NCBI RefSeq assembly: GCF_026625865.1
Contig: NZ_CP113067.1
Location: 2,542,001-2,606,000 of the forward strand
DNA length: 64,000 nt
Source of the DNA: Microbacterium sp. SL75
Lineage (GTDB): Bacteria; Actinomycetota; Actinomycetes; Actinomycetales; Microbacteriaceae
Direction of reading: 5' to 3'
The position numbers were made by a program, and so were the translations under genes. A model generated the notes under the pieces. It did not search any database, was not told where the DNA came from, and was given only the letters and a program-made list of their open reading frames with translations. This document shows positions 1-64,000 of this stretch, one piece after another. Position 1 is the first letter of the stretch; every line of letters begins with the position of its first letter.

Positions 1-700
1 AGTGCGAGACCAGGGTGGCGAAGTTTCGTCTGTGCCGCTCGTCGTCGTGCAGCGGACCCGGGGTGGAGAGCGGGCCCAGGGACATGTGGGTGGCCTCCCA
101 CTCGTCCCACTGGTCGGCGGCCACTTGGCGCATGTGCGGATCGCCCTGGGTCAAGAGCCGTGCGTAGCCCTCGATCGTGCGCTCATCCGCGCGCAGGAGC
201 GAACGGAGGCGCTCATATGCCTCGGGGAACACCGGAGCGATGCCGTCGGTGATCCAATCGATCTCCCATCGCCCTCCGGTCGTGACGGCGAAGTTGACGA
301 TCTCCGTGACGCGATCGGGATGCTCGAGGGCGTACGCGAGCGCCAGGGTGGATCCCCACGACACTCCGTGCCAGAGCCAGCGGTCGATGCCGAGACGCAC
401 CCGCACCGCCTCGATATCGGCGAGGAGGTCGTCCATGGTCTGATGCTGCAGGCTGGAGAGGTCGTCCATCGCCCAGGGCTCGCTCCGCCCGCAACCGCGC
501 TGATCGATCCCGACGATCAGATGAAGGGCGGGGTCGAACCGGCGTCGGTACCCGCCCTTGCCGAGATTCCCTCCGGGTCCGCCATGCAGATAGAGCGCTG
601 GTCGCCCTCGCGGATTACCGGAGGTCTCCCAATACAGCCGGGCGCCGTCCGGCCTTTCCACGAACCCGGAGTCGAACGGTTCCAGAGGGGGATGCTGCAT
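1..700 (-). CDS. pip: Prolyl aminopeptidase (proline iminopeptidase), 3' end outside window
   Basis: Alpha/beta-hydrolase that removes N-terminal proline from peptides in the cytoplasm. The frame opens at an ATG at 700 (MQHPPLEPFDSGFV) and runs off the left edge without a stop, so the C-terminus is missing. Visible family marks are the oxyanion-hole HGGPGG, the DQRGCGRS strand and the nucleophile elbow GVSWGSTLAL with the catalytic serine; this family usually has GGSWGSTLAL. About 233 of the usual ~310-320 residues are present, so the catalytic Asp and His cannot be checked. Start choice rests on the alignment-like match of the N-terminus to the family (P..G.L.v......y.e..G). Confidence 0.88.
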   Translation of the reverse strand, partial: MQHPPLEPFDSGFVERPDGARLYWETSGNPRGRPALYLHGGPGGNLGKGGYRRRFDPALHLIVGIDQRGCGRSEPWAMDDLSSLQHQTMDDLLADIEAVRVRLGIDRWLWHGVSWGSTLALAYALEHPDRVTEIVNFAVTTGGRWEIDWITDGIAPVFPEAYERLRSLLRADERTIEGYARLLTQGDPHMRQVAADQWDEWEATHMSLGPLSTPGPLHDDERHRRNFATLVSH

Positions 701-737
701 CTCGGCAGCCTAACGGCATCCCGTGTCGTGTTCGAGG

Positions 738-1145
738 TTAGGAGCGGACGACCATGACCGTCGGGTCGAAGACCCGCTCGCAGGGACCCTGGTCGTTCTC
801 GAAGGGCTGGCCCTCACGTACCCAGTACTCGTAGCCGCCGATCATCTCGCGGACCTCGTAGCCGAGGCGGGCGAAGGCGAGGGCGCCCTTCTGCCCGGCG
901 TTGCAGCCGGGGCTCCAGCAGTACACCACGACGGGGGTATCGAGCGCGATCTCGAGAGGTGCGCGATCGTCGATGTCTCGATACGGCATGTGAACGGCGC
1001 CCGTGATGCGTCCCTGCGCCCAGGCCTCGTTGCCGCGCACGTCGACGAGCACAAAGCGGTCGCCGTTCTTCTGGGCCGCGTACACGTCGCTGGGGTCGGT
1101 CTCGAAGGCGAGGCGGCGCGAGAAGTAATCCTGAGCGTCGGTCAT
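738..1145 (-). CDS. Single-domain rhodanese-like sulfurtransferase
   Basis: A 135-residue single rhodanese domain, likely cytoplasmic and moving sulfane sulfur to an unknown acceptor. It has the LVDVRGNEAWAQGRITGAVHMP strand-turn and the active-site loop VVYCWSPGCNA, with the catalytic Cys in CWSPGC. The second cysteine in this loop is not universal and could form a persulfide or disulfide partner. I start it at ATG 1145 (MTDAQDYFS) rather than at the longer in-frame extension, which would run through the terminator of the neighbouring qcrB. It is downstream of qcrB on the same strand but separated from it by a strong terminator, so it is probably transcribed on its own. Confidence 0.85.
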   Translation of the reverse strand: MTDAQDYFSRRLAFETDPSDVYAAQKNGDRFVLVDVRGNEAWAQGRITGAVHMPYRDIDDRAPLEIALDTPVVVYCWSPGCNAGQKGALAFARLGYEVREMIGGYEYWVREGQPFENDQGPCERVFDPTVMVVRS

Positions 1146-1293
1146 GTCTCCCACGTTAGGGGAGCGCGTCACGCCGGGGGAGGAGCACGGATGCCATTCC
1201 GCGGTGCCTGCCTGCCAGACCCTCTCCGCGTGGATGGAGGTGTGGCTCGGGCTACGTGTCTCTCGCGGACGTGAGGCACGGCGGGGAGAACGC

Positions 1294-1325
1294 AAGAACC
1301 CCGGTGCCGAAGCACCGGGGTTCTT
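1294..1325 (-). terminator. Terminator of the qcr operon (UUCG tetraloop hairpin)
   Basis: A perfect 14-bp stem (AAGAACCCCGGTGC / GCACCGGGGTTCTT) closes a four-base loop. Read on the minus strand the loop is TTCG closed by C-G, the extra-stable tetraloop, so this is the terminator of qcrB, whose stop lies 12 bases upstream. Confidence 0.9.
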
Positions 1326-1336
1326 GGGGGAGGCGA

Positions 1337-3178
1337 TCACTCGCTCTTGTCGCCCTCCGGGCGGTTGCGCTCTTCGAGACCCTTGGGAGCCGGGATCTCG
1401 ACCTCGGTACGCTCACCCACCGCGTTACGGGGGCGACCATCCTCGTCGGCACGAGCGTTGGCGCCCGCGATCTCGTCGGCCTCTTCGTGATCGATGTGGT
1501 CGAGTTCGTGGTGCTGGTGAGCCACCGCGGCGTCGAGCTCGGCCTGCGTGAGGGGAGCGAGACGATCCTCGAAGAACCAGCGCGACACGGAACCGCGGAC
1601 GTTCTCGTACCAGGGGATCTCACCCTTGGCGTTGGGACGCACGACCAGCGGCTCGTAGGTCTCGTTGTCGATCAGCTTCCAGCGCTCGTACTCGTCGACG
1701 GGCTGGTGGACCTCGATGTACTCGCCACCGGGGAGACGGACGATGCGACCGGACTCATAGCCGTGCAGCGCGATCTCGCGGTCCTTCTTCTGCAGCGCGA
1801 TGCAGACGCGCTTCGCGATGAAGTAGGCGAGGATCGGACCCAGGATCAGCAGGGCCTGCAGGACGTGGATGACACCTTCCATCGTGAGGTGGAAGTGCGT
1901 CGCGATGATGTCGGACGACGCAGCCGCCCACATCACGGCGTAGAACGTCACGCCGGCGGCGCCGATCGCGGTGCGCGTCGCGGCGTTGCGCGGACGCTGG
2001 GCGATGTGGTGCTCGCGCTTGTCTCCGGTCACCCAGGCCTCGATGAAGGGGTACACGAGAACCAGGACGATGAACAGCCCCAGCACGCCGACGGGGATGA
2101 TGATGTTCCACGAGAAGGTGTGGTCCCAGAGCACGAACTCGAGGTGCGGCGGGATCAGACGGAGCATGCCGTCGGCGAAGCCGATGTACCAGTCGGGCTG
2201 CGTTCCCGCGGAGACCGGGGAGGGGTCGTACGGACCGTAGTTCCAGATGGGGTTGATGGTCACGAGAGCAGCGATCAGCACGATCACACCGAACGTGATG
2301 AAGAAGAAGCCACCCATCTTGGAGGCGTAGACCGGGAGCATCGGGTAGCCCACGACGTTGCTGTTCGTGCGGGCGGGGCCGGCGAACTGGGTGTGCTTGT
2401 TGATGATCATCAGCATGAGGTGCACCGCGAGGAGCGCCACGAGGATCGCCGGCAGCAGCAGGATGTGCAGCGTGTAGAGGCGTCCGACGATCGCGGTACC
2501 GGGGAACTCGCCACCGAAGAGCAGGAACGACGTCCACGTGCCGATGATCGGCAGACCCTTGATCATGCCGTCGATGATGCGCAGGCCGTTGCCGGACAGC
2601 AGGTCGTCAGGGAGCGAGTATCCGGTGAAGCCCTCGGCCATCGCGAGGATGAACAGGATGAAGCCGACGACCCAGTTGAGCTCGCGGGGCTTGCGGAACG
2701 CGCCCGTGAAGAACACGCGGAGCATGTGCACGCCGATACCGGCGACGAACACGAGCGCAGCCCAGTGGTGGATCTGGCGAACGAGCAGGCCGCCGCGCAG
2801 GTCGAACGAGATGTGCAGAGCCGACTCCATGGCGGCGGACATCGCGATACCGCGCATGGGCTCGTACGCACCGTTGTAGTGCGTCTCGACCATCGAGGCC
2901 TGGAAGAAGAACGTCAGGAAGGTGCCGGAGAGCAGCACGACGACGAAGCTCCACAGAGCGATCTCGCCGAGCATGAACGACCAGTGGTCGGGGAAGACCT
3001 TGCGGCCGAGCTCCTTGACGATGCCCGACATACTCGTGCGCTCGTCCATGTAGTTCGCGACCGAGCCGACGAAGCGGCCGCCGAGCGGCTTGCCGTCGCG
3101 CCCGCTCGTCGCGGGGGGACCCGCGTGCACCGCGGGTTCGGTGGTGACGTTCTCGGTGGGATGGGTACCGATGCTCAT
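1337..3178 (-). CDS. qcrB: Cytochrome bc1 complex cytochrome b subunit
   Basis: Membrane cytochrome b of the menaquinol:cytochrome c reductase that forms a supercomplex with the aa3 oxidase in Actinobacteria. At 613 residues it is longer than mitochondrial cytochrome b because of a hydrophilic C-terminal extension, as usual in this phylum. Visible are the Qo-site motif (NPIWNYGPYDPSPV region), several hydrophobic helices and heme-binding histidines, for example in FDLRGGLLVRQIHHWAA and in the helix around LHILLLPAILVALLAVHLML. The start ATG at 3178 overlaps the qcrA stop by 4 bases (ATGA), showing translational coupling. It is the last gene of ctaE-qcrC-qcrA-qcrB. Confidence 0.97.
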   Translation of the reverse strand: MSIGTHPTENVTTEPAVHAGPPATSGRDGKPLGGRFVGSVANYMDERTSMSGIVKELGRKVFPDHWSFMLGEIALWSFVVVLLSGTFLTFFFQASMVETHYNGAYEPMRGIAMSAAMESALHISFDLRGGLLVRQIHHWAALVFVAGIGVHMLRVFFTGAFRKPRELNWVVGFILFILAMAEGFTGYSLPDDLLSGNGLRIIDGMIKGLPIIGTWTSFLLFGGEFPGTAIVGRLYTLHILLLPAILVALLAVHLMLMIINKHTQFAGPARTNSNVVGYPMLPVYASKMGGFFFITFGVIVLIAALVTINPIWNYGPYDPSPVSAGTQPDWYIGFADGMLRLIPPHLEFVLWDHTFSWNIIIPVGVLGLFIVLVLVYPFIEAWVTGDKREHHIAQRPRNAATRTAIGAAGVTFYAVMWAAASSDIIATHFHLTMEGVIHVLQALLILGPILAYFIAKRVCIALQKKDREIALHGYESGRIVRLPGGEYIEVHQPVDEYERWKLIDNETYEPLVVRPNAKGEIPWYENVRGSVSRWFFEDRLAPLTQAELDAAVAHQHHELDHIDHEEADEIAGANARADEDGRPRNAVGERTEVEIPAPKGLEERNRPEGDKSE

Positions 3179-4233
3179 GAGCGCTCCCAGAAGCTGGGGC
3201 CGACGGGCTCGTGGAAGTCACTCTGCGCGACGAGGTAACCCTCGGCGTCGACGGTGATGGGGAGCTGCGGCAGGGGACGGGCGGCCGGGCCGAAGATGAC
3301 GGCCGCACCGTTGGCGACGTCGAACTGCGACTGGTGGCAGGGGCACAGGAGGTGGTGGGTCTGCTGCTCGTAGAGCGCGACGGGGCAACCGACGTGGGTG
3401 CAGACCTTCGAGTACGCGATGATGCCGTCGTACGACCAGTCCAGATTGTTGGTCTCGGGGTTGAGCTGCTCAGGCTGCATGCGCATGAGCAGAACGATCG
3501 CCTTGGCCTTCTCTTCGAGGTAGCCCTCGTCGTGGCCCAGGCCCGCGAGTTCCTCGGGGATCACGTGGAAGGCGGACCCCAGGGTCACGTCCGCCGCGCG
3601 GATCGGACGACCCGAGGGGTCGTGCGTCAGGCGCATGCCCTCTTTCCACATGGTGTGGCTGAGGAGCTTCACCGGGTCCTGGTCCTGCGGCGCCAAGCCT
3701 CGGAACAGCGTGATACCCGGGATGACCGAGGCAGCCAGGGCGGCGAACATCGAGTTGCGAATGATCTCACGACGTCCGAACCCCGAGTCCTTGTCGGCCT
3801 CGGCGAAGACATTGATCGCACCCTCGCGGACCTCGTCACGGCCACGGGTGGCGTGACGGTCCTCGATGTACTCCTTGTCGGACATGACCGACTTGCCCCA
3901 GTGAATGGTGCCGATGCCGATCGCCAGCAGCGCGAAGGCGATGCCGAGTCCGATGAAGAGGTTGTTGTACCGGATGTCGATCAGCGCGCCCGACTCGATC
4001 GGGAAGATCATGTAGGCGATGCTCGCCCAGATGCTCGCCGCGACCGAGAAGTAGAACAGGGTGTAGACCGTGCGAACCGCACGCTTCATCGCCTGCGGGT
4101 CCTGGTCGGTCATGCGCTGACGGTGGCCGGGAAGGCCGGGGTTCTGTACGGCGTCGGGAACCGCGACGGCGAGCCCCGAGGTGGGCTTCCAGGAAGCCCT
4201 CTCGTGCTCGAGTGCGTCGTCCTCGTGTGCCAT
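3175..4233 (-). CDS. qcrA: Rieske iron-sulfur subunit of the bc1 complex
   Basis: Carries the [2Fe-2S] centre that accepts electrons from menaquinol. The 352-residue protein has the actinobacterial layout: a hydrophilic N-terminus, three predicted membrane helices (around YTLFYFSVAASIWASIAYM, NNLFIGLGIAFALLAIGIG and FAALAASVIPGITLF) and a C-terminal Rieske fold. Cluster ligands are C278-x-H280 and C297-x2-H300, with C283 and C299 placed for the structural disulfide. The start at 4233 is the first ATG after qcrC, from which it is separated by about 40 bases. All key residues are present. Confidence 0.97.
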   Translation of the reverse strand: MAHEDDALEHERASWKPTSGLAVAVPDAVQNPGLPGHRQRMTDQDPQAMKRAVRTVYTLFYFSVAASIWASIAYMIFPIESGALIDIRYNNLFIGLGIAFALLAIGIGTIHWGKSVMSDKEYIEDRHATRGRDEVREGAINVFAEADKDSGFGRREIIRNSMFAALAASVIPGITLFRGLAPQDQDPVKLLSHTMWKEGMRLTHDPSGRPIRAADVTLGSAFHVIPEELAGLGHDEGYLEEKAKAIVLLMRMQPEQLNPETNNLDWSYDGIIAYSKVCTHVGCPVALYEQQTHHLLCPCHQSQFDVANGAAVIFGPAARPLPQLPITVDAEGYLVAQSDFHEPVGPSFWERS

Positions 4234-4272
4234 GGTGCTCCTCGTGCGTTTACGTAATGTCGAAGACGACGG

Positions 4273-5085
4273 TCAGTTGGACTTCGCCGTGATCCACACG
4301 GTCAGGGCTATGAGCGCCCCGATACCGAAGATCCAGATGAACAGACCCTCCGAGACCGGGCCGAGCGAACCGAGGGCGTAGCCACCGGGCGAGTCGCTCT
4401 TCTGCAGGTACATCAGGTAGGAGATGACGTCGCGCTTGTCTTCGGGGGTGAGGTTCAGGTCGTTGAACACCGGCATGTTCTGGGGGCCGGTGACCATGGC
4501 CGCGTAGATGTTGACCGGGGTGGTGGTGTGCAGGTCGGGGGCGTACTTGCCCTCGGTGAGCGCGCCACCGGCGCCGGCCACGTTGTGGCACATGGCGCAG
4601 TTGATGCGGAAGAGCTCTGCGCCGTGCGACAGGTCGCCCTGACCGTCGACCAGGTCTTCGGTGGGGTAGCTCGGGCCGGGGGCCGATGACTGGACGTACG
4701 CGGCGATCGCGTTGACCTGCTCCTCGGTGAACTGCACGGGCTTGACCGGAGCCTGCGGACCCTGGGCCTGCAACGGCATACGACCGGTCGACACCTGGAA
4801 GTGCACCGAGAGCTCGCCGACGCCGAAGAGCGACGGGCCCTGCTGGCTGCCCTGCAGGTCGAGACCATGGCACGTGGCGCAGTTGGCCTGGAAGAGCTTC
4901 TGCCCTTCTTCGACCGCCGACGCCGAGTTCGCCTCGCTCGTGGGGGTGCTGGAGGTGGCGGCCATCGCGGCCGATGCGCCGGCGTAGACGCCTCCGGTCA
5001 GGAGGAGTCCGATGCCGATGAGCGCGGCGGCGGCCAGGGGGCTACGACGCCCGGACGCCCGACGAGTCTTCTTCTCGCGTGCCAT
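4273..5085 (-). CDS. qcrC: Diheme cytochrome c subunit of the bc1 complex
   Basis: Passes electrons from the Rieske centre to the cytochrome oxidase without a soluble cytochrome c, as known for actinobacterial supercomplexes. An N-terminal membrane segment (residues ~18-40, after a basic leader) is followed by two cytochrome c domains with heme sites C69-A-T-C72-H73 and C163-A-M-C166-H167, then a C-terminal anchor (LFIWIFGIGALIALTVWI). The linker between signal and first domain is Ser/Thr/Ala-rich. It lies 16 bases downstream of ctaE, so the two are surely cotranscribed. Confidence 0.97.
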   Translation of the reverse strand: MAREKKTRRASGRRSPLAAAALIGIGLLLTGGVYAGASAAMAATSSTPTSEANSASAVEEGQKLFQANCATCHGLDLQGSQQGPSLFGVGELSVHFQVSTGRMPLQAQGPQAPVKPVQFTEEQVNAIAAYVQSSAPGPSYPTEDLVDGQGDLSHGAELFRINCAMCHNVAGAGGALTEGKYAPDLHTTTPVNIYAAMVTGPQNMPVFNDLNLTPEDKRDVISYLMYLQKSDSPGGYALGSLGPVSEGLFIWIFGIGALIALTVWITAKSN

Positions 5086-5101
5086 GTGGAGTACTGCTCT
5101 C

Positions 5102-5734
5102 TTACTTGAGGAAGTAGATGACGAAGAACAGGGCGATCCAGACGACGTCGACGAAGTGCCAGTAGTACGACACGACGATCGAGGTGGTCATCTCTTTCCG
5201 ACCGAAGTTCTTCACGGCGTACGCACGGCCGATCACGAGCAGGAAGGCGATGAGGCCACCCGTCACGTGCAGGGCGTGGAAGCCGGTGGTGATGTAGAAA
5301 GCCGAGGCGTAGGGGTTGGCGCTGATGGGCATGCCTTCGGCTACCAGGGTCGCGTACTCCCACACCTGACCCGACACGAAGACCGCGCCGAGGATGAAGG
5401 TGAGGTAGAACCACTCCACCATTCCCCACTTCAGGAAGCCGGTGGCCTTGCCGGTGCGGTACGGCTGGTACCGCTCCGCGGCGAAGACGCCCATCTGGCA
5501 GGTGACCGAAGACAGCACGAGGATGATCGTGTTGACGGTCGCGAAGGGAACGTTCAGCAGCTGCGTCTCTTCGGCCCACAGAGAGGCCGACGTGCTGCGG
5601 AGGGTGAAGTAGATCGCGAACAGGCCGGCGAAGAACATGACCTCGCTGCCCAGCCACACGATGGTGCCCACGGCGACCGGGTCGGGCCGCTTCACGGCAC
5701 GCACAGCCTGGGAATACGTCGCTGAGGTCGTCAC
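5102..5734 (-). CDS. ctaE: Cytochrome c oxidase subunit III
   Basis: Membrane subunit of the aa3 oxidase. The 210-residue protein has the subunit III signatures [17 protein letters not shown] and [15 protein letters not shown], with about five hydrophobic helices, fewer than the seven of mitochondrial subunit III. I start it at the GTG at 5734 (VTTSATYSQ), not at the ATG 60 bases further upstream: a CATAAT -10 element sits exactly six bases before this GTG, and the family normally begins at this residue. ctaE heads the minus-strand respiratory operon; catalytic subunits I and II are not in the window. Confidence 0.93.
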
Positions 5735-5740
5735 CGTTCC

Positions 5741-5746
5741 ATTATG
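5741..5746 (-). promoter_or_regulatory. -10 element of the ctaE-qcrCAB operon
   Basis: CATAAT on the minus strand, with six bases (GGAACG) between it and the GTG start of ctaE. Transcription would begin at or next to the start codon, predicting a leaderless message. I see no convincing -35 hexamer 17 bases upstream, where the sequence is near AATATC. Confidence 0.5.
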
Positions 5747-5905
5747 CGCGATCCGAGAGCCCGATATTCCCATCCCTACCCTGCGATATTCCATCGTCGA
5801 GACTTAGGGAAGCCTCAGAATCTCCAAGTAATCCCCGGTACGGAGGCTGTTTCGTCGGCGGGTGCGGAGCGCTGTCGCGCGACACGCGTGTGGAAGGATC
5901 ATGGC

Positions 5906-6967
5906 ATGGCGGAACGTTTCACCTGGCCCGATCTCCTCACGTCGTTGCTGGCCGGCGACGACCTCAGCGTGTCGGAGTCCACCTGGGCCATGCGCAAGGT
6001 CATGGCGGGGGAGGCGACGCCCTCTCAACTCGGCGGGTTCCTCATGGCGCTGCGGGCCAAGGGCGAGACGGTCGAGGAGATCGTCGGCTTCCGCGACGCG
6101 ATCCTCGAAGCCGCGGTGCCCCTCCCGGTCCGCGCCGATGTCCTCGACATCGTCGGTACGGGCGGCGACCGCTACGGCACCGTGAACATCTCGACGATGG
6201 CGGCTGTCGTGGCCGCGGCATCCGGCGTTCCCGTCGTCAAGCACGGCAACCGTGCCGCGAGCTCGGCCTCGGGGTCTTCGGACGTGTTGTCGTCTCTGGG
6301 GATCGGGTTGACGTTGTCGCCCGAGAAGGTCGCCGAGATCCTGGACCGCACGGGCATCACCTTCGCTTTCGCCTCGGCCTTCCACCCGGGCTTCCGCCAC
6401 GCAGCGGCCACCCGGTCGGAGCTCGGCGTGCCGACGGTGTTCAACTTCCTCGGCCCGCTCTGCAACCCCGCGCGCGCCGAGGCCAATGCGGTGGGCGTCG
6501 CGCACCTCGACCGCGTTCCGCTCATCACGGGCGTCTTCCGCACGCGCGGAGCGACCGCCCTGGTGTTCCGCGGCGACGACGGTCTCGACGAGCTGACCAC
6601 CACCGGGCACAGCCGGGTGTGGGAGATCAGCCGCGGTGACGTCCACGAGCACGACCTGGATCCGCGCGATCTCGGCATCCCGCTCGCCGACATGGACGAC
6701 CTGCTGGGTGGGTCTCCCGACCACAACGCCGCCGTGGTGCGGCGCGTGCTCGGCGGCGACCTCGGGGCCGTGCGCGACATCGTGCTGCTGAACGCCGCGG
6801 CCGGTCTGGTGTCGTTCCGACTGTTCCAGGATGCCGCGCAGGTGCAGCGTCCGATCCTCGAGCGACTGGCCGAGGCCATGGCCGATGCCGCGGCCGCCAT
6901 CGACGACGGCCGCGCCTCCGCGAAGCTCGACGACTGGGTCGAGGCGTCGAGAGCGCTGGCGGAGTAG
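5906..6967 (+). CDS. trpD: Anthranilate phosphoribosyltransferase
   Basis: Second step of tryptophan synthesis: joins anthranilate to PRPP. The 353-residue protein has the PRPP-binding GTGGD (residues 84-88), the NISTMAA strand, and the KHGNRAASSASGSSDVL anthranilate/PRPP segment (K112 onward); length is normal. The start at ATG 5906 is chosen because GGAAGGA lies 7 bases upstream; a longer in-frame extension has no such site. It is divergent from ctaE and not in a trp operon here, being followed 2 bases later by a PHP-domain gene. Confidence 0.95.
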   Translation: MAERFTWPDLLTSLLAGDDLSVSESTWAMRKVMAGEATPSQLGGFLMALRAKGETVEEIVGFRDAILEAAVPLPVRADVLDIVGTGGDRYGTVNISTMAAVVAAASGVPVVKHGNRAASSASGSSDVLSSLGIGLTLSPEKVAEILDRTGITFAFASAFHPGFRHAAATRSELGVPTVFNFLGPLCNPARAEANAVGVAHLDRVPLITGVFRTRGATALVFRGDDGLDELTTTGHSRVWEISRGDVHEHDLDPRDLGIPLADMDDLLGGSPDHNAAVVRRVLGGDLGAVRDIVLLNAAAGLVSFRLFQDAAQVQRPILERLAEAMADAAAAIDDGRASAKLDDWVEASRALAE

Positions 6968-6969
6968 CC

Positions 6970-7962
6970 GTGGACCCGCTCGACGCGCTCACGGAGATCG
7001 CGTACCTGCTCGAGCGGGAGCGATCCTCGCGGTACAAGTCGAAGGCCTTCCGCACGGCGGCTGCCGCGATCGCGGGCTTGAGCGACGCGCAACTGCGCGA
7101 TCCTGCATTGCGTCGTCGTGCGGGCATCGGCGAGTCCACCTTCTCGGTCATCCAGCAGGCGCTCGCGGGCCAGGTGCCCGAGCGCCTGGCGAAGCTGCGC
7201 GCCGAATCGGCGCCGGTGGGAGGCTCCGAGCTGCGGGCGCAGCTGAGAGGCGACCTGCACAGCCACAGCGAGTGGTCCGACGGACTGACGCCGATCGAGG
7301 CCATGGTCGACGCGGCGCGCGGACTCGGTCACGAGTACCTCGCCCTCACCGATCACTCTCCGCGACTCACCGTCGCGAACGGACTCTCGCCCGAGCGGCT
7401 CCGCGCGCAGATGGACATCGTGCGCGGTCATCGGGGCGACGGGTTCACGCTCCTCAGCGGCATCGAGGTCGACATCCTCGACGACGGTGCCCTCGACCAG
7501 GAGGACGAGCTGCTGCACGCGCTCGATGTGGTCGTGGCATCCGCTCATTCCAAGCTGCGCATGGAACGCGGGCCCATGACGAAACGGCTCGTCGCGGCGG
7601 CGAGCGACCCGCGGGTCGACGTGCTCGGGCATGTGACCGGCCGGCTCGTGGAGGGAGCGCGGGGGACGCGACCTCGATCGGAGTTCGATGCGCGCGAGGT
7701 CTTCGCGGCGGCGGCGGCCTCGGGTGTGGCGGTGGAGATCAATTCGCGACCCGAGCGACAGGATCCTCCGGACGACCTGCTGGCTCTCGCGATCGAGGCG
7801 GGATGCCTCTTCGCGATCGATTCGGACGCGCACGCTCCCGGTCAGCTGTCGCTGCTGGACTTCGGTGCCGCGCGCGCCGAGGCTCTGCAGGTGCCCGTCG
7901 ACCGGATCGTCACGACCTGGCCGCTCGAGCGCTTGCGCGCCTGGCTCGAGCGCGGTCGCTGA
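6970..7962 (+). CDS. PHP-domain metallophosphoesterase with N-terminal helical (PolX-like) domain
   Basis: The C-terminal two thirds is a PHP domain (first metal motif D95-L-H97-S-H99, then LTDHSPR, GIEVDIL, ASAHSKL and the late DSDAH), the fold of histidinol phosphatase and the PolX exonuclease domain. The N-terminal ~80 residues (LERERSSRYKSKAFRTAAAAI...GIGES) look like the helix-hairpin-helix part of PolX polymerases, but no nucleotidyltransferase domain lies between. It could act on a nucleic acid or a small phosphate ester; the substrate is unknown. A GTG start 2 bases after trpD implies cotranscription with it. Confidence 0.85.
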   Translation: MDPLDALTEIAYLLERERSSRYKSKAFRTAAAAIAGLSDAQLRDPALRRRAGIGESTFSVIQQALAGQVPERLAKLRAESAPVGGSELRAQLRGDLHSHSEWSDGLTPIEAMVDAARGLGHEYLALTDHSPRLTVANGLSPERLRAQMDIVRGHRGDGFTLLSGIEVDILDDGALDQEDELLHALDVVVASAHSKLRMERGPMTKRLVAAASDPRVDVLGHVTGRLVEGARGTRPRSEFDAREVFAAAAASGVAVEINSRPERQDPPDDLLALAIEAGCLFAIDSDAHAPGQLSLLDFGAARAEALQVPVDRIVTTWPLERLRAWLERGR

Positions 7963-7968
7963 GCCCGC

Positions 7969-8880
7969 TCAGGCGGGGAGGGCGGCCAGCGCCCTCGTCA
8001 TCGACGATCCGAGGTTCCAGCGTTCGGCGAGTTCTTCGGCGGCGGACCGGTCCACGGGACCGAGGCGGTCGTCGAAGGGCTCGAGGTCGAGCTCGCGCGC
8101 GACGCGCACCACGGTCGGGGCGACCTCGAGGTAGTCCGCGGCGGCGGCGATCCTCGCGCGCTGGGCGGGTGTTCCCGCGGTGCCCTCGAGGACCCCCGCG
8201 CGGATGCCGTCGAGGTCGCCGCACGCGGTGAGCAGCGCCGCCGCGGACTTCTCGCCGATGCCCGAAACGCCGGGCAGCCCGTCGGAGGGGTCGCCGCGCA
8301 GCACCGCGAAGTCGGCGTACTGCTTGGCGTGGACGCCGTACTTGGTGAAGACGGCCGCGTCGTCGACGAGCTCGAGATTGCTCATCCCTCGAGCGGTGTA
8401 GACGATCCGGATGCCGCGATCGTCGTCGACCAGTTGGAAGAGGTCGCGGTCGCCGGTGACGACGTCGACCGGGACGTCGGCGCGCGTGGCGAGGACCCCG
8501 ATGACGTCGTCGGCCTCGTGCTCGGCGGCGCCCACCACGGGGATGCCGAGCACGGCCAGCGCCTCGCGGATGAGGGGGATCTGCGCTTCGAGCGGATCGG
8601 GGACCTCCTCGACGTCGGGCCCGGCGGGAACGGCCTCGACCACGCGGTGGGCCTTGTAGCTCGGCAGGAGATCGACGCGCCACGCGGGGCGCCAGTCGTC
8701 GTCCCAGCAGGCGACGAGCCGCGAGGGCTCGTATGCCGTGACCAGCTTCGCGATCATGTCGAGCAGGCCCCGCACGGCGTTCACCGACGAGCCGTCGGCC
8801 GCCTTGACCTTTTCGGGTACCCCGTAGAACGCGCGGAAATAGAGCGAGGCGGTGTCGAGGAGCATGAGGCGATCGGTCAC
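7969..8880 (-). CDS. 5'-3' exonuclease (PolA N-domain-like, stand-alone)
   Basis: A 303-residue flap/5'-3' exonuclease resembling the N-terminal domain of DNA polymerase I without the polymerase. Metal-binding acidic motifs are visible: LLDTASLYFRAF near the N-terminus, EADDVIG and TGDRDLFQLV in the middle, and the helix-hairpin-helix LPGVSGIGEKSAAALL. It likely processes Okazaki-fragment or repair flaps in the cytoplasm. I start it at the GTG at 8880 (VTDRLMLLD); ATG 8865 is an alternative. Its 3' end converges on the PHP gene with only 6 bases between stops. Confidence 0.9.
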   Translation of the reverse strand: MTDRLMLLDTASLYFRAFYGVPEKVKAADGSSVNAVRGLLDMIAKLVTAYEPSRLVACWDDDWRPAWRVDLLPSYKAHRVVEAVPAGPDVEEVPDPLEAQIPLIREALAVLGIPVVGAAEHEADDVIGVLATRADVPVDVVTGDRDLFQLVDDDRGIRIVYTARGMSNLELVDDAAVFTKYGVHAKQYADFAVLRGDPSDGLPGVSGIGEKSAAALLTACGDLDGIRAGVLEGTAGTPAQRARIAAAADYLEVAPTVVRVARELDLEPFDDRLGPVDRSAAEELAERWNLGSSMTRALAALPA

Positions 8881-8928
8881 GCCCTCGATCCTGGCACGCG
8901 GGGTGGCCCGCTGACCTAGAGTGGCCGG

Positions 8929-9327
8929 ATGTCCTTCGGCTCCGCCTCGTATCGTCCGGCACCGGATGCCGCGTGCCCGTGCGGTCGCGCTCCCTTCGGC
9001 GAGTGCTGCGGACCGATCCTGGACGGCGCGGTCGCCCCGAGCGCGGAACGGTTGATGCGTTCGCGTTACACCGCGTTCTCGGTCGGCGACGCGGGGCATC
9101 TGGCCAGGTCATGGCATCCGCGTACCCGCCCCGACGACATCGTCGTCGACGACGGCACGGAGTGGACGGCGCTCGTGATCGAGGATGCCTCCGACGACGG
9201 CGATGCCGCGACCGTGACCTTCCGCGCCGCATGGCGGCATGGCCGTGAGCGTGGCGAGTTGCGCGAACGCAGCCGGTTCGCGCGGCGCGGCGGGCGCTGG
9301 GTCTACGTGGACGGCGACGTCGACTGA
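8929..9327 (+). CDS. YchJ-family (UPF0225) SEC-C motif protein
   Basis: 132 residues. The N-terminus carries the zinc-binding SEC-C-like cysteines CPCGRAPFGECCGP, followed by the YchJ signature AERLMRSRYTAFSVGDAGHLARSWHPRTRP and an NTF2-like fold ending in GGRWVYVDGD. The family has no settled function. A TAGAGT hexamer lies exactly six bases before the ATG, so the gene is probably leaderless with its own promoter, divergent from the exonuclease gene. Confidence 0.88.
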   Translation: MSFGSASYRPAPDAACPCGRAPFGECCGPILDGAVAPSAERLMRSRYTAFSVGDAGHLARSWHPRTRPDDIVVDDGTEWTALVIEDASDDGDAATVTFRAAWRHGRERGELRERSRFARRGGRWVYVDGDVD

Positions 9328-9418
9328 CACGGAGCCGCTCGCGGGGGTCGTCAAGCCCGCGGGGCATGTCGGGGGTGGTGCGTAGGGTCGGTCCAGGATC
9401 CTCGGCGAAAGGACACGG

Positions 9419-9802
9419 ATGATCCTCGACGAACACCGCGACCTCCTCGAGAACCCGAACTACGGCAGCCTCGGTACCGTTCGCCCCGACGGCACGGTGC
9501 AGGTCAATCCGATGTGGTTCGAGTTCGACGGGGAGCACCTGCTCTTCACCCACACCTCGACGCGGCAGAAGTTCCGCAACCTGCAGCGCAACCCCTCGAT
9601 GAGCCTGATGGTGTTCGATCCCGAACGCCCGTATCGCTATGTCGAGGTGCGCGGGCGTCTGATCGCGGCCGAGCCCGACCCGACAGGGGCGTTCTACGTG
9701 CGCCTCGGGCGGCGCTACGGCAACGCCGAGCAGGCGGCTCCGCCGGACAGCGCGGATCGAGTGATCCTGAAGATGTCGATCGACAAAGTAGGAGGACAGT
9801 GA
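9419..9802 (+). CDS. PPOX-class F420-dependent oxidoreductase
   Basis: A 127-residue split-barrel flavin/deazaflavin protein of the pyridoxamine-phosphate-oxidase superfamily. Typical pieces are LGTVRPDGTVQVNPMWFEFDG, the TSTRQKFRNLQRNPSMSL strand and the Y.EVRGRL turn. Actinobacterial members of this type usually use F420, but FMN binding cannot be excluded by eye. AAAGGA precedes the ATG by about 7 bases. It ends one base before the next gene, so it begins a three-gene run (9419-11251). Confidence 0.85.
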   Translation: MILDEHRDLLENPNYGSLGTVRPDGTVQVNPMWFEFDGEHLLFTHTSTRQKFRNLQRNPSMSLMVFDPERPYRYVEVRGRLIAAEPDPTGAFYVRLGRRYGNAEQAAPPDSADRVILKMSIDKVGGQ

Positions 9803-9803
9803 C

Positions 9804-10478
9804 ATGGAACGCATCGTGATCGTGGGAGGGCACGGCAAGGTGGCCCTCCATCTGGCTCGGCTGCTCGCCGACCGTGGAGACGAGGCGACGTCGGTCATCC
9901 GCGCGGCGGAGCAGTCGTCCGACATCGAGAGCGCGGGCGCCACGCCGCTCGTGCTCGATGTCGAGAAGGCCGATGTGGGCGAGATGGTCGAGGCCTTCTC
10001 GGGAGCGGATGCCGTGGTCTGGTCGGCGGGAGCGGGCGGCGGCAGCGCCGAGCGCACGTACGCGGTCGACCGCGATGCCGCGCAACGAGCGATCGACGCG
10101 GCCTCGAAGGCCGGCGTGCGGCGCTTCGTCATGGTCTCGTGGATTGGCTCGACGCCCGACCACGGCATCGACCCCAATGACGCGTTCTTCGCTTACGCGG
10201 ATGCGAAGCTCGCGGCCGACGACCACCTGCGCGCCAGCGATCTGGACTGGACGATCCTCGGCCCCGGGACGCTCACCACGGACGAGCCCACGGGTCGCAT
10301 CACCACGGCGCCGCAGGGCAAGGCCGAGGTCTCGCGAGCCGACGTCGCGGCCGTCGCGGCGGCCGTACTCCTCCAGCCCGCCACGGTGGGGCGCTTCATC
10401 CGCTTCGGCGCCGGGCAGACCCCGATCGCCGAGGCCATCGTGGCCGATGCCGGTCGCACGAACGGAGAACAGGCATGA
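9804..10478 (+). CDS. NAD(P)-binding atypical SDR (YhfK/NmrA type)
   Basis: A 224-residue Rossmann protein with an N-terminal GGHGKVALHLARLLADRGDE dinucleotide loop, a VVWSAGAGGGS strand and the FVMVSWIGS region where SDRs have their catalytic Ser/Tyr. The canonical YxxxK is replaced by AYADAKLAADDHLRAS, a variant common in this atypical group (flavin-reductase/NmrA-like). The substrate is unknown. Its TGA overlaps the ATG of the next gene (ATGA), so the two are translationally coupled. Confidence 0.83.
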   Translation: MERIVIVGGHGKVALHLARLLADRGDEATSVIRAAEQSSDIESAGATPLVLDVEKADVGEMVEAFSGADAVVWSAGAGGGSAERTYAVDRDAAQRAIDAASKAGVRRFVMVSWIGSTPDHGIDPNDAFFAYADAKLAADDHLRASDLDWTILGPGTLTTDEPTGRITTAPQGKAEVSRADVAAVAAAVLLQPATVGRFIRFGAGQTPIAEAIVADAGRTNGEQA

Positions 10479-11251
10479 ACGCTCTGAGCGAGAAGGCCGA
10501 GGCCTTCGCGAAGCTGCACACGGCGCCCGAGATCCTGCGGGTCGTGAACATCTGGGACGTCGTCTCGGCCCGTGCGGTCGCCGCCCTGCCCGAGACCAAG
10601 GCCCTGGCCACGGCCGGACACTCGATCGCCGCCACCTTCGGTTACGAGGACGGCGAGAACATCCCGCTCGAGGTCATGCTCGACATGGTGGGACGCATCG
10701 TCGCGGCGGTGGATGTGCCGGTGACCGCCGACCTCGACGCCGGCTTCGGCAACCCCGGCGAGACGACGCGCCGCGCGATCGGCGTCGGCATCGTCGGCGC
10801 CAACGTCGAGGACCGGGTCAAGCCGTTCGACGAGGCGGTGGCAGCGGTCGAGGCCGTCATCGCGGCGGGGGAGGCCGAGGGCGTGCCCTTCGTGCTCAAC
10901 GCGCGCACCGACGTGTTCGTCAAGGGCGGCGATCGCCCGCTCGACGAGAAGATCGCGGATGCCGTGAAGCGCGGACGCGCCTTCCTCGATGCCGGAGCGA
11001 CCTCGGTGTTCGTCCCCGGTCTTCTGGACGCGGAGACGACCCGTCGGCTGGTCGAGGGTCTGGGAGAGCAGCGTCTGAGCGTCATCGGCTTCCCCGGGGC
11101 GCTCTCGGCCGGCGAGTACGAGAAGCTCGGTGTCGCCCGGATCTCGTACGGTCCGCTCACTCAGCGGGTCGCGCTGACCTCGCTGCAGGATCTCGCGATC
11201 GATCTCTACGGCGACGGGGTCATCCCCTCGTCGGTGCGCGAACTCAACTGA
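10475..11251 (+). CDS. Isocitrate lyase/PEP mutase family protein
   Basis: A 258-residue TIM-barrel lyase of the PEP-mutase/oxaloacetate-hydrolase superfamily. It shows VTADLDAGFGN (metal-binding Asp pair), GANVEDRVKP in place of the usual GxNLED, and the NARTDVF strand. Full isocitrate lyases carry a KKCGH catalytic loop, which is not seen here, so a carboxyphosphonate/methylisocitrate-type or an unassigned C-C or P-C bond reaction is more likely. It is coupled to the SDR-like gene before it by a 4-base overlap. Confidence 0.85.
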   Translation: MNALSEKAEAFAKLHTAPEILRVVNIWDVVSARAVAALPETKALATAGHSIAATFGYEDGENIPLEVMLDMVGRIVAAVDVPVTADLDAGFGNPGETTRRAIGVGIVGANVEDRVKPFDEAVAAVEAVIAAGEAEGVPFVLNARTDVFVKGGDRPLDEKIADAVKRGRAFLDAGATSVFVPGLLDAETTRRLVEGLGEQRLSVIGFPGALSAGEYEKLGVARISYGPLTQRVALTSLQDLAIDLYGDGVIPSSVRELN

Positions 11252-11340
11252 CGAGAGTCGGGACGTCGCTCCTCGGCGCGGCGTCCCGGCCGGCTCCTGG
11301 TCGGGACGCCGGCGCTGACGCGATGCGGCGCCCCGGCATT

Positions 11341-11360
11341 GCCCGCCCGCGGTGGCGGGC
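11341..11360 (-). terminator. GC-rich hairpin downstream of the Lon-domain gene
   Basis: GCCCGCC (11341-11347) pairs with GGCGGGC (11354-11360) around a short loop, 12 bases after the stop of the minus-strand gene. There is no clear U-tract, so its efficiency is uncertain. Confidence 0.5.
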
Positions 11361-11371
11361 GGCGGTGCGTT

Positions 11372-12025
11372 TCAGTCCGCGTCGCTCGGGCCCTCGTCGT
11401 CGACGATGATCACGCCGTCGGGGACGGGGTCGCCGAGCAGCGGCTCGGCCGCGAGCGTGAGGTCGATGGTCGCACGCAGCAACCCGCCGAGGGTCGCCGA
11501 CCGCAGCAGCTCCATTTGATCGAGCTCGCCGAGCGGGGCGATCGCTGCAACCTGCCAGGCGCGGGGGAGCGGTTCCTCGGCCAGCTCCACCTCGGGATCC
11601 CACCGCGTGCCGCCGAACATCTGGGCGCGGCCCAGGACACGACGGACGATCCTCTCGGCCTCTTCGAGCAGGGGGAGCAGGGCGTCGTTCCACTCGAGAT
11701 CGGGGAGCGCGCGCACGTCTGCCCGCGGGTAGGGGTCGTCGTCGAGCCACTCGACGATCTCGAAGCGTTCGGTTCCGAGAGCGACGATCTGCATCTGTCC
11801 GGCCTGCGGCACGACCTGGCTCAGCTGTGCCATCGTCCCGAGGGGGAAGCGCTGGTCGCCTCCGCCGGTCTCGCTGCCGCGCTCGATGAGGACGACGCCG
11901 AAGGCGGGATCCGTCTCGTCGAGCAGACGCCCAAGCATGACCAGATAGCGCTCCTCGAAGATCCGCAGCGCGAGGGGCGTGTGCGGGAAGAGGACGGCCC
12001 CGAGGGGGAACATCGCGGTACCCAT
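11372..12025 (-). CDS. LON peptidase substrate-binding domain protein
   Basis: A 217-residue stand-alone Lon N-domain (PUA-like), with FPLGAVLFPHTPLALRIFEERYLVML at the N-terminus, FGVVLIERGSE and the RFEIVEWLDDDPYPRADV strand. There is no AAA+ or protease domain, so it is not Lon itself; such proteins may bind unfolded proteins or act as ubiquitin-ligase-like adaptors in other lineages. I take ATG 12025 (MGTAMFPLG) as the start; a TTG four codons upstream is possible. Its neighbours give no functional hint. Confidence 0.85.
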   Translation of the reverse strand: MGTAMFPLGAVLFPHTPLALRIFEERYLVMLGRLLDETDPAFGVVLIERGSETGGGDQRFPLGTMAQLSQVVPQAGQMQIVALGTERFEIVEWLDDDPYPRADVRALPDLEWNDALLPLLEEAERIVRRVLGRAQMFGGTRWDPEVELAEEPLPRAWQVAAIAPLGELDQMELLRSATLGGLLRATIDLTLAAEPLLGDPVPDGVIIVDDEGPSDAD

Positions 12026-12107
12026 GCGCTCAGTCAATCAGGGGCGGGCGGACGCGGGGCCGGGGGAGCGCGATCAGCGAGCGAGTTCCCAGGTCGGCCG
12101 TGCGCTC

Positions 12108-13163
12108 TCAGTCCTGGTCGCCGCGCAGCGTCTCGTGGATGCGGTGCAGGTCCATGAGCAGAGAGCCCACGAGCACCCAGTGCGCGGTCGACGGCGTGCG
12201 GATCTGCAGGGGGCGGGTGAGGGCCGGCTCTTCCTCGGCGACGCGCTCGGGACCCGCGTCGAGGGCGAACGCCAGCCGCACGTCGTGGGCGGCGCGGTGC
12301 AGCTGCTCGGCGATCGCGCGGACGGCCGGTTCGTCGACGATCGTCGGCTCGTAGCCGTCGTAGACGGCGCGCGTCATGCCGATCGTCTGCGTGACGACGG
12401 GGCTGAAGCGCTCGACGAGCGCATCCATCTCCGCGAGGGCGGTACGGTGCCGACCGCTCCGAGGGTTCAGCGCCAGCGAGTCGGCACCGTCGCGGATCGC
12501 GTCGGCCGCGGCATCCCGAACCGGACGCAGGAGGCGCGCTTCGAGCAGGAGCCCCTCGGCAGAGGCCGACGTCTGCGGTGTCTCGAGGGCGTCTGCGAGA
12601 CGCTCCAGTGCCGCCGCCAGTTCGCGACCGAGGATGTCGACCTTCGTGCGCGCGGTGGGGACGAGGACGGGGGGAACGAGCACGGCGTTGACGACGATGC
12701 CGATGGCCGCGCCGATCAGCGTCTCGAGGACGCGGTCGAGGGCGTAGTTCGGGGTCGCCGTGCCGAGGGCGAGCACGAGCAGGGCGCTGATCGCGATCTG
12801 GTTCGTCGCTCCGGCGGAGATGCGCGCCGCCCACGCGACCAGCAGGGCGACTCCCGCCGAGAGCAACGCGACCCACGGGTGCGAGCCGAACACGAGGCCG
12901 AGCAGGGCCGCGATGAGCACGCCGACGATCACCCCGACGCTGCGCTCGACCGCCCTCGTGAAGGACTGGTTGATGCTCGGCTGGACCACCAGCAGCGCGG
13001 CGATGGCGGCGAAGATCGGGGGCGGGCCCTGGACGAGCCAGCCGGCCAGCAGCCATGCGGCCACGATCGCGATGGCCGATTTGGCGACCTGCAGCAGCGG
13101 CACGCGCCGCGGGGCGCGGAAGGTGAGGCTGTCGCGCATGGCGCGGGCGGAGGGGACGCGCAC
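12108..13163 (-). CDS. FUSC/aromatic acid exporter-like membrane protein
   Basis: A 351-residue inner-membrane protein. The first ~170 residues hold about six hydrophobic helices (for example AIAIVAAWLLAGWLV, IFAAIAALLVV, VGVIVGVLIAALLGLVFG) with the FUSC hallmark VQPSINQSFTRAVERSVGVIVGV. The rest is a soluble helical domain. The family includes aromatic-acid and hydroxybenzoate efflux proteins; the substrate here is unknown. I start at GTG 13163, because GGGAGTGAGG lies directly upstream, 2 bases after the stop of the HxlR gene; ATG 13140 has no ribosome-binding site. Confidence 0.82.
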   Translation of the reverse strand: MRVPSARAMRDSLTFRAPRRVPLLQVAKSAIAIVAAWLLAGWLVQGPPPIFAAIAALLVVQPSINQSFTRAVERSVGVIVGVLIAALLGLVFGSHPWVALLSAGVALLVAWAARISAGATNQIAISALLVLALGTATPNYALDRVLETLIGAAIGIVVNAVLVPPVLVPTARTKVDILGRELAAALERLADALETPQTSASAEGLLLEARLLRPVRDAAADAIRDGADSLALNPRSGRHRTALAEMDALVERFSPVVTQTIGMTRAVYDGYEPTIVDEPAVRAIAEQLHRAAHDVRLAFALDAGPERVAEEEPALTRPLQIRTPSTAHWVLVGSLLMDLHRIHETLRGDQD

Positions 13164-13165
13164 CC

Positions 13166-13534
13166 TCACTCCCGTCGTCCGACGATGTCGGCAGCGTTCT
13201 CGGCGACCCATCCCATGAGCGGAATGACGTGCGTCATGAGGCCGCGCCCGAGGTCGGTGAGGCCGTACTCGACGCGGGGTGGAACCTCGGGATAGGCCGT
13301 GCGGAGGACGAGGCCGTCGGCCTCCAGCGTCTTCAGCGTGCTCGCGAGCATCTTCTCGCTGATGCCCTCGATGTTGCGCCGGAGGGCTCCCCAGCGCTGC
13401 GTGCCGTCCGAGAGGGCGAGCAGCACCAGGACCCCCCATTTGCCCATGACGTGATCGAGGACCGTGCGTGTGGGGCACCCGTCGGCGAAGAGTCCGGGGT
13501 GTTCGGCGCGCATCGACGCAAGACTGACGCTCAT
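13166..13534 (-). CDS. HxlR-family winged-helix transcriptional regulator
   Basis: 122 residues with the family core: CPTRTVLDHVMGKWGVLVLLALSDG at the N-terminus, RFxxLRRxIxGIS-type RWGALRRNIEGISEKMLASTLKTLEADGLV, and PPRVEYGLTDLGRGL. The Cys in DGCPTR matches the conserved thiol of redox-sensing HxlR/QorR/YodB proteins, so it may sense oxidants or electrophiles. It is divergent from an NmrA-like quinone-reductase-type gene and shares the intervening operator; it is followed by the FUSC gene 2 bases later. Confidence 0.93.
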   Translation of the reverse strand: MSVSLASMRAEHPGLFADGCPTRTVLDHVMGKWGVLVLLALSDGTQRWGALRRNIEGISEKMLASTLKTLEADGLVLRTAYPEVPPRVEYGLTDLGRGLMTHVIPLMGWVAENAADIVGRRE

Positions 13535-13562
13535 GTAAGTACCTAACCAGAAAGTGGGTACC
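13535..13562. promoter_or_regulatory. Candidate HxlR operator (two imperfect repeats)
   Basis: GTAAGTACC (13535-13543) and GTGGGTACC (13554-13562) repeat with a 19-base period in the gap between the HxlR gene and the NmrA-like gene. GTAnnTAC-type half sites are known for HxlR regulators. The site abuts the HxlR start codon, so autorepression is likely. Confidence 0.6.
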
Positions 13563-13627
13563 GGCATTCTGGAATGTGACGAGCCACGGGGCGTTGAGCC
13601 CGACGAACCCACCGAAAGGATTCCATC

Positions 13628-14488
13628 ATGACCCTCCTCGTCACCGCCGCCTCCGGCCACCTCGGGCGCCTCGTCGTCGACGCTCTGCTCGAGCGCGGCA
13701 TCGCGGCCTCCGACATCGTCGCCGGTGTGCGCACCCCCGCCAAGGTCGACGACCTCGCCGCCCGCGGCATCGCCGTCGCCGAGCTCGATTACGCGCGCCC
13801 CGAGACGATCGCCCCCGCCCTCGAGGGCGTGACCCGCGTTCTGCTCATCTCCGGCACCGACGCCGACCGCGTCGCGGGCCACCGCAACGTCATCGACGCC
13901 GTCCGCGCCGCCGGTGTCGAGCGCCTCGTCTACACCAGCGCCCCCCGCGTCGACGAGATCGACTACGCCCTCGGGGCCGATCACAAGGCGACCGAGCAGG
14001 CGATCGCCGCGGCGGGCGTCAGCGCCACCATCCTCCGCCACAACTGGTACACGGAGAACTACCTCGACGCGGTCTCCCGCGCGGCGGACACCGGCGAGAT
14101 CGTCGCGGCAACGGGTGACGCGCGCGTCGCCAGCGCGAGTCGTCGCGACTACGCCGAGGCGGCGGCCATCGCCCTCACCACCGACGACCTCGCCGACCGC
14201 ACGATCGAGGTCGGCGGCGACGTCGCGTGGACCTACGACGAACTCGCCGCAGCCGCGACGGAGGTGCTCGGCCGTCCGGTGAGCTACACGCGCGTCTCGG
14301 TCGAGCAGCTGACGGAGGGTCTGAAAGCGGCGGGACTGGATGCCGGCACGGCGGCGTTCGTGGCGGGGATCGACGACGCGATCGCTCGCGGCGCACTGGA
14401 GAAGACCGACGGTTCGCTCTCGCGCATCATCGGGCGTCCCACCACGCCGCTGATCGAGGGCCTGCGCGAGGGTCTCGCCGCTCGCTGA
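13628..14488 (+). CDS. NmrA-like NAD(P)H:quinone oxidoreductase (QorB/YtfG type)
   Basis: A 286-residue Rossmann protein: LLVTAASGHLGRLVVDALLERG dinucleotide site, VLLISGTDADRVAGHRNVIDAVRAAGVERLVYTSAPR, and the LRHNWYTENYLD motif typical of QorB/YtfG-like NADPH quinone reductases. It probably reduces quinones or electrophiles in the cytoplasm. It stands opposite an HxlR regulator, the common qorR-qorB arrangement. GAAAGGA precedes the ATG. Codons are strongly GC-biased (many GCC/GTC). Confidence 0.9.
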   Translation: MTLLVTAASGHLGRLVVDALLERGIAASDIVAGVRTPAKVDDLAARGIAVAELDYARPETIAPALEGVTRVLLISGTDADRVAGHRNVIDAVRAAGVERLVYTSAPRVDEIDYALGADHKATEQAIAAAGVSATILRHNWYTENYLDAVSRAADTGEIVAATGDARVASASRRDYAEAAAIALTTDDLADRTIEVGGDVAWTYDELAAAATEVLGRPVSYTRVSVEQLTEGLKAAGLDAGTAAFVAGIDDAIARGALEKTDGSLSRIIGRPTTPLIEGLREGLAAR

Positions 14489-14529
14489 GCGTCGGGCACC
14501 GCGGCAGCTGGCCCGGGGTCCGGTGCGCC

Positions 14530-14892
14530 TCACGACGGGCGTGCCGGGCCCTCGGCCGCGAGGGCGGTGATCCGGCGCTGGCGCATCGCGAGGAACAGGG
14601 GGAAGGTGAACGCGAAAGCGGTCACCCCCGAGAGCACCACGTAGAGCCAGGTGAAGCGCATACCGAGCCGTCGCCCCTCGACGATGATGAAGATGCTCCC
14701 CGCGACCGCCACGACCAGCAGATCGACGGTGATCGACGAGACCGCCGGCCCGCTCGAGACGAGGTCGCCGATGAAGTCGCGCATCTGCACGATCGCGAAG
14801 GCGTTGAAGGTCCAGGTGCCCGCGAGGCCGGCCAGGGCCAGCACGAGGAAGGCCACGGCGGTGGGGGTCCAGTGTCGTCGGAGTGCGGTCAT
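14530..14892 (-). CDS. DUF2834 membrane protein
   Basis: 120 residues with three to four hydrophobic segments (VAFLVLALAGLAGTWTFNAFAI, ITVDLLVVAVAGSIFIIVEGRRLG, WLYVVLSGVTAFAFTFPLFLAMR). The pattern TWTFNAF..., DL..VA..., EGRRLGM...W matches DUF2834, a small actinobacterial membrane family of unknown role. GGAAAG lies 7 bases before the ATG. It is divergent from the DksA-like gene. Confidence 0.75.
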   Translation of the reverse strand: MTALRRHWTPTAVAFLVLALAGLAGTWTFNAFAIVQMRDFIGDLVSSGPAVSSITVDLLVVAVAGSIFIIVEGRRLGMRFTWLYVVLSGVTAFAFTFPLFLAMRQRRITALAAEGPARPS

Positions 14893-14944
14893 AGACAGAT
14901 CTTTCCGCAGCCTCGGTGTCGGTGGTGAGGGCTAGCGTCGAAGC

Positions 14945-15286
14945 ATGGATGCCAGGACCGCGACGCGCATGCTCGACGAACGCGAGCGCGAGGTGGAGCA
15001 CCGTCTGTCGCGCTTGCTCGACGACGAGGCGAGCCTGCGCCACGATCGCGCCGACGCGACCGCCGACGACGAGCACGATCCCGAGGGCTCGACGTTGTCG
15101 GGGGAGTGGGCCCAGGTCGATGCCTTGCGGCGGGGCGCCGAAGCGGAGCACGGCGAGATCGCCGCGGCGCGCCAGCGGGTGGCTTCCGGCACCTTCGGCG
15201 TGTGCGAGAACTGCGGGCGGCCGATCGCCGACGCTCGTCTCGAGGTGCTGCCCTTCGCGCGGCGCTGCATCTCGTGCGCGGCCTGA
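14945..15286 (+). CDS. TraR/DksA-family C4 zinc-finger protein
   Basis: 113 residues: an acidic helical N-terminal half (MLDEREREVEHRLSRLLDDE) and a C-terminal four-cysteine zinc finger, CENCG...CISC. DksA-like proteins bind the RNA polymerase secondary channel; actinobacterial short forms are poorly characterised. A TAGCGT hexamer lies exactly six bases before the ATG, so the transcript is probably leaderless. Confidence 0.85.
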   Translation: MDARTATRMLDEREREVEHRLSRLLDDEASLRHDRADATADDEHDPEGSTLSGEWAQVDALRRGAEAEHGEIAAARQRVASGTFGVCENCGRPIADARLEVLPFARRCISCAA

Positions 15287-15341
15287 TCCGCGGCGGCGGC
15301 GGTCGACGTGTCAGGTGAGCCGCGGCGCCTAGGCTCGAAGC

Positions 15342-15557
15342 ATGGAACCCGTCCTCATCGCGCTGCTGTTCGCCAACGCCGTCTTCAACGTCGTCGTCTG
15401 GCCGCGTTTCTTCGTGCGCGTGGCGAAAGACCCCCGCGCGAAGAACGCCGCGGGCAAGGCCACGCCGTTCCTCATCGTGCACGCGGTGCTGATCGGGCTC
15501 GCCCTCGTGCTGGCGGCGGCCTCGGTCATCGCCGCGGTCGCCGCCCTCGTCGGCTGA
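15342..15557 (+). CDS. Small membrane protein, SCO4848-like
   Basis: 71 residues with two hydrophobic helices flanking a basic loop (FFVRVAKDPRAKNAAGKATPF). The pattern VWPRF...DPRA...ATPF.IVH resembles the actinobacterial SCO4848 membrane family; function unknown. TAGGCT lies six bases before the ATG, the same leaderless arrangement as its upstream neighbour. Confidence 0.7.
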   Translation: MEPVLIALLFANAVFNVVVWPRFFVRVAKDPRAKNAAGKATPFLIVHAVLIGLALVLAAASVIAAVAALVG

Positions 15558-15598
15558 TCTCGCGCACCCAGGTGCCCGGGAGGCGCCCGCGGTAGCAT

Positions 15599-15692
15599 GG
15601 GGACGCGGGATCCCCCCGCCGCACTCTGTGCAACTACCTACCGGTCCGGCAAGGCGGCACGTTCCATCGCCCCCTCCCTGGAGACCCGCGTC
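15599..15692 (+). other. GC-rich 5' leader of the MFS gene
   Basis: A TAGCAT -10-like hexamer at 15593-15598 would put the transcript start near 15605, giving a leader of about 88 bases before the MFS start. It contains GCGGGATCCCCCCGC, which can fold, and several short C/G blocks. I cannot match it to a riboswitch class I know. Confidence 0.35.
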
Positions 15693-16994
15693 ATGACAGC
15701 GCCCGCCGTCGAGGATCGGCCCCTCGTCCATCACACCGGCTTCTGGTACTTCCCGATCGCTTTCGTGGCTCGGCTGCCGTTCGCGATGATGACCGTCGGC
15801 GTCCTCGCCCTCGTCGTCGCGACGCGCGGGTCCGTCGCCCTCGGCGGGTTGACGTCCGCGGCGGTGGGTCTCGGCGTCGTGGTCGCCGGTCCCGTGCTCG
15901 GCGATCTCGCCGACCGCTACGGGCAGCGGCGGGTGCTCGTGCCGGTGGGCCTGGCCAACGGCATCCTGCTGGCGATCTTCCCCCTCGTGGTGGAGTACGC
16001 GACGTCGGACGCCCTGCTGCTGGGAGCAGCCGCGGTGATCGGCATGACCGGCCCGCAGACCGCGGCCATGTCGCGCAGCCGTGTGATGGCGCTAATCGGT
16101 CTGCGGGTGCATCCCGAGCGGCGGGACCGCACGTTCTCTCGGGCCATGGCCTACGAGTCGGCGGCCGATGAGACGGCGTTCGTCATCGGTCCCTTCGTGG
16201 TCGGTGTACTGGCGGCGTTGGTCGCTGCCTGGGCTCCCATCGTCGGGGCCGCGATCCTCAGCTTCGTCTTCGTGACCGCCTTCGCCCTCCACCCCACCGG
16301 CCGCGCCGTGCCCGAACGCTCAGAGCACACCGCGATGGCGCCGCTGCGCGAGGTGCTGCATCCGCGCATGCTCGTGCTCGTGGCCGCCGTGTTCGGCGTC
16401 GGGCTGTTCTTCGGCTCGACCCTCACCTCGCTGACGGCGTTCATGGAGGCACAGGGGGCGCCCGAGGCGGGCGCGCTGCTGTACGGGGTGATGGGTGTGG
16501 GGTCGGCGGTGCTGGCCCTCGCCGTCGCCCTCGTGCCCGAGCGTTTCCCGCTGCGCTGGCGCCTCGTGCTGTTCGCCAGTGTGCTGACCGCGTCCGCCGG
16601 GGCCTATACGGTCGGTGGATCCGTGACGACCGTCACCCTGGTGCTGTGCCTCATGGGCATCGGCGTCGGCCCGGCGCTCGTGACGCTCTTCAGCCTTGCC
16701 GGACACCGCGCACCGCGCGGCCGCACGGCTTCGACGATGACCATCCTCGCCTCGGCCCTGACCCTCGCGCAGGCGCTGTCGTCAGCCGTGACCGGGGCGG
16801 TGGCCGAGAACGTCTCCGTCTCCACCGCGATGCTCTTGCCCGCGGGGGCGGCCCTTCTCGTGCTCGCCATGGCGGCGGTGAACGCCTCGGCCGCACCGAG
16901 GTGGGACCGGGCGTTCGCCGCGGCGGGACTCAGCGCGGCAGCGGGTAGCGCCGCCGCAGCAGCAGGCGCTGGACCAACGTCCACGCGGTCGTGA
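15693..16994 (+). CDS. MFS transporter
   Basis: A 433-residue permease with about 12 hydrophobic segments. The loop 2-3 signature of MFS is seen as GDLADRYGQRRVLVPVGLANG. Arg/Asp placement resembles drug or metabolite exporters, but the substrate cannot be read. I start at ATG 15693 (MTAPAVEDRP) with GGAG about 10 bases upstream, not at the longer frame that would begin in the leader. The 3' end overlaps the convergent yidC-like gene by 65 bases, adding an Ala/Gly-rich tail (SAAAGSAAAAAGAG). Confidence 0.87.
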   Translation: MTAPAVEDRPLVHHTGFWYFPIAFVARLPFAMMTVGVLALVVATRGSVALGGLTSAAVGLGVVVAGPVLGDLADRYGQRRVLVPVGLANGILLAIFPLVVEYATSDALLLGAAAVIGMTGPQTAAMSRSRVMALIGLRVHPERRDRTFSRAMAYESAADETAFVIGPFVVGVLAALVAAWAPIVGAAILSFVFVTAFALHPTGRAVPERSEHTAMAPLREVLHPRMLVLVAAVFGVGLFFGSTLTSLTAFMEAQGAPEAGALLYGVMGVGSAVLALAVALVPERFPLRWRLVLFASVLTASAGAYTVGGSVTTVTLVLCLMGIGVGPALVTLFSLAGHRAPRGRTASTMTILASALTLAQALSSAVTGAVAENVSVSTAMLLPAGAALLVLAMAAVNASAAPRWDRAFAAAGLSAAAGSAAAAAGAGPTSTRS

Positions 16995-17673
16995 CGGTGA
17001 GGTAGAGCCCCGCCGCGAGGGGGGCGAACAGCGCGACCACGGCCGTCGTGAACGGCAGGACGCCGAGCATCCCCGTCGTCCACGCGGGCGCCGACGGATC
17101 GACCGAGGGTCGCAGGAGTCGACGTGTGAGTTCGGCCACCCCGGCGATCACGGCGACGAGCACCGCGAAGACGGCGAGGGTGCCGGCATCCGTCGTCCCC
17201 GCCGACAGGGCTCCGACGAGGCTCCGGCCGAGCGGAACGCCGAAGACGTCGTGCGCGAGCAGCGTGTTGACGTGTCCGCCGACCTGCGGGTGCAGGAACA
17301 CCGCGTAGAGCAGTCCGACGACGGGTGCCTGGGCCAGCACGGGAAGGCAGCCCGCGAAGGGGGAGGCGCCTTCGTCGCGGTACAGCTGCATCGTCTCGCG
17401 CTGGAGACGCTCGGGATCCTTACGCCACCGCTCCTGCAGCGCACGAAGTCGCGGGGCGAGGCGTGCACGCGTCTGCTCGGCGCGCGCCTGCGACACTCCC
17501 ACGGGGATCAACAGGACCCTTACCGCGAGCGTCACGACGACGACGGCGAGGGCGGCGGAGAGACCGCCGGCGAGGGGGTCGAAGAACGACGTGAGGGCGA
17601 GGAGGGCGCGAGTAGTCAGGTCGAGCAGCAGTGCGAGGGGCGGAAAGGCGAAGAGGTCCACGGGGCATCCCAT
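16930..17673 (-). CDS. YidC/Oxa1-family membrane insertase (short paralogue)
   Basis: A 247-residue member of the YidC/Oxa1/Alb3 family that inserts helices into the membrane. Five hydrophobic segments are visible, with ALAVVVVTLAVRVLLIPVGVSQARA (conserved Arg in helix 1 region), the coiled QERWRKDPERLQRETMQLYRDEGASPFAGCLPVLAQAPVVGLLYAVF segment typical of the family. It is not the housekeeping copy, which sits with rnpA/rpmH near the origin, and it is shorter. Next gene downstream in transcription order is none; the upstream neighbour is a DUF6412-like gene on the same strand. Confidence 0.85.
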   Translation of the reverse strand: MGCPVDLFAFPPLALLLDLTTRALLALTSFFDPLAGGLSAALAVVVVTLAVRVLLIPVGVSQARAEQTRARLAPRLRALQERWRKDPERLQRETMQLYRDEGASPFAGCLPVLAQAPVVGLLYAVFLHPQVGGHVNTLLAHDVFGVPLGRSLVGALSAGTTDAGTLAVFAVLVAVIAGVAELTRRLLRPSVDPSAPAWTTGMLGVLPFTTAVVALFAPLAAGLYLTVTTAWTLVQRLLLRRRYPLPR

Positions 17674-17780
17674 CAGAGCGAGCGATCACGGACTGATCGG
17701 TCGCCCAGCGCGCGGAGATCACGCGAGCGACCGGCGTCGCGGCCTCGCTGCGGACCGTCGTCAGGCGATGGGGCAGGTGG

Positions 17781-18059
17781 CTACGCGACGCGGGCCGCGA
17801 ACCCCGGAGCTCGGGGCCGCGGATGACCCGCGGCGTCGGGATCGCTCTGGGCGAGGGATGCCGAGGGGTCGATCGGACGCGCGGACGGGGGCGGCGTGGC
17901 GGCGACGAGGGCCGGAGCGACGACGAGCACGACGACCGCGGTCAGCACGACGGCCGCGGCGAGGGCCACCGCCAGCAGGGGTGCGCCGCCGCCGGGGGTC
18001 AGCGCCAGCTCGGCGGTGGCCAGGAGCAGGTTGAGGGCGGCGATCAGCGATGCGATCAC
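17781..18059 (-). CDS. Small membrane protein, DUF6412-like
   Basis: 92 residues with an N-terminal helix (LIAALNLLLATAEL) and a second strong one (LLAVALAAAVVLTAVVVLVVAPALVAA), then a Pro/Ser-rich soluble tail. It resembles the DUF6412 family that often accompanies the YidC-like gene in this group; the assignment is from memory and moderate. The start is a GTG at 18059. Its ribosome-binding site is formed by a run of ten G followed by TGAG, 5 bases before the start. Confidence 0.6.
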   Translation of the reverse strand: MIASLIAALNLLLATAELALTPGGGAPLLAVALAAAVVLTAVVVLVVAPALVAATPPPSARPIDPSASLAQSDPDAAGHPRPRAPGFAARVA

Positions 18060-18066
18060 GTGCTCA

Positions 18067-18076
18067 CCCCCCCCCC
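18067..18076 (-). repeat. Homopolymeric (C)10 / (G)10 tract at a ribosome-binding site
   Basis: Ten consecutive C on the plus strand, i.e. ten G in the transcript of the DUF6412-like gene, directly where its Shine-Dalgarno sequence should be. It lies in the gap between two divergent genes. Slippage here would change initiation strength or spacing. Confidence 0.7.
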
Positions 18077-18124
18077 GTGGTTGAACATCTACGGTAGCAG
18101 CGCGCGTGTCGCTACGCTGTCGCC

Positions 18125-18634
18125 ATGACCACCCTCGTCCTCACCGTCGTCGGCGACGATCGCGCGGGCCTCGTGTCCGCGGTCGCCGACATCGTCGACG
18201 CCCACGGCGGCAACTGGGAGAACAGCGAGCTCGCCGAACTCGCCGGCGCGTTCGCCGGGATCATCGAGGTCTCGGTGGCCTCCGACCGCGCCGATGCCGT
18301 GCGCGCCGCGCTCGAAGGCCTCGCAGGCACGCTCACCGTGACCGTCCACGCGGGAGCGGGGTCGGCCGAGACCACGGGCCGCACGGTCACCTTCGACGTC
18401 GTCGGCAACGACCGCCCCGGCATCGTGCGCGAGCTGTCGGCCGCGCTCGGCGCCCACGGGGCGAGTATCGAGCGCATGTCGACGCAGACCACGGATGCCG
18501 CGATGGCGGGCGGACGCCTGTTCGAGGCCTCCATCACCGCGACGGTGGCGGCCGACGTCGCCGTCGACGACCTCGTCGCACAGCTCGAGCGTCTCGCGAC
18601 CGAGATCCAGGTCGACGTGACCCTCGCGGACTGA
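18125..18634 (+). CDS. Double ACT-domain protein (GcvR-like)
   Basis: 169 residues made of two ACT domains: LVLTVVGDDRAGLVSAVADIVDAHGGNW and TVTFDVVGNDRPGIVRELSAALGAHGAS. This is the build of the glycine-cleavage repressor GcvR and related amino-acid sensors. No DNA-binding domain is present, so it would act through a partner or as a ligand sensor. TACGCT lies exactly six bases before the ATG, so the message is likely leaderless. Confidence 0.87.
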   Translation: MTTLVLTVVGDDRAGLVSAVADIVDAHGGNWENSELAELAGAFAGIIEVSVASDRADAVRAALEGLAGTLTVTVHAGAGSAETTGRTVTFDVVGNDRPGIVRELSAALGAHGASIERMSTQTTDAAMAGGRLFEASITATVAADVAVDDLVAQLERLATEIQVDVTLAD

Positions 18635-18712
18635 CCGGCCGGCTCACGACCCGCCGTCACCGGCAGCGGGGCGCCGGTCGTCCACCGCTCTCGCTCCGGG
18701 TACGACCCGGCC

Positions 18713-19096
18713 TCACGCCCGTCGCGACCGCGATGCGAGGCGGGCGATCCCGCGCCACCCCAGCAACATGACGGCGAGGGTGATCGTGGCGACGACGACG
18801 AACGCCACCGCGACCCCTTGACCGCTGAGCGCGCGAAGCACCATGCCCAGCGCGACGGTGATCGCCCACACGGGCAGCCCCGTCTTCGCGATGGCGGCGG
18901 GTCGACGCCAGGCGCGCGTCACGAGCCAGCCGACCAGCAACGCGACCACGAACGGCCAGGCTGTGGTGGCGAGTCCCGAACCGGCGGGGCCCAGCACGTC
19001 GCCGTCGTGGGTCGCCCGCCCGATCGCGGCGAAGACGACGACGAGGACGAGGTCGATGACGAGGGCGAGCACGGGGAAACGGCGCGAAGAGGACAC
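18713..19096 (-). CDS. DUF3054 membrane protein
   Basis: 127 residues with four hydrophobic helices (VLALVIDLVLVVVFAAIGR, AWPFVVALLVGWLVTRAWR, LPVWAITVALGMVLRAL, VAFVVVATITLAVMLLGWR). The DLVLVVVFAAIGRATHDG start is characteristic of DUF3054, an actinobacterial family of unknown function. I use the GTG at 19096: GGGAGC follows a GACAAT hexamer that is six bases upstream of the start. It is divergent from the VanZ-like gene, with a repeat box between them. Confidence 0.83.
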   Translation of the reverse strand: MSSSRRFPVLALVIDLVLVVVFAAIGRATHDGDVLGPAGSGLATTAWPFVVALLVGWLVTRAWRRPAAIAKTGLPVWAITVALGMVLRALSGQGVAVAFVVVATITLAVMLLGWRGIARLASRSRRA

Positions 19097-19123
19097 GCTC
19101 CCATTGTCCCGCCGTGGCGCGAG

Positions 19124-19140
19124 CGTATCGTCCGCGTATC
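19124..19140. promoter_or_regulatory. Direct-repeat box upstream of the VanZ-like gene
   Basis: CGTATCGTCCGCGTATC: two CGTAT half sites 11 bases apart, one helical turn. Near-identical boxes lie at 21414-21430 and 22017-22033. Ten bases after the box on the plus strand is GACATC, a weak -10 position. The site could also act on the divergent DUF3054 gene. Confidence 0.6.
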
Positions 19141-19207
19141 CCGGAGCCGAGACATCGGGGCAACACCTCGCAGGCTGGGATGGGATCTCCCGATCCTGGA
19201 GGTCCGC

Positions 19208-19645
19208 GTGTCCGATCGTCCCGTCTTCACTTCCGCTCGCGTGCTGTCGGCGGGGGCCGTGCTCGCGGCGGTGGGGGTGCTCACCCTCGCGCCCCGCGCG
19301 ATCGCGTGGCCGGCCCGCACCGTCGTCCTCGACGCCCTCGACCACCTTCCGTCGTCGTGGCGCGCGCTGATGTTCGGCGCTGGTGCCGACGTCGCCCTCA
19401 ACATCGCGTTCTTCGTCCCCCTCGGGGCGGCGCTCGCGCTGCTTCTGCCGTTGCGGTGGTCGCCGGCATCCGTTCTGCTGTGCGCTCTCGTCTCGCTCGC
19501 GGTCGAGACGCTGCAGGCGGGGATCCCCGGTCGGGTTCCGGATGCCGAGGATGTCCTGTCGAACACGATCGGCGCCGCGATCGGGACGGTCCTCGTCGTC
19601 GCGATGAGAGCTGCCGCCCGGGGCGGGCACGCGGCTCGACGCTGA
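19208..19645 (+). CDS. VanZ-like membrane protein
   Basis: 145 residues with four hydrophobic segments and the VanZ pattern: VALNIAFFVPLGAALALLLP, LVSLAVETLQAGIPGRVPDAEDVLSNTIGAAIG (family E-x-x-Q and D-x-x-x-N positions). VanZ-type proteins give low-level teicoplanin resistance in enterococci and may change wall-precursor handling. The start is GTG 19208 with TGGAGG 5 bases upstream. It ends 8 bases before the stop of the convergent histidine kinase and carries the same promoter box as that system. Confidence 0.83.
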   Translation: MSDRPVFTSARVLSAGAVLAAVGVLTLAPRAIAWPARTVVLDALDHLPSSWRALMFGAGADVALNIAFFVPLGAALALLLPLRWSPASVLLCALVSLAVETLQAGIPGRVPDAEDVLSNTIGAAIGTVLVVAMRAAARGGHAARR

Positions 19646-19653
19646 GCTCGTCG

Positions 19654-20730
19654 TCAGCGGGGCAGCCGGAGGCGGGCGTGGAGGCCGCCGCCGTCGCGGG
19701 GCCACAGCTCGAGGCGGCCACGGTGCGCGCGAGCGATCGAGGCGACGATCGCGAGTCCGAGGCCCGTGCCGTCGGCGCGCCCGCGCGTACGGCCGACCGC
19801 GCGCACGAAAGGTTCGGGGAGCGTGGCGACGAGCTCGTGCGAGAGCGTGTCGCCGCTGTTGACGACGTCGACGACCACCTCGTCGACCTCGCCGCTCACC
19901 GCGACGCGCACCCAGCCGCCCGCCACGTTGTGCACGAGCGCGTTGCGGACCAGGTTCGTCACGGCCTGGTGCACGAGCGTCTCGTCGATCCGCGCCACCC
20001 CGCCCGAGGCGCCGAGTATCGCCAGGTCGAGACCCCGGGTGTCGCCCTCGGCCTCCGCCACCACGGTCGCGACGAGATCGTCGACTCCCGTCGGTTCGAG
20101 CGAGAGCGCGTCCTCGCGTGTCGACCGGGCGAGGGCGAGCATCGCCTCGATCAGACGGATCGCGCGCTCGTTCGTGAGCTCGAGGCGGTGCAGCAGCTGG
20201 TCCACGTCTACGCCGGCGGGATTGACCCGGGCCACTTCGAGCAGCGTTCGCATCGTGGCGTGCGGTGTTCGAAGCTCGTGAGAGGCATTCGCGGCGAAGC
20301 GCCTCTGCTCGTCCAGGGTCTCTTCGACCCGCGCGAGCATCGCGTCGAAGGTGTCGGCGAGGTCCGTCAGCTCGTCACGACGCCCCGGCAACTCGACGCG
20401 GTGCGCGAGGTCGCCGTCCCGCGCCGCGCGGGCGGCATCCGCGATCCGGTGCAGCGGACGCAGCATGATCCCCGACACGATCCAGCCGCCGCCGAGGCCG
20501 AGGACCGCCAGCGCGAGCACGGCGTACCACGCGTAGCGGACGAAGACCTCGGTGAGGTCGCCGCGACCCGGCGTGAACAGACCGCTCTGGGAGTACAGGT
20601 TGCCCTCGGGGAGGAAGCGCAGCACGAGGAACCCCACCACGAAGACAGCGATCCCCACGATCACGACGAAGCCCGCGTAGCTCAGGGTGAGCTTGAGTCG
20701 TACCGAGAGCCCGGGGGCACGCTCACGCAT
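19654..20730 (-). CDS. Two-component sensor histidine kinase (VanS-like)
   Basis: 358 residues: membrane helix ~18-40, short extracellular loop (~40-62), second helix ~65-90, HAMP linker (~88-140), HisKA with phospho-acceptor H151 in NASHELRTPHA, and HATPase_c with N-box LVRNALVHNV and G-box ADGTGLGLAIVASIA. The usual HELRTPL(A/T) has His in place of the Leu. The short sensor loop fits detection of a ligand at the membrane surface. ATG 20730 overlaps the regulator stop by 8 bases. The neighbouring vanZ- and vanY-like genes suggest a cell-wall signal. Confidence 0.93.
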   Translation of the reverse strand: MRERAPGLSVRLKLTLSYAGFVVIVGIAVFVVGFLVLRFLPEGNLYSQSGLFTPGRGDLTEVFVRYAWYAVLALAVLGLGGGWIVSGIMLRPLHRIADAARAARDGDLAHRVELPGRRDELTDLADTFDAMLARVEETLDEQRRFAANASHELRTPHATMRTLLEVARVNPAGVDVDQLLHRLELTNERAIRLIEAMLALARSTREDALSLEPTGVDDLVATVVAEAEGDTRGLDLAILGASGGVARIDETLVHQAVTNLVRNALVHNVAGGWVRVAVSGEVDEVVVDVVNSGDTLSHELVATLPEPFVRAVGRTRGRADGTGLGLAIVASIARAHRGRLELWPRDGGGLHARLRLPR

Positions 20731-21391
20731 CGACCGGACCCATGCGGTAGCCGACACCCGCGACCGTCTGGATGAGCCACGGCTCGCCCAGGCGTTTGCG
20801 CAGCGTCGAGATCGTGATGCGCACGGCATTGGTGAACGGATCCGCGTTCTCGTCCCATGCGCGCTCGAGCAGGTCCTCGGCGCTGACCACGCCGCCGCCG
20901 GCGCCCATGAGGACCTGGAGCACCGCGAACTGCTTGCGGGTCAGCGAGACGTAGCGCCCGTCGCGATAGACCTCGCGGCGGAAGGGGTCGAGGCGGATGC
21001 CGTGCTGCTCGAGCACCGGCGGGAGCGAGGCCGCGGGACGACGGGCGAGGGCGTGCAGGCGCATCACCAGCTCGCGCAAAACGAACGGTTTCGTCAGGTA
21101 GTCGTCGGCACCGCTCTCGAAGCCGCTGGCCTTGTCGTCGAGCCGGTCTGCGGCCGTGAGCATGAGCACGCGCGGAGCCGCAGGCTGTGCGCTCAGGTGG
21201 CGTGCGATCTCATCGCCGTTCGGACCGGGGATGTCGCGATCGAGCACCACCACGTCGTAGGCGGTGTAGCCGAGGACCTCGAGGGCGGCGTCGCCGTCGC
21301 TGGCGATGTCGGCCGCGATCGCCTCGAGACGGAGGCCGTCGCGGATGGCCTCGGCGAGAAAGGGTTCGTCCTCGACGATCAGCACGCGCAT
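20723..21391 (-). CDS. OmpR/PhoB-type response regulator (VanR-like)
   Basis: 222 residues: receiver domain with E7/D8 acidic pair, phospho-acceptor D51 (VVVLDRDIPGPNGDE), T in LMLTAAD, K in YLTKPF; then a winged-helix effector domain (YVSLTRKQFAVLQVLMGAGGGVVSAEDLLERAWDENADPFTNAVRITISTLRKRLGEPWLIQTVAGVGYRMG). It should bind the CGTAT-repeat boxes around it, including the one 23 bases before its own start. A TACGAT -10 is six bases before the ATG, predicting a leaderless mRNA. Confidence 0.95.
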   Translation of the reverse strand: MRVLIVEDEPFLAEAIRDGLRLEAIAADIASDGDAALEVLGYTAYDVVVLDRDIPGPNGDEIARHLSAQPAAPRVLMLTAADRLDDKASGFESGADDYLTKPFVLRELVMRLHALARRPAASLPPVLEQHGIRLDPFRREVYRDGRYVSLTRKQFAVLQVLMGAGGGVVSAEDLLERAWDENADPFTNAVRITISTLRKRLGEPWLIQTVAGVGYRMGPVDA

Positions 21392-21397
21392 CCCGTC

Positions 21398-21430
21398 ATC
21401 GTAGGTGCGGGGGCGTATCGCCGACGTATG
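21398..21430 (-). promoter_or_regulatory. Promoter and repeat box of the VanRS-like genes
   Basis: The box at 21414-21430 (plus strand CGTATCGCCGACGTATG) is followed on the minus strand, after 10 bases, by TACGAT (21403-21398), and six bases later by the regulator ATG. The box therefore covers the -35 region, as expected for an OmpR-type activator. Confidence 0.6.
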
Positions 21431-21498
21431 CGCGAGCCGGAGCCCGGAGTGGGAGTCGTTCCCGCCCCCGACAACCTCGGCCTCGATAGCGTGGGGGC

Positions 21499-22002
21499 AT
21501 GGCGACCCGACTGCTCATCGTGGCCGATACGCACGTTCCCCGGAGGGCGCGCGTGCTTCCCGCGGCGGTGCGCGAAGCGGCATCCGGCGTCGATCTCATC
21601 GTGCACGCGGGTGACTGGGTGAGCGCGAGCGTGCTCGACGAACTCGAGACGCTCGGCCCCGTGCTGGGTGTGTGGGGCAACAACGACGGCGACGACCTGC
21701 GTTCGCGCCTGCCCGAGATCGCGCGCGCCGAGATCGACGGGGTGCGGGTCGCCGTCGTGCACGAGACCGGGGCGTCGCTCGGGCGCGAGAAGCGGATGGA
21801 TGCCGCATTCCCCGACGCCGACCTGCTCGTGTTCGGGCACAGCCACATCCCGTGGGATACCGTCACCCCGAACGGCCTTCGCCTTCTCAACCCGGGCTCG
21901 CCCACCGACCGCCGCCGTCAGCCCGCGTGCACCCTCATGACCGCGACCCTCTCTGCCGGCGAGATCCGCGACGTGGTGCTGCACGAGGTCTCACGCGACT
22001 GA
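21499..22002 (+). CDS. YfcE/MJ0936-type metallophosphoesterase
   Basis: A 167-residue calcineurin-like phosphodiesterase: LLIVADTHVPRR (D-x-H, though here DTH), VHAGDWV (GD), VWGNNDGDDL (GN), VVHETG and FGHSHIPW (GHSH) give the metal ligands in order. It is close to YfcE/YsnB phosphodiesterases; substrate unknown. TAGCGT lies exactly six bases before the ATG, so it probably has its own leaderless promoter and need not belong to the adjacent Van-like regulon. Confidence 0.9.
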   Translation: MATRLLIVADTHVPRRARVLPAAVREAASGVDLIVHAGDWVSASVLDELETLGPVLGVWGNNDGDDLRSRLPEIARAEIDGVRVAVVHETGASLGREKRMDAAFPDADLLVFGHSHIPWDTVTPNGLRLLNPGSPTDRRRQPACTLMTATLSAGEIRDVVLHEVSRD

Positions 22003-22016
22003 GCTATCGACTCTGG

Positions 22017-22033
22017 CGTATCGCCGTCGTATG
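22017..22033 (+). promoter_or_regulatory. Direct-repeat box upstream of the VanY-like gene
   Basis: CGTATCGCCGTCGTATG, differing at one position from the box at the regulator promoter. Ten bases further on is TACGGC (22044-22049), the same box-to-(-10) distance as at the regulator. The vanY start is 47 bases after the box. Confidence 0.65.
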
Positions 22034-22080
22034 GTCCCCGCCATACGGCCCGGCAACGCGGGCCCGGCTCGAATGGGGGC

Positions 22081-22686
22081 ATGGCATCTTCGGCATCCCG
22101 CACTCGATCCCCCTCTCGCGGCCGTATCGCATTCGTCGCGGTCGCGGTCGGTCTCGCCGTCGTCCTCACCGCGGTCGCGGCAGTGCTCGCGATGACCACG
22201 GCGTCGTCGTTGTCGGCGGGGCTGAGCGCGCACGCGCCGTTCTCGCCGACCGAGGCCGAGGGGATGATCCCCGCCGAGGCGCCGCTGACGGTCTACGACG
22301 ATCAGCACCCCGCGATGACCGGGCTCGATGGTGAGCTGCGCGATGCTCTGCGCGCGGCCCAGCGGGCCGCTGAGGTCGACGGGATCGTCTTCGACGTCAC
22401 CAGCGGGTGGCGCAGCGCCGACTACCAGCGGTGGCTGCTGGGGGATGCGATCCGCACCTACGGCTCCGAAGCGATCGCGCGACAGTACGTCGCCTCGCCC
22501 GAGGGGTCGAGCCACGTCACCGGTCACGCCGTCGACATCGGCTCGCTCGACGCGCAGCTGTGGATCATCGATCACGGACGCGAGTGGGGTCTGTGCCAGA
22601 CCTACGCCAACGAGCGGTGGCACTTCGAGAGGGCGACAGACGCCGGAGGAGAATGCCCCGCGCCGATGGCGGACGCGCGCGGGTGA
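22081..22686 (+). CDS. D-alanyl-D-alanine carboxypeptidase, VanY-like (M15)
   Basis: A 201-residue exported zinc peptidase that trims the terminal D-Ala of peptidoglycan stem peptides. An uncleaved-anchor or signal helix at ~15-40 follows a basic N-terminus. The M15B motifs are complete: TSGWRSADYQRWL, SSHVTGHAVDIGS (zinc His and Asp) and NERWHFE (catalytic Glu and zinc His). Because loss of the terminal D-Ala removes the vancomycin target, its pairing with the VanRS-like pair and the shared box argues for a wall-stress role. A GGGGG tract precedes the ATG. Confidence 0.92.
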   Translation: MASSASRTRSPSRGRIAFVAVAVGLAVVLTAVAAVLAMTTASSLSAGLSAHAPFSPTEAEGMIPAEAPLTVYDDQHPAMTGLDGELRDALRAAQRAAEVDGIVFDVTSGWRSADYQRWLLGDAIRTYGSEAIARQYVASPEGSSHVTGHAVDIGSLDAQLWIIDHGREWGLCQTYANERWHFERATDAGGECPAPMADARG

Positions 22687-22691
22687 ACGAC

Positions 22692-22723
22692 GACGGCGCC
22701 GCCCCGGAGGGGACGGCGCCGTC
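22692..22723. terminator. Bidirectional terminator between vanY and the desaturase
   Basis: GACGGCGCC (22692-22700) pairs with GGCGCCGTC (22715-22723), with CCCC/GGGG extending the stem inside. It stands between two convergent genes. Confidence 0.75.
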
Positions 22724-22733
22724 ATCGGGATGC

Positions 22734-23849
22734 CTACTCGACGTTGAGCTGACGCGTCGGAGAGGTCAGCGGGCAGTCGAAGGGGTCGCGGGCGGCGAGG
22801 CCGACCCGGTTGAGGTACGCGATGACGATGCCGTACGACTGCAACAGCGTGGTCTCGACGTAGGGCACGTTCAGGGTGGCGCAGTGTTCGCGCACGATGA
22901 CACGGGCCTTGCTGAGGTGCGTTCGCGGCATGTTCGGGAACAGGTGGTGCTCGATCTGGTAGTTCAGACCACCCATGAGCCACGTGGCCCACCAGCCGCC
23001 GGAGATGTTGCGCGAGGTGCGCACCTGCTTGCTGAAGAAGTCGAGCTTCGCGCCGGGCGCGATGATCGGCATGCCCTTGTGGTTGGGGGCGAAGGACGCT
23101 CCCATGTAGATGCCGAACACCGCGACCGAGACGCCGAAGAACGCGAAGGCGAGACCGACCGGCAAGAAGATGAAGATCGGCGCGATGAAGAGCGCGTGCC
23201 GCAGCGTCAGCAGGGCGATCTCGACCCAGCGCCCCTTGACCTCGCCGCGCGAGAAAAGGTGTCGGAAGGCCAGGACGTACAGGTTGATGCCTTCGAAAGC
23301 CAGCAGCGGGAAGAACAGGTAGCCCTGACGCCGGGTGATCCAGCGTTGGATGCCGCGGGCCTTGGCGGCGTCGACGTCGAGGAAAGAGATCGTGTCGATC
23401 TCAATGTCGGGGTCTTTGTCCACCCGGTTCGGGTTGGCGTGGTGTCGTGTGTGCTTCGATGCCCACCACGAACGGCTCATGCCCACGATGCCGTTGCCGA
23501 TGAGCAGGCCCAGGCGGTCGTTGGCGGGGCCCGAGGCGAAGATCTGACGGTGTGCGGCCTCGTGGGCGAGGAATGCGACCTGGGTGAACAGGATGCCGAG
23601 GACCGCTGCGACGATCAGCTGGAACCAGCTGTCGCCGAGGAGGATGAAGCCGGTAACGCACCCGGCGAAGCCGAGCACGATGGCGCCGGCGACGACGGAG
23701 TAGAACACCGGCGTGCGAACGAGCAGTCCGCTCTCACGGACGACCTGAGACAGCTCTGTGTAGGCCTTGGTGATCGGGGGGAATTCGGTGGTACCGGAGT
23801 AGGTCTGACGAACGGGGCCGAGACGGGACTCGACGACGGTGGAGGCTAT
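22734..23849 (-). CDS. Membrane fatty acid desaturase
   Basis: An acyl-lipid or acyl-CoA desaturase with the three histidine boxes that hold the di-iron centre: HEAAHRQ, HTRHHANPN and QIEHHLFP, and several hydrophobic segments. It makes unsaturated membrane lipids. The start is unusual: GAGGAG lies six bases before an ATA at 23849 (then ASTVVESRLGPVRQTYSG), where I would expect ATG. The next legal start upstream is a GTG at 23918 with no ribosome-binding site, adding 23 Ser/Arg-rich residues. I favour 23849, but an automatic annotation would probably use 23918. Confidence 0.9.
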   Translation of the reverse strand: MASTVVESRLGPVRQTYSGTTEFPPITKAYTELSQVVRESGLLVRTPVFYSVVAGAIVLGFAGCVTGFILLGDSWFQLIVAAVLGILFTQVAFLAHEAAHRQIFASGPANDRLGLLIGNGIVGMSRSWWASKHTRHHANPNRVDKDPDIEIDTISFLDVDAAKARGIQRWITRRQGYLFFPLLAFEGINLYVLAFRHLFSRGEVKGRWVEIALLTLRHALFIAPIFIFLPVGLAFAFFGVSVAVFGIYMGASFAPNHKGMPIIAPGAKLDFFSKQVRTSRNISGGWWATWLMGGLNYQIEHHLFPNMPRTHLSKARVIVREHCATLNVPYVETTLLQSYGIVIAYLNRVGLAARDPFDCPLTSPTRQLNVE

Positions 23850-24018
23850 GTTCTGCTCCTCGGATCGGGAAGGACCGGGGTGGACGGCGGAGCGGCTACT
23901 CCGCGCTGAGGCCCACACTACGGCTGGCCGTATGGGCGACTCGGAATACGTCGCGATGCTCAGCGGGCTCTCGGGAAACCGAAACCCAGCGAGCGAAAAG
24001 GGGCCGGAAACCGACGAA

Positions 24019-24052
24019 AGCCGGGTCGTCGCGATGGCGACGAACCCGGCTC
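24019..24052 (-). terminator. Terminator of the cold-shock gene
   Basis: On the minus strand CCGGGTTCGTCGC pairs with GCGACGACCCGG (one bulged T) around CATC, followed by CTTTCG. It lies 17 bases after the csp stop. Confidence 0.75.
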
Positions 24053-24068
24053 TCGAGGTAAGCGGAGC

Positions 24069-24272
24069 TTAGAGGGGGCGGATGTTCGCCGCCTGCATGC
24101 CCTTGGGGCCCTGCTCAGCGTCGAATTCGACCTTCTGTGCTTCCGTGAGCTCCTTGAAGCCGTTGCCCTGGATCGCGCTGAAGTGCGCGAACAGGTCGGC
24201 GGAGCCGTCGTCGGGAGCAATGAAGCCGTAGCCCTTTTCGGAGTTGAACCATTTCACGGTGCCAGTGGCCAT
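24069..24272 (-). CDS. Cold-shock protein (CspA family)
   Basis: A 67-residue single cold-shock domain, an RNA/ssDNA chaperone. The RNP-1 motif [10 protein letters not shown] and RNP-2 motif DLFAHFSAI are both intact, after the typical start [21 protein letters not shown]-type purines precede the ATG. The gene ends in AANIRPL, the usual C-terminus. A small unassigned gene lies 12 bases upstream on the same strand. Confidence 0.96.
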
Positions 24273-24284
24273 CGTGTTCTTCCT

Positions 24285-24572
24285 TTATTCATGTTGGGCC
24301 GCAATGCGGCCGTGGGCGCCGCTCCGACGAGTGCGGAGCGGACGGGGACGCCGCGTCACCGTGGTGGTGGCGCGTACGCGGTGCCCGTCGACGGCGGCCT
24401 GAGCCGCGTCGACGGACGTGTGGACACCGAGATTTTCGCCGAGGGGGCCCTGGGCTTCGAAGCCCGAGGTTCCCGCGCCGACGAAACCGGCGTAGTCGGA
24501 TCCGACCGTCGCGACGTACACGTCGAGATCGGCCTGGCGCCACGATAGCGGCGAGGGGTGAAGCAGAGACAC
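24285..24572 (-). CDS. Hypothetical protein upstream of csp
   Basis: 95 residues from a GTG at 24572, preceded by GGAAAG about 6 bases upstream. The centre (WRQADLDVYVATVGSDYAGFVGAGTSGFEAQGPLG...) reads like a compact beta-rich domain and has normal amino-acid composition, whereas the C-terminal 25 residues are Arg/Thr-rich and low in complexity. I do not recognise a family. An in-frame extension to 24680 exists. The whole stretch could instead be a long csp leader, so existence is only probable. Confidence 0.45.
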   Translation of the reverse strand: MSLLHPSPLSWRQADLDVYVATVGSDYAGFVGAGTSGFEAQGPLGENLGVHTSVDAAQAAVDGHRVRATTTVTRRPRPLRTRRSGAHGRIAAQHE

Positions 24573-24802
24573 AAGAACTTTCCGCGAGTGCGAGGCGAGG
24601 ACCGAAGCCGTCGAGCGAGGCACGCGATGGTGAGAGGGGGGATTGCTGTCGGAAACGGCTCGGCGCCGTGCGCCCGGCATCTCAGCGATGAGGCGGGCGT
24701 CGATGAAGCAAGTCCCAGAACGAATACTGACGAGGCTAGCACGGATGTCCCCTCTGTGCCGGGGAGATTTCGCGACCCCTGTCTGAAGGGTGCACTGGGG
24801 TC

Positions 24803-25153
24803 ATGGCATCCGCGGACGAAACCACCGACGACGAGCGTTGGCTCGTGATCGACGGCAGACGATGGCGACGGACCGATCCGCGGCTCCCCGAGGACCTGGC
24901 CGTGCGTCTGCGCTCGCATCTCGGGCGGGCGCGATCCGCGGTGCGCACGGCGAAGGGGACCGGCGATGACGACGCCGTCGCCGCCGCGCGCGAGCGCGTG
25001 GGAATCGCCAAACGCGGCCTGGGGGAGCGGGGACCGCGCTGGTGGGACGACGAGGTCGACGCGCGTGTGCGCCGCGCCCGCGACGCGCTGGAAGCTCTCG
25101 ATGCGCTGGCGGCCACCGACAGAGCAGACGGTGCGGCCGACGTCAACGCATAG
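24803..25153 (+). CDS. Hypothetical charged helical protein
   Basis: 116 residues, highly charged, starting MASADETTDDERWLVIDGRRWRRTDPRLPED. The middle (HLGRARSAVRTAKGTGDDDAVAAARERVGIAKRGLGERG) is helical, and WWDDEVDARVRRARDALEAL suggests a coiled coil. It resembles small Microbacteriaceae proteins with the WRRTDP..PE motif, for which no function is known to me. TGCACT is six bases before the ATG; a GGGGT tract is the only ribosome-binding candidate. Confidence 0.7.
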   Translation: MASADETTDDERWLVIDGRRWRRTDPRLPEDLAVRLRSHLGRARSAVRTAKGTGDDDAVAAARERVGIAKRGLGERGPRWWDDEVDARVRRARDALEALDALAATDRADGAADVNA

Positions 25154-25203
25154 CGCGGCGTCATCTCGCGCGATTCGCTGAAGGATCGAACCGAAGGAGT
25201 CTC

Positions 25204-25695
25204 ATGTCCACCACCGCGTCCGAGCTCGAAACGCTCAACGAACTGCTGAAGAAGTTCCGCTTCGCCATGGTCACCACCCGCGCCGAGGACGGTGCTCTGC
25301 ACGCGCACCCGCTGACGGTGCAGGAGCGCGAGTCCGATGGCGACCTCTGGTTCATCGTCGGCACGCACGCCTCGGCCGTCCAGCACGTGCGCCGCGAACC
25401 GAAGGTGGGTCTGTCGTTCAGCACCGACGGAACCTGGCTGTCGCTGGCGGGCGAGGCCGAGGTGATCGACGACCTCGCCAAGCTCAAGGAGCTGTGGTCG
25501 ACGAGCGTCGAGGCATGGTTCCCCGACGGCCCCGAGTCGCCGGGGGTGACGCTGCTGAAGGTGTCCGCGCTGACCGGCGAGTACTGGGGTAGCGCGGGGG
25601 GACGTCTCGCGACGGCGATCGCCCTGGTCACCTCGAAGGTGACGGGCCAGCGCCCGAAGGGCGGCGAGAACGAGAAGTTCGACCTCACCGACTGA
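25204..25695 (+). CDS. Pyridoxamine 5'-phosphate oxidase-like general stress protein
   Basis: A 163-residue split-barrel flavin protein of the general stress protein 26 type: FRFAMVTTRAEDGALHAHPLTVQERESDGDLWFIVG, VGLSFS, LAGEAEVIDD and the late W.P.GP(D)SPGVTLLKV. It probably binds FMN/FAD and reduces a small molecule. GAAGGAG ends 3 bases before the ATG. A strong terminator follows, so it is a single-gene unit. Confidence 0.9.
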   Translation: MSTTASELETLNELLKKFRFAMVTTRAEDGALHAHPLTVQERESDGDLWFIVGTHASAVQHVRREPKVGLSFSTDGTWLSLAGEAEVIDDLAKLKELWSTSVEAWFPDGPESPGVTLLKVSALTGEYWGSAGGRLATAIALVTSKVTGQRPKGGENEKFDLTD

Positions 25696-25703
25696 GGACC
25701 CAT

Positions 25704-25740
25704 CGAGGAGCCCCGCGCCGGACAGGTGCGGGGCTCCTCG
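25704..25740 (+). terminator. Terminator after the stress flavoprotein
   Basis: CGAGGAGCCCCGC pairs perfectly with GCGGGGCTCCTCG (13 bp) around an 11-base loop, 8 bases after the stop. Confidence 0.85.
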
Positions 25741-25744
25741 TGCG

Positions 25745-25876
25745 TCAGCCGCCCGAGGGATTGTCGACCGGGGCGTCGCCGTCGTCGGTCGTGTCGGGGA
25801 TCGAGGGGGCGTCGGCCGTCTCGAGCTCGTCGGGGTCGTCGGCGGTGTCGTTCGTGCGCTCCGGTGCGGTATCCAT
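25745..25876 (-). CDS. Possible small acidic protein
   Basis: An ATG at 25876 opens 43 residues, MDTAPERTNDTADDPDELE..., very rich in Asp/Glu/Pro/Thr and probably disordered. It fills the space between a terminator and the DUF2256 gene. No ribosome-binding site is visible and I recognise no family, so this is a weak call. Confidence 0.3.
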   Translation of the reverse strand: MDTAPERTNDTADDPDELETADAPSIPDTTDDGDAPVDNPSGG

Positions 25877-25988
25877 GTCGCTAGCGGACCACGTCCGGGC
25901 CCGCCGCCGCGCGGGCCTTGCGCAAACCGGGTCGGCGTGCGAGCGCAAGCCCCCGGATGCCGCGGGTGCGCTTTGCGACGATGACGGC

Positions 25989-26144
25989 ATGTCACGACCC
26001 GAGGTGCGCTCCAAGCCCTGCGCCTACTGCGGACGCCCGTTCACCGATCGCAAACGGTGGAGCGGCCGTGACCAGTGGGACCAGGTGCTGTACTGCTCGC
26101 GCGGCTGCCGGGCGAACGCCGCGAAGCAGAGGCGGCGCGCGTGA
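25989..26144 (+). CDS. DUF2256 zinc-ribbon protein
   Basis: 51 residues: KPCAYCGRPFTDRKRW...VLYCSRGCRANAAKQRRRA, the DUF2256 two-CxxC zinc ribbon that is typically encoded beside cryptochrome/photolyase genes. A GACGAT hexamer lies six bases before the ATG. Its TGA overlaps the GTG start of the photolyase (GTGA), so the two proteins are made together; a helper role in DNA or cofactor binding is inferred. Confidence 0.88.
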   Translation: MSRPEVRSKPCAYCGRPFTDRKRWSGRDQWDQVLYCSRGCRANAAKQRRRA

Positions 26145-27604
26145 AGGCCGCGCTGATCCTCGCGACGCAGCAGTTCGCCGAGCACCCGGCGTACGAGGAC
26201 GACGAGGTGCAGGAGTTCTTCTTCATCGAGTCGGCACCGCGTTTCGCGAAGCTTCCGTATCACCGTCACAAGATCGTGCTGCTGATCTCGGCGATGCGTC
26301 ACACGGCTGCCCGACTCGAGGCCGAGGGACGTATCGTTCGGCGGATCACCCTCGACGACGACCTCACCTTCAAGGCCGGTCTCGAGCGCCTGCTGCAGAG
26401 ACACCGGGTCACCGAGCTGACCTGGATGAGCGACCCGAACCGCCCGGTGGACGATCGCATCGCCCGCATCTGCGCGGATCACGACGTCGAGACCGACGTC
26501 CTCTCGGACGCCCTGTTCCTCACTCCCGAAGACGACGTCGACGGGTGGTTCGCCGAGCACCCGACGCCGCTCATGGAGGACTTCTACCACTGGCAGCGTC
26601 GGCGTACCGGAATTCTGATGGACGGGGGCAAGCCCGCCGGTCGCCGGTGGAACTTCGACGCCGACAACCGCAAAGCGCTGCCCAAGAAGGGCGTGGAGAT
26701 CCCGCCCCTGCCGCAGGTCGACCACGACGACATCACACGGGCGGTCATCGCCAAGGTCGACGAACTGTTCCCCGACCACCCGGGGAAGGCGGAGGAGTTC
26801 TGGCTGCCGGTCACCCCCGAGGACTCCCGCGACTGGCTCGATGTCTTCGTCGCCGAGCGCCTCCACGACTTCGGTCGGTACGAGGACGCCATGAAGGCCG
26901 ACGAGCCCTTCCTCTTCCACGCGATCATCTCGCCGATGCTGAACATCGGTCTGCTCACCGTAGAAGAAGTGGTCGCCGCCGCCACACGGACCGATGCCCC
27001 CCTGGCATCCGTCGAGGGCTTTCTCCGTCAGGTGATCGGGTGGCGCGAGTACATGCGCGGCATGTACCGAGCCCACCCGAAGCTCGAGCACGTCAACGCG
27101 CTGCACCTCGAGAAGCGCATCGAGAAGTACTGGTACACGGCAGAACGGATGCCGCGGGACCTCCCGATCCCCGTGCGCACGGTGCTCGAACGGGTGCACC
27201 GCTGGGGCTACGCGCACCACATCGAGCGGCTCATGGTGCTGGGCAACTGGTTCCTGCTGCAGGGGTACGCGCCGCGGCAGGTGAACGCGTGGTTCCTCGC
27301 TCTGTTCGTCGATGCCTACGACTGGGTGATGGTCCCCAACGTGATGGGGATGAGCCAGTTCGCCGACGGCGGGTTCGTCGCGACGAAGCCGTACGTCTCG
27401 GGCGGGGCCTACCTGCAGAAGATGGGCTCGTGGTGGCCGTCGGCTCAGGACGCCAAGGACTCGGTCTTCACGGACGCCTACTGGGAGTTCCTGGAGCGGC
27501 ACGAGGACGTGCTGGCCGGCAACCACAGGCTCGGGCTGGCCCTGGCGCAGATGCGCAAGCGGCGGGACGCCCGCGAGGCGGACGGCGGCGGGCCGAACTC
27601 TTGA
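26141..27604 (+). CDS. Cryptochrome/photolyase of the PhrB (FeS-BCP) type, cluster ligands missing
   Basis: A 487-residue flavoprotein of the bacterial (6-4) photolyase family. Diagnostic FAD-site pieces are GWREYMRGMY, WGYAHHIERLMVLGNWFLLQGYAPRQVNAWFLALFVDAYDWVMVPNVMGMSQFADGG and TKPYVSGGAYLQKM; the N-terminus starts LILATQQF. In PhrB relatives four cysteines near these motifs hold a [4Fe-4S] cluster. Here they are absent: the stretch after KKMG reads SWWPSAQDAKDSVFTDAYWEFL, and the only cysteine in the protein is in IARICADHD near residue 109. GTG start at 26141, overlapping DUF2256. Confidence 0.9.
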   Translation: MKAALILATQQFAEHPAYEDDEVQEFFFIESAPRFAKLPYHRHKIVLLISAMRHTAARLEAEGRIVRRITLDDDLTFKAGLERLLQRHRVTELTWMSDPNRPVDDRIARICADHDVETDVLSDALFLTPEDDVDGWFAEHPTPLMEDFYHWQRRRTGILMDGGKPAGRRWNFDADNRKALPKKGVEIPPLPQVDHDDITRAVIAKVDELFPDHPGKAEEFWLPVTPEDSRDWLDVFVAERLHDFGRYEDAMKADEPFLFHAIISPMLNIGLLTVEEVVAAATRTDAPLASVEGFLRQVIGWREYMRGMYRAHPKLEHVNALHLEKRIEKYWYTAERMPRDLPIPVRTVLERVHRWGYAHHIERLMVLGNWFLLQGYAPRQVNAWFLALFVDAYDWVMVPNVMGMSQFADGGFVATKPYVSGGAYLQKMGSWWPSAQDAKDSVFTDAYWEFLERHEDVLAGNHRLGLALAQMRKRRDAREADGGGPNS

Positions 27605-27688
27605 GATATCGGTGGTGGGCCGGGTCCGCGACCGCTGTATCGCGGCGCAGACGCGAGAATTCAGGAGTTCGGCACGCGACGCGCTCGC

Positions 27689-27904
27689 TCAGCTCTTCAG
27701 CTTGTTCAGTGCCGAACCCTTGTGCGCGGCCTTCGAGCCGGACTTCTCCGATTCCACGATGTAGGCCGGTTCGTCGTCGGATGCCGTGAACTTCTGGCCG
27801 TCGTGCTGGAAGTCCTTCGTCTTCTTCTCCACGACCTTGCCCTGGGTCTTCCCCTGCGGGGTGTCCCAGCTGACGCGGTCGCCCTTCGACAGATCCTTCG
27901 ACAT
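27689..27904 (-). CDS. DUF2945 (TUDOR-like) small protein
   Basis: 71 residues: [57 protein letters not shown] matches DUF2945, a small SH3/Tudor-like fold of unknown job, sometimes labelled hypervirulence-associated. The start is ATG 27904, because GAGAGGAA lies 7 bases upstream; the longer in-frame start at 27952 has none. It converges on the photolyase gene. Confidence 0.85.
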
Positions 27905-28000
27905 GTGCTCGTTCCTCTCGTTCGGTCCCGCCATGCTGTCGAGGTGGGACACCGCTCAGCGGGGGATTGACAGCCTCAGGAGCCCTACGTGGTCGAGACC

Positions 28001-28012
28001 CATTGCGCAATG
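28001..28012. promoter_or_regulatory. 12-bp palindrome upstream of catalase
   Basis: CATTGCGCAATG, a perfect palindrome 75 bases before the catalase start. A TTGACA hexamer lies at 27968-27973, but no matching -10 at proper spacing is obvious. It could be an operator; no regulator gene is adjacent. Confidence 0.3.
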
Positions 28013-28086
28013 CCTCCGCGATGTCGGAGGCCCCGCCTACCGTGGAGGTGGGCCTTTCGTCTTCGGCCCACGACGTGAGGAGAGCC

Positions 28087-29616
28087 ATGACCGAGCCGAC
28101 CACTGCCAACAACGGAGCCCCCGTCGCCAGCGACGAGCACTCCCAGAGCGTCGGAGCCGACGGCTCGATCGCTCTCACCGACCACTATCTGATCGAGAAG
28201 CTGGCGCAGTTCAACCGCGAGCGCGTTCCCGAGCGCGTCGTCCACGCCAAGGGCGGCGGGGCGTTCGGCACGTTCCGCACGACCGGTGACGTGTCGGCCT
28301 ACACGCGCGCGGCGCTGTTCCAGCCGGGCGTCGAGACAGAGATGCTCGCGCGTTTCTCGTCGGTCGCCGGCGAGCAGGGCAGCCCCGACACCTGGCGCGA
28401 CCCGCGGGGGTTCTCGCTGAAGTTCTACACGACCGAGGGCAACTACGACCTCGTCGGAAACAACACCCCGGTCTTCTTCGTGAAGGACGGCATCAAGTTC
28501 CCCGACTTCATCCGCTCGCAGAAGCGTCTGCCCGGCAGCCACCTGCGCGACAACACCATGCAGTGGGACTTCTGGACGCTCTCTCCCGAGAGCGCGCACC
28601 AGGTCACCTGGCTGATGGGCGACCGCGGGATCCCGGCATCCTGGCGCCACATGAACGGCTACGGGTCGCACACGTACCAGTGGATCAATGCCGAGGGCGA
28701 GCGGTTCTGGGTGAAGTACCACTTCCACACCGACCTCGGCCACAAGACGCTCACGCAGGACGAAGCCGATCAGATCGCGGGGCAGGACGCCGACTTCCAC
28801 ATCCGCGATCTCTACGCCGCGATCGAGCGGAACGAGTTCCCCACGTGGACGCTCAAGGTGCAGATCATGCCGTACGAGGATGCGAAGACCTACCGCTTCA
28901 ACCCCTTCGATCTGACCAAGGTGTGGCCGCACAGCGACTACCCCGAGATCGAGGTCGGCACGATGGAGCTGAACCGCAATCCGGGCAACTACTTCGCCGA
29001 GATCGAGCAGGCGGCCTTCGAGCCGTCGAACTTCGTACCCGGCATCGACGGCAGCCCCGACAAGATGCTGCAGGCGCGCATCTTCAGCTACGCCGATGCG
29101 CACCGCTATCGCGTGGGCACGAACTACCAGCAGCTGCCGGTGAACCGGCCGCACACCGAGGTGCACTCGTACTCGAAGGAAGGCGCCATGCGCTACGAGT
29201 ACAACCCGCCCGAGGTGCCCGTCTACGCCCCCAACTCGGTCGGCGGCCCTGCGGCCGACCCGCGCCGCGCGGGCGACGGCGGCTGGCAGAGCGACGGCGA
29301 GCTCGTGCGCTCGGCGGCGACCCTCCACCCCGAGGATGACGACTGGGGTCAGGCGGGAACGCTCGTGCGCGAGGTCATGTCGGCCGAGGAGCGCGACCGC
29401 CTGGTCGAGACGATCACCGGGCACGTCGGCGGTGTGACCCGCGCCGAGGTGCGCGATCGCGCCGTGCAGTACTGGAAGAACGTGGATGCCGAGCTCGGCG
29501 CCCGCGTCGAGGCCGGTCTTCCGCCGCTCGAGGGGTCGACCGCTCCGGGCGAGCAGCTCAGCGAGCCCAACCCCGATGGCGACCTCGTCGGACGGGACGT
29601 TGCGGGTCGTATCTGA
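28087..29616 (+). CDS. Monofunctional heme catalase, small-subunit clade
   Basis: 509 residues. The distal heme residues are in [14 protein letters not shown] (catalytic His) and [18 protein letters not shown] (Asn), and the proximal heme Tyr motif is [14 protein letters not shown]. It decomposes hydrogen peroxide in the cytoplasm. The ATG at 28087 follows GAGGAGAGCC. It is monocistronic: a strong terminator comes next. No furA- or oxyR-like gene is adjacent, so its regulator is elsewhere. Confidence 0.96.
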
Positions 29617-29630
29617 GCGTCGACAGACCG

Positions 29631-29661
29631 GACCGGCGGCTTCCTTCGGGGGCCGCCGGTC
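29631..29661 (+). terminator. Catalase terminator
   Basis: GACCGGCGGC pairs with GCCGCCGGTC around an 11-base loop, 14 bases after the stop, followed by TTCTCG. Confidence 0.85.
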
Positions 29662-29786
29662 TTCTCGTCCGGCGCGGAGGCCGGCTCCGACGCGGCGATA
29701 TCGTGCCGAAGCCGCCTCTCACCGGTGGTACGGCGGTCACACGCCTCGGTCGTCCGCGAGACGCCGTCTCGCGTCGCGGCGCGTCC

Positions 29787-30374
29787 TCACAGCGCGGCGC
29801 GATCCGCTCGGGTGAGCGGCAGCCGCGATGCCAGGACGCCGGCGATCAGCGCGCCCGCGCCGCCGGCCATCATGTCGCCGATGGTGTCGTCGTAGGTGAC
29901 GAAGATCGCGTCGGTGATGAAGCGGTAGCCGAACCACTCGACCATCTCCCAGACGGCGCTGAGCGCGAGGCCCGCGATCGTCGCGACGACGATCGGCGTG
30001 CGGCGGCGGCCGGTCGACCCGATCACTCCCGCGTCGTCGAGGAGCACGAGAGCGATCGCGGCGAGAACCCCGGTGCACACCAGGTGCACCACCAGGTCCC
30101 AACCCGTCCAGGTGCGGTACAGATCGATGACGTTGCTGCCCGCGGCCACGAACACCGTGACGCACGTGATCAGGTCGAGCCCCGACCGCAGACCGATCAT
30201 CCGCGAGAGCATGACGGCGGGCAACGACATGGACAGCACGGCGAAGTCCGTGAACGGCAGGGTGAACGACGACGCGAGGACGACGACGATCGCCAGGGCC
30301 CGCACGGCGTCGGACAGCCAGTCGGTGAGGCTTCGAGGCGGACGCTTCAGGTTCGCATACATCGCCCGGATCAC
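29787..30374 (-). CDS. DUF2238-like (YjdF) membrane protein
   Basis: 195 residues with five to six hydrophobic segments: AIVVVLASSFTLPFTDF, DLITCVTVFVAAGSNVIDL, WDLVVHLVCTGVLAAIALVLL, TPIVVATIAGLALSAVWEMVEWFGYRFI and DTIGDMMAGGAGALIAGVLA. The W-D-x-x-x-H and E-x-x-E-W...D-T-x-G-D-M pattern is that of DUF2238/YjdF. Function unknown. GTG 30374 overlaps the stop of the EEP gene (GTGA); ATG 30362 is an alternative start. Confidence 0.75.
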   Translation of the reverse strand: MIRAMYANLKRPPRSLTDWLSDAVRALAIVVVLASSFTLPFTDFAVLSMSLPAVMLSRMIGLRSGLDLITCVTVFVAAGSNVIDLYRTWTGWDLVVHLVCTGVLAAIALVLLDDAGVIGSTGRRRTPIVVATIAGLALSAVWEMVEWFGYRFITDAIFVTYDDTIGDMMAGGAGALIAGVLASRLPLTRADRAAL

Positions 30375-31204
30375 GGGGTCCCCGGGGGATGGATGCGCAC
30401 CACGGCCTGCACCGGAAGGTGGTCGCTCGGCCACTGCGTGCCCGTCGGGCGCGGGTCGATCCCCACCGCCCTCACTCCCACGTCGGGGGTTGCCAGCAGA
30501 GCGTCGATGCGTCGTGCGCCGATCCTGGGCGCCGCGTAGTTGTTGAAGGTGCCCCACTCGGCGGTGCGGCGGGCGGGGGCGTACGACCACGTGTCGACGA
30601 GCAGGCCGTCGGCGAACATGTCCGCGAGCTCGCTCGAGCGCACGTGCGCGTTCACGTCGGCCGTGAACAGCAACGGGTGCTCGCGTCGGGCGACGAGCTC
30701 GTGCAGCCAGGTCGCCGATCGGCGCCGGGCCCGGCGCGAGAACGCGTCGAAGTGCGTGTTGACGAAGGTGAACCGGGAGCCGGTGGCGCGGTCGCGCAGC
30801 TGCGCGATGACCGCGATGCGCGGGATCGTGTTCCCCCACCCGGTCGAGGCGGGCACCTCGGGCGTATCGGACAGGGCGACCTGCTCCCAATCCTCGACCT
30901 CGATGCGCTCGCGGTCGTAGAACAGCGGGGTGCCCTCGCCGTCGCGGCGCGGCCCCCGCCCGAGGCCGATCCGTCCGTAGTCCGAACCGAGCGCGCCCTG
31001 CACCCACCGCGCCTGATCGGGCATCGCCTCCTGCGTGCCCAGCAGGTGCGGCTTGTTGGCGCTCAAGAAGGTGCGCAGGCGTTCTTTGCGCATCGGCCAC
31101 CGGTCGGCGGGCGGCCACGTGATCCGGTCGAAGCGGCGGCGGATGTTGAAGCTCATCACATGCAGCTCGGGCGGCTCGACGTTCGGGAACAGGATGCCGG
31201 TCAC
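30371..31204 (-). CDS. Endonuclease/exonuclease/phosphatase family protein
   Basis: A 277-residue EEP-fold hydrolase. Catalytic signatures: MSFNIRR (Asn), GTQEAMPDQ (Glu), FVNTHFDAFS (Asp/His), FTADVNAHV (Asp-x-Asn) and WPSDHLPVQA (Asp-His pair). No signal peptide is seen, so it acts inside. Substrates of the fold range from DNA to phospholipids. The GTG at 31204 overlaps the stop of the glycosyltransferase by 4 bases; ATG 31147 would remove the N-terminal strand. Confidence 0.88.
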   Translation of the reverse strand: MTGILFPNVEPPELHVMSFNIRRRFDRITWPPADRWPMRKERLRTFLSANKPHLLGTQEAMPDQARWVQGALGSDYGRIGLGRGPRRDGEGTPLFYDRERIEVEDWEQVALSDTPEVPASTGWGNTIPRIAVIAQLRDRATGSRFTFVNTHFDAFSRRARRRSATWLHELVARREHPLLFTADVNAHVRSSELADMFADGLLVDTWSYAPARRTAEWGTFNNYAAPRIGARRIDALLATPDVGVRAVGIDPRPTGTQWPSDHLPVQAVVRIHPPGTP

Positions 31205-31950
31205 GAGCGCCCCCGCATGCCCAGACGCATCCACCGGGCCGGGGGGATGTCGGCGGGCCAATGCACGAACACCGTGCCCGCGCCGCGGCGGAAGCATCGC
31301 GCGAAGCGGCGGGGTTCGACCGTGCGCGACGAGACCCGCATGTGCGCGCCCGACACCCGCGCGATCCGGTGCCGCCGGCCGAGGTGATAGGCGAGGTCGA
31401 GATCGTCGTGCAGCTCGGGGTCGAGGTGCACCTCGCCGCGCACGTCCTCCCACGCGCGACGGCGGAACGCCATGTTCGATCCCCACAGCGGCGTGTGACC
31501 CAGGGCCGGGGTGGCGAAGGTGGCGTAGGTGCCGAGGAAGAGCCGCGCCATCGCCACCCGTCCTCGCGCGGGGCCGTCGTGGAACACGGCGCCGCCGGTC
31601 ACGGCATCCACTGTCGTGTCCCTCAGCGCCTCGACCATGCTCTCCACCCACGTCGGGGTGGGGATGCTGTCGGCATCCAGGCGCAGGATGAGTTCGCCCC
31701 GCGCCGCGTCGTAGCCCGCCGCGGCTGCGGCGGGGATCCCGCGCTCGCCGCAGAACACCACCCGCGCGCCCGCGGCTCGGGCGATGTCGGCGCTGTCGTC
31801 GGTCGAGGCGTTGTCGACGACGACGACCTCGTCCGGCGCGAGCGTCTGCGCGGCGAGGGCGCGCAGGCAGCGCCACAGGTGGGCGCCGTCGTCGCGGCAG
31901 GGAATGACGACGGAGACGGTGACGGCCGACGCAACGGGGCCTTGAGGCAC
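31201..31950 (-). CDS. GT2-family glycosyltransferase
   Basis: A 249-residue GT-A fold enzyme: TVSVVIPCRDDGAHLWRCLRALAAQT, VDNASTDDSADIA, LILRLDADSIPTP (DxD metal site) and WGSNMAFRRRAWEDVRGEVHLDPELHDDLDLAYHLG (acceptor/catalytic region, ED replaced by HDD). No transmembrane anchor is evident. It likely adds a sugar to a lipid or wall polymer. GTG 31950 follows GGGAGGAAGC. It heads a three-gene run with 4-base overlaps (GT2, EEP, DUF2238-like), so the three probably act on one envelope-related process. Confidence 0.88.
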   Translation of the reverse strand: MPQGPVASAVTVSVVIPCRDDGAHLWRCLRALAAQTLAPDEVVVVDNASTDDSADIARAAGARVVFCGERGIPAAAAAGYDAARGELILRLDADSIPTPTWVESMVEALRDTTVDAVTGGAVFHDGPARGRVAMARLFLGTYATFATPALGHTPLWGSNMAFRRRAWEDVRGEVHLDPELHDDLDLAYHLGRRHRIARVSGAHMRVSSRTVEPRRFARCFRRGAGTVFVHWPADIPPARWMRLGMRGRS

Positions 31951-32061
31951 GCTTCCTCCCGGGGACGAGTGCTTCCACGCTAGGCGATGCGCGATCGGAG
32001 CCTCCCGGCTTGACGACCGCGCCGTCGGCCGACAGCGCGCACCTTTCGTATCGTGGATGCC

Positions 32062-32799
32062 ATGGCATCCGTCCTCAACGTCTCGGCGTATCTGTTCACG
32101 CGCATCGATCATCCGGCGTCCCTGCGCACGGTCCTTCGCGAGCGCGCGAGCGAGGCGGGGCTGCGCGGAACGATCCTGCTGGCGGAGGAGGGCATCAACC
32201 TGTTCCTCGCGGGCGATGGCGACGCGGTGCGCGGGTTCCTCGACGAGGTGCGCTGCGACGAGCGGTTCGCGGCCCTGAGAGCCAAAGAGAGCTGGTCGGA
32301 CGAGGTGCCCTTCGGCAAGCTCCTCGTGAAGGTCAAGCGCGAGATCATCCGCATGGACCGGCCCGAGGTCCGCCCGCAGGACGGAAGGGCTCCCGTCGTC
32401 ACCCCCGCCACTCTGCGCCGCTGGCTCGACCGGGGCGCCGACGACGAGGGTCGCGAGGTCGTGCTCGTCGACACGCGCAACGCGTTCGAGGTCGACTACG
32501 GCACGTTCGCCGGTGCGAAGGACTGGCGCATCGACCGCTTCACCCAGTTCCCGGATGCCGCGGACTCGCACCGCGACGAACTCGAGGGCAAGACCGTGGT
32601 GAGCTTCTGCACCGGCGGGATCCGCTGCGAGAAGGCCGCGCTGCATCTGCGGGCCGAGGGGCTCGAGGCCTACCAGCTCGAGGGCGGGATCCTCGGGTGG
32701 TTCGAGGCCCAGGGCGCCGCGCACTGGAACGGCGACTGCTTCGTCTTCGACGAGCGCGAGGCCCTCGACCCCGCCCTCTCCGCCCGGGTCGTGGCCTGA
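32062..32799 (+). CDS. trhO: tRNA uridine(34) hydroxylase / rhodanese-related protein
   Basis: A 245-residue TrhO/YceA protein that makes 5-hydroxyuridine at the wobble base of tRNA using oxygen. The N-terminal domain has RGTILLAEEGINLFLAG (E. coli has GINGT), followed by the rhodanese domain with VLVDTRNAFEVDYGTFAGA and active loop VSFCTGGIRCEKAA. It is shorter than E. coli TrhO (350), lacking the C-terminal extension. TATCGT lies seven bases before ATG 32062, so I prefer this over GTG 32053. Confidence 0.9.
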   Translation: MASVLNVSAYLFTRIDHPASLRTVLRERASEAGLRGTILLAEEGINLFLAGDGDAVRGFLDEVRCDERFAALRAKESWSDEVPFGKLLVKVKREIIRMDRPEVRPQDGRAPVVTPATLRRWLDRGADDEGREVVLVDTRNAFEVDYGTFAGAKDWRIDRFTQFPDAADSHRDELEGKTVVSFCTGGIRCEKAALHLRAEGLEAYQLEGGILGWFEAQGAAHWNGDCFVFDEREALDPALSARVVA

Positions 32800-32800
32800 C

Positions 32801-33754
32801 GTGCTCTGGGATCAGCACGCCTGCGTCGAGCTCGTCGAGTCCGCCGACCTCGGCGACCTGCGGCGCTACCGCGGGGCCGGGGGAGGCTACGTCTCGATCA
32901 ACGTCGGCTACGCCCCGCACACGCCCGAGCTCACGGCATCCCTCCTTCACTCCTTCCGCGCGCAGGTGGACGCGATCGACGGGTTGGAGCTGGCCGCCAC
33001 GGTGGCCGACATCGACCGGGTCTCGGCCCGGGGCGACACGGCCGTGGCCTTCGACCTCGAAGACAGCGGCCCCCTCGGGGGCGACCTGGATGCCGTGGCC
33101 ACCCTCGTCGCCCGCGGAGTGCGCACCCTCGGCCCGACCTACAACCACGCCAATCGCGCCGGCGGCGGGTGCCTCGACGCGGTCGACGACGGACTCACCG
33201 CGTGGGGCCGCGATCTCGTCGCCGAGATGAACAGGCGCGGCATGGTTCCCGACGGCTCGCACGTCGGCGCCCGCACGACCTTCGACATGTGCGCCGCGTC
33301 GACCCGCCCGGTCGTGTTCAGCCACTCGAACATGCGCGCCGTGTGGGAGCACCCCCGCAACATCACCGACGACCAGGCGCGCGCGGCGGCAGCCACCGGG
33401 GGAGTGGTGGGCATCACCGGCGTGGGCATCTTCTTGGGGCCGAACACCCCGACCCTCGAGGCGATGATCCGCCACCTCGAGTACGCGGTCGAGCTCGTCG
33501 GTAGCGAGCACGTGGGCGTCAGCACCGACTTCTCGTTCGACTGGGAGACCTTCCGCGACGAGGTGGTCCGCATGCCCGAGCTCTACGATGCGAGCTACAC
33601 CCGGTGGGGGCCGATGGAGTGGATGCCGCCCGAGACCTTCGTGCTCCTCGGCTCGGCGCTCGCCGCGCGAGGATGGAAAGACACCGACGTCGCCGCCGTG
33701 CTCGGCGGGAACTTCCGCCGCGTCGCGGCCGAGAGCTGGGAGCCCCTGACATGA
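32801..33754 (+). CDS. M19 membrane-dipeptidase family protein
   Basis: A 317-residue amidohydrolase-fold dipeptidase: GPLGGD...GPTYNHAN, PDGSHVGARTTFDM, PVVFSHSNMRAV, GSEHVGVSTDFSFDW correspond to the metal and substrate motifs of renal-dipeptidase relatives. The first zinc motif, normally H-x-D, reads DQHAC, so the Asp ligand is replaced by Cys. The Glu bridge is in AFDLEDSG. GTG start 1 base after the trhO stop; its own stop overlaps the next ATG, so trhO, this gene and the GNAT form one operon. Confidence 0.87.
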   Translation: MLWDQHACVELVESADLGDLRRYRGAGGGYVSINVGYAPHTPELTASLLHSFRAQVDAIDGLELAATVADIDRVSARGDTAVAFDLEDSGPLGGDLDAVATLVARGVRTLGPTYNHANRAGGGCLDAVDDGLTAWGRDLVAEMNRRGMVPDGSHVGARTTFDMCAASTRPVVFSHSNMRAVWEHPRNITDDQARAAAATGGVVGITGVGIFLGPNTPTLEAMIRHLEYAVELVGSEHVGVSTDFSFDWETFRDEVVRMPELYDASYTRWGPMEWMPPETFVLLGSALAARGWKDTDVAAVLGGNFRRVAAESWEPLT

Positions 33755-34248
33755 CCCACCTGAAAGACGGCGCCGTGCTGCGCCCCGCTCGTGCGGGAGA
33801 CGAAGAGGGAATCCTCGCGTGCATCCAGGCTCTCGCCGACTACGAACGCGAACCGGATGCCGTCGACAACACCGCCGAGATGATCGCCGACACGCTGTTC
33901 GGCGATGACGCCCGCGCATTCGCCTTCGTCGTCGAGAGGGAGGGGGAGATCCGGGCCATCGCGATCTGGTTCCTCACCTACTCGACGTGGACCGGTCGCC
34001 ACGGCATCTGGCTCGAGGACCTGTACGTCCACGAGCCGTACCGGTCGAACGGCTACGGCGTCGCCCTCTTGGCCGCGCTCGCCGCGGAGTGCCTCGAGAA
34101 GGGCTACTCGCGTCTGGAATGGACCGTGCTCGACTGGAACGAGCCCGCGATCGGCTTCTACCGCGCGCTCGGCGCCCAGGCGATGGACGAGTGGACGACC
34201 CGCCGGGTGACCGGCGACGCGCTGGCGGCGTTGGCGGCGCGGGGGTAG
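33751..34248 (+). CDS. GNAT-family N-acetyltransferase
   Basis: A 165-residue acetyltransferase resembling spermidine/diamine acetyltransferase-type GNATs: LRPARAGDEEGILACIQALADYEREPD, IWLEDLYVHEPYRSNGYGVALLAALAAECLEKGYSRLEWTVLDWNEPAIGFYRALGA. The acetyl-CoA pyrophosphate loop RSNGYG fits Q/RxxGxG/A. The substrate is unknown. Coupled to the dipeptidase by ATGA. Confidence 0.9.
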   Translation: MTHLKDGAVLRPARAGDEEGILACIQALADYEREPDAVDNTAEMIADTLFGDDARAFAFVVEREGEIRAIAIWFLTYSTWTGRHGIWLEDLYVHEPYRSNGYGVALLAALAAECLEKGYSRLEWTVLDWNEPAIGFYRALGAQAMDEWTTRRVTGDALAALAARG

Positions 34249-34328
34249 CTCGGGTTCTGCGCCCGTGCATTCCCCGGTCGCGGCGCGGACCGAGCAGCGC
34301 GCGGTGCGCGGGCGGCGGGGGCGAAACA

Positions 34329-34381
34329 GCATCTCGCTGACGAACCCGCGTCAGGTTGCAGCGGAGCTGTCAGCGAGATGC
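34329..34381. repeat. 13-bp perfect inverted repeat
   Basis: GCATCTCGCTGAC (34329-34341) and GTCAGCGAGATGC (34369-34381) with a 27-base loop that itself can pair AACC with GGTT. It lies between two convergent genes, 80 bases after the GNAT stop, so it may be a terminator; its size and loop are unlike the other terminators here. Confidence 0.75.
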
Positions 34382-34430
34382 CGTCTCGCGATGGAGGTGG
34401 CGCGCGAAGTCTCGCGCATCGCGCCGGCTG

Positions 34431-34467
34431 ACCGCGCGAACTCACCGCGCGAATTCACCGCGCGAGG
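34431..34467. repeat. 13-bp tandem repeat, nearly three copies
   Basis: ACCGCGCGAACTC, ACCGCGCGAATTC and ACCGCGCGAGG follow each other (34431, 34444, 34457). The array runs into the last codons of the flavin-oxidase gene, supplying its stop. Confidence 0.75.
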
Positions 34468-35690
34468 TCTCCCAGCACCGCCTCCGCCGCTCGCTGCCCC
34501 GACACCAGAGCGCCCTGGATCGACGCCGTGTCGCGATGGTCGCCGGCGAGGTATCGGCCGTCGTCGAGACGCACGCGGTGGCGCAGGCGCAGCGGCGGGT
34601 CCTGCACGGGGAGCGCGTGGGTGATGTCGTCGCGGCGCAGCAGGCGCCACGGCCGGGTGTCGGCTTCCCACACCTCGCCGAGCTGACGCCGCACGTCCCG
34701 CTCGGTGGCGGCCGACGGCATCACGCACGTGGCCTGGATGAGGTGCTGTCCGCGCGGGGCGTACGTGGGGGCGGTGTTGGTCATGACCGCGGTGTTCACG
34801 ATCGGCCCGCGGCGACGTCCGTCGACGCGCAGCGCGGCATCGTCCGAGGGGGCCTCGTCGGCGGCGAACCACCACGTCTGCAGGCCCCGCGTGCGGGGGT
34901 GCGGGGCATCGAGAGCGTGATCCAGACCGCTCGCGAGCACGACGCTGCGGGCGGTCACGGCATCCCGGCCCTCCACCCCGAGGTGCCAGCCGCGCGTGCG
35001 CCGCCGGGTCGACACGACGCGGTGCGAGAGGCGGATGCCGACACCCGCACGCCGCGCGGTGTCGGCGAGCTGCGCGGGAAGGGCGCCGATCCCTGCGGCG
35101 GGAACGCCGGGGCGCCCGAGCGCGAAGCTGTGGATGAGCAGGCGTACGAAGGCGTCGGAGGTCTCTTGCCGGTCGTCGGCGATCACCCCGGCGAGGAAGG
35201 GCTCGAGCACCGCCTCGCGAAGGGGTCCGCGTAGCCCGGCCCGGTCCCAGCCCTCGTCGAGCGAGAAGTCGCGGCCCCTCTTCGCGGCCCGCGGCGACAG
35301 CAGGGTGGGGCCGACCCATCGTGCGAGTGCGGCGACATCGGCGGGGTGGACGAGCCCGCTCGCGAGAGTCGTCGGGAGAGATGACGGATGCCGCAGCGGA
35401 TGGGCCAACCGCGCGACCCGGTCGTCGAGCCGCACGCCGACGGCGACCGGAAAGCGTCGGAGCGCGAGGGCGTCGATGTCGACCCAGCGCCGCACGGCCG
35501 GATACGCCGGGTTCAGCACGTGGAAGCCGAGGTCGAGGCGGAATCCGTCGACGATGTCGGTGCGCTCGCGCCCGCCGACCGCGTCGTTCGCCTCGAGGAC
35601 GACGACGTCGCGCCCGGCCTCGGCCAGCCGGGTCGCGGCGCGGAGTCCCGCAAGCCCTGCTCCCACCACGACGACGTCGTATTCGCTCAT
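34455..35690 (-). CDS. FAD-dependent amine-oxidase/phytoene-desaturase-like protein
   Basis: A 411-residue flavoprotein. The N-terminal Rossmann site VVVVGAGLAGLRAATRLAEAGRDVVVLEANDAVGGRERTD and the C-terminal FAD strand YLAGDHRDTASIQGALVSGQRAAEAVLG are those of the amine oxidase/protoporphyrinogen oxidase/phytoene desaturase superfamily. No carotenoid genes are near, so the substrate is unknown. TAGGCT is six bases before the ATG (leaderless). The last codons fall in a tandem repeat. Confidence 0.88.
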   Translation of the reverse strand: MSEYDVVVVGAGLAGLRAATRLAEAGRDVVVLEANDAVGGRERTDIVDGFRLDLGFHVLNPAYPAVRRWVDIDALALRRFPVAVGVRLDDRVARLAHPLRHPSSLPTTLASGLVHPADVAALARWVGPTLLSPRAAKRGRDFSLDEGWDRAGLRGPLREAVLEPFLAGVIADDRQETSDAFVRLLIHSFALGRPGVPAAGIGALPAQLADTARRAGVGIRLSHRVVSTRRRTRGWHLGVEGRDAVTARSVVLASGLDHALDAPHPRTRGLQTWWFAADEAPSDDAALRVDGRRRGPIVNTAVMTNTAPTYAPRGQHLIQATCVMPSAATERDVRRQLGEVWEADTRPWRLLRRDDITHALPVQDPPLRLRHRVRLDDGRYLAGDHRDTASIQGALVSGQRAAEAVLGDLAR

Positions 35691-35739
35691 GCCGCGAGCC
35701 TAAGCAGGCGAACGCGAGAGGAAGCGGGGGTTGCGGGCG

Positions 35740-36099
35740 TCAGCGACGGGGCGCGATGGCCGCGGCGACGCTGTCGAGAGCGCCCGGCACGAGCGAGAAG
35801 TACGCCCAGGTGCCGCGCTTCTCGCGGGTCAGGATGCCGGCATCCACCAGCACCTTCGTGTGGTGCGAGACCGTGGGCTGCGAGAGGCCGAGGGGTTCCT
35901 GCAGGTCGCACGCGCACGTGGCGCCGGCGTCTTGCGCGGCGATGATCGACACGATCCGCAGCCGCGCCGGATCGGCGAGCGCCTTGAGCGTCTTCGCCAG
36001 CGTCTCCGCTTCGGCCGGGGCCATCGCCGCGTCGCTCGACGAGACGCAGCAGCCGGCGTCGAGCAGGGGCAGGGCGATGGGGGAGGTCATGGCATCCAT
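35740..36099 (-). CDS. arsR: ArsR-family arsenic-responsive repressor
   Basis: 119 residues of winged helix: LAKTLKALADPARLRIVSIIAAQ, CACDLQEPLGLSQPTVSHHTKVLVDAGILTREKRGTWAYF. Possible As(III) thiols are the N-terminal CC pair (DAGCCVSSSD) and Cys in TCACDL; an N-terminal CC pair plus a helix-3 Cys is the site type described for Corynebacterium glutamicum ArsR. I use ATG 36099 because GAGGG is 5 bases upstream; ATG 36102 and 36090 are alternatives. Divergent from arsC across a large palindrome. Confidence 0.93.
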   Translation of the reverse strand: MDAMTSPIALPLLDAGCCVSSSDAAMAPAEAETLAKTLKALADPARLRIVSIIAAQDAGATCACDLQEPLGLSQPTVSHHTKVLVDAGILTREKRGTWAYFSLVPGALDSVAAAIAPRR

Positions 36100-36109
36100 C
36101 ATCGCCCTC

Positions 36110-36145
36110 ACATCGATGAACGTCAATATTGACGAACGTCGATGT
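36110..36145. promoter_or_regulatory. ArsR operator (36-bp near-palindrome)
   Basis: The two 18-base arms meet at ACGTCAAT/ATTGACG and match at 15 of 18 positions (ACATCGATGAACGTCAAT against its mirrored arm). It sits between arsR and arsC and is AT-rich relative to its surroundings; ATTGAC-type arms are usual for ArsR. Confidence 0.75.
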
Positions 36146-36190
36146 GTTGCGTCATGCTGTTCCCGTTCGACCCGAGCCGAAGGAATCGCC

Positions 36191-36598
36191 ATGTCCGACA
36201 CCGCCACGATCCTCTTCGTCTGCGTGCACAACGCCGGCCGCTCGCAGATGGCCGCCGGCTACGCCCGCACCCTGGGCGGCGACCGCGTACGCGTGCTCTC
36301 GGGCGGCAGCGCTCCCGGCGACGCTCTCAACCCGATGGCGGTGGCCGCGATGGCCGAAGAGGGGATCGACATCAGCTCCGAGGTACCGCAGCTGCTGCTC
36401 ACCGACGACGTGCGTGCCTCCGACGCCGTCATCACGATGGGCTGCGGAGACGCGTGCCCGATCTTCCCCGGCAAGCGCTACGAGGACTGGGAGCTGACCG
36501 ACCCGGCCGGCAAGGGTCTCGACGAGGTACGCCCCATCCGCGACGACATCAAGGCGCGGGTGACCACGCTGCTGCGCGAGCTCGGGGTCGACGCATGA
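36191..36598 (+). CDS. arsC: Arsenate reductase, low-molecular-weight phosphatase type
   Basis: 135 residues with the P-loop C11-V-H-N-A-G-R17-S of LMW-phosphatase-fold arsenate reductases, the acid loop ELTDPAGKG and a cysteine pair in MGCGDACPIFPGKRYEDW. It turns arsenate into arsenite, with thioredoxin or mycothiol as reductant. GAAGGA precedes the ATG. The TGA overlaps the next ATG (ATGA). Confidence 0.93.
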   Translation: MSDTATILFVCVHNAGRSQMAAGYARTLGGDRVRVLSGGSAPGDALNPMAVAAMAEEGIDISSEVPQLLLTDDVRASDAVITMGCGDACPIFPGKRYEDWELTDPAGKGLDEVRPIRDDIKARVTTLLRELGVDA

Positions 36599-37890
36599 GC
36601 CTGACCCTCACGGTCCCGCCGCGGCTCGAGGCCGATCGCCGCGCGGGTCTGCCCGTCGCTATCATCGGCGCCGGCCCCGTCGGCCTGGCTGCCGCCGCGC
36701 ACCTCGTCGAACGCGGGCTGCCGGTCGTGGTCTTCGAAGCGGGCGACACCGCCGGAGCGGCCGTTCGCGCGTGGGGGCACACCCGTCTCTTCTCGCCATG
36801 GCGCTACGTCGTCGACGCCGCCGCGCGTCGCCTGCTCGAGGCCGAGGGGTGGACCGCCCCGGATGCCGAGGGACTCCCCACCGGAGACGAGCTGGTCGAC
36901 GGCTACCTCGAACCCCTCGCGCGCACCGCCGCCCTGGCATCCGTCATCCGGTACGGCACGCGCGTCGAGGCCGTGGCCCGCCAGGGCATGGACCGCACGC
37001 GGTCGGTGGGTCGGGCGGCCACTCCTTTCGTGCTGCGACTGCGCACGGCCGAGCAGACGACGGATGCCACAGCTCGCGCCGTCATCGACACCTCGGGCAC
37101 CACGAGCTCGCCGCGGTCGCTGCTGTCGTCGGGTCTCGCGCACGACGACCTCGGTGATGGCGTGACGACGGCGCTCCCCGATGTGCGCGGACGCGACCGC
37201 GACCGCTTCGCCGGTCGGCGCGTGCTCGTCGTCGGTGCGGGGCACTCGGCGGCGAACACCCTCATCGCCCTCGCCGCTCTCGCCGAGGAGGATCCGGCGA
37301 CGCGTGTGTCGTGGGCGGTGCGCAACGACGGCACCGCACGCCTGGCCGCCGACGCCGCCGACGACCTCGCCGCGCGCGGACGCCTCGGCACGGCGGTCCA
37401 CGACCTGGTGGCCGATGGCCGTGTCGAGCAGATCGCCTCGTTCGAGATCGACGACGTGCGGCTGTGCGACGACGGCGTGCGCGTCAGCGGCCGCCGCGCG
37501 GGTGAGGCGTTCGCCCTCGAGGTCGACGTGATCGTCAACGCCACGGGATTCCGTCCCGACCTGACGATGCTGCGCGAGATCCGCGTGGGGCTCGACGAGA
37601 TCGTCGAGGCACCGCGCGCGCTCGCCCCGCTGATCGACCCGAACCTGCACTCGTGCGGCTCCGTGCCGCCGCACGGGGTCGCCGAACTGACGCACCCCGA
37701 GCCCGACTTCTTCCTCGCGGGCATGAAGTCCTACGGGCGGGCGCCCACCTTCCTGCTGCTCACCGGATACGAGCAGGTGCGCTCGATCGCGGCGGAACTC
37801 GCCGGCGACCGGGTGGCGGCACGGCAGGTCGATCTCGTGCTGCCCGAGACGGGCGTGTGCACGACCGACGCGGGGTCCTGCTGCGCGTGA
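36595..37890 (+). CDS. arsO: ArsO-like FAD-dependent oxidoreductase
   Basis: A 431-residue two-dinucleotide-site flavoprotein: VAIIGAGPVGLAAAAHLVERGL for FAD, VLVVGAGHSAANTLIALAALAEED for NAD(P)H, and IVNATGFRPDLTML near the C-terminal half, as in flavin monooxygenases and thioredoxin-reductase relatives. The tail VCTTDAGSCCA places a vicinal Cys pair at the very end, a possible arsenic or redox site. ArsO of actinobacterial ars operons looks like this; its reaction is unsettled. Overlaps both neighbours by 4 bases. Confidence 0.85.
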   Translation: MSLTLTVPPRLEADRRAGLPVAIIGAGPVGLAAAAHLVERGLPVVVFEAGDTAGAAVRAWGHTRLFSPWRYVVDAAARRLLEAEGWTAPDAEGLPTGDELVDGYLEPLARTAALASVIRYGTRVEAVARQGMDRTRSVGRAATPFVLRLRTAEQTTDATARAVIDTSGTTSSPRSLLSSGLAHDDLGDGVTTALPDVRGRDRDRFAGRRVLVVGAGHSAANTLIALAALAEEDPATRVSWAVRNDGTARLAADAADDLAARGRLGTAVHDLVADGRVEQIASFEIDDVRLCDDGVRVSGRRAGEAFALEVDVIVNATGFRPDLTMLREIRVGLDEIVEAPRALAPLIDPNLHSCGSVPPHGVAELTHPEPDFFLAGMKSYGRAPTFLLLTGYEQVRSIAAELAGDRVAARQVDLVLPETGVCTTDAGSCCA

Positions 37891-38384
37891 GCGCGTCGCT
37901 GCGCCCGCTCGCCGCGGACGATTGGCCGGAGGTCCACCGCATCTACGCGGAGGGCATCGCGACCGGCCACGCGACGTTCGAGACGGCGCCCCCGGCGACG
38001 TGGGGCGAGTTCGACGAGGGCAAGGTGGTCGCGCATCGCGTCGTCGCGGTCGTCGACGACCGGGTCGTCGGGTGGGCGGCCGTCTCCGCCGTGTCGGCAC
38101 GCCCCGTCTACCGCGGGGTCGTGGAGCACTCGGTCTACGTCGAGGCCGACGCCCGCGGTCGGGGGATCGGTCACCTGCTGCTCGAGGCCCTCATCGCCTC
38201 GACGGAGGCCGCCGGTGTCTGGACGATTCAGTCGTCGATCTTTGCCGACAATCACGCCTCGCTCGCCCTGCACGCGCGCCACGGTTTCCGCACCATCGGG
38301 GTTCGCGAGCGCATCGGCCGCGACGCTGCCGGCATGTGGCGCGACACCGTGCTGATCGAGAGACGCAGCCGAGCCGTCACGTGA
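37887..38384 (+). CDS. ArsN-type (phosphinothricin-like) N-acetyltransferase
   Basis: A 165-residue GNAT close to phosphinothricin and arsinothricin acetyltransferases: IYAEGIATGHATFETAPPATW at the substrate side, EHSVYVEADARGRGIGHLLLEALIASTEAAGVWTIQSSIFADNHASLALHARHGFRTIGVRERIG. The R-G-R-G-I-G loop binds acetyl-CoA. ArsN1 proteins acetylate the arsenic antibiotic arsinothricin; that substrate is inferred from the ars context. GTG start overlaps the arsO stop (GTGA). Confidence 0.87.
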   Translation: MSASLRPLAADDWPEVHRIYAEGIATGHATFETAPPATWGEFDEGKVVAHRVVAVVDDRVVGWAAVSAVSARPVYRGVVEHSVYVEADARGRGIGHLLLEALIASTEAAGVWTIQSSIFADNHASLALHARHGFRTIGVRERIGRDAAGMWRDTVLIERRSRAVT

Positions 38385-38391
38385 CACGACA

Positions 38392-38423
38392 GAGGGCCCG
38401 GATGCCATGGCATCCGGGCCCTC
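38392..38423. terminator. 32-bp perfect palindrome, bidirectional terminator
   Basis: GAGGGCCCGGATGCCA (38392-38407) followed by its exact mirror, 8 bases after the arsN stop and 10 bases from the msrA stop. It serves both convergent genes. The core is GGATGCCATGGCATCC, two head-to-head copies of a heptamer common in this genome. Confidence 0.8.
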
Positions 38424-38432
38424 GCTCGTCGC

Positions 38433-38987
38433 TTACGCGGAGGCTTGCTCGCGCTTGGGCAGCACCCAACCGGGGCGTACGAAGTGGCACGTGTACCCGT
38501 TCGGGATGCGGATCAGGTAGTCCTGGTGCTCGGGCTCGGCCTCCCAGAAGGGCGCCTCGGGCTCGATCGTGGTGACGGCCTTGGCGGGCCAGATGCCCGA
38601 CGCGTCGACGTCGGCGATCGTGTCGCGCGCGACCTTCTCCTGCTCGGGCGAGAGCGGGAAGATCGCCGAGCGGTAGCTCGTGCCGACGTCGTTGCCCTGA
38701 CGGTTCAGGGTCGACGGATCGTGGATCTGGAAGAAGAACGCCAGGATGTCGCGGTACGACGTCTGCGTCGGGTCGAAGACGATCTCGACGGCCTCGGCGT
38801 GACCGGGGTGGTTGCGGTAGGTCGCGTGGTCGTTCTGACCTCCGGTGTAGCCGACGCGCGTGTCGAGCACACCGGGCTGGCGACGGATGAGGTCCTCGAC
38901 CCCCCAGAAGCAGCCGCCCGCGAGGACGGCGGTCTCGGTGCCGGGACGACGGGTGATCTCGCCGGTGTCGGAAGGTCCGCTGGTCAT
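38433..38987 (-). CDS. msrA: Peptide methionine (S)-S-oxide reductase
   Basis: 184 residues with the catalytic [19 protein letters not shown].....[12 protein letters not shown] and the [27 protein letters not shown] block, all standard MsrA. It repairs the S-epimer of methionine sulfoxide. ATG 38987 is chosen because AGGAG lies 7 bases upstream; the frame continues to 39029 without a better site. It is downstream of msrB on the same strand with a 38-base gap. Confidence 0.96.
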
Positions 38988-39025
38988 GATGATGCTCCTT
39001 TTGCGGTTGCGGAAGGGGAAGAGGT

Positions 39026-39484
39026 TCATGAGGCCCGGCTCTCGCGGAACAGGGGAAGGTACGCGCCGTAGCCCTGCGCCTCGAGCTCGCTGACGGGCAC
39101 GAAGCGCATCGCCGCCGAGTTCATGCAGTATCTCAGTCCACCGGCGTCGCGGGGGCCGTCGTCGAACAGGTGCCCGAGGTGGCTGTCGGCGCCGGCGGAG
39201 CGCACCTCGGTACGGGTCATCCAGAGCGATCGGTCGGTCTTGTTCACGACGGCGGCGTCGTCGATGGGCTTGGTGAAGCTCGGCCAGCCCGAGCCGCTTT
39301 CGAACTTGTCGGTCGAGGAGAACAGCGGCTGTCCCGATACGACATCGACGTAGATGCCGTCCTCGTGGTTGTCCCAGTACTCGTTGCGGAACGGCGGTTC
39401 GGTCGCGTCGTCCTGCGTGACGGCGAACTGGCGGTCGGTGAGGCGGCTGAGCGCCTCCGACGTCTTCCGGTACTCCGTGCTCAC
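39026..39484 (-). CDS. msrB: Peptide methionine (R)-S-oxide reductase
   Basis: 152 residues: [32 protein letters not shown] and the catalytic Cys in [11 protein letters not shown]. The two CxxC zinc sites of classical MsrB are missing ([13 protein letters not shown] where one is expected), so this is the zinc-free form. It repairs the R-epimer and is cotranscribed with msrA. Start GTG 39484 ([12 protein letters not shown]) with AAGGGA upstream; the longer frame to 39613 is low-complexity. Confidence 0.95.
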
Positions 39485-39671
39485 GGTGCGTATCCCTTCG
39501 TCATGACGCCCTGTGTCGAGCGTCATGGGTAAGAACGCGAGGCCCGCCGGTTTTGGTCCCGCGGGGCTGGGAGCGGGCTGTGAGTTCTCATCGACCCCGG
39601 ATGCCGAGGGCAAGCCCCGCGGTTCTCATCGGTGCCCGCATTAACGTGGCGCCATCGACCAGGAGGTACGC

Positions 39672-40499
39672 ATGACCCGCACGATCGTCATCACCGGAGC
39701 CAGCGACGGCATCGGCGCCGCGTCCGCGAAACAGCTCGCCCAGCTCGGCGAAGAGGTGGTCGTGGTGGGGCGCAACCCCGAGAAGACCGCGCGAGTGGCC
39801 CGGACGCTCGGGGTGGAGTCGTTCGTCGCGGACTTCAGCGAGCTGTCTCAGGTGCGCGAGCTCGCGGCATCCCTCCTCGAGCGCTATCCGCGCATCGACG
39901 TCCTCGCGAACAACGCCGGCGGGGTGTTCGGGCAGCGCACGCTCACCAAAGACGGGTACGAGATGACCTTCCAGGTGAACCACCTCGCGCCGTTCCTGCT
40001 CACGGATCTTCTGCGCGAGCGGCTCGTGGAGTCGCGGGCGTCGGTGATCCAGACCTCGAGCGCCGCGGCGAAGCTGTTCCCGCGGTTCGACGTCGACGAC
40101 CTGCAGGGCGAGCACCGGTACTCCTCGACCGCGGCCTACGGCAACGCGAAGCTCGCGAACGTGCTGTTCACGAAGGAGCTGAACCGTCGCTTCGGCGATG
40201 CGGGGCTGTCGGCGGTGGCCTTTCATCCGGGCGTCATCGCCTCGAACTTCGGCTCCACCAGCGATGGGCCGTGGAAGTTCCTCTACGGCGGTCCGCTCGC
40301 CCAACGTCTGATGACCTCGACGTCGGTCGGCGGTGCGCGTCTGACGTGGCTCGCCCTCGGAAAGCCCGGCGTGGACTGGGCCCCCGGCGGCTTCTACTCC
40401 AACAACAAACAGGCGAAGACCAGCCGCTTGGCGGACGACCCCGTTCTCGCTCGGCAGCTGTGGGAGCGCAGCGAGGTGCTGGTGGGTCTCGACGGCTGA
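39672..40499 (+). CDS. Short-chain dehydrogenase/reductase (retinol-dehydrogenase-like)
   Basis: 275 residues: TGASDGIGAASAKQL cofactor loop, NNAGG, and the catalytic Ser (QTSSAAA) with Y-x-x-x-K in AYGNAKLANVLF. The FHPGVIASNF strand and overall length match the RDH/WW-oxidoreductase-like SDRs. NADP(H) use is likely from VGRNPEK. AGGAGG lies 6 bases before the ATG. Confidence 0.92.
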   Translation: MTRTIVITGASDGIGAASAKQLAQLGEEVVVVGRNPEKTARVARTLGVESFVADFSELSQVRELAASLLERYPRIDVLANNAGGVFGQRTLTKDGYEMTFQVNHLAPFLLTDLLRERLVESRASVIQTSSAAAKLFPRFDVDDLQGEHRYSSTAAYGNAKLANVLFTKELNRRFGDAGLSAVAFHPGVIASNFGSTSDGPWKFLYGGPLAQRLMTSTSVGGARLTWLALGKPGVDWAPGGFYSNNKQAKTSRLADDPVLARQLWERSEVLVGLDG

Positions 40500-40558
40500 T
40501 CCCCGCGATCACCCGCCCGCATTGTCGTCCTGCGGGAGACGTGACGCATGATGGGGCA

Positions 40559-41254
40559 GTGAATCGTACCGATCGCCTCTACGGCCTCGTGGAGGAGCTT
40601 CGGGCCGTCTCGCCGCGGCCGCGAAGCGCTCGCCGTCTCGCGGAGAGGTTCGAGGTATCGGTTCGGACCATCGAAAGAGACCTCGCGGCGCTGCAGCAGT
40701 CGGGGCTGCCCATCTGGGCGGAGCCGGGCCGCACCGGCGGGTACGTGATCGACGCGTCGGCGACGCTGGGACCGGCGGGGTTCACGCTCGACGAGGCCCT
40801 CTCGGTGCTGATCGGGCTCGGCACCCTTCGCCACAGTCCGTTCCGGCATTCGGCCCGGACGGCGATGCGAAAGCTGCTGGCGGTCATGCCGGAAGAAGAT
40901 GCGGCGCGTGCCAGCGCGCTCGCTTCGCGCGTGCATCTGCTCGAGAGTGAGGATGACGCTGTCGTACCGTCCGCGTTCGCCGCGGCCCTGCGCGCGGACC
41001 GTGTCGTTCGCCTTCGATACCAGGACGCCAGCGGCGCAGAGTCCACCCGAGACGTCGAACCGTTGGGATCGATCGGCAAGGACGGGCGGTGGTACCTCAT
41101 CGCGTGGTGCCGCCTGCGCGACGGGGTACGGGCGTTTCGAGGAGACCGGATGCTGTCGATCGAGGTGACGCGAGAGCGACCCCCGCAACGAGCCCTGCGT
41201 GCCGCGCACCTCGCGATCCCCTACGGGCGCTTGCGGTCGGTGGTCGAGGGCTGA
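40559..41254 (+). CDS. YafY-type HTH/WYL-domain transcriptional regulator
   Basis: 231 residues: an N-terminal DeoR-like HTH (NRTDRLYGLVEELRA...SARRLAERFEVSVRTIERDLAALQQSGLPIWAEPGRTGGYVI) and a C-terminal WYL domain (RDVEPLGSIGKDGRWYLIAWCRLRDGVRAFRGDRMLSIEV). WYL domains sense ligands, possibly nucleic-acid or small molecules. CATGAT is six bases before the GTG start. Its targets may include the VOC gene that follows. Confidence 0.92.
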   Translation: MNRTDRLYGLVEELRAVSPRPRSARRLAERFEVSVRTIERDLAALQQSGLPIWAEPGRTGGYVIDASATLGPAGFTLDEALSVLIGLGTLRHSPFRHSARTAMRKLLAVMPEEDAARASALASRVHLLESEDDAVVPSAFAAALRADRVVRLRYQDASGAESTRDVEPLGSIGKDGRWYLIAWCRLRDGVRAFRGDRMLSIEVTRERPPQRALRAAHLAIPYGRLRSVVEG

Positions 41255-41351
41255 ACTTCGTCGGGGGATTTCGCGAAACACCGACAGGACGGTGTCGCGA
41301 GGCTCCGCGAGGCTGGTGCTCTCATCTCGTCGACCCCATCGAAGGAACGCC

Positions 41352-41726
41352 ATGCCGTTTGCCTCCATCCGTATCGTCACCGACGACCTCGACGCTCTCG
41401 TCGCCTTCTACGAGTGGGTCACCGGCCGGTCGGCCGAACGCCCCGCCCCCGTCTTCGCGCAGTTCCGCGGCTCCGGCGTGAACCTCGCGATCGCGAGCAG
41501 CGCCACCGTCGCGATGCTCGGCGATGCTGTGGTCCCCGCGACGAATCGATCCGTGCTCATCGAGTTCGAAGTCGCCGACGTCGACGCCGAGTTCGCGAGA
41601 CTGCGACGGACCGGCGACGATGTCGTTCTCGAACCGACCACGATGCCGTGGGGCAACCGGTCCGCACTCGTCCGCGACCCCGACGGCAACGTCGTGAACC
41701 TCTTCAGTACGCCCACGGCAAGCTAG
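41352..41726 (+). CDS. VOC-family (glyoxalase-like) protein
   Basis: A 124-residue single vicinal-oxygen-chelate unit: FASIRIVTDDLDALVAFYEWVTG, FEVADVDAEFARLRRTGDDVVLEP, MPWGNRSALVRDPDGNVVNLF. The final Glu/His ligand position of glyoxalase I is Asn (NVVNLF), so metal binding is doubtful and it may be a resistance-type binder. GAAGGA precedes the ATG. It sits about 100 bases after the WYL regulator. Confidence 0.88.
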   Translation: MPFASIRIVTDDLDALVAFYEWVTGRSAERPAPVFAQFRGSGVNLAIASSATVAMLGDAVVPATNRSVLIEFEVADVDAEFARLRRTGDDVVLEPTTMPWGNRSALVRDPDGNVVNLFSTPTAS

Positions 41727-41743
41727 CCGCGAGTCGGCCTCGC

Positions 41744-42055
41744 CTACCGCACGCCCGCCCGCGGCGGCGAGACGTTCCACCCGAAGCGCTCGAGAGCGTC
41801 GTGCAGACGCCGGGCCTGCGCCCACGCGATCTGCCCCGAGACGTCGGAGTAGATGTCGATGGCGAACGGCGGGGGATCCGCGAACTTCGGGATCTCGACC
41901 TCGGCCCACGCGTGCGGGGCGAGCCAGACGCGGGGGCGGGCGGTACCCGCATCTTCGACCCCGCCGTCGGCGGCGAAGGCGATCGCGTCGAGTGCGTCGA
42001 TCTTGGTGATCGGCATGTTCACGACGAGGGTCACCGCGTGCAGCACTCCGGTCAT
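41744..42055 (-). CDS. Hypothetical protein
   Basis: 103 residues with a good ribosome-binding site (GGGAGG, 7 bases before the ATG). The sequence (MTGVLHAVTLVVNMPITKIDALDAIAFAADGGV..., AWAEVEIPKFADPPPFAIDIYSDVSGQIAWAQARRLHDALERFGWNVSPPR) has normal composition and an alternating beta/alpha feel. I do not recognise a family. It converges on the VOC gene. Confidence 0.65.
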   Translation of the reverse strand: MTGVLHAVTLVVNMPITKIDALDAIAFAADGGVEDAGTARPRVWLAPHAWAEVEIPKFADPPPFAIDIYSDVSGQIAWAQARRLHDALERFGWNVSPPRAGVR

Positions 42056-42220
42056 CGCGCACCTCCCTTCCTCATCCTCACACGCGCGTGTCCGGTGAGG
42101 GGCGGGTCTTTCCGACGGGGGATGCCATGTCACAGGCGGCGCACAGGATCGGTGAGGGCGGGGGCAGGCCGCGTTCCCCATCCTCGGGGGAACGCCCGCC
42201 TCGACCTTGGAGAACCGACC

Positions 42221-43174
42221 ATGAGCCGCATCCCCGACACCCAGATGACCCCGGAAGGTCCCGCCTACGAGGGCCGCTTGCTCGACCGAGCCGACGAGCC
42301 GGTCGTCGACCAGGGTGCGCCCTTCGACATCCGCACGCTTGTATCCCGCCGTCGTCTCCTGGGACTGTTCGCCGTCGGAGCGGGAACGGCGACCCTCGCG
42401 GCGTGCGCGCCCACCGGCACCGCGGCCACCGCGAGCCCCAGCGCGACCGCCCTGAGCGCGCCGTCCCCGAGCACCTCGACGACCGCACCGGCTGTCGCGC
42501 TGCCCGCGGGGGAGATCCCGCAAGAGACGGCGGGCCCCTACCCGGGTGACGGCTCGAACGGCGCCGACATCCTCGAAAGGTCAGGGGTCGTGCGCAGCGA
42601 CCTGCGCTCGAGCCTGGACGGCGGGGCGACCGCGGCGGGCGTGCCCATGACGCTCGACCTCACCATCCTCGACATGGCGAACGGCGACGTCCCCCTCGCC
42701 GGGGCCGCGGTGTACGTCTGGCACTGCGACGCCGAGGGAAGATACTCCATGTACTCGTCCGGCATCCAGAACGAGACCTACCTGCGGGGGGTTCAGGTCG
42801 TCGGCGCCGACGGCGTCGTCTCCTTCACCTCGATCTTCCCCGCCTGTTACGACGGGCGTTGGCCCCACATCCACTTCGAGGTGTATCCGAACGCGGACGC
42901 CATCACCGACGCCGCCAACGCCATCGCGACGTCGCAGGTGGCCCTGCCCGCCGCGACCTGCGACGTCGTCTACGCCGACGCGGCCTACACCTCCTCGGCA
43001 TCCAACCTCTCCCGCGTCTCCCTCGAGAGCGACAACGTCTTCGGCGACGACGGGGGAGTGCTCGAACTCGCCACGACGACCGGAGACAACGCCACGGGGT
43101 GGACGGTCGCCCTCACGGTTCGCGTCGACACCACGACGACGGCGGCCGCGGGGGCGATGCCCGGCGGCCGCTGA
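42221..43174 (+). CDS. Exported intradiol dioxygenase-like lipoprotein
   Basis: 317 residues. A twin-arginine-like signal (SRRRLLGLFAVGAG) ends in a lipobox LAAC, so the protein is probably a Tat-exported lipoprotein, followed by a Ser/Thr/Ala linker. The catalytic domain has all four iron(III) ligands of intradiol ring-cleavage dioxygenases: Tyr in DAEGRYSMY, Tyr in PACYDGRW and both His in PHIHFEV, with ETAGPYPGD at its start. It would open catechol rings outside the membrane. The ATG follows TTGGAGAA. Confidence 0.87.
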   Translation: MSRIPDTQMTPEGPAYEGRLLDRADEPVVDQGAPFDIRTLVSRRRLLGLFAVGAGTATLAACAPTGTAATASPSATALSAPSPSTSTTAPAVALPAGEIPQETAGPYPGDGSNGADILERSGVVRSDLRSSLDGGATAAGVPMTLDLTILDMANGDVPLAGAAVYVWHCDAEGRYSMYSSGIQNETYLRGVQVVGADGVVSFTSIFPACYDGRWPHIHFEVYPNADAITDAANAIATSQVALPAATCDVVYADAAYTSSASNLSRVSLESDNVFGDDGGVLELATTTGDNATGWTVALTVRVDTTTTAAAGAMPGGR

Positions 43175-43286
43175 CCCTGACGCGGCTGGCGCGTGAAAGT
43201 CGTGGTTGCCTCGGCGCCTCCGATCTGGTCTGCTGAGCATCAGCATGGCGAAGACGCCGCGCTCCTGTTCTGGGGGGAACACCACG

Positions 43287-43946
43287 ATGACCGTTGCGAA
43301 CGATCGAATCTCTGCGCGCCTGCGCGCCCACCGACCCCGGCACGTCGCCCTGGGGGTGACGGCGGTCGTCGTGACCGTGCTGCTCGCGGCGGGATGCTCT
43401 TCTTCCGTCTCATCCGCCGAGCCGGCGGCCACCGGCGACGCGCGACGCCTCGTGGCGTCGTCGCCCACCGAGACGCCGTCGCCGACACCCGTCGTCGCGG
43501 TGTCGGAGCAGACCGTCACGTCCGCCCTGCCCTTCGAACGGACGACGGTGGACGACGGTTCCCTGCCGTCGGGAGAGTCACGCGTGTCGACGGCGGGCGT
43601 CGATGGCGAGAAGGTCTCGGTCTACCGCGTGACGACGATCGACGGGGTCGAGTCCGAGCGCGTTCTGCTCAGCGAATCCGTCGGTCGCGCGCCGGTCGCG
43701 GAGGTCACCTCGCGAGGAACGTACGTCGCACCCCCTCCGCCCGCGCCGGTCGAAGCGGCATCCGGCGGCGAGGGCTGTGACCCGAACTACGCCGACGCGT
43801 GCGTGCCCATCGATTCCGACGTCGACTGCGCGGGTGGGAAGGGCAACGGCCCGTCCTACTTCGACGGTGTCGCCCGGGTCGTCGGTGCCGACGTCTACAA
43901 GCTCGATGGCGACGGTGACGGCTTCGCCTGCAACGGGCCGCGCTAA
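43287..43946 (+). CDS. Lipoprotein with G5 domain and excalibur-like C-terminus
   Basis: 219 residues. A basic N-terminus and hydrophobic stretch end in the lipobox LLAAGC, giving a lipoprotein. Residues ~95-145 (VSTAGVDGEKVSVYRVTTIDGVESERVLLSESVGRAP) form a G5 domain, which often binds wall carbohydrates. The C-terminus (CDPNYADACVPIDSDVDC...VYKLDGDGDGFACNGPR) is the calcium-binding excalibur-like module. A wall-attachment or structural role is inferred. GGGGGGA precedes ATG 43287. Confidence 0.83.
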   Translation: MTVANDRISARLRAHRPRHVALGVTAVVVTVLLAAGCSSSVSSAEPAATGDARRLVASSPTETPSPTPVVAVSEQTVTSALPFERTTVDDGSLPSGESRVSTAGVDGEKVSVYRVTTIDGVESERVLLSESVGRAPVAEVTSRGTYVAPPPPAPVEAASGGEGCDPNYADACVPIDSDVDCAGGKGNGPSYFDGVARVVGADVYKLDGDGDGFACNGPR

Positions 43947-43983
43947 GAACCCGCTGAGCAGAGGCCGCGGCTAGCCTCGATCC

Positions 43984-44709
43984 ATGCCGTCTCCCCGCGC
44001 CCAACTCGAAGACCTCCTCGCCCGGGGGCTCGGCGACGTCTCGCCGGCCCTGCGGGCGGTCCCGGTCGAGGGTGAGGCCCGCGCCGCGGCGGTGCTCATC
44101 CTGTTCGGGGTCCTCGACGGCATCCCGAGCTCTCGCGAGGCGGTGAACGTGCCCAGCGATCTCGACGTCCTCCTGTTGGCGCGGGCGAGCACCCTGCGCG
44201 CCCACCCCGGTCAGGTCGCCTTTCCCGGTGGTCGGGTGGATCCCGGAGATCGGGATGCCGTGGCAGCGGCGCTCCGTGAAGCCCGCGAGGAGACCGGGCT
44301 CGATCCGCACGGCGTCGAGGTGCTGGGGACGCTCGATCCGGTGCCGCTGGCGTTCTCTCGGCACGAGGTGACCCCGGTCATCGGCTGGTGGGTCCGACCG
44401 ACGCCGGTCCGCGCCGTCGACGAAGCGGAGTCCGCCGCGGTCTTCCGAGCCCCCGTGGCCGACCTGCTCGACCCCGCGCGTCGTGGGGTGACCGTCGTCC
44501 GGCGTGACGGACGGGAGTGGCGCGGGCCCGCCTTCTCACTGCAGACGGCCCGCGGCCTGCAGACGGTCTGGGGGTTCACGGCGATGCTGCTCGACGGCCT
44601 CTTCGATCTCCTCGAGTGGACGGAGCCGTGGGATCGCTCGAGAGTGATCGCGCTGCCCGAGGCGATCGCCGGCGGCGGAGGACGTTCCTCGGGCGTGCGT
44701 CGCCCGTAG
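43984..44709 (+). CDS. CoA pyrophosphatase-type NUDIX hydrolase
   Basis: 241 residues. It has both the CoA-specific motif (LLARASTLRAHPGQVAFPGG) and the NUDIX box (GGRVDPGDRDAVAAALREAREETGL), with D for the first Glu as is common in NudL. It hydrolyses CoA or its oxidised forms to phosphopantetheine and 3',5'-ADP. TAGCCT lies six bases before the ATG, so it is likely leaderless. Confidence 0.92.
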   Translation: MPSPRAQLEDLLARGLGDVSPALRAVPVEGEARAAAVLILFGVLDGIPSSREAVNVPSDLDVLLLARASTLRAHPGQVAFPGGRVDPGDRDAVAAALREAREETGLDPHGVEVLGTLDPVPLAFSRHEVTPVIGWWVRPTPVRAVDEAESAAVFRAPVADLLDPARRGVTVVRRDGREWRGPAFSLQTARGLQTVWGFTAMLLDGLFDLLEWTEPWDRSRVIALPEAIAGGGGRSSGVRRP

Positions 44710-44772
44710 CCCTTCCGGTGTACTTCGTCATCCGCGGCGTGGCGAAGGACGCGGGTCGCTAGCGTGGAACCC

Positions 44773-46452
44773 GTGACTGCGCCTATCGACCCCACCACCA
44801 CCTCCGCCTGGTCCCGCCTCAGCGCCCTGCGCGAGGGCTTCACCCCCGATCTGCGCGGCTGGTTCGCCTCCGACGCCGACCGCACTCGCGACCTCACCCG
44901 CACGGTCGGCGATCTCCACGTCGACCTGTCGAAGAACCTCGTCACCCCGGAGATCCTCGACGCCCTCGTCGCGCTCGCCGACGAGACCGGTGTGCGCGGG
45001 CGTTTCGCCGACATGCTCCGCGGCGCGCACCTCAACACCAGCGAGGACCGCGCCGTGCTGCACACCGCTCTGCGTCGTCCCGCCGGCGCCGAGCCCGCCC
45101 TCGTGGTCGACGGCCAGCAGATCGACCACGACGTGCACGAGGTCCTCGACCGCCTGAGCTCTTTCGCCGACCGCGTGCGCTCGGGCGAATGGCGCGGGGT
45201 CACCGGTAAGAAGGTGACGACCGTGGTCAACATCGGCATCGGTGGCAGCGACCTCGGACCGGTCATGGTCTACGAGGCTCTCCTTCCCTACGCCGACGCC
45301 GGTATCCACGCGCGGTTCGTGTCGAACATCGACCCCACCGACATCGCGCAGAAGACCGCAGACCTCGACCCCGAGACGACACTCTTCGTCGTCGCGTCGA
45401 AGACGTTCACCACCCTCGAGACCCTCACCAACGCCCGCCTCGCGCGCGACTGGCTCTGGGCACAGCTCGCCGAGAAGGGCGCGATCGACGATTCGGATGC
45501 CGCGCGCACCGACGCCGTGGCCCACCATTTCGTCGCGGTCTCCACCGCCCTCGACAAGGTCTCGGCGTTCGGCATCGACACCGCCAACGCCTTCGGGTTC
45601 TGGGACTGGGTGGGGGGACGTTACTCCGTGGATTCCGCGATCGGGCTGTCGCTCGCGGTCGCCCTCGGTCCCGACGTCTTCCGCGAGTTGCTCGCCGGTT
45701 TCCACACGGTCGACGAGCACGTGGCATCCACCCCGATCGAGCAGAACGTGCCCGTCCTCATGGGGCTCCTGAACGTCTGGTACACGAACTTCCTGGGCGC
45801 GCAGTCGCATGCGGTGCTGCCCTACGCGCAGCAGCTGCACCGCTTCGCGGCGTACCTGCAGCAGCTCACGATGGAGTCCAACGGCAAGTCCGTCCGGTGG
45901 GATGGCACGCCCGTCACCACGGACACCGGCGAGGTGTTCTGGGGCGAGCCCGGCACGAACGGCCAGCACGCCTTCTACCAGCTCATCCACCAGGGCACGC
46001 GGCTCATCCCCGCGGATTTCATCGCCTTCGTGAACCCGGCCTACCCCCGTGCCGATGACGGTCGCGACGTGCACGGTCTCTTCCTGGCGAATTTCCTCGC
46101 GCAGACCAAGGCGCTGGCCTTCGGCAAGACCGCCGAAGAGGTGGAGGCAGAGGGAACCCGGGGAGCACTCGTCGCAGCCCGCACGTTCCCGGGCAACCGC
46201 CCGACGACCTCGATCTTCGCTCCTTCCCTCACCCCCTCCGTGCTCGGACAACTGATCGCGCTCTACGAGCACATCACCTTCACGCAGGGCACGATCTGGG
46301 GCATCAACTCCTTCGACCAGTGGGGTGTCGAACTCGGCAAGCAGCTCGCCCTTCAGATCGCCCCCGCGATCGAGGGCGACGACGAGGCCCTGGCCGCGCA
46401 GGACTCCTCGACCCGAGCGCTCCTCGACTACTACCGGGCTCACCGCGGCTAG
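44773..46452 (+). CDS. pgi: Glucose-6-phosphate isomerase
   Basis: 559 residues of the long PGI form: [51 protein letters not shown] and [11 protein letters not shown] (catalytic Lys region). It interconverts glucose-6-phosphate and fructose-6-phosphate. TAGCGT lies seven bases before the GTG at 44773, and the GTG at 44764 falls inside that hexamer, so 44773 is the start. A hairpin terminator follows. Confidence 0.96.
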
Positions 46453-46488
46453 TCCGCAAAACGCTCTGCGTGGGCGAGAGCCTTCGCA

Positions 46489-46534
46489 AAGAGGCCGATT
46501 CGGCGAGAAGTTTTCCTCGTCGGGTCGGCCTCTT
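46489..46534 (+). terminator. pgi terminator hairpin
   Basis: AAGAGGCCGA (46489-46498) pairs with TCGGCCTCTT (46525-46534), with CGGCGAG/CTCGTCG extending the stem inside. It starts 36 bases after the stop. Confidence 0.65.
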
Positions 46535-46762
46535 GTCGACCCGGGCGCGACGCTCCGTCGATGTTGCGGCGTCGTAGCGCGCGTGTTTTCCTCGAATCAC
46601 CTAGTGAGAGGGGCAATTCTGCTGCTTTCCGACTCGCGCGGATGTCGCGTGGAATCGCGGTCGAAGGCGACGTGTCCCACCGTGACCCGGCCCCTACGCT
46701 CTCACCGGTCTTCCAGGTAACGAAAAGATAACGTCCAGAACTAGCACCCACACTCGGGGCCC
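46535..46762. other. Intergenic region upstream of the first transglycosylase-like gene
   Basis: About 230 bases with no gene. It contains CACCTAGTGAG near 46600 and the TAAC direct repeat near 46717. I see no riboswitch; in particular the c-di-AMP (ydaO) motif that precedes wall hydrolases in some actinobacteria is not recognisable. Confidence 0.6.
46717..46732 (+). promoter_or_regulatory. MtrA-like box (GTAAC-N6-ATAAC)
   Basis: GTAACGAAAAGATAAC: two TAAC half sites one helical turn apart, 30 bases before the secreted wall-protein gene. Direct TAAC repeats are the binding sites described for MtrA in Corynebacterium and Streptomyces, where cell-wall hydrolase genes are targets. Confidence 0.5.
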
Positions 46763-47737
46763 GTGCCGACCCGACGGCGCGACAGCGTGCTCGATCCCGA
46801 CGAGCGCGCCCTCGACGAAAGATCTCCCTTGCTGCGTTCCGATATAAAGCTCACCCACGTCAACCGCGCCCGGCGCACCCTCGTCACGGCGGCGACCTGT
46901 GCCGGTCTCGCCTTCGGCGTGGTCGCCACGACCGGTCTCGCGATGGCCGCGCCCCTGTCGCTTCCCGACGCGTCGGCGTCCTCGTTCTCCGCTCCCAGCA
47001 CGTCCGTGCCCGTCTCGACGGCGCCCACCCTGGACGCCGTCAGCACCGGGGCGAGCGCCGCCCTCGACGGAGCGCAGACGGCGCTCTCGAGCGCGAGCAC
47101 CGTGCAGTCCGACGTCGCCGCGACCGGTCTCCCGCTCTCGATCGGCGACGCGTCCATCGACACGAGCGCGCTGCAGGATGCCGTGGACCGCCTCAACTCG
47201 CGAGATCTGCTCCCCGTGCTGCTCGTGCCCGCGTTGAGTCAGAACGCCCAGGCCGAGACGGAGCGCGTCAACGCTCGCGTGGCGGAGGTCAGTGGGAGCC
47301 TCGACCAGGCCAAGGCCGACAAGGCCGCCGCCGACGCCGCCGCCGAGGCTCAGCGCCAGGCCGAGGCCGCCGCTGCCGCAGAAGCTCAGCGTCAGGCCGA
47401 CGCCGCGGCCGCGCTGGCACGCGTCAACACCACCGAGGGTGCGAAGGCGTACGCGGCCCAACTCGCCTCCGAGAAGTACGGGTGGGGGAGCGATCAGTTC
47501 TCCTGCCTGTCGTCGCTGTGGACCAAGGAGTCCGGCTGGAACTACCAGGCCTACAACAACGACGGCGGCGCTACGGGCATCCCGCAGGCGCTCCCCGGCA
47601 GCAAGATGGCGACGTTCGGTGCCGACTGGAAGACCAACGCCGCCACCCAGATCGCCTGGGGTCTCGATTACATCTCGCGCGGTTACGGCACGCCGTGCAG
47701 CGCCTGGGGTCACTCGCAGGCGATGAACTGGTACTGA
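46763..47737 (+). CDS. Secreted transglycosylase-like protein, paralogue A
   Basis: 324 residues: a signal segment (~36-62, LVTAATCAGLAFGVVATTGLAMA), an Ala/Ser-rich helical middle with a coiled coil (AEAQRQAEAAAAAEAQRQADAAA), and a C-terminal ~90-residue domain (KYGWGSDQFSCLSSLWTKESGWNYQAYN...GIPQALPGSKM...YGTPCSAWGHSQAMNWY). That domain is the lysozyme-like/aggregation-promoting-factor C-terminus, with the catalytic-type Glu in KESGW and two cysteines that can pair. It should act on peptidoglycan. Start is GTG 46763; a paralogue lies at 53458-54456. Confidence 0.85.
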   Translation: MPTRRRDSVLDPDERALDERSPLLRSDIKLTHVNRARRTLVTAATCAGLAFGVVATTGLAMAAPLSLPDASASSFSAPSTSVPVSTAPTLDAVSTGASAALDGAQTALSSASTVQSDVAATGLPLSIGDASIDTSALQDAVDRLNSRDLLPVLLVPALSQNAQAETERVNARVAEVSGSLDQAKADKAAADAAAEAQRQAEAAAAAEAQRQADAAAALARVNTTEGAKAYAAQLASEKYGWGSDQFSCLSSLWTKESGWNYQAYNNDGGATGIPQALPGSKMATFGADWKTNAATQIAWGLDYISRGYGTPCSAWGHSQAMNWY

Positions 47738-47770
47738 GAACCCCCTCGAAGACGACCCCCGATCGCGCTC

Positions 47771-47794
47771 AGCGATATATCGTTATATATCGCT
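47771..47794. promoter_or_regulatory. PadR operator
   Basis: Perfect 10-base arms AGCGATATAT and ATATATCGCT with a CGTT spacer, 34 bases before the PadR gene. The AT-rich arms stand out in this GC-rich sequence and overlap the likely -10, so autorepression is expected. Confidence 0.8.
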
Positions 47795-47827
47795 GGCCCA
47801 GATCGGGTCCGCGCGAAGGAGGTCGTC

Positions 47828-48406
47828 ATGAGTGGTTCATTCCTGGGAGACGCGTTCGGCGGACGCGGTGGCAACAACACCCCCGGCTGGCCGATGTCCA
47901 ACATCCTCGAGGGTCTCGAGCAGTTGCGCACGCAGTTCGAGCAGAAGACCAGTTCCACGCCCCGCATGAACAAGGGCGACGTGCGCTCGGCGGTTCTGTC
48001 GCTGCTGCTCGAGCAGCCCATGCACGGGTACCAGATCATCCGCGAGATCGAGGATCGCAGCGGTGGGTCCTGGAAGCCGAGCCCGGGCTCGGTCTACCCC
48101 ACGCTGCAGTTGCTGACCGACGAGGGTCTCGTGGAGGCCGAGGAATCAAGCGGCCGCAAGACCTATTCGCTCACCGCCGAAGGCCGTGCCGCCGCCGGCG
48201 ACGAGACCACCGAGCGCACCGCCCCGTGGGAGTCGGCCGGTTCGCGTGACGGCGGGCGCATGACGGCGCTCCCCAAGGCGGGCGTCGAGCTGGCCCAGGC
48301 CGCGGCCCAGGTCGCACGCACGGGCGACAAAGAGCAGGTGGCGCAAGCCGTCGAGATCCTCGACGAGGCCCGCCGTAAGCTCTACTCCATCCTCGCCCAG
48401 GGTTGA
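47828..48406 (+). CDS. PadR-family transcriptional regulator
   Basis: 192 residues: an N-terminal Gly/Asn-rich tail (~45 residues), the winged helix (MNKGDVRSAVLSLLLEQPMHGYQIIREIEDRSGGSWKPSPGSVYPTLQLLTDEGLVEAEESSGRKTYSLTAEG) and a C-terminal dimerisation helix. GAAGGAGG precedes the ATG. It sits directly upstream of the aarF-like gene, 52 bases apart, so the two are probably cotranscribed from the operator-bearing promoter. Confidence 0.93.
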   Translation: MSGSFLGDAFGGRGGNNTPGWPMSNILEGLEQLRTQFEQKTSSTPRMNKGDVRSAVLSLLLEQPMHGYQIIREIEDRSGGSWKPSPGSVYPTLQLLTDEGLVEAEESSGRKTYSLTAEGRAAAGDETTERTAPWESAGSRDGGRMTALPKAGVELAQAAAQVARTGDKEQVAQAVEILDEARRKLYSILAQG

Positions 48407-48458
48407 GGTCACGCCCGCTCGACGGGGGCTCCACGCCCGTCGGCATCCAGGAGAACCG

Positions 48459-50156
48459 ATGACCGACGACGCCCTCATGAAAGCCCGCTACCGGCGGATC
48501 ACCCGTTTCGCGGCGCGCTATCTGGTGCAGGCATGGTGGTTCGAGCTCTTTCTGCCGCGGTTCGGTCTCGGGTGGATCTCCGCCCGGGGCCGCACCCGGC
48601 GGCTCGAACGCATCGCTCAGCGCTTTCACGTGCTGGCGGTCGACCTGGGCGGTCTGATGATCAAGGTCGGCCAGTTCATGTCGTCGCGCCTCGACGTCCT
48701 GCCGCCCTCCATCACGAAGCAGCTGGAGGGCCTTCAAGACGAAGTGCCCGCGGTCCCGTTCGCGCAGATGCGCGCCCGCGCAGAACAAGAGCTCGGCATG
48801 CCTTTGGAGCGCGCCTTCGCGAGCGTCGACGAACGGCCTCTCGCCGCAGCCTCGCTGGGCCAGGCGCACCGCGCCGTGCTGACGGAGGATCTCGCCGCCG
48901 AGACCGGCCTGAGCGCCGTGGTCCTGAAGATCCAGCGCCCCGGCATCGACCGCATCGTCGATGTCGACCTGCGCGCCCTGCGCAAGGTCGGCGTGTGGCT
49001 CAGCAAGGTCGCCCTGGTGCGCGACCGTGTCGACATGCCCTCGCTCGTCGAGGAGTTCGCCGTCACGAGCCTCGAAGAGATCGACTACCTCCACGAGGCC
49101 GCGAACTCCGAGCGCTTCGCCGCCGACTTCGGAGGAGAGGGCGGTGTCGCCGTCCCCGAGGTCGTGTGGGAGCGCACGACCCGCCGCGTCCTGACCCTGC
49201 AGGACGTCACGGCGATCAAGATCAACGACGCCGATGCACTGCGCGCCGCGGGCATCGATCCGGCCGAGGTGGCCGCACGTTTCGCGCAGGTCATGTTCGA
49301 CCAGCTCTTCGACGACGGCTTCTTCCACGCCGACCCGCATCCCGGCAACGTCTTCGTCACCCCCCTTCCCGGGACGACGGATGCCGGCACCCCGGCTTGG
49401 CGGTTCACGTTCATCGACTTCGGCATGATGGGAGAAGTCCCGCCGAGCCTGCGCCGTGGGCTGCGCCGAGTGCTCATCGCGGCCGCCTCCCGTGACGGCA
49501 AGGGCCTGGTGGACGGCATCCGCGATGTGGGCGTCCTGCTGCCCTCGGCCGACACGATCCAACTCGAGCGGGCGATGACGCAGCTCTTCTCGCGCTTCGG
49601 TGGCATGGGCTTCGCCGAACTGCAAGAGGTCGATCCGCGCGAGTTCCGCTCTTTCGCGATCGAGTTCGGCGACGTCGTGCGGTCGCTGCCGTTCCAGTTG
49701 CCCGAGAACTTCCTGCTGATCGTGCGCGCGATGTCGCTCACGAGCGGCATGTGCAGCGCCCTCGATCCGGCCTTCAACATCTGGGATGCCGTCGAGCCCT
49801 ACGCCCAGCGCCTCATCCGCGAAGAGAGCGGCAACACCGCGCAGGCGTTCGTCCGCGAGGTCGGAGCGGTCGCTGCGGTGACCGCGCGCCTCCCGCGTCG
49901 CGCCGATAACCTCATCTCGCGGTTCGAAGACGGATCGGTCTCGGTGCAGACTCCGCGCATCGAACGGCGCATGCGCGATCTCGAGCGCATGGTGCGCCGA
50001 GTGGTGTCGTCGGTGCTGTTCACGGGCCTGCTCATCGGCGGGGTGCTGCTGCAGTCCGAGCAGGCGGTGCTGGGGACGATTCTCATGGTCGTGTCGATCG
50101 CGCCGCTCTCGCACGCCCTGCTGGCCGGGTGGGTCGCTCGACGCAACGGCGCCTGA
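48459..50156 (+). CDS. ABC1/AarF/UbiB-family atypical kinase
   Basis: 565 residues. The ABC1 motif MIKVGQFMSSRLDVLPPSITKQLEGLQDEVP (KxGQ), the Ala-rich loop AAASLGQAHRA, VLKIQRPGI (ATP Lys), EIDYLHEAANSERFAADF, the catalytic FFHADPHPGNVF and the metal site FIDFGMMG are all intact. Two C-terminal hydrophobic helices anchor it to the membrane. In other bacteria UbiB supports quinone synthesis; here menaquinone would be the likely link. It follows the PadR gene. Confidence 0.93.
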   Translation: MTDDALMKARYRRITRFAARYLVQAWWFELFLPRFGLGWISARGRTRRLERIAQRFHVLAVDLGGLMIKVGQFMSSRLDVLPPSITKQLEGLQDEVPAVPFAQMRARAEQELGMPLERAFASVDERPLAAASLGQAHRAVLTEDLAAETGLSAVVLKIQRPGIDRIVDVDLRALRKVGVWLSKVALVRDRVDMPSLVEEFAVTSLEEIDYLHEAANSERFAADFGGEGGVAVPEVVWERTTRRVLTLQDVTAIKINDADALRAAGIDPAEVAARFAQVMFDQLFDDGFFHADPHPGNVFVTPLPGTTDAGTPAWRFTFIDFGMMGEVPPSLRRGLRRVLIAAASRDGKGLVDGIRDVGVLLPSADTIQLERAMTQLFSRFGGMGFAELQEVDPREFRSFAIEFGDVVRSLPFQLPENFLLIVRAMSLTSGMCSALDPAFNIWDAVEPYAQRLIREESGNTAQAFVREVGAVAAVTARLPRRADNLISRFEDGSVSVQTPRIERRMRDLERMVRRVVSSVLFTGLLIGGVLLQSEQAVLGTILMVVSIAPLSHALLAGWVARRNGA

Positions 50157-50198
50157 CGGGGTCGGAGCCGAGCGGGACGGCGAAGGATGCCGCCCGGC

Positions 50199-50379
50199 TC
50201 AGCGCCCGGCGAACATGCTCAGAAGCGTGACGACGCCGAAGAACACCGGGATGCCGGAGACCGCCGTTCCGACCATGAACGACGAGACCACGCGCACGTT
50301 CGCCCACCACCCGTGGCGGGGTGGTCGGCAGCTCCCGCCGCACGTCGTCGTCGGCAGCGTCGAGCCACCGAAGGTCCAC
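50199..50379 (-). pseudogene. Small membrane protein gene with a frameshift
   Basis: A GTG at 50379, preceded by GGAGAGGA with 6-base spacing, opens VDLRWLDAADDDVRRELPTTP. In this frame the protein then turns Arg-rich. In the next frame the sequence continues naturally as HGWWANVRVVSSFMVGTAVSGIPVFFGVVTLLSMFAGR and stops at 50199. Removing one C near 50310-50325 would join them into a ~60-residue protein with one membrane helix. It may be a broken gene or a sequencing error in a C/G-rich run. The family is unknown to me. Confidence 0.5.
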
Positions 50380-50444
50380 GGGTCGTCCTCTCCGGCGGGT
50401 GTCGGTCCGCCCGCCCGCCGGGGGCCCCTCCCTAGACTGGCGCG

Positions 50445-53400
50445 GTGTCGACCGAATCACGCCGTCCCCTGTCGGCGTGGCGATTCGACGGAACGCTCCG
50501 GGCCTACCAGCGCGCCGCGCTCGACCGTGTCGACGTCGACGCGGGGGAGCCGCTGCACCTCGTCGCCCCGCCGGGTGCCGGGAAGACTCTGCTCGGGCTC
50601 CTCCTCGCCGCACGCCGGGGGCGCCGCACCGTGGTCTTCGCGCCCACGACGGCCATCCGGGCGCAGTGGGTGGGCGCTGCCCGCGTGCTGGCGAACGATG
50701 CCGCCGCCGTGTCGGACGACCCCGACCGCCCCGCCGACCTCACCGCCCTGACGTACCAGGCGATCAGCGTGGTCGACTCCAGCGAACCCTTCGCGGCCCT
50801 GGCGCGCGCCCGCTGGGTCGACGAGCTGATCGCCGACGATCGCACTCCCGACCAGGCCGAGGGATGGCTCGAGGCGCTCAGCCAGAGCAATGCCGCGGCG
50901 TACGGCCGTGGCATCCGCTCTCGTTCCCGCGCTCTTCGGCGCACTCTGGCGAGACAGGATGCCGCCGCGCTCACGGCCGCTCTGCACCCGCGATCGCGCG
51001 AGCTGTTGGAGCGCCTGGTCGAGGCGGGGGTCGAGACCATCGTCCTCGACGAGTGCCACCACCTCCTCGATCACTGGGCGCTGGTGGTCGCGGCGCTCGT
51101 CGCGCGGTCGCGCGCGGTGGGTCGGGAGCCGCTCGTGATCGGACTCACGGCCACACTTCCTTCGCCCGAGGATGCGAACGAATACGAGAACTACGTCTCG
51201 TTGCTGGGCGAGGTCGATCTCGAGGTTCCCGTGCCGGCCGTCGTGCGCGAGGGCGATCTCGCGCCGTACCGCGACCTCGTCCACGTGGTCGAACCGACGG
51301 GTGAGGAGAGAGCGTTCCTCTCCGCCCACGCCGAAGCTCTCGCCGAGGCGCTGCGGACGACCTTCGCGGTGGGCGCCGGGAGAGAGTTCCTCCGCGCGGT
51401 GCTCCAGCCGCCGGCCCCTTCCGCCCCCGCGGATCCCCTCGAACCGCCCGTTGAGGGCGTCTCGGCCCCGGTCGCTCCCGCGGGGAGGAGCGCGGTCGGC
51501 GGTGCCGAGATGGAGCCCCCGCCGCCCGCCGCCGAGTCGTCCGACCCCGATGCCGCGGTCGATGCCGCTCTCTCGGCGGCCTTCGCCGTCGACTTCGCCG
51601 GTGCCGAGGCCGCTGCGGCGATGTTCTCCGTCGTCGCGCCCGACGACCCGCTCACCGCTCGTCTTCCCGCCGTGGCGCGACGTGCGCCCACGACCGAGGA
51701 GACGCTGCGCCTCCTGGGTCGATATGCCCTGGACCGGGTGCTCCCCGACCCCGCGCGCGCCGACGATTGGCGCCGGCTGCGCCGCCTGCTCGCCGATTTC
51801 GGCTTCGCCCTGACCGACCGCGGGGTGCGGCGCACCCGCGACCCGATCGACACGGTCCTCGCGTCCTCCCTCTCGAAGGACAGGGGAGCGTGCGACATCC
51901 TCGCCCGCGAGCGCACCGAGCTCGGCGACCGCCTCCGCGCCCTCGTCGTGACCGATTACGTCACCCACGGCAACGTCCACGGGGGGCTGCTGGGCTCGGC
52001 CGGTGCCGTCCGCACGTTCTCGATCGTGGCGACGGATGCCGTTACCTCGGCGCTGCGCGCGATCCTCGTCACGTCCTCGACGGTGCGCGTCGCCGTCCGC
52101 CACGCGGACACGCTGCTTCCGGCGCTCACGCGCGAGCTCGGCGTCCCGGTGACGGGGGAGCCCTGCCCCGACGATGGGGCCGTCCTCGAGGTGCGGGGGA
52201 CCACGGGGTCGGGTGTGGTCGGCGCCGTCTCCCGGCTGCTCGCCGACGGCTCGCTCGAGGTGGTCGTGGGCACGCGCGGTCTGTTCGGCGAAGGCTGGGA
52301 CTGCCCGGCGGTGAACACCCTGATCGACCTCACGGCGGTGGCGACGGCGTCAGCGACGCAGCAGTTGCGGGGCCGTACGCTGCGACGCGATCCGAGCTGG
52401 CCCGAGAAGGTCGCCCACAACTGGACGGTCTCGGCGCTTCTGCCGCCCGACTCGCCCCTCGACGCGCAACCGGATGCCGCCCGCCTCCGTCGCAAGCACG
52501 CCGGCCTGTGGGGACTCGACGCCGACCACCCCGACCGCATCGTCCGCGGGCTGCCGGCGGCGCTGGGGCGCGAACGTCGTCGTGCGCTCGACGGGGTGCT
52601 CGAGAAGGCCCCCGGTGCGTCACTGGAGCGTGTCGACGCCCTGACCTCAGTTCCGCCGCGGAACGAGACGCGATCCGCCTGGCGCATCGGCTCCCCGTAC
52701 GACGATCGCGAGGAGCTCTCCGCGGTGGTCGAGCGCCCGGCCCGCACGCCGGTCTTCTCGACGTCGGTGCGGGCCGAGCGTGCCCTCGGCGGGTGGCTCG
52801 GAGTATCGGCGGGAGCGCCGGCGGCGATGCTCGCGTTGTCGTTCTTCCTGCCACCCGTCGCGGGAGTCGCGGTGGGGGGAGTCAGCATCCTGATCGGTGC
52901 CGTCATGGCCGTGCCCCTGTTCTCCGCGTGGCGTCGCACGCGTCGGCAGGCTCGGGACGCCGCGGCGACGCTGCGGAACATGGCGCATGTGGTGTGGACG
53001 GCGCTGTCCGAGAGTGGGCGCGTCCGGTCCCCGCTCGCGGTGCCCGTCTGGGAGCGAGAGCGGAGGGATGCCGATGGCACCCGCGCCGAGATCCGGATGG
53101 CGGACGCGAGCCTTGCCGATCAGAGGACGTTCGGGATCGCCCTGGAGGAGCTGTGCGGTCCGATTCGGACGCCGCGCTTCGTGCTGGAGGTCGATCGCGG
53201 CGGAGGGCCGTGGTGGGTGCGCGGCGTCCTCGAGCGCGCGGGACGCTCCCGGTCGCGGCAGTTCGTCGCCGTGCCTTCCGAGATCGGTCGTCGTCGGGCG
53301 GACGCTCTCCGCTTTCACGGCGCCTGGCAGGTGCACGTGGGTCCGGCCGTCCTGCACGAGCTCAACGGTCCCGAGAACCTCTCGCTGCTCGCAGAAGCGC

Positions 53401-53453
53401 GCCGCACCGGAGGGTTCTCCGGAGCGGCGCGCTCGATGATGCGGTGGAGCTGA
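50445..53453 (+). CDS. SF2 DEAD/DEAH-type helicase with C-terminal membrane segment
   Basis: 1002 residues. RecA domain 1: Q-like WRFDGTLRAYQRAALD, Walker A APPGAGKT (41-48), DECHH (~202), GLTATLPS (motif III). Domain 2: VVVGTRGLFGEGWDCP (~610) and QQLRGRTLRRD (~640, motif VI). A Pro/Ala-rich spacer (~325-370) separates them. Residues ~784-825 are strongly hydrophobic (two helices, APAAMLALSFFLPPVAGVAVGGVSILIGAVMAVPLF), then a soluble C-terminal ~170 residues. No nuclease domain is seen. TAGACT lies six bases before the GTG, so it is leaderless. The substrate is unknown. Confidence 0.88.
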   Translation: MSTESRRPLSAWRFDGTLRAYQRAALDRVDVDAGEPLHLVAPPGAGKTLLGLLLAARRGRRTVVFAPTTAIRAQWVGAARVLANDAAAVSDDPDRPADLTALTYQAISVVDSSEPFAALARARWVDELIADDRTPDQAEGWLEALSQSNAAAYGRGIRSRSRALRRTLARQDAAALTAALHPRSRELLERLVEAGVETIVLDECHHLLDHWALVVAALVARSRAVGREPLVIGLTATLPSPEDANEYENYVSLLGEVDLEVPVPAVVREGDLAPYRDLVHVVEPTGEERAFLSAHAEALAEALRTTFAVGAGREFLRAVLQPPAPSAPADPLEPPVEGVSAPVAPAGRSAVGGAEMEPPPPAAESSDPDAAVDAALSAAFAVDFAGAEAAAAMFSVVAPDDPLTARLPAVARRAPTTEETLRLLGRYALDRVLPDPARADDWRRLRRLLADFGFALTDRGVRRTRDPIDTVLASSLSKDRGACDILARERTELGDRLRALVVTDYVTHGNVHGGLLGSAGAVRTFSIVATDAVTSALRAILVTSSTVRVAVRHADTLLPALTRELGVPVTGEPCPDDGAVLEVRGTTGSGVVGAVSRLLADGSLEVVVGTRGLFGEGWDCPAVNTLIDLTAVATASATQQLRGRTLRRDPSWPEKVAHNWTVSALLPPDSPLDAQPDAARLRRKHAGLWGLDADHPDRIVRGLPAALGRERRRALDGVLEKAPGASLERVDALTSVPPRNETRSAWRIGSPYDDREELSAVVERPARTPVFSTSVRAERALGGWLGVSAGAPAAMLALSFFLPPVAGVAVGGVSILIGAVMAVPLFSAWRRTRRQARDAAATLRNMAHVVWTALSESGRVRSPLAVPVWERERRDADGTRAEIRMADASLADQRTFGIALEELCGPIRTPRFVLEVDRGGGPWWVRGVLERAGRSRSRQFVAVPSEIGRRRADALRFHGAWQVHVGPAVLHELNGPENLSLLAEARRTGGFSGAARSMMRWS

Positions 53454-53457
53454 GGGC

Positions 53458-54456
53458 TCAGTACCAGCCGGTCGACTGCGAGTGGCCCCACGCGCCGCAC
53501 GGCGTGCCGTAGCGGCCCGAGATGTACCCGAGGCCCCACGACACCTGGGTGGCCGCGTTGGTCTGCCAGTCGGCACCGGCGGACGACATCTTGCTGCCGG
53601 GGAGAGCCTGCGGGATGCCGTAGGCGCCGCTACCGGAGTTGTAGGCCTTGTAGTTCCAGCCCGACTCCTTGTTCCACAGCGACACGAGGCACGACATCTG
53701 GTCGTCGCCCCAGCCGCGGCTGGCGAGCATGTCGCGAGCAGCGGCCTGAGCACCCGCGACGCTGTTGTCGCCCGATCCGCCGCCTGTGGGAATGGGGGCC
53801 GACGATCCGCCGCCTCCACCGCTGTTGGAGCCCGACGACGACGACTCGGTCTTCTCCGCGGCCGCCTTGTCTGCGGCGGCCTTCGCGGCAGCAGCGGCCT
53901 CGGCCTCCTGTCGTGCCTTCTCGGCGGCCTCTTCTTCGGCCTTCTTGGCGACGGCGGCGTCAAGGCCGCCGCGCAGCTCCGCCACGCGCTGGTCGACCGA
54001 GGCGGTGGCCGCGGTGACGTCGTGGGCGAGGGCGGGAAGGAAGGTTTCGGGAAGCGCGGACGCCGCCTCCAGACGATCCGTCGCGTGCTGCAGAGCGGTG
54101 GTGTCGACCGTGGCGGGCTGGCCGATGTCGAGACCGGATGCCGCGATGTCCTTCTGCACGGCGGCGGCAGCCTGGATCGAGGTCGAGGCCGCGGTTTCGG
54201 CGGTCTTCGCCTGGGTCTTCTCGGGGCCGGGACTGGCGGCGAGGACCGTGGGAGTGATCGAGGAGGCGAGAGAGAACGTCGCCGTGGACAGGTCTGCGGG
54301 GGAAGCCGTGGCAGCCGGCGCGGTGCCGGTGAGAGCCGCAGCCGCGACGACGCCGAGCACGAGCGTGCCCACCGTCGTCACGGGGCGACGACGAGTGCGG
54401 CGGGCGGCGAGGCGGCGGTCACGACGATTGGTGGGGGGCGTCGAGTCAGAGCGCAT
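53458..54456 (-). CDS. Secreted transglycosylase-like protein, paralogue B
   Basis: 332 residues, built like the 46763-47737 product: signal segment (~27-50, VGTLVLGVVAAAALTGTAPAA), Ala-rich region, a KAEEEAAEKARQEAEAAAAAKAAADKAAAEK coiled coil, a Ser/Gly linker, and the C-terminal domain (SRGWGDDQMSCLVSLWNKESGWNYKAYN...GIPQALPGSKM...YGTPCGAWGHSQSTGWY). The two copies agree closely in the last ~85 residues and differ before that. It points away from rpsA and towards the helicase gene. No ribosome-binding site is evident before the ATG; an internal GTG (VTTVGTLV) is another possible start. Confidence 0.85.
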   Translation of the reverse strand: MRSDSTPPTNRRDRRLAARRTRRRPVTTVGTLVLGVVAAAALTGTAPAATASPADLSTATFSLASSITPTVLAASPGPEKTQAKTAETAASTSIQAAAAVQKDIAASGLDIGQPATVDTTALQHATDRLEAASALPETFLPALAHDVTAATASVDQRVAELRGGLDAAVAKKAEEEAAEKARQEAEAAAAAKAAADKAAAEKTESSSSGSNSGGGGGSSAPIPTGGGSGDNSVAGAQAAARDMLASRGWGDDQMSCLVSLWNKESGWNYKAYNSGSGAYGIPQALPGSKMSSAGADWQTNAATQVSWGLGYISGRYGTPCGAWGHSQSTGWY

Positions 54457-54735
54457 AAAACCGGTTTCACGTGAGGGAGGACGGTGCGGGTGTCACCGTC
54501 CGACCCGCGTTCAGCGGGCACAAGACGGGGAGCCTGGCACGTGTTTCTGGACGCCACCTGGGCGGACCGCCTCAAACCGGCCAGACAAAAGCGCCGATCC
54601 GAGGCGAATCACTCGCCCGAAGCTCCCGGTGCCTCAGGCTCCGTCCGTCACCGTCGCCAGGGTCGGGTGTCCCCGTACGACGTGCCCGACGGCGGGTGCG
54701 CGGAGCCCGCGACCACGCGCCAGGCCCGGTGCGTT
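54457..54735. other. Intergenic region between paralogue B and rpsA
   Basis: About 280 bases without a gene. It has a GGACGGTG...CACCGTCC inverted repeat at 54478-54502, close to the paralogue B start on the minus strand, and a TAGACT hexamer near 54736 that belongs to rpsA. Confidence 0.5.
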
Positions 54736-54741
54736 AGACTG
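54736..54741 (+). promoter_or_regulatory. rpsA promoter -10 and leader
   Basis: TAGACT at 54736-54741 in GCGTTAGACTGGGG. The start codon is 183 bases further on, so unlike many genes here rpsA has a long leader, suited to S1 autoregulation. Confidence 0.55.
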
Positions 54742-54923
54742 GGGTGTCACATCTGGGTTCGTCTGTCTGGCGGGCCCGTGGCATCGCACAAACAATCCGC
54801 TTCGCTTCGACTCGTGGTTGGAGTTCGCCCTCGGGCGGCCCCAGCCCGACGGCCCCCGGTCTTCGGACCGACGGGTACAGGAGTCGGAGCCCGACACCAC
54901 ACCCAACTAGGACAACCCACTAC

Positions 54924-56378
54924 ATGACTACCGCAACGACCGCCCCGGCTATCAAGCAGGTCGCGATCAACGACATCGGCTCGGCCGAAGACTTCCTGGC
55001 CGCGGTCGAGAAGACGCTCAAGTTCTTCAACGACGGCGACCTCATCGAAGGCACCGTGGTGAAGATCGACCGCGACGAGGTCCTCCTCGACGTCGGTTAC
55101 AAGACCGAGGGCGTCATCCCCTCCCGCGAGCTCTCGATCAAGCACGACGTCGACCCCAACGAGGTCGTCAACGTGGGCGATCACGTCGAGGCCCTCGTTC
55201 TCCAGAAGGAGGACAAGGAAGGCCGCCTCATCCTGTCCAAGAAGCGCGCGCAGTACGAGCGTGCGTGGGGCGACGTCGAGAAGATCAAGGAGAACGACGG
55301 TGTTGTCACCGGTTCCGTGATCGAGGTCGTCAAGGGTGGCCTCATCGTCGACATCGGCCTCCGTGGCTTCCTCCCGGCCTCGCTCATCGAGCTGCGCCGC
55401 GTCCGCGACCTCACGCCGTACCTCGGCCAGGAGATCGAGGCGAAGATCCTCGAGCTCGACAAGAACCGCAACAACGTCGTGCTCTCGCGCCGCGCCCTGC
55501 TCGAGCAGACGCAGTCCGAGTCGCGCACCACGTTCCTCAACAACCTCCACAAGGGCCAGGTCCGCAAGGGCACGGTCTCGTCGATCGTCAACTTCGGTGC
55601 GTTCGTCGACCTGGGTGGCGTCGACGGTCTCGTCCACGTCTCCGAGCTCTCCTGGAAGCACATCGAGCACGCCTCCGAGGTCGTCGAGGTGGGCCAGGAG
55701 GTCACCGTCGAGATCCTCGAGGTCGACCTCGACCGCGAGCGCGTGTCGCTCTCGCTCAAGGCGACGCAGGAAGACCCGTGGCAGGTGTTCGCCCGTACCC
55801 ACGCGATCGGCCAGATCGCTCCGGGCAAGGTCACCAAGCTCGTTCCGTTCGGTGCGTTCGTCCGCGTGGCCGACGGCATCGAGGGCCTCGTGCACATCTC
55901 CGAGCTGTCGGGTAAGCACGTCGAGCTCGCCGAGCAGGTCGTGTCGGTCGGCGAAGAGGTCTTCGTCAAGATCATCGACATCGATCTCGAGCGTCGCCGC
56001 ATCTCGCTGTCGCTGAAGCAGGCCAACGAGTCGGTCGACCCCAACGGCACCGAGTTCGACCCGGCGCTGTACGGCATGGCCACCGAGTACGACGAGCGTG
56101 GCGAGTACAAGTACCCCGAGGGCTTCGACCCCGAGTCGGGTGCGTGGCTCGAGGGCTTCGACACTCAGCGCGAAGCATGGGAGCAGGAGTACGCCGCTGC
56201 CCAGGGTCGCTGGGAAGCTCACAAGGCTGCCGTCGCCAAGGCCCTCGAGGCCGAGGCAGCCAACCCGACGGACACCGGTTCGTTCGGTGGATCCTTCTCG
56301 TCCGAGTCGCCCGCCCAGGGCACCCTCGCCGACGACGAGTCGCTGGCTGCGCTTCGCGAGAAGCTCTCCGGTCGCTGA
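54924..56378 (+). CDS. rpsA: 30S ribosomal protein S1
   Basis: 484 residues with four S1 domains, for example GDLIEGTVVKIDRDEVLLDVGYKTEGVIPSREL, GVVTGSVIEVVKGGLIVDIGLRGFLPASL, GQVRKGTVSSIVNFGAFVDLGGVDGLVHVSEL and GKVTKLVPFGAFVRVADGIEGLVHISEL, each ending in a V..K.....R..LSL-type strand. It docks mRNA on the ribosome. Four rather than six domains is the actinobacterial size. The C-terminus is acidic. AGGAC precedes the ATG. Codon use is strongly optimised (AAG, CTC, GTC), as for a highly expressed gene. Confidence 0.98.
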   Translation: MTTATTAPAIKQVAINDIGSAEDFLAAVEKTLKFFNDGDLIEGTVVKIDRDEVLLDVGYKTEGVIPSRELSIKHDVDPNEVVNVGDHVEALVLQKEDKEGRLILSKKRAQYERAWGDVEKIKENDGVVTGSVIEVVKGGLIVDIGLRGFLPASLIELRRVRDLTPYLGQEIEAKILELDKNRNNVVLSRRALLEQTQSESRTTFLNNLHKGQVRKGTVSSIVNFGAFVDLGGVDGLVHVSELSWKHIEHASEVVEVGQEVTVEILEVDLDRERVSLSLKATQEDPWQVFARTHAIGQIAPGKVTKLVPFGAFVRVADGIEGLVHISELSGKHVELAEQVVSVGEEVFVKIIDIDLERRRISLSLKQANESVDPNGTEFDPALYGMATEYDERGEYKYPEGFDPESGAWLEGFDTQREAWEQEYAAAQGRWEAHKAAVAKALEAEAANPTDTGSFGGSFSSESPAQGTLADDESLAALREKLSGR

Positions 56379-56391
56379 TCCGTCCCGCACT

Positions 56392-56425
56392 GAAGGCCGG
56401 TACCTCCTCGGAGGTGCCGGCCTTC
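56392..56425 (+). terminator. rpsA terminator
   Basis: GAAGGCCGGTACCTCC pairs with GGAGGTGCCGGCCTTC (16 bp, one G-U) around a two-base turn, 13 bases after the stop. Confidence 0.85.
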
Positions 56426-56483
56426 GGTCGTTCCCGGGCGCAAGCCCTGGTGAACGAGCGGGGGAGCAGGGCAGGATGAAGAC

Positions 56484-56657
56484 ATGGCTTCTCGACTTCC
56501 GCTCCTGATCACCCTCGCCGGCGTGGCCGTGCTCTTCCTGTCGATCGCGTTCGTCTTCGCTCTGGTCATCGGCGCGATGTTCTTCGGCGGGATCGAGTTC
56601 ACCGGGGGACACGCGGATGCCATGACCTCGCCGTCGACATGGACGCTCGTCGCCTGA
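56484..56657 (+). CDS. Small single-pass membrane protein
   Basis: 57 residues: MASRLPLLITLAGVAVLFLSI and onward form one long hydrophobic helix (~7-34), then FFGGIEFTGGHADAMTSPSTWTLVA. GCAGGATG lies before the ATG with about 8-base spacing. Codon use is normal for the window. I do not know the family; it occupies the gap between rpsA and the rRNA operon. Confidence 0.55.
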   Translation: MASRLPLLITLAGVAVLFLSIAFVFALVIGAMFFGGIEFTGGHADAMTSPSTWTLVA

Positions 56658-56773
56658 CCGTCATACCGTTCCCGCGGTTCGGCCCGGACGACCTGGAAGG
56701 TCGCGCCGGGCCGTCGACGTTTCCGCAGGATTCCGCGCCTGCGGTCCGGCGACACGCCCGAGATGTGCCCGGA

Positions 56774-56803
56774 TTCGACGGGTCGGTCGTTCCCGCGTAA
56801 CTT
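56774..56803 (+). promoter_or_regulatory. Candidate rRNA operon promoter
   Basis: TTCGAC (56774) and TAACTT (56798) with an 18-base spacer, followed by CTGTTCGCCCC. It is about 450 bases before 16S. Other promoters in the leader are possible. Confidence 0.4.
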
Positions 56804-57046
56804 ATTACCTGTTCGCCCCACAGGGGAGAGCGGAGAGGCCGGAAGGCCCCGCTTCGTCTCAAGTGGCGGACTGCCCAGAACCTCATCGTTTCGGTGTAGG
56901 GTTTTGGTTCTGGTCTTCGACCGGGTTTCACGACGTTGATCTTTTAGAGGTCCCACGGTGAGAGCCTTAAGGTTTGAATGATCGAATAGGTAGTGAATTG
57001 CCTCACGGGTAGGTCGGGAGACTGTTTCTGTGGGTGCGTCCGTTCC

Positions 57047-57060
57047 TTGAGAACTCAACA
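57047..57060 (+). promoter_or_regulatory. Antitermination-type box in the rRNA leader
   Basis: TTGAGAACTCAACA; a related TTGAGAACTACACAG occurs in the 16S-23S spacer at 59084. Such paired boxes before 16S and 23S match the boxA antitermination signal region of actinobacterial rrn operons. Confidence 0.6.
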
Positions 57061-57064
57061 GCGT

Positions 57065-57078
57065 GCACTTGTCAAATG
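57065..57078 (+). other. 5' strand of the pre-16S processing stem
   Basis: GCACTTGTCAAATG can pair with CATTTGATGGGGTGC at 58868-58882 in the spacer (GCAC/GTGC and CAAATG/CATTTG with an internal loop). That would bring the two ends of the pre-16S together for RNase III. Confidence 0.5.
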
Positions 57079-57253
57079 CCAATTTATTCCTCGTCGGTCT
57101 GACTTTTGTTGGATTGCGAGAAATTCCTTTGGATCAAAGACCAGCCCTTCCGGGGGTTGGCATATGAATTCGTCAGTTTTGATGTTTTCTCTTTGGTCAG
57201 TTTCAAACTCGCTATGACTGTCGTTTTCCCGGTGGTTGTATGCATTTCTTTTT

Positions 57254-62300
<5,047 letters not shown>

Positions 62301-62403
62301 ACACACCTGTTTTTGGTGCTTGCGTCCACTGAGTGGTTCTCGATGTACGGTCGGGAACTCAACAATGATCATGTCGTTGTTGGTTTGTGAAACATCAATA
62401 GTG

Positions 62404-62520
62404 TTTCGGCGGCCATAGCGAGAGGGAAACGCCCGGTTACATTCCGAACCCGGAAGCTAAGCCTCTCAGCGCCGATGGTACTGCAGGGGGGACCCTGTGG
62501 GAGAGTAGGACACCGCCGGA
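62404..62520 (+). rRNA. 5S ribosomal RNA
   Basis: GTTTCGGCGGCCATAGCG at the 5' end pairs with CACCGCCGGA at the 3' end (helix I). The loop sequences CCCGGTTACATTCCGAACCCGGAAG and GGGAGAGTAGG are conserved. 117 bases. It closes the rrn operon. Confidence 0.97.
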
Positions 62521-62532
62521 CTTCTTTTCAGT

Positions 62533-62566
62533 CGAAATGGCCACCCAACGTTGGGTGGCCATTTCG
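62533..62566 (+). terminator. rRNA operon terminator
   Basis: A 34-base perfect palindrome: CGAAATGGCCACCCAAC followed by its mirror, 13 bases after 5S. A T-rich stretch (CTTCTTTTC) precedes it. Confidence 0.85.
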
Positions 62567-62860
62567 CATTTACGGGCACTTTCGGTGCGGTACCGCGTCG
62601 GCGCGTTCTTCCGTAGGGAAGCACCCACCGACGCATCACCACACCCACCGCATGTGAGCCTGCCGCGTGCTCGCTACCTGTGGTTGCGTGCCATCCACGG
62701 TGACGGGGCTGGCCCATGCCCCGGCCCTCGTCTCGTAGGCATTCTCTACTCATCCTCCGCGCCGCGGGTGCGTTCGATCGAGGCACACGCGAGGTCGTTC
62801 GCGTCGTGCTCCGCCGACGGGTTCGGACCGGTGAAGCAGCTCGAGGAATCGCCTCGTCAA
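62567..62860. other. Intergenic region between rrn and ppc
   Basis: About 290 bases. I see no convincing gene: the frames that cross it lack ribosome-binding sites and are Arg/Ser/His-rich. No tRNA or known RNA motif is recognised. Confidence 0.6.
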
Positions 62861-62905
62861 CGCAGAACGCGCCGGCTCCCCTCCCGGGAGCCGGCGCGTT
62901 CTGCG
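62861..62905 (-). terminator. ppc terminator
   Basis: A 20-bp perfect stem (62861-62880 with 62886-62905; outer bases CGCAGAACGCGCCGG) closes a five-base loop, 12 bases after the ppc stop. It is the longest perfect hairpin in the window after the rrn one. Confidence 0.85.
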
Positions 62906-62917
62906 AGGGATCGTGTC

Positions 62918-64000
62918 TCAGCCGGTGTTCTGTAGACCGGCCGCGACTCCGCTCACCGAGAGGAGCAGGAGGCGCTGATGTTCCGCATCCGGAGTCGGGT
63001 TGTCGGCGTCCGCGTCGCGGAGGGCGCGCAGAGCTCGCAGCTGAAGCAGCGAGAGGGCGTCGACGTAGGGGCTGCGCATCTTCACCGCGCGCTGGAGGAT
63101 CGGCTTGTTGCTCAGCAGATCGCCGCCGGTGATGCGCTCGACCCACGACCGCGTCAGAAGCATCTCGTCCATGACGAGCTGGGCGAGATCGTCTCGATCG
63201 CCGAGAGCGAGGTAACGGCGAGCGATGCGCTCGTCGGCCTTCGCGAGGCTCATCGCCACGTTGTCGATCATCGTGCGGAACAACGGCCACTGCTCGTACG
63301 CGTCACGGAGACGTTCTTCGTCGCCGACGGCCTGGAGCGCGGTGCCGAGACCGAACCAGCCGGCGAGGTTGATGCGCGCCTGCGTCCACGAGAACACCCA
63401 CGGGATGGCGCGGAGGTCCTCGAGGGACTCGACCGACAGACCGCGGCGGGCGGGGCGAGATCCGAGGGCGAGATGTCCGAGCTCCTCCATCGGCGTGACG
63501 GTGGCGAACCACGGCGCGAAGCCGGGCGCCTTCACCAGGGCGAAGAAACGCTCGCGTGAGGCGACGTCCATCGTGCTCGCCACATCCGCGAATGCTTCTG
63601 CCGCGCCGCGATTGCGTCGTTCGATGGAGGGAGAGGATGCGGTCAGCACGGCAGCCGCCACCTGGTCGATGTGACGCATCGCGATATCGGCGTCGCCGTA
63701 ACGGGCGAAGATGACCTCGCCCTGCTCGGTGAGCTTGAACCGGCCGTCGACGGAGTGCGGGGGTTGCGCGAGGATGGCGGAGTTCGCCGGTCCGCCACCA
63801 CGGCCCAGAGCACCACCGCGACCGTGGAAGAGCGTCAATTCGATGCCCTCCGCCTCAGCCCACGTCGAGATCTCGGCCTGCGCCTCGTACAGAGCGAGGT
63901 TGGCTGCGACGGGGCCGACGTCCTTCGAGGAGTCGGAGTACCCCAGCATGACCTCGAGGCGTCTGCCGGTGGCATCCAGTCGGCTGACGAACGAGGGGTG
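62918..64000 (-). CDS. ppc: Phosphoenolpyruvate carboxylase, N-terminal part outside window
   Basis: The C-terminal 360 residues of PEP carboxylase (about 900 in full), which replenishes oxaloacetate. The frame is open to the right edge (HPSFVSRLDATGRRLEV...), so the start is not in the window. Catalytic and binding motifs: MLGYSDSSKDVG, FHGRGGALGRGGGP, the SWTQARINLAGWFG strand, and the C-terminal LLLSVSGVAAGLQNTG, where the conserved Asn-Thr-Gly end is intact. It is followed by a strong terminator. Confidence 0.97.
   Translation of the reverse strand, partial: HPSFVSRLDATGRRLEVMLGYSDSSKDVGPVAANLALYEAQAEISTWAEAEGIELTLFHGRGGALGRGGGPANSAILAQPPHSVDGRFKLTEQGEVIFARYGDADIAMRHIDQVAAAVLTASSPSIERRNRGAAEAFADVASTMDVASRERFFALVKAPGFAPWFATVTPMEELGHLALGSRPARRGLSVESLEDLRAIPWVFSWTQARINLAGWFGLGTALQAVGDEERLRDAYEQWPLFRTMIDNVAMSLAKADERIARRYLALGDRDDLAQLVMDEMLLTRSWVERITGGDLLSNKPILQRAVKMRSPYVDALSLLQLRALRALRDADADNPTPDAEHQRLLLLSVSGVAAGLQNTG

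What the first reader, a model, noticed from the sequence alone, without database searches (positions are those of the whole stretch)
19124..22686. A VanRS-like regulon marked by three near-identical 17-bp boxes (vanZ-like, vanRS-like, vanY-like)
CGTATC-type half sites repeat with an 11-bp period at 19124, 21414 and 22017. They lie before a VanZ-like gene, the two-component system itself, and a VanY-like D,D-carboxypeptidase. At the regulator and vanY promoters the box is followed after exactly 10 bases by TACGAT or TACGGC; at vanZ by a weak GACATC. The box at the regulator promoter reads in the opposite orientation relative to transcription, which must be explained. VanR regulation of vanY and vanZ is known in enterococci, but there is no vanHAX here, so this looks like a minimal wall-stress circuit based on D-Ala trimming.
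Basis: partly seen in the sequence, partly recalled or inferred. Interest (0 to 1): 0.75.

Follow-up and report, generated by a model that had tools for sequence, protein, structure and literature searches.

The report
Phylum-wide VanR switch, found in Microbacterium
Three short DNA boxes in a Microbacterium genome match a control site that sits, at near-fixed spacing, in front of the vancomycin-response regulator gene and its likely target genes in many Actinobacteria; the site predicts the DNA target of the VanR regulator, which a 2021 paper called unknown.

Summary
The boxes are real. The regulator is 77% identical to Streptomyces coelicolor VanR, whose DNA target a 2021 paper calls unknown (PMC8329863). 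With up to one mismatch the box lies within 90 nt upstream of vanR in 62/64 Microbacterium relatives, 50/60 loci from other genera and 72/80 named loci, mostly at 23-24 nt, and at 0 of 23 paralogous regulators. Other copies precede VanZ, VanH, FemAB and VanY genes, with the start codon at +63/64. The orientation puzzle has an explanation: the box faces vanR, 10 bp from its -10. Target promoters add a weaker pair (ATACG-N6-CAACR), also 10 bp from their -10. Here vanR, vanY and vanZ are the likely targets; the metallophosphoesterase and DUF3054 genes are doubtful. The VanX family is absent from the genome. Best reading: VanR~P autoactivates vanRS and turns on VanY trimming plus VanZ. Binding, inducing signal and phenotype are untested.

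The parts
20723..21391 (-). vanR-type OmpR/PhoB response regulator (222 aa)
   Evidence: Response_reg + Trans_reg_C; vanR-O NCBIfam 375 bits, below its cut-off of 505; 77% identical to VanR of S. coelicolor, PDB 7lz9
19654..20730 (-). vanS-type histidine kinase; two TM segments with a short loop (read from sequence), HAMP, HisKA, HATPase; overlaps vanR
21414..21429 (-). Box 2: strong VanR box; read toward vanR it is ATACG-TCGGCG-ATACG
   Evidence: conserved upstream of vanR in relatives
21398..21403 (-). vanR -10 hexamer TACGAT, 10 bp from box 2, 6 nt before ATG 21391 (leaderless, inferred)
   Evidence: TAnnnT is the consensus at this place in 58 genus and 89 other exact-box vanR promoters
22081..22686 (+). 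vanY: M15B-type D,D-carboxypeptidase with an N-terminal hydrophobic segment (by eye) and SxHxxGxAxD and ExWH motifs
   Evidence: PF02557 42 bits, cut-off 25; motifs (motif names recalled)
22017..22032 (+). Box 3: strong VanR box of the vanY promoter
22043..22058 (+). vanY proximal half-site pair ATACG-N6-CAACG, 10 bp from the -10
   Evidence: the whole 63-nt module is found once in the genome with up to 3 mismatches allowed, here with 0
22069..22074 (+). vanY -10 (TCGAAT), 6 nt before ATG 22081 (leaderless, inferred)
19208..19645 (+). vanZ-like gene, GTG start with GGAGG upstream
   Evidence: PF04892 68 bits, cut-off 30
19124..19139 (+). Box 1: strong VanR box of the vanZ promoter
   Evidence: also in the 8 close relatives with vanZ in the fetched stretch, weak in one
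19150..19181 (+). vanZ proximal pair (AGACA-N6-CAACA, degenerate) and -10 TGGGAT in register; leader of about 20 nt inferred
21499..22002 (+). YfcE-type metallophosphoesterase between box 2 and vanY; regulation by VanR doubtful
   Evidence: in this place in 10 of 67 genus loci; box-to-start spacing varies 29-85 nt
18713..19096 (-). DUF3054 gene divergent from vanZ; regulation by VanR doubtful (box 15 nt, not 10, from its candidate -10 GACAAT)

Best explanation
The boxes are operators of the neighbouring VanR (class of S. coelicolor VanR). Each strong box is an 11-bp-period direct repeat, ATAYG-N6-ATAYG read toward vanR, bound head-to-tail by a VanR~P dimer. At vanR the box lies 10 bp upstream of the -10, the PhoB-type activating position, and gives positive autoregulation. 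At vanY and vanZ the strong box sits inverted upstream of a second, weaker pair (ATACG-N6-CAACR) that lies 10 bp from their -10. VanR~P on the strong box would help fill the weak one, so targets need more VanR~P than vanR itself. Output: VanY removes the terminal D-Ala of wall stem peptides, lowering glycopeptide targets, and VanZ acts as an accessory protein. No VanX-family protein is found, hence most likely no D-Ala-D-Lac route. Shown here: the sequences, their conservation, spacing, gene associations and absence at paralogues. Inferred: binding by VanR, activation, the two-tier threshold, leaderless start of vanR and vanY. Unknown: the signal read by VanS.
For: Chance excluded. Box within 90 nt upstream of vanR orthologues, exact / up to 1 mismatch: genus 59/67 and 65/67 (56/64 and 62/64 without the window and two loci picked because they carried the pattern), 60 loci of 14 families outside the genus 36 and 50, 80 named loci 56 and 72. 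Paralogous regulators of 50-67% identity: 0/23. Of 73 distinct exact boxes not at vanR, 53 have a start codon of an ORF of at least 90 aa at +63/64; 47 such genes outside the genus are VanZ 26, VanH 16, FemAB 2, VanY 1, ABC 1, one unassigned. Divergent from vanR: VanY 37, Exo_endo_phos (VanJ-like) 9 of 56. Proximal pair plus -10 complete at 90/106 vanR boxes with a divergent start and 51/54 stand-alone target boxes, against 10/41 vanR boxes and 5/19 other boxes with no start called. vanR-type and target-type promoters share half-site spacing and distance to the -10. In G050, where other genes separate vanS from vanR, vanS has its own box, 10 bp, TAGGCT, 6 nt, ATG. vanJ and vanH promoters of S. 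coelicolor are vancomycin-inducible (PMC9779433, passages).
Against: No binding or expression data for this regulator. 20 of 207 VanR loci lack the vanR box even with one mismatch (2 of 67, 10 of 60, 8 of 80); 12 of the 18 outside the genus still have an exact box before another gene in the locus, so autoregulation is not universal. The second half of the proximal pair (CAACR) matches the half-site at only 2-3 of 5 positions and could be a sigma-factor or other contact. In eight Microbacterium loci vanZ has the proximal pair without a strong box. The vanZ proximal pair in the window is degenerate and vanZ has a leader. A published vanH-promoter reverse primer (PMC9779433) seems to end inside the proximal pair, yet that fragment still responded to vancomycin.
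Confidence: 0.85

Rival explanations
1. The conserved element belongs to a different factor (an ECF sigma with a CAAC-type -35, or another wall-stress regulator) that happens to control van genes.
For: CAAC is among the best kept parts of the proximal element and resembles ECF -35 cores (recalled); the box has not been footprinted.
Against: Boxes go with VanR orthologues and are absent at 23 paralogues. Of 41 exact vanR boxes with no start called on the other side, 30 lack the AAC element, so the strong box occurs without it. CAAC to -10 spacing is too short for an ECF promoter pair (recalled).
Confidence: 0.07
2. Box 2 serves the divergent metallophosphoesterase gene rather than vanR.
For: In the window that gene has CAACC 10 bp before TAGCGT and a leaderless-type ATG.
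Against: Distance to vanR is constant (23 nt) in all 10 loci with this gene while distance to the phosphoesterase runs from 29 to 85 nt; the proximal pair is missing in register at box 2; loci without the gene keep the box.
Confidence: 0.05
3. The operator is real, but the circuit answers a signal other than glycopeptides (for example lipid II-binding peptides or general wall damage) and VanY serves wall maturation. This concerns the input and is compatible with the best explanation of the boxes.
For: VanS is 41-57% identical in genus loci outside the closest relatives (one segment 63%), VanR 74-85%, so inputs may differ; no VanX-family match in 117 of 119 genus genomes.
Against: S. coelicolor VanRS is reported to answer glycopeptides specifically (PMC6767563, passages), and in Nonomuraea a VanRS-like pair without vanHAX drives a VanY (PMC7148328, passages).
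Confidence: 0.4

Closest known systems
VanRS of Streptomyces coelicolor (vanRS-J-K-HAX)
   Same: VanR 77% identical with a nearly identical DNA-binding helix region; VanR controls four separate van units (PMC10345050, passages); the box is found before vanH, FemAB (vanK-like) and Exo_endo_phos (vanJ-like) genes in other actinobacteria.
   Different: No VanX-family match in the window's genome; targets here are vanY and vanZ. The S. coelicolor operator was called unknown in 2021 (PMC8329863, passages); the S. coelicolor promoters themselves were not examined here.
Dbv6/Dbv22/Dbv7 of Nonomuraea gerenzanensis (PMC7148328, passages)
   Same: A VanRS-like pair drives a VanY carboxypeptidase without vanHAX; the regulator binds upstream of vanY.
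   Different: Dbv6 did not bind its own upstream region and also represses antibiotic genes; the paper calls the pair unrelated to those of other glycopeptide clusters and the effect of dbv7 on resistance modest; no site sequence in the passages read.
Enterococcal VanR sites (PMC4405338, passages)
   Same: Repeated sites; vanA P_R has one and P_H two, parallel to one strong box at vanR and two pairs at targets; both motifs contain CGTA.
   Different: 12-bp motif (T/C)CGTANGAAA(T/A)T upstream of a -35; VanR of VanA/VanB types under 20% identical to that of S. coelicolor (PMC8329863).
PhoB/Pho-box class II promoters
   Same: 11-bp direct repeat placed 10 bp upstream of the -10 (PhoB geometry recalled, not looked up).
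   Different: Inverted strong pair upstream of a weak proximal pair; leaderless-type start codons.
CutRS (PMC12802291, passages)
   Same: OmpR-family pair of related actinobacteria.
   Different: CutR site is TAWATAAA and CutS has two conserved cysteines; this VanS has no cysteine.

Membership tests
VanR of the S. coelicolor / VanR-O type | Receiver plus winged-helix domain, close similarity to a studied member | tested here: met
VanR of the S. coelicolor / VanR-O type | NCBIfam vanR-O curated cut-off (505 bits) | tested here: not met
   375-376 bits; I therefore call it VanR-like by identity to S. coelicolor VanR, not VanR-O
vanHAX glycopeptide resistance system | VanX D-Ala-D-Ala dipeptidase | tested here: not met
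   PF01427 (Peptidase_M15; that VanX belongs to it is recalled): 0 in the own genome, 2 of 119 genus genomes; VanH and VanA not searched
VanR-dependent regulon | Shared operator at regulator and target promoters | tested here: met
VanR-dependent regulon | Regulator binds the operator and target RNA depends on it | not testable with these tools
   needs EMSA or footprint and RNA
OmpR/PhoB class II promoter | 11-bp direct repeat 10 bp from the -10 | tested here: met
   (definition recalled; the -10 elements are predicted)
VanY (peptidase M15B) D,D-carboxypeptidase | VanY domain with zinc and catalytic motifs | tested here: met
   PF02557 above cut-off; SSHVTGHAVD and ERWH
VanY (peptidase M15B) D,D-carboxypeptidase | D,D-carboxypeptidase activity | not testable with these tools
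   needs enzyme assay
CutRS | Paired extracellular cysteines in the kinase; TAWATAAA site | tested here: not met
   no cysteine in the kinase; a different site is conserved upstream of the regulator

The most novel reading that the evidence does not exclude
A rigid promoter cassette (strong inverted VanR pair, A-rich patch, weak ATACG-N6-CAACR pair, 10 bp, -10, 6-7 nt, leaderless-type start codon) is the common operator of VanR in Actinobacteria, also seen in Solirubrobacterales and one Chloroflexi bin. It has been placed, at the same spacing, before vanH, vanY, vanZ, vanK-like, vanJ-like and a few other genes, and gives a two-step response: one VanR dimer for autoactivation, two for target genes.
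Probability: 0.6. Interest if true: 0.78.

Novelty: new variant of a known kind. Interest (0 to 1): 0.7.

Why it matters
The DNA sequence recognised by S. coelicolor VanR was stated to be unknown in the 2021 structure paper (PMC8329863, passages). This work gives a specific prediction with spacing, orientation and half-site roles. It would allow regulon prediction from sequence, gives a test DNA for structural work, and shows that a VanRS-VanY module without VanX is common in Microbacterium: a VanR match at E 1e-60 or better in 67 of 119 genomes, divergent vanY at 64 of 67 VanR loci, a VanX-family match in 2 of 119 genomes. A survey of the phylum found van-like genes in 15 of 1741 Micrococcales genomes, with two vanY if I read its table column rightly (PMC8698665, passages).

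Tried and rejected
CutRS membership was considered because of the actinobacterial context and rejected. The strict pattern of the finding as a conservation test was rejected as too narrow. Extra VanR targets in the own genome: YRTATCGNNNNYRTAT with one mismatch gives 20 sites against 7 in the control; of the 17 besides the three boxes none has TAC or AAC of the proximal pair in register. The one further exact site (L114) begins 24 nt before the ATG of a gene that looks like an M13 peptidase (by eye, not scanned) and fits neither geometry. Proximal pair plus -10 with one mismatch gave 5 sites besides vanY against 3 in the control; one (L303) is in register before an ATP-grasp-like gene (name recalled), likely chance. 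The phosphoesterase and DUF3054 genes as targets: spacing not conserved or different, not claimed. S. coelicolor promoters were not among the fetched loci; a published primer (PMC9779433) whose complement reads AAAGCGCATACGG fits the A-patch plus proximal half-site but is only a lead. An expression study that searched for motifs in network modules, a VanRS one among them (PMC3224704, passages), has its motif list in a supplement that I could not open, so an earlier computed motif cannot be excluded. Paper searches on the question; in listings and the passages read I saw no such motif; the library lacks most subscription papers.

Rows dropped before counts: L108, L109 and L112 (50-66% identical paralogues) from the genus set, used instead as controls; G023 (partial) not fetched; L110 and L111 were picked because they carried the pattern and are separated in the counts; L113 has no VanR. 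Of 69 listed hits at 71% or more outside the genus I fetched 60 (left out G238, G256, G336, G339, G355, G384, G461, G466, G524). Class, named and genus sets overlap in some genomes, judged by equal contig lengths (G427 and L225, G440 and L253, G042 and L183), so the three sets are not fully independent. Identical 77-base surroundings were counted once. The one-mismatch test at paralogues used one orientation, as for the orthologues; a weight-matrix scan of both strands found at best 10.6 (L270) against a median of 28 in the genus boxes it was trained on, lowest 17.
Full report
What is there. The window lies in a 3.44-Mb genome of the genus Microbacterium (genus inferred: contig 17 of same-genus genome G042 has 87,599 bases, as has the record of Microbacterium sp. 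69-10). Around the finding lie DUF3054 (18713-19096 -), vanZ (19208-19645 +), vanS (19654-20730 -), vanR (20723-21391 -), a YfcE-type metallophosphoesterase (21499-22002 +), vanY (22081-22686 +) and a fatty-acid desaturase.

The regulator. VanR is 77% identical to S. [quoted passage not shown] The paper on that protein's structure says its recognition sequence is not yet known and presumes head-to-tail binding (PMC8329863, passages).

Conservation. I compared VanR loci from the genus (66 besides the window, two of them picked because they carried the pattern), 60 loci of 14 families outside the genus (60 of 69 listed hits at 71% or more) and 80 named loci (best 80 of 543 relatives found). Within 90 nt upstream of vanR the exact box is in 59/67, 36/60 and 56/80, and with up to one mismatch in 65/67, 50/60 and 72/80 (56/64 and 62/64 in the genus without the window and the two picked loci). 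Of these one-mismatch-or-better boxes, 60 of 65, 50 of 50 and 72 of 72 start 22-27 nt from the start codon; five genus loci have it at 39 or 54. Twenty of the 207 loci lack it; in 12 of the 18 of these outside the genus an exact box lies before another gene of the locus. Elsewhere in the same loci (about 4.09 Mb counted on both strands) there are 74 exact boxes, most of them at target promoters. None of 23 paralogous regulators has a box with up to one mismatch. Exact boxes at vanR occur, for example, in Streptomyces, Nocardia, Agromyces, Mycolicibacterium, Patulibacter, Solirubrobacter and one Chloroflexi bin.

Target promoters. Among 220 distinct exact boxes, 147 are at vanR and 73 elsewhere; 53 of the 73, and 102 of the 147 in the divergent direction, have a start codon of an open frame of at least 90 residues at 63 or 64 nt. 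Downstream genes of 47 stand-alone boxes outside the genus: VanZ 26, VanH 16 (all matching the NCBIfam VanH models), FemAB 2 (VanK-like), VanY 1, ABC transporter 1, one unassigned. Genes divergent from vanR in 56 such loci: VanY 37, endonuclease/phosphatase family (VanJ-like) 9, one each S11 carboxypeptidase, VanH-type dehydrogenase and ABC transporter, 7 unassigned. VanR control of vanJ, vanK and vanHAX is described for S. coelicolor (PMC10345050, PMC9739842, passages), so the box precedes the very kinds of gene that VanR is known to control.

Two promoter types, one geometry. Read toward vanR, the sequence is ATAYG-N6-ATAYG, 10 bp, TAnnnT, 6-7 nt, ATG. Read toward the targets it is the same strong pair inverted, an A-rich patch, ATACG-N6-CAACR, 10 bp, TnnnnT, 6-7 nt, ATG. 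Aligned on the -10 the two types agree in the first half-site, in half-site spacing and in the distance to the -10, while the second half-site is degenerate in targets. The proximal pair and -10 are complete at 90/106 vanR boxes with a divergent start and at 51/54 stand-alone target boxes. With no start called they are complete in 10/41 vanR boxes, 9 of these 10 having a start codon at 62-63 that opens only a short or cut frame, and in 5/19 other boxes. In G050 a NarL-type pair and another gene (families judged by eye) separate vanR from vanS, and vanS there has its own box, 10 bp, TAGGCT, 6 nt, ATG.

What happened in this clade. In 64 of 67 genus loci vanY is divergent from vanR, and where nothing lies between them usually one box sits between the two genes. 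In 10 loci, the window and its closest relatives, the metallophosphoesterase gene lies between them; vanR keeps its box at 23 nt and vanY has its own promoter, with a box scoring 11 or more in 9 of 10 and a one-mismatch box in the tenth. The distance from the box to the phosphoesterase varies from 29 to 85 nt. vanZ has a box in the window and in the 8 relatives with vanZ in the fetched stretch, one of them weak. In eight other Microbacterium loci vanZ has the proximal pair alone. In the window's genome the complete 63-nt module is found once, before vanY, with up to three mismatches allowed.

Mechanism. Most likely VanS phosphorylates VanR; VanR~P binds the strong box and activates vanRS, and at vanY and vanZ it also fills the proximal pair next to RNA polymerase. 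VanY, with intact motifs and an N-terminal hydrophobic segment, would trim D-Ala from stem peptides. Binding, activation, threshold and enzyme activity are inferred. The signal is unknown: VanS is 41-57% identical (one segment 63%) in genus loci outside the closest relatives, where VanR is 74-85% identical.

Comparison. A VanRS-like pair driving VanY without vanHAX is known in Nonomuraea, with a modest effect of that VanY on resistance (PMC7148328, passages), and vanYRS arrangements are listed in several actinobacterial orders (PMC8698665, passages). The new part is the operator, its geometry and its reach. Enterococcal VanR sites are different 12-bp repeats but show a one-site/two-site split between the vanA regulator and resistance promoters (PMC4405338, passages).

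Limits. All evidence is sequence comparison; S. coelicolor itself was not examined, the genome sets partly overlap, -10 elements are predicted, and an earlier computed motif in a supplement (PMC3224704) could not be read.

Noticed in passing
L053 1939-1985 (G050); L111 (G140): vanS is separated from vanR by about 2.6 kb (in G050 a NarL-type two-component pair and another gene, by eye) and has its own VanR box; in L053 read to the base, 10 bp from a TAGGCT -10.
   Followed up: yes
L054, L056, L057, L059, L060, L062, L063, L064: vanZ promoters with the nearly invariant ATACGCTCCCGCAACAT pair but no strong upstream box; a target type that may respond differently.
   Followed up: partly
L159, L160, L163, L169, L191, L193, L206, L229, L231, L236, L245, L254: No vanR box, but an exact box before another gene of the locus, vanZ-type in most: autoregulation may have been lost while the target operator stayed.
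   Followed up: partly
L114 1501-1516 (own genome C1:1066166): A fourth exact box 24 nt before the ATG of a gene that looks like an M13 peptidase (not scanned); fits neither promoter geometry.
   Followed up: partly
L303 (own genome C1:911266): Proximal pair with one mismatch, -10 and ATG in register before a 498-aa ATP-grasp-like gene (name recalled).
   Followed up: partly
target promoters outside the genus: CGTATCGAAAA (second half-site plus A patch) resembles the enterococcal VanR consensus (T/C)CGTANGAAA(T/A)T apart from one extra base; could point to a common ancestral site.
   Followed up: no
window 21499-22002: A YfcE-type metallophosphoesterase lies in the vanR-vanY intergenic region only in the window and its closest relatives among the loci seen; its role is unclear.
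   Followed up: partly
L138 2245, L209, L241: Boxes also lie before a beta-lactamase-like serine hydrolase and near a MurF-like gene (both by eye) and before an ABC transporter (Pfam), suggesting further VanR targets in other genera.
   Followed up: partly
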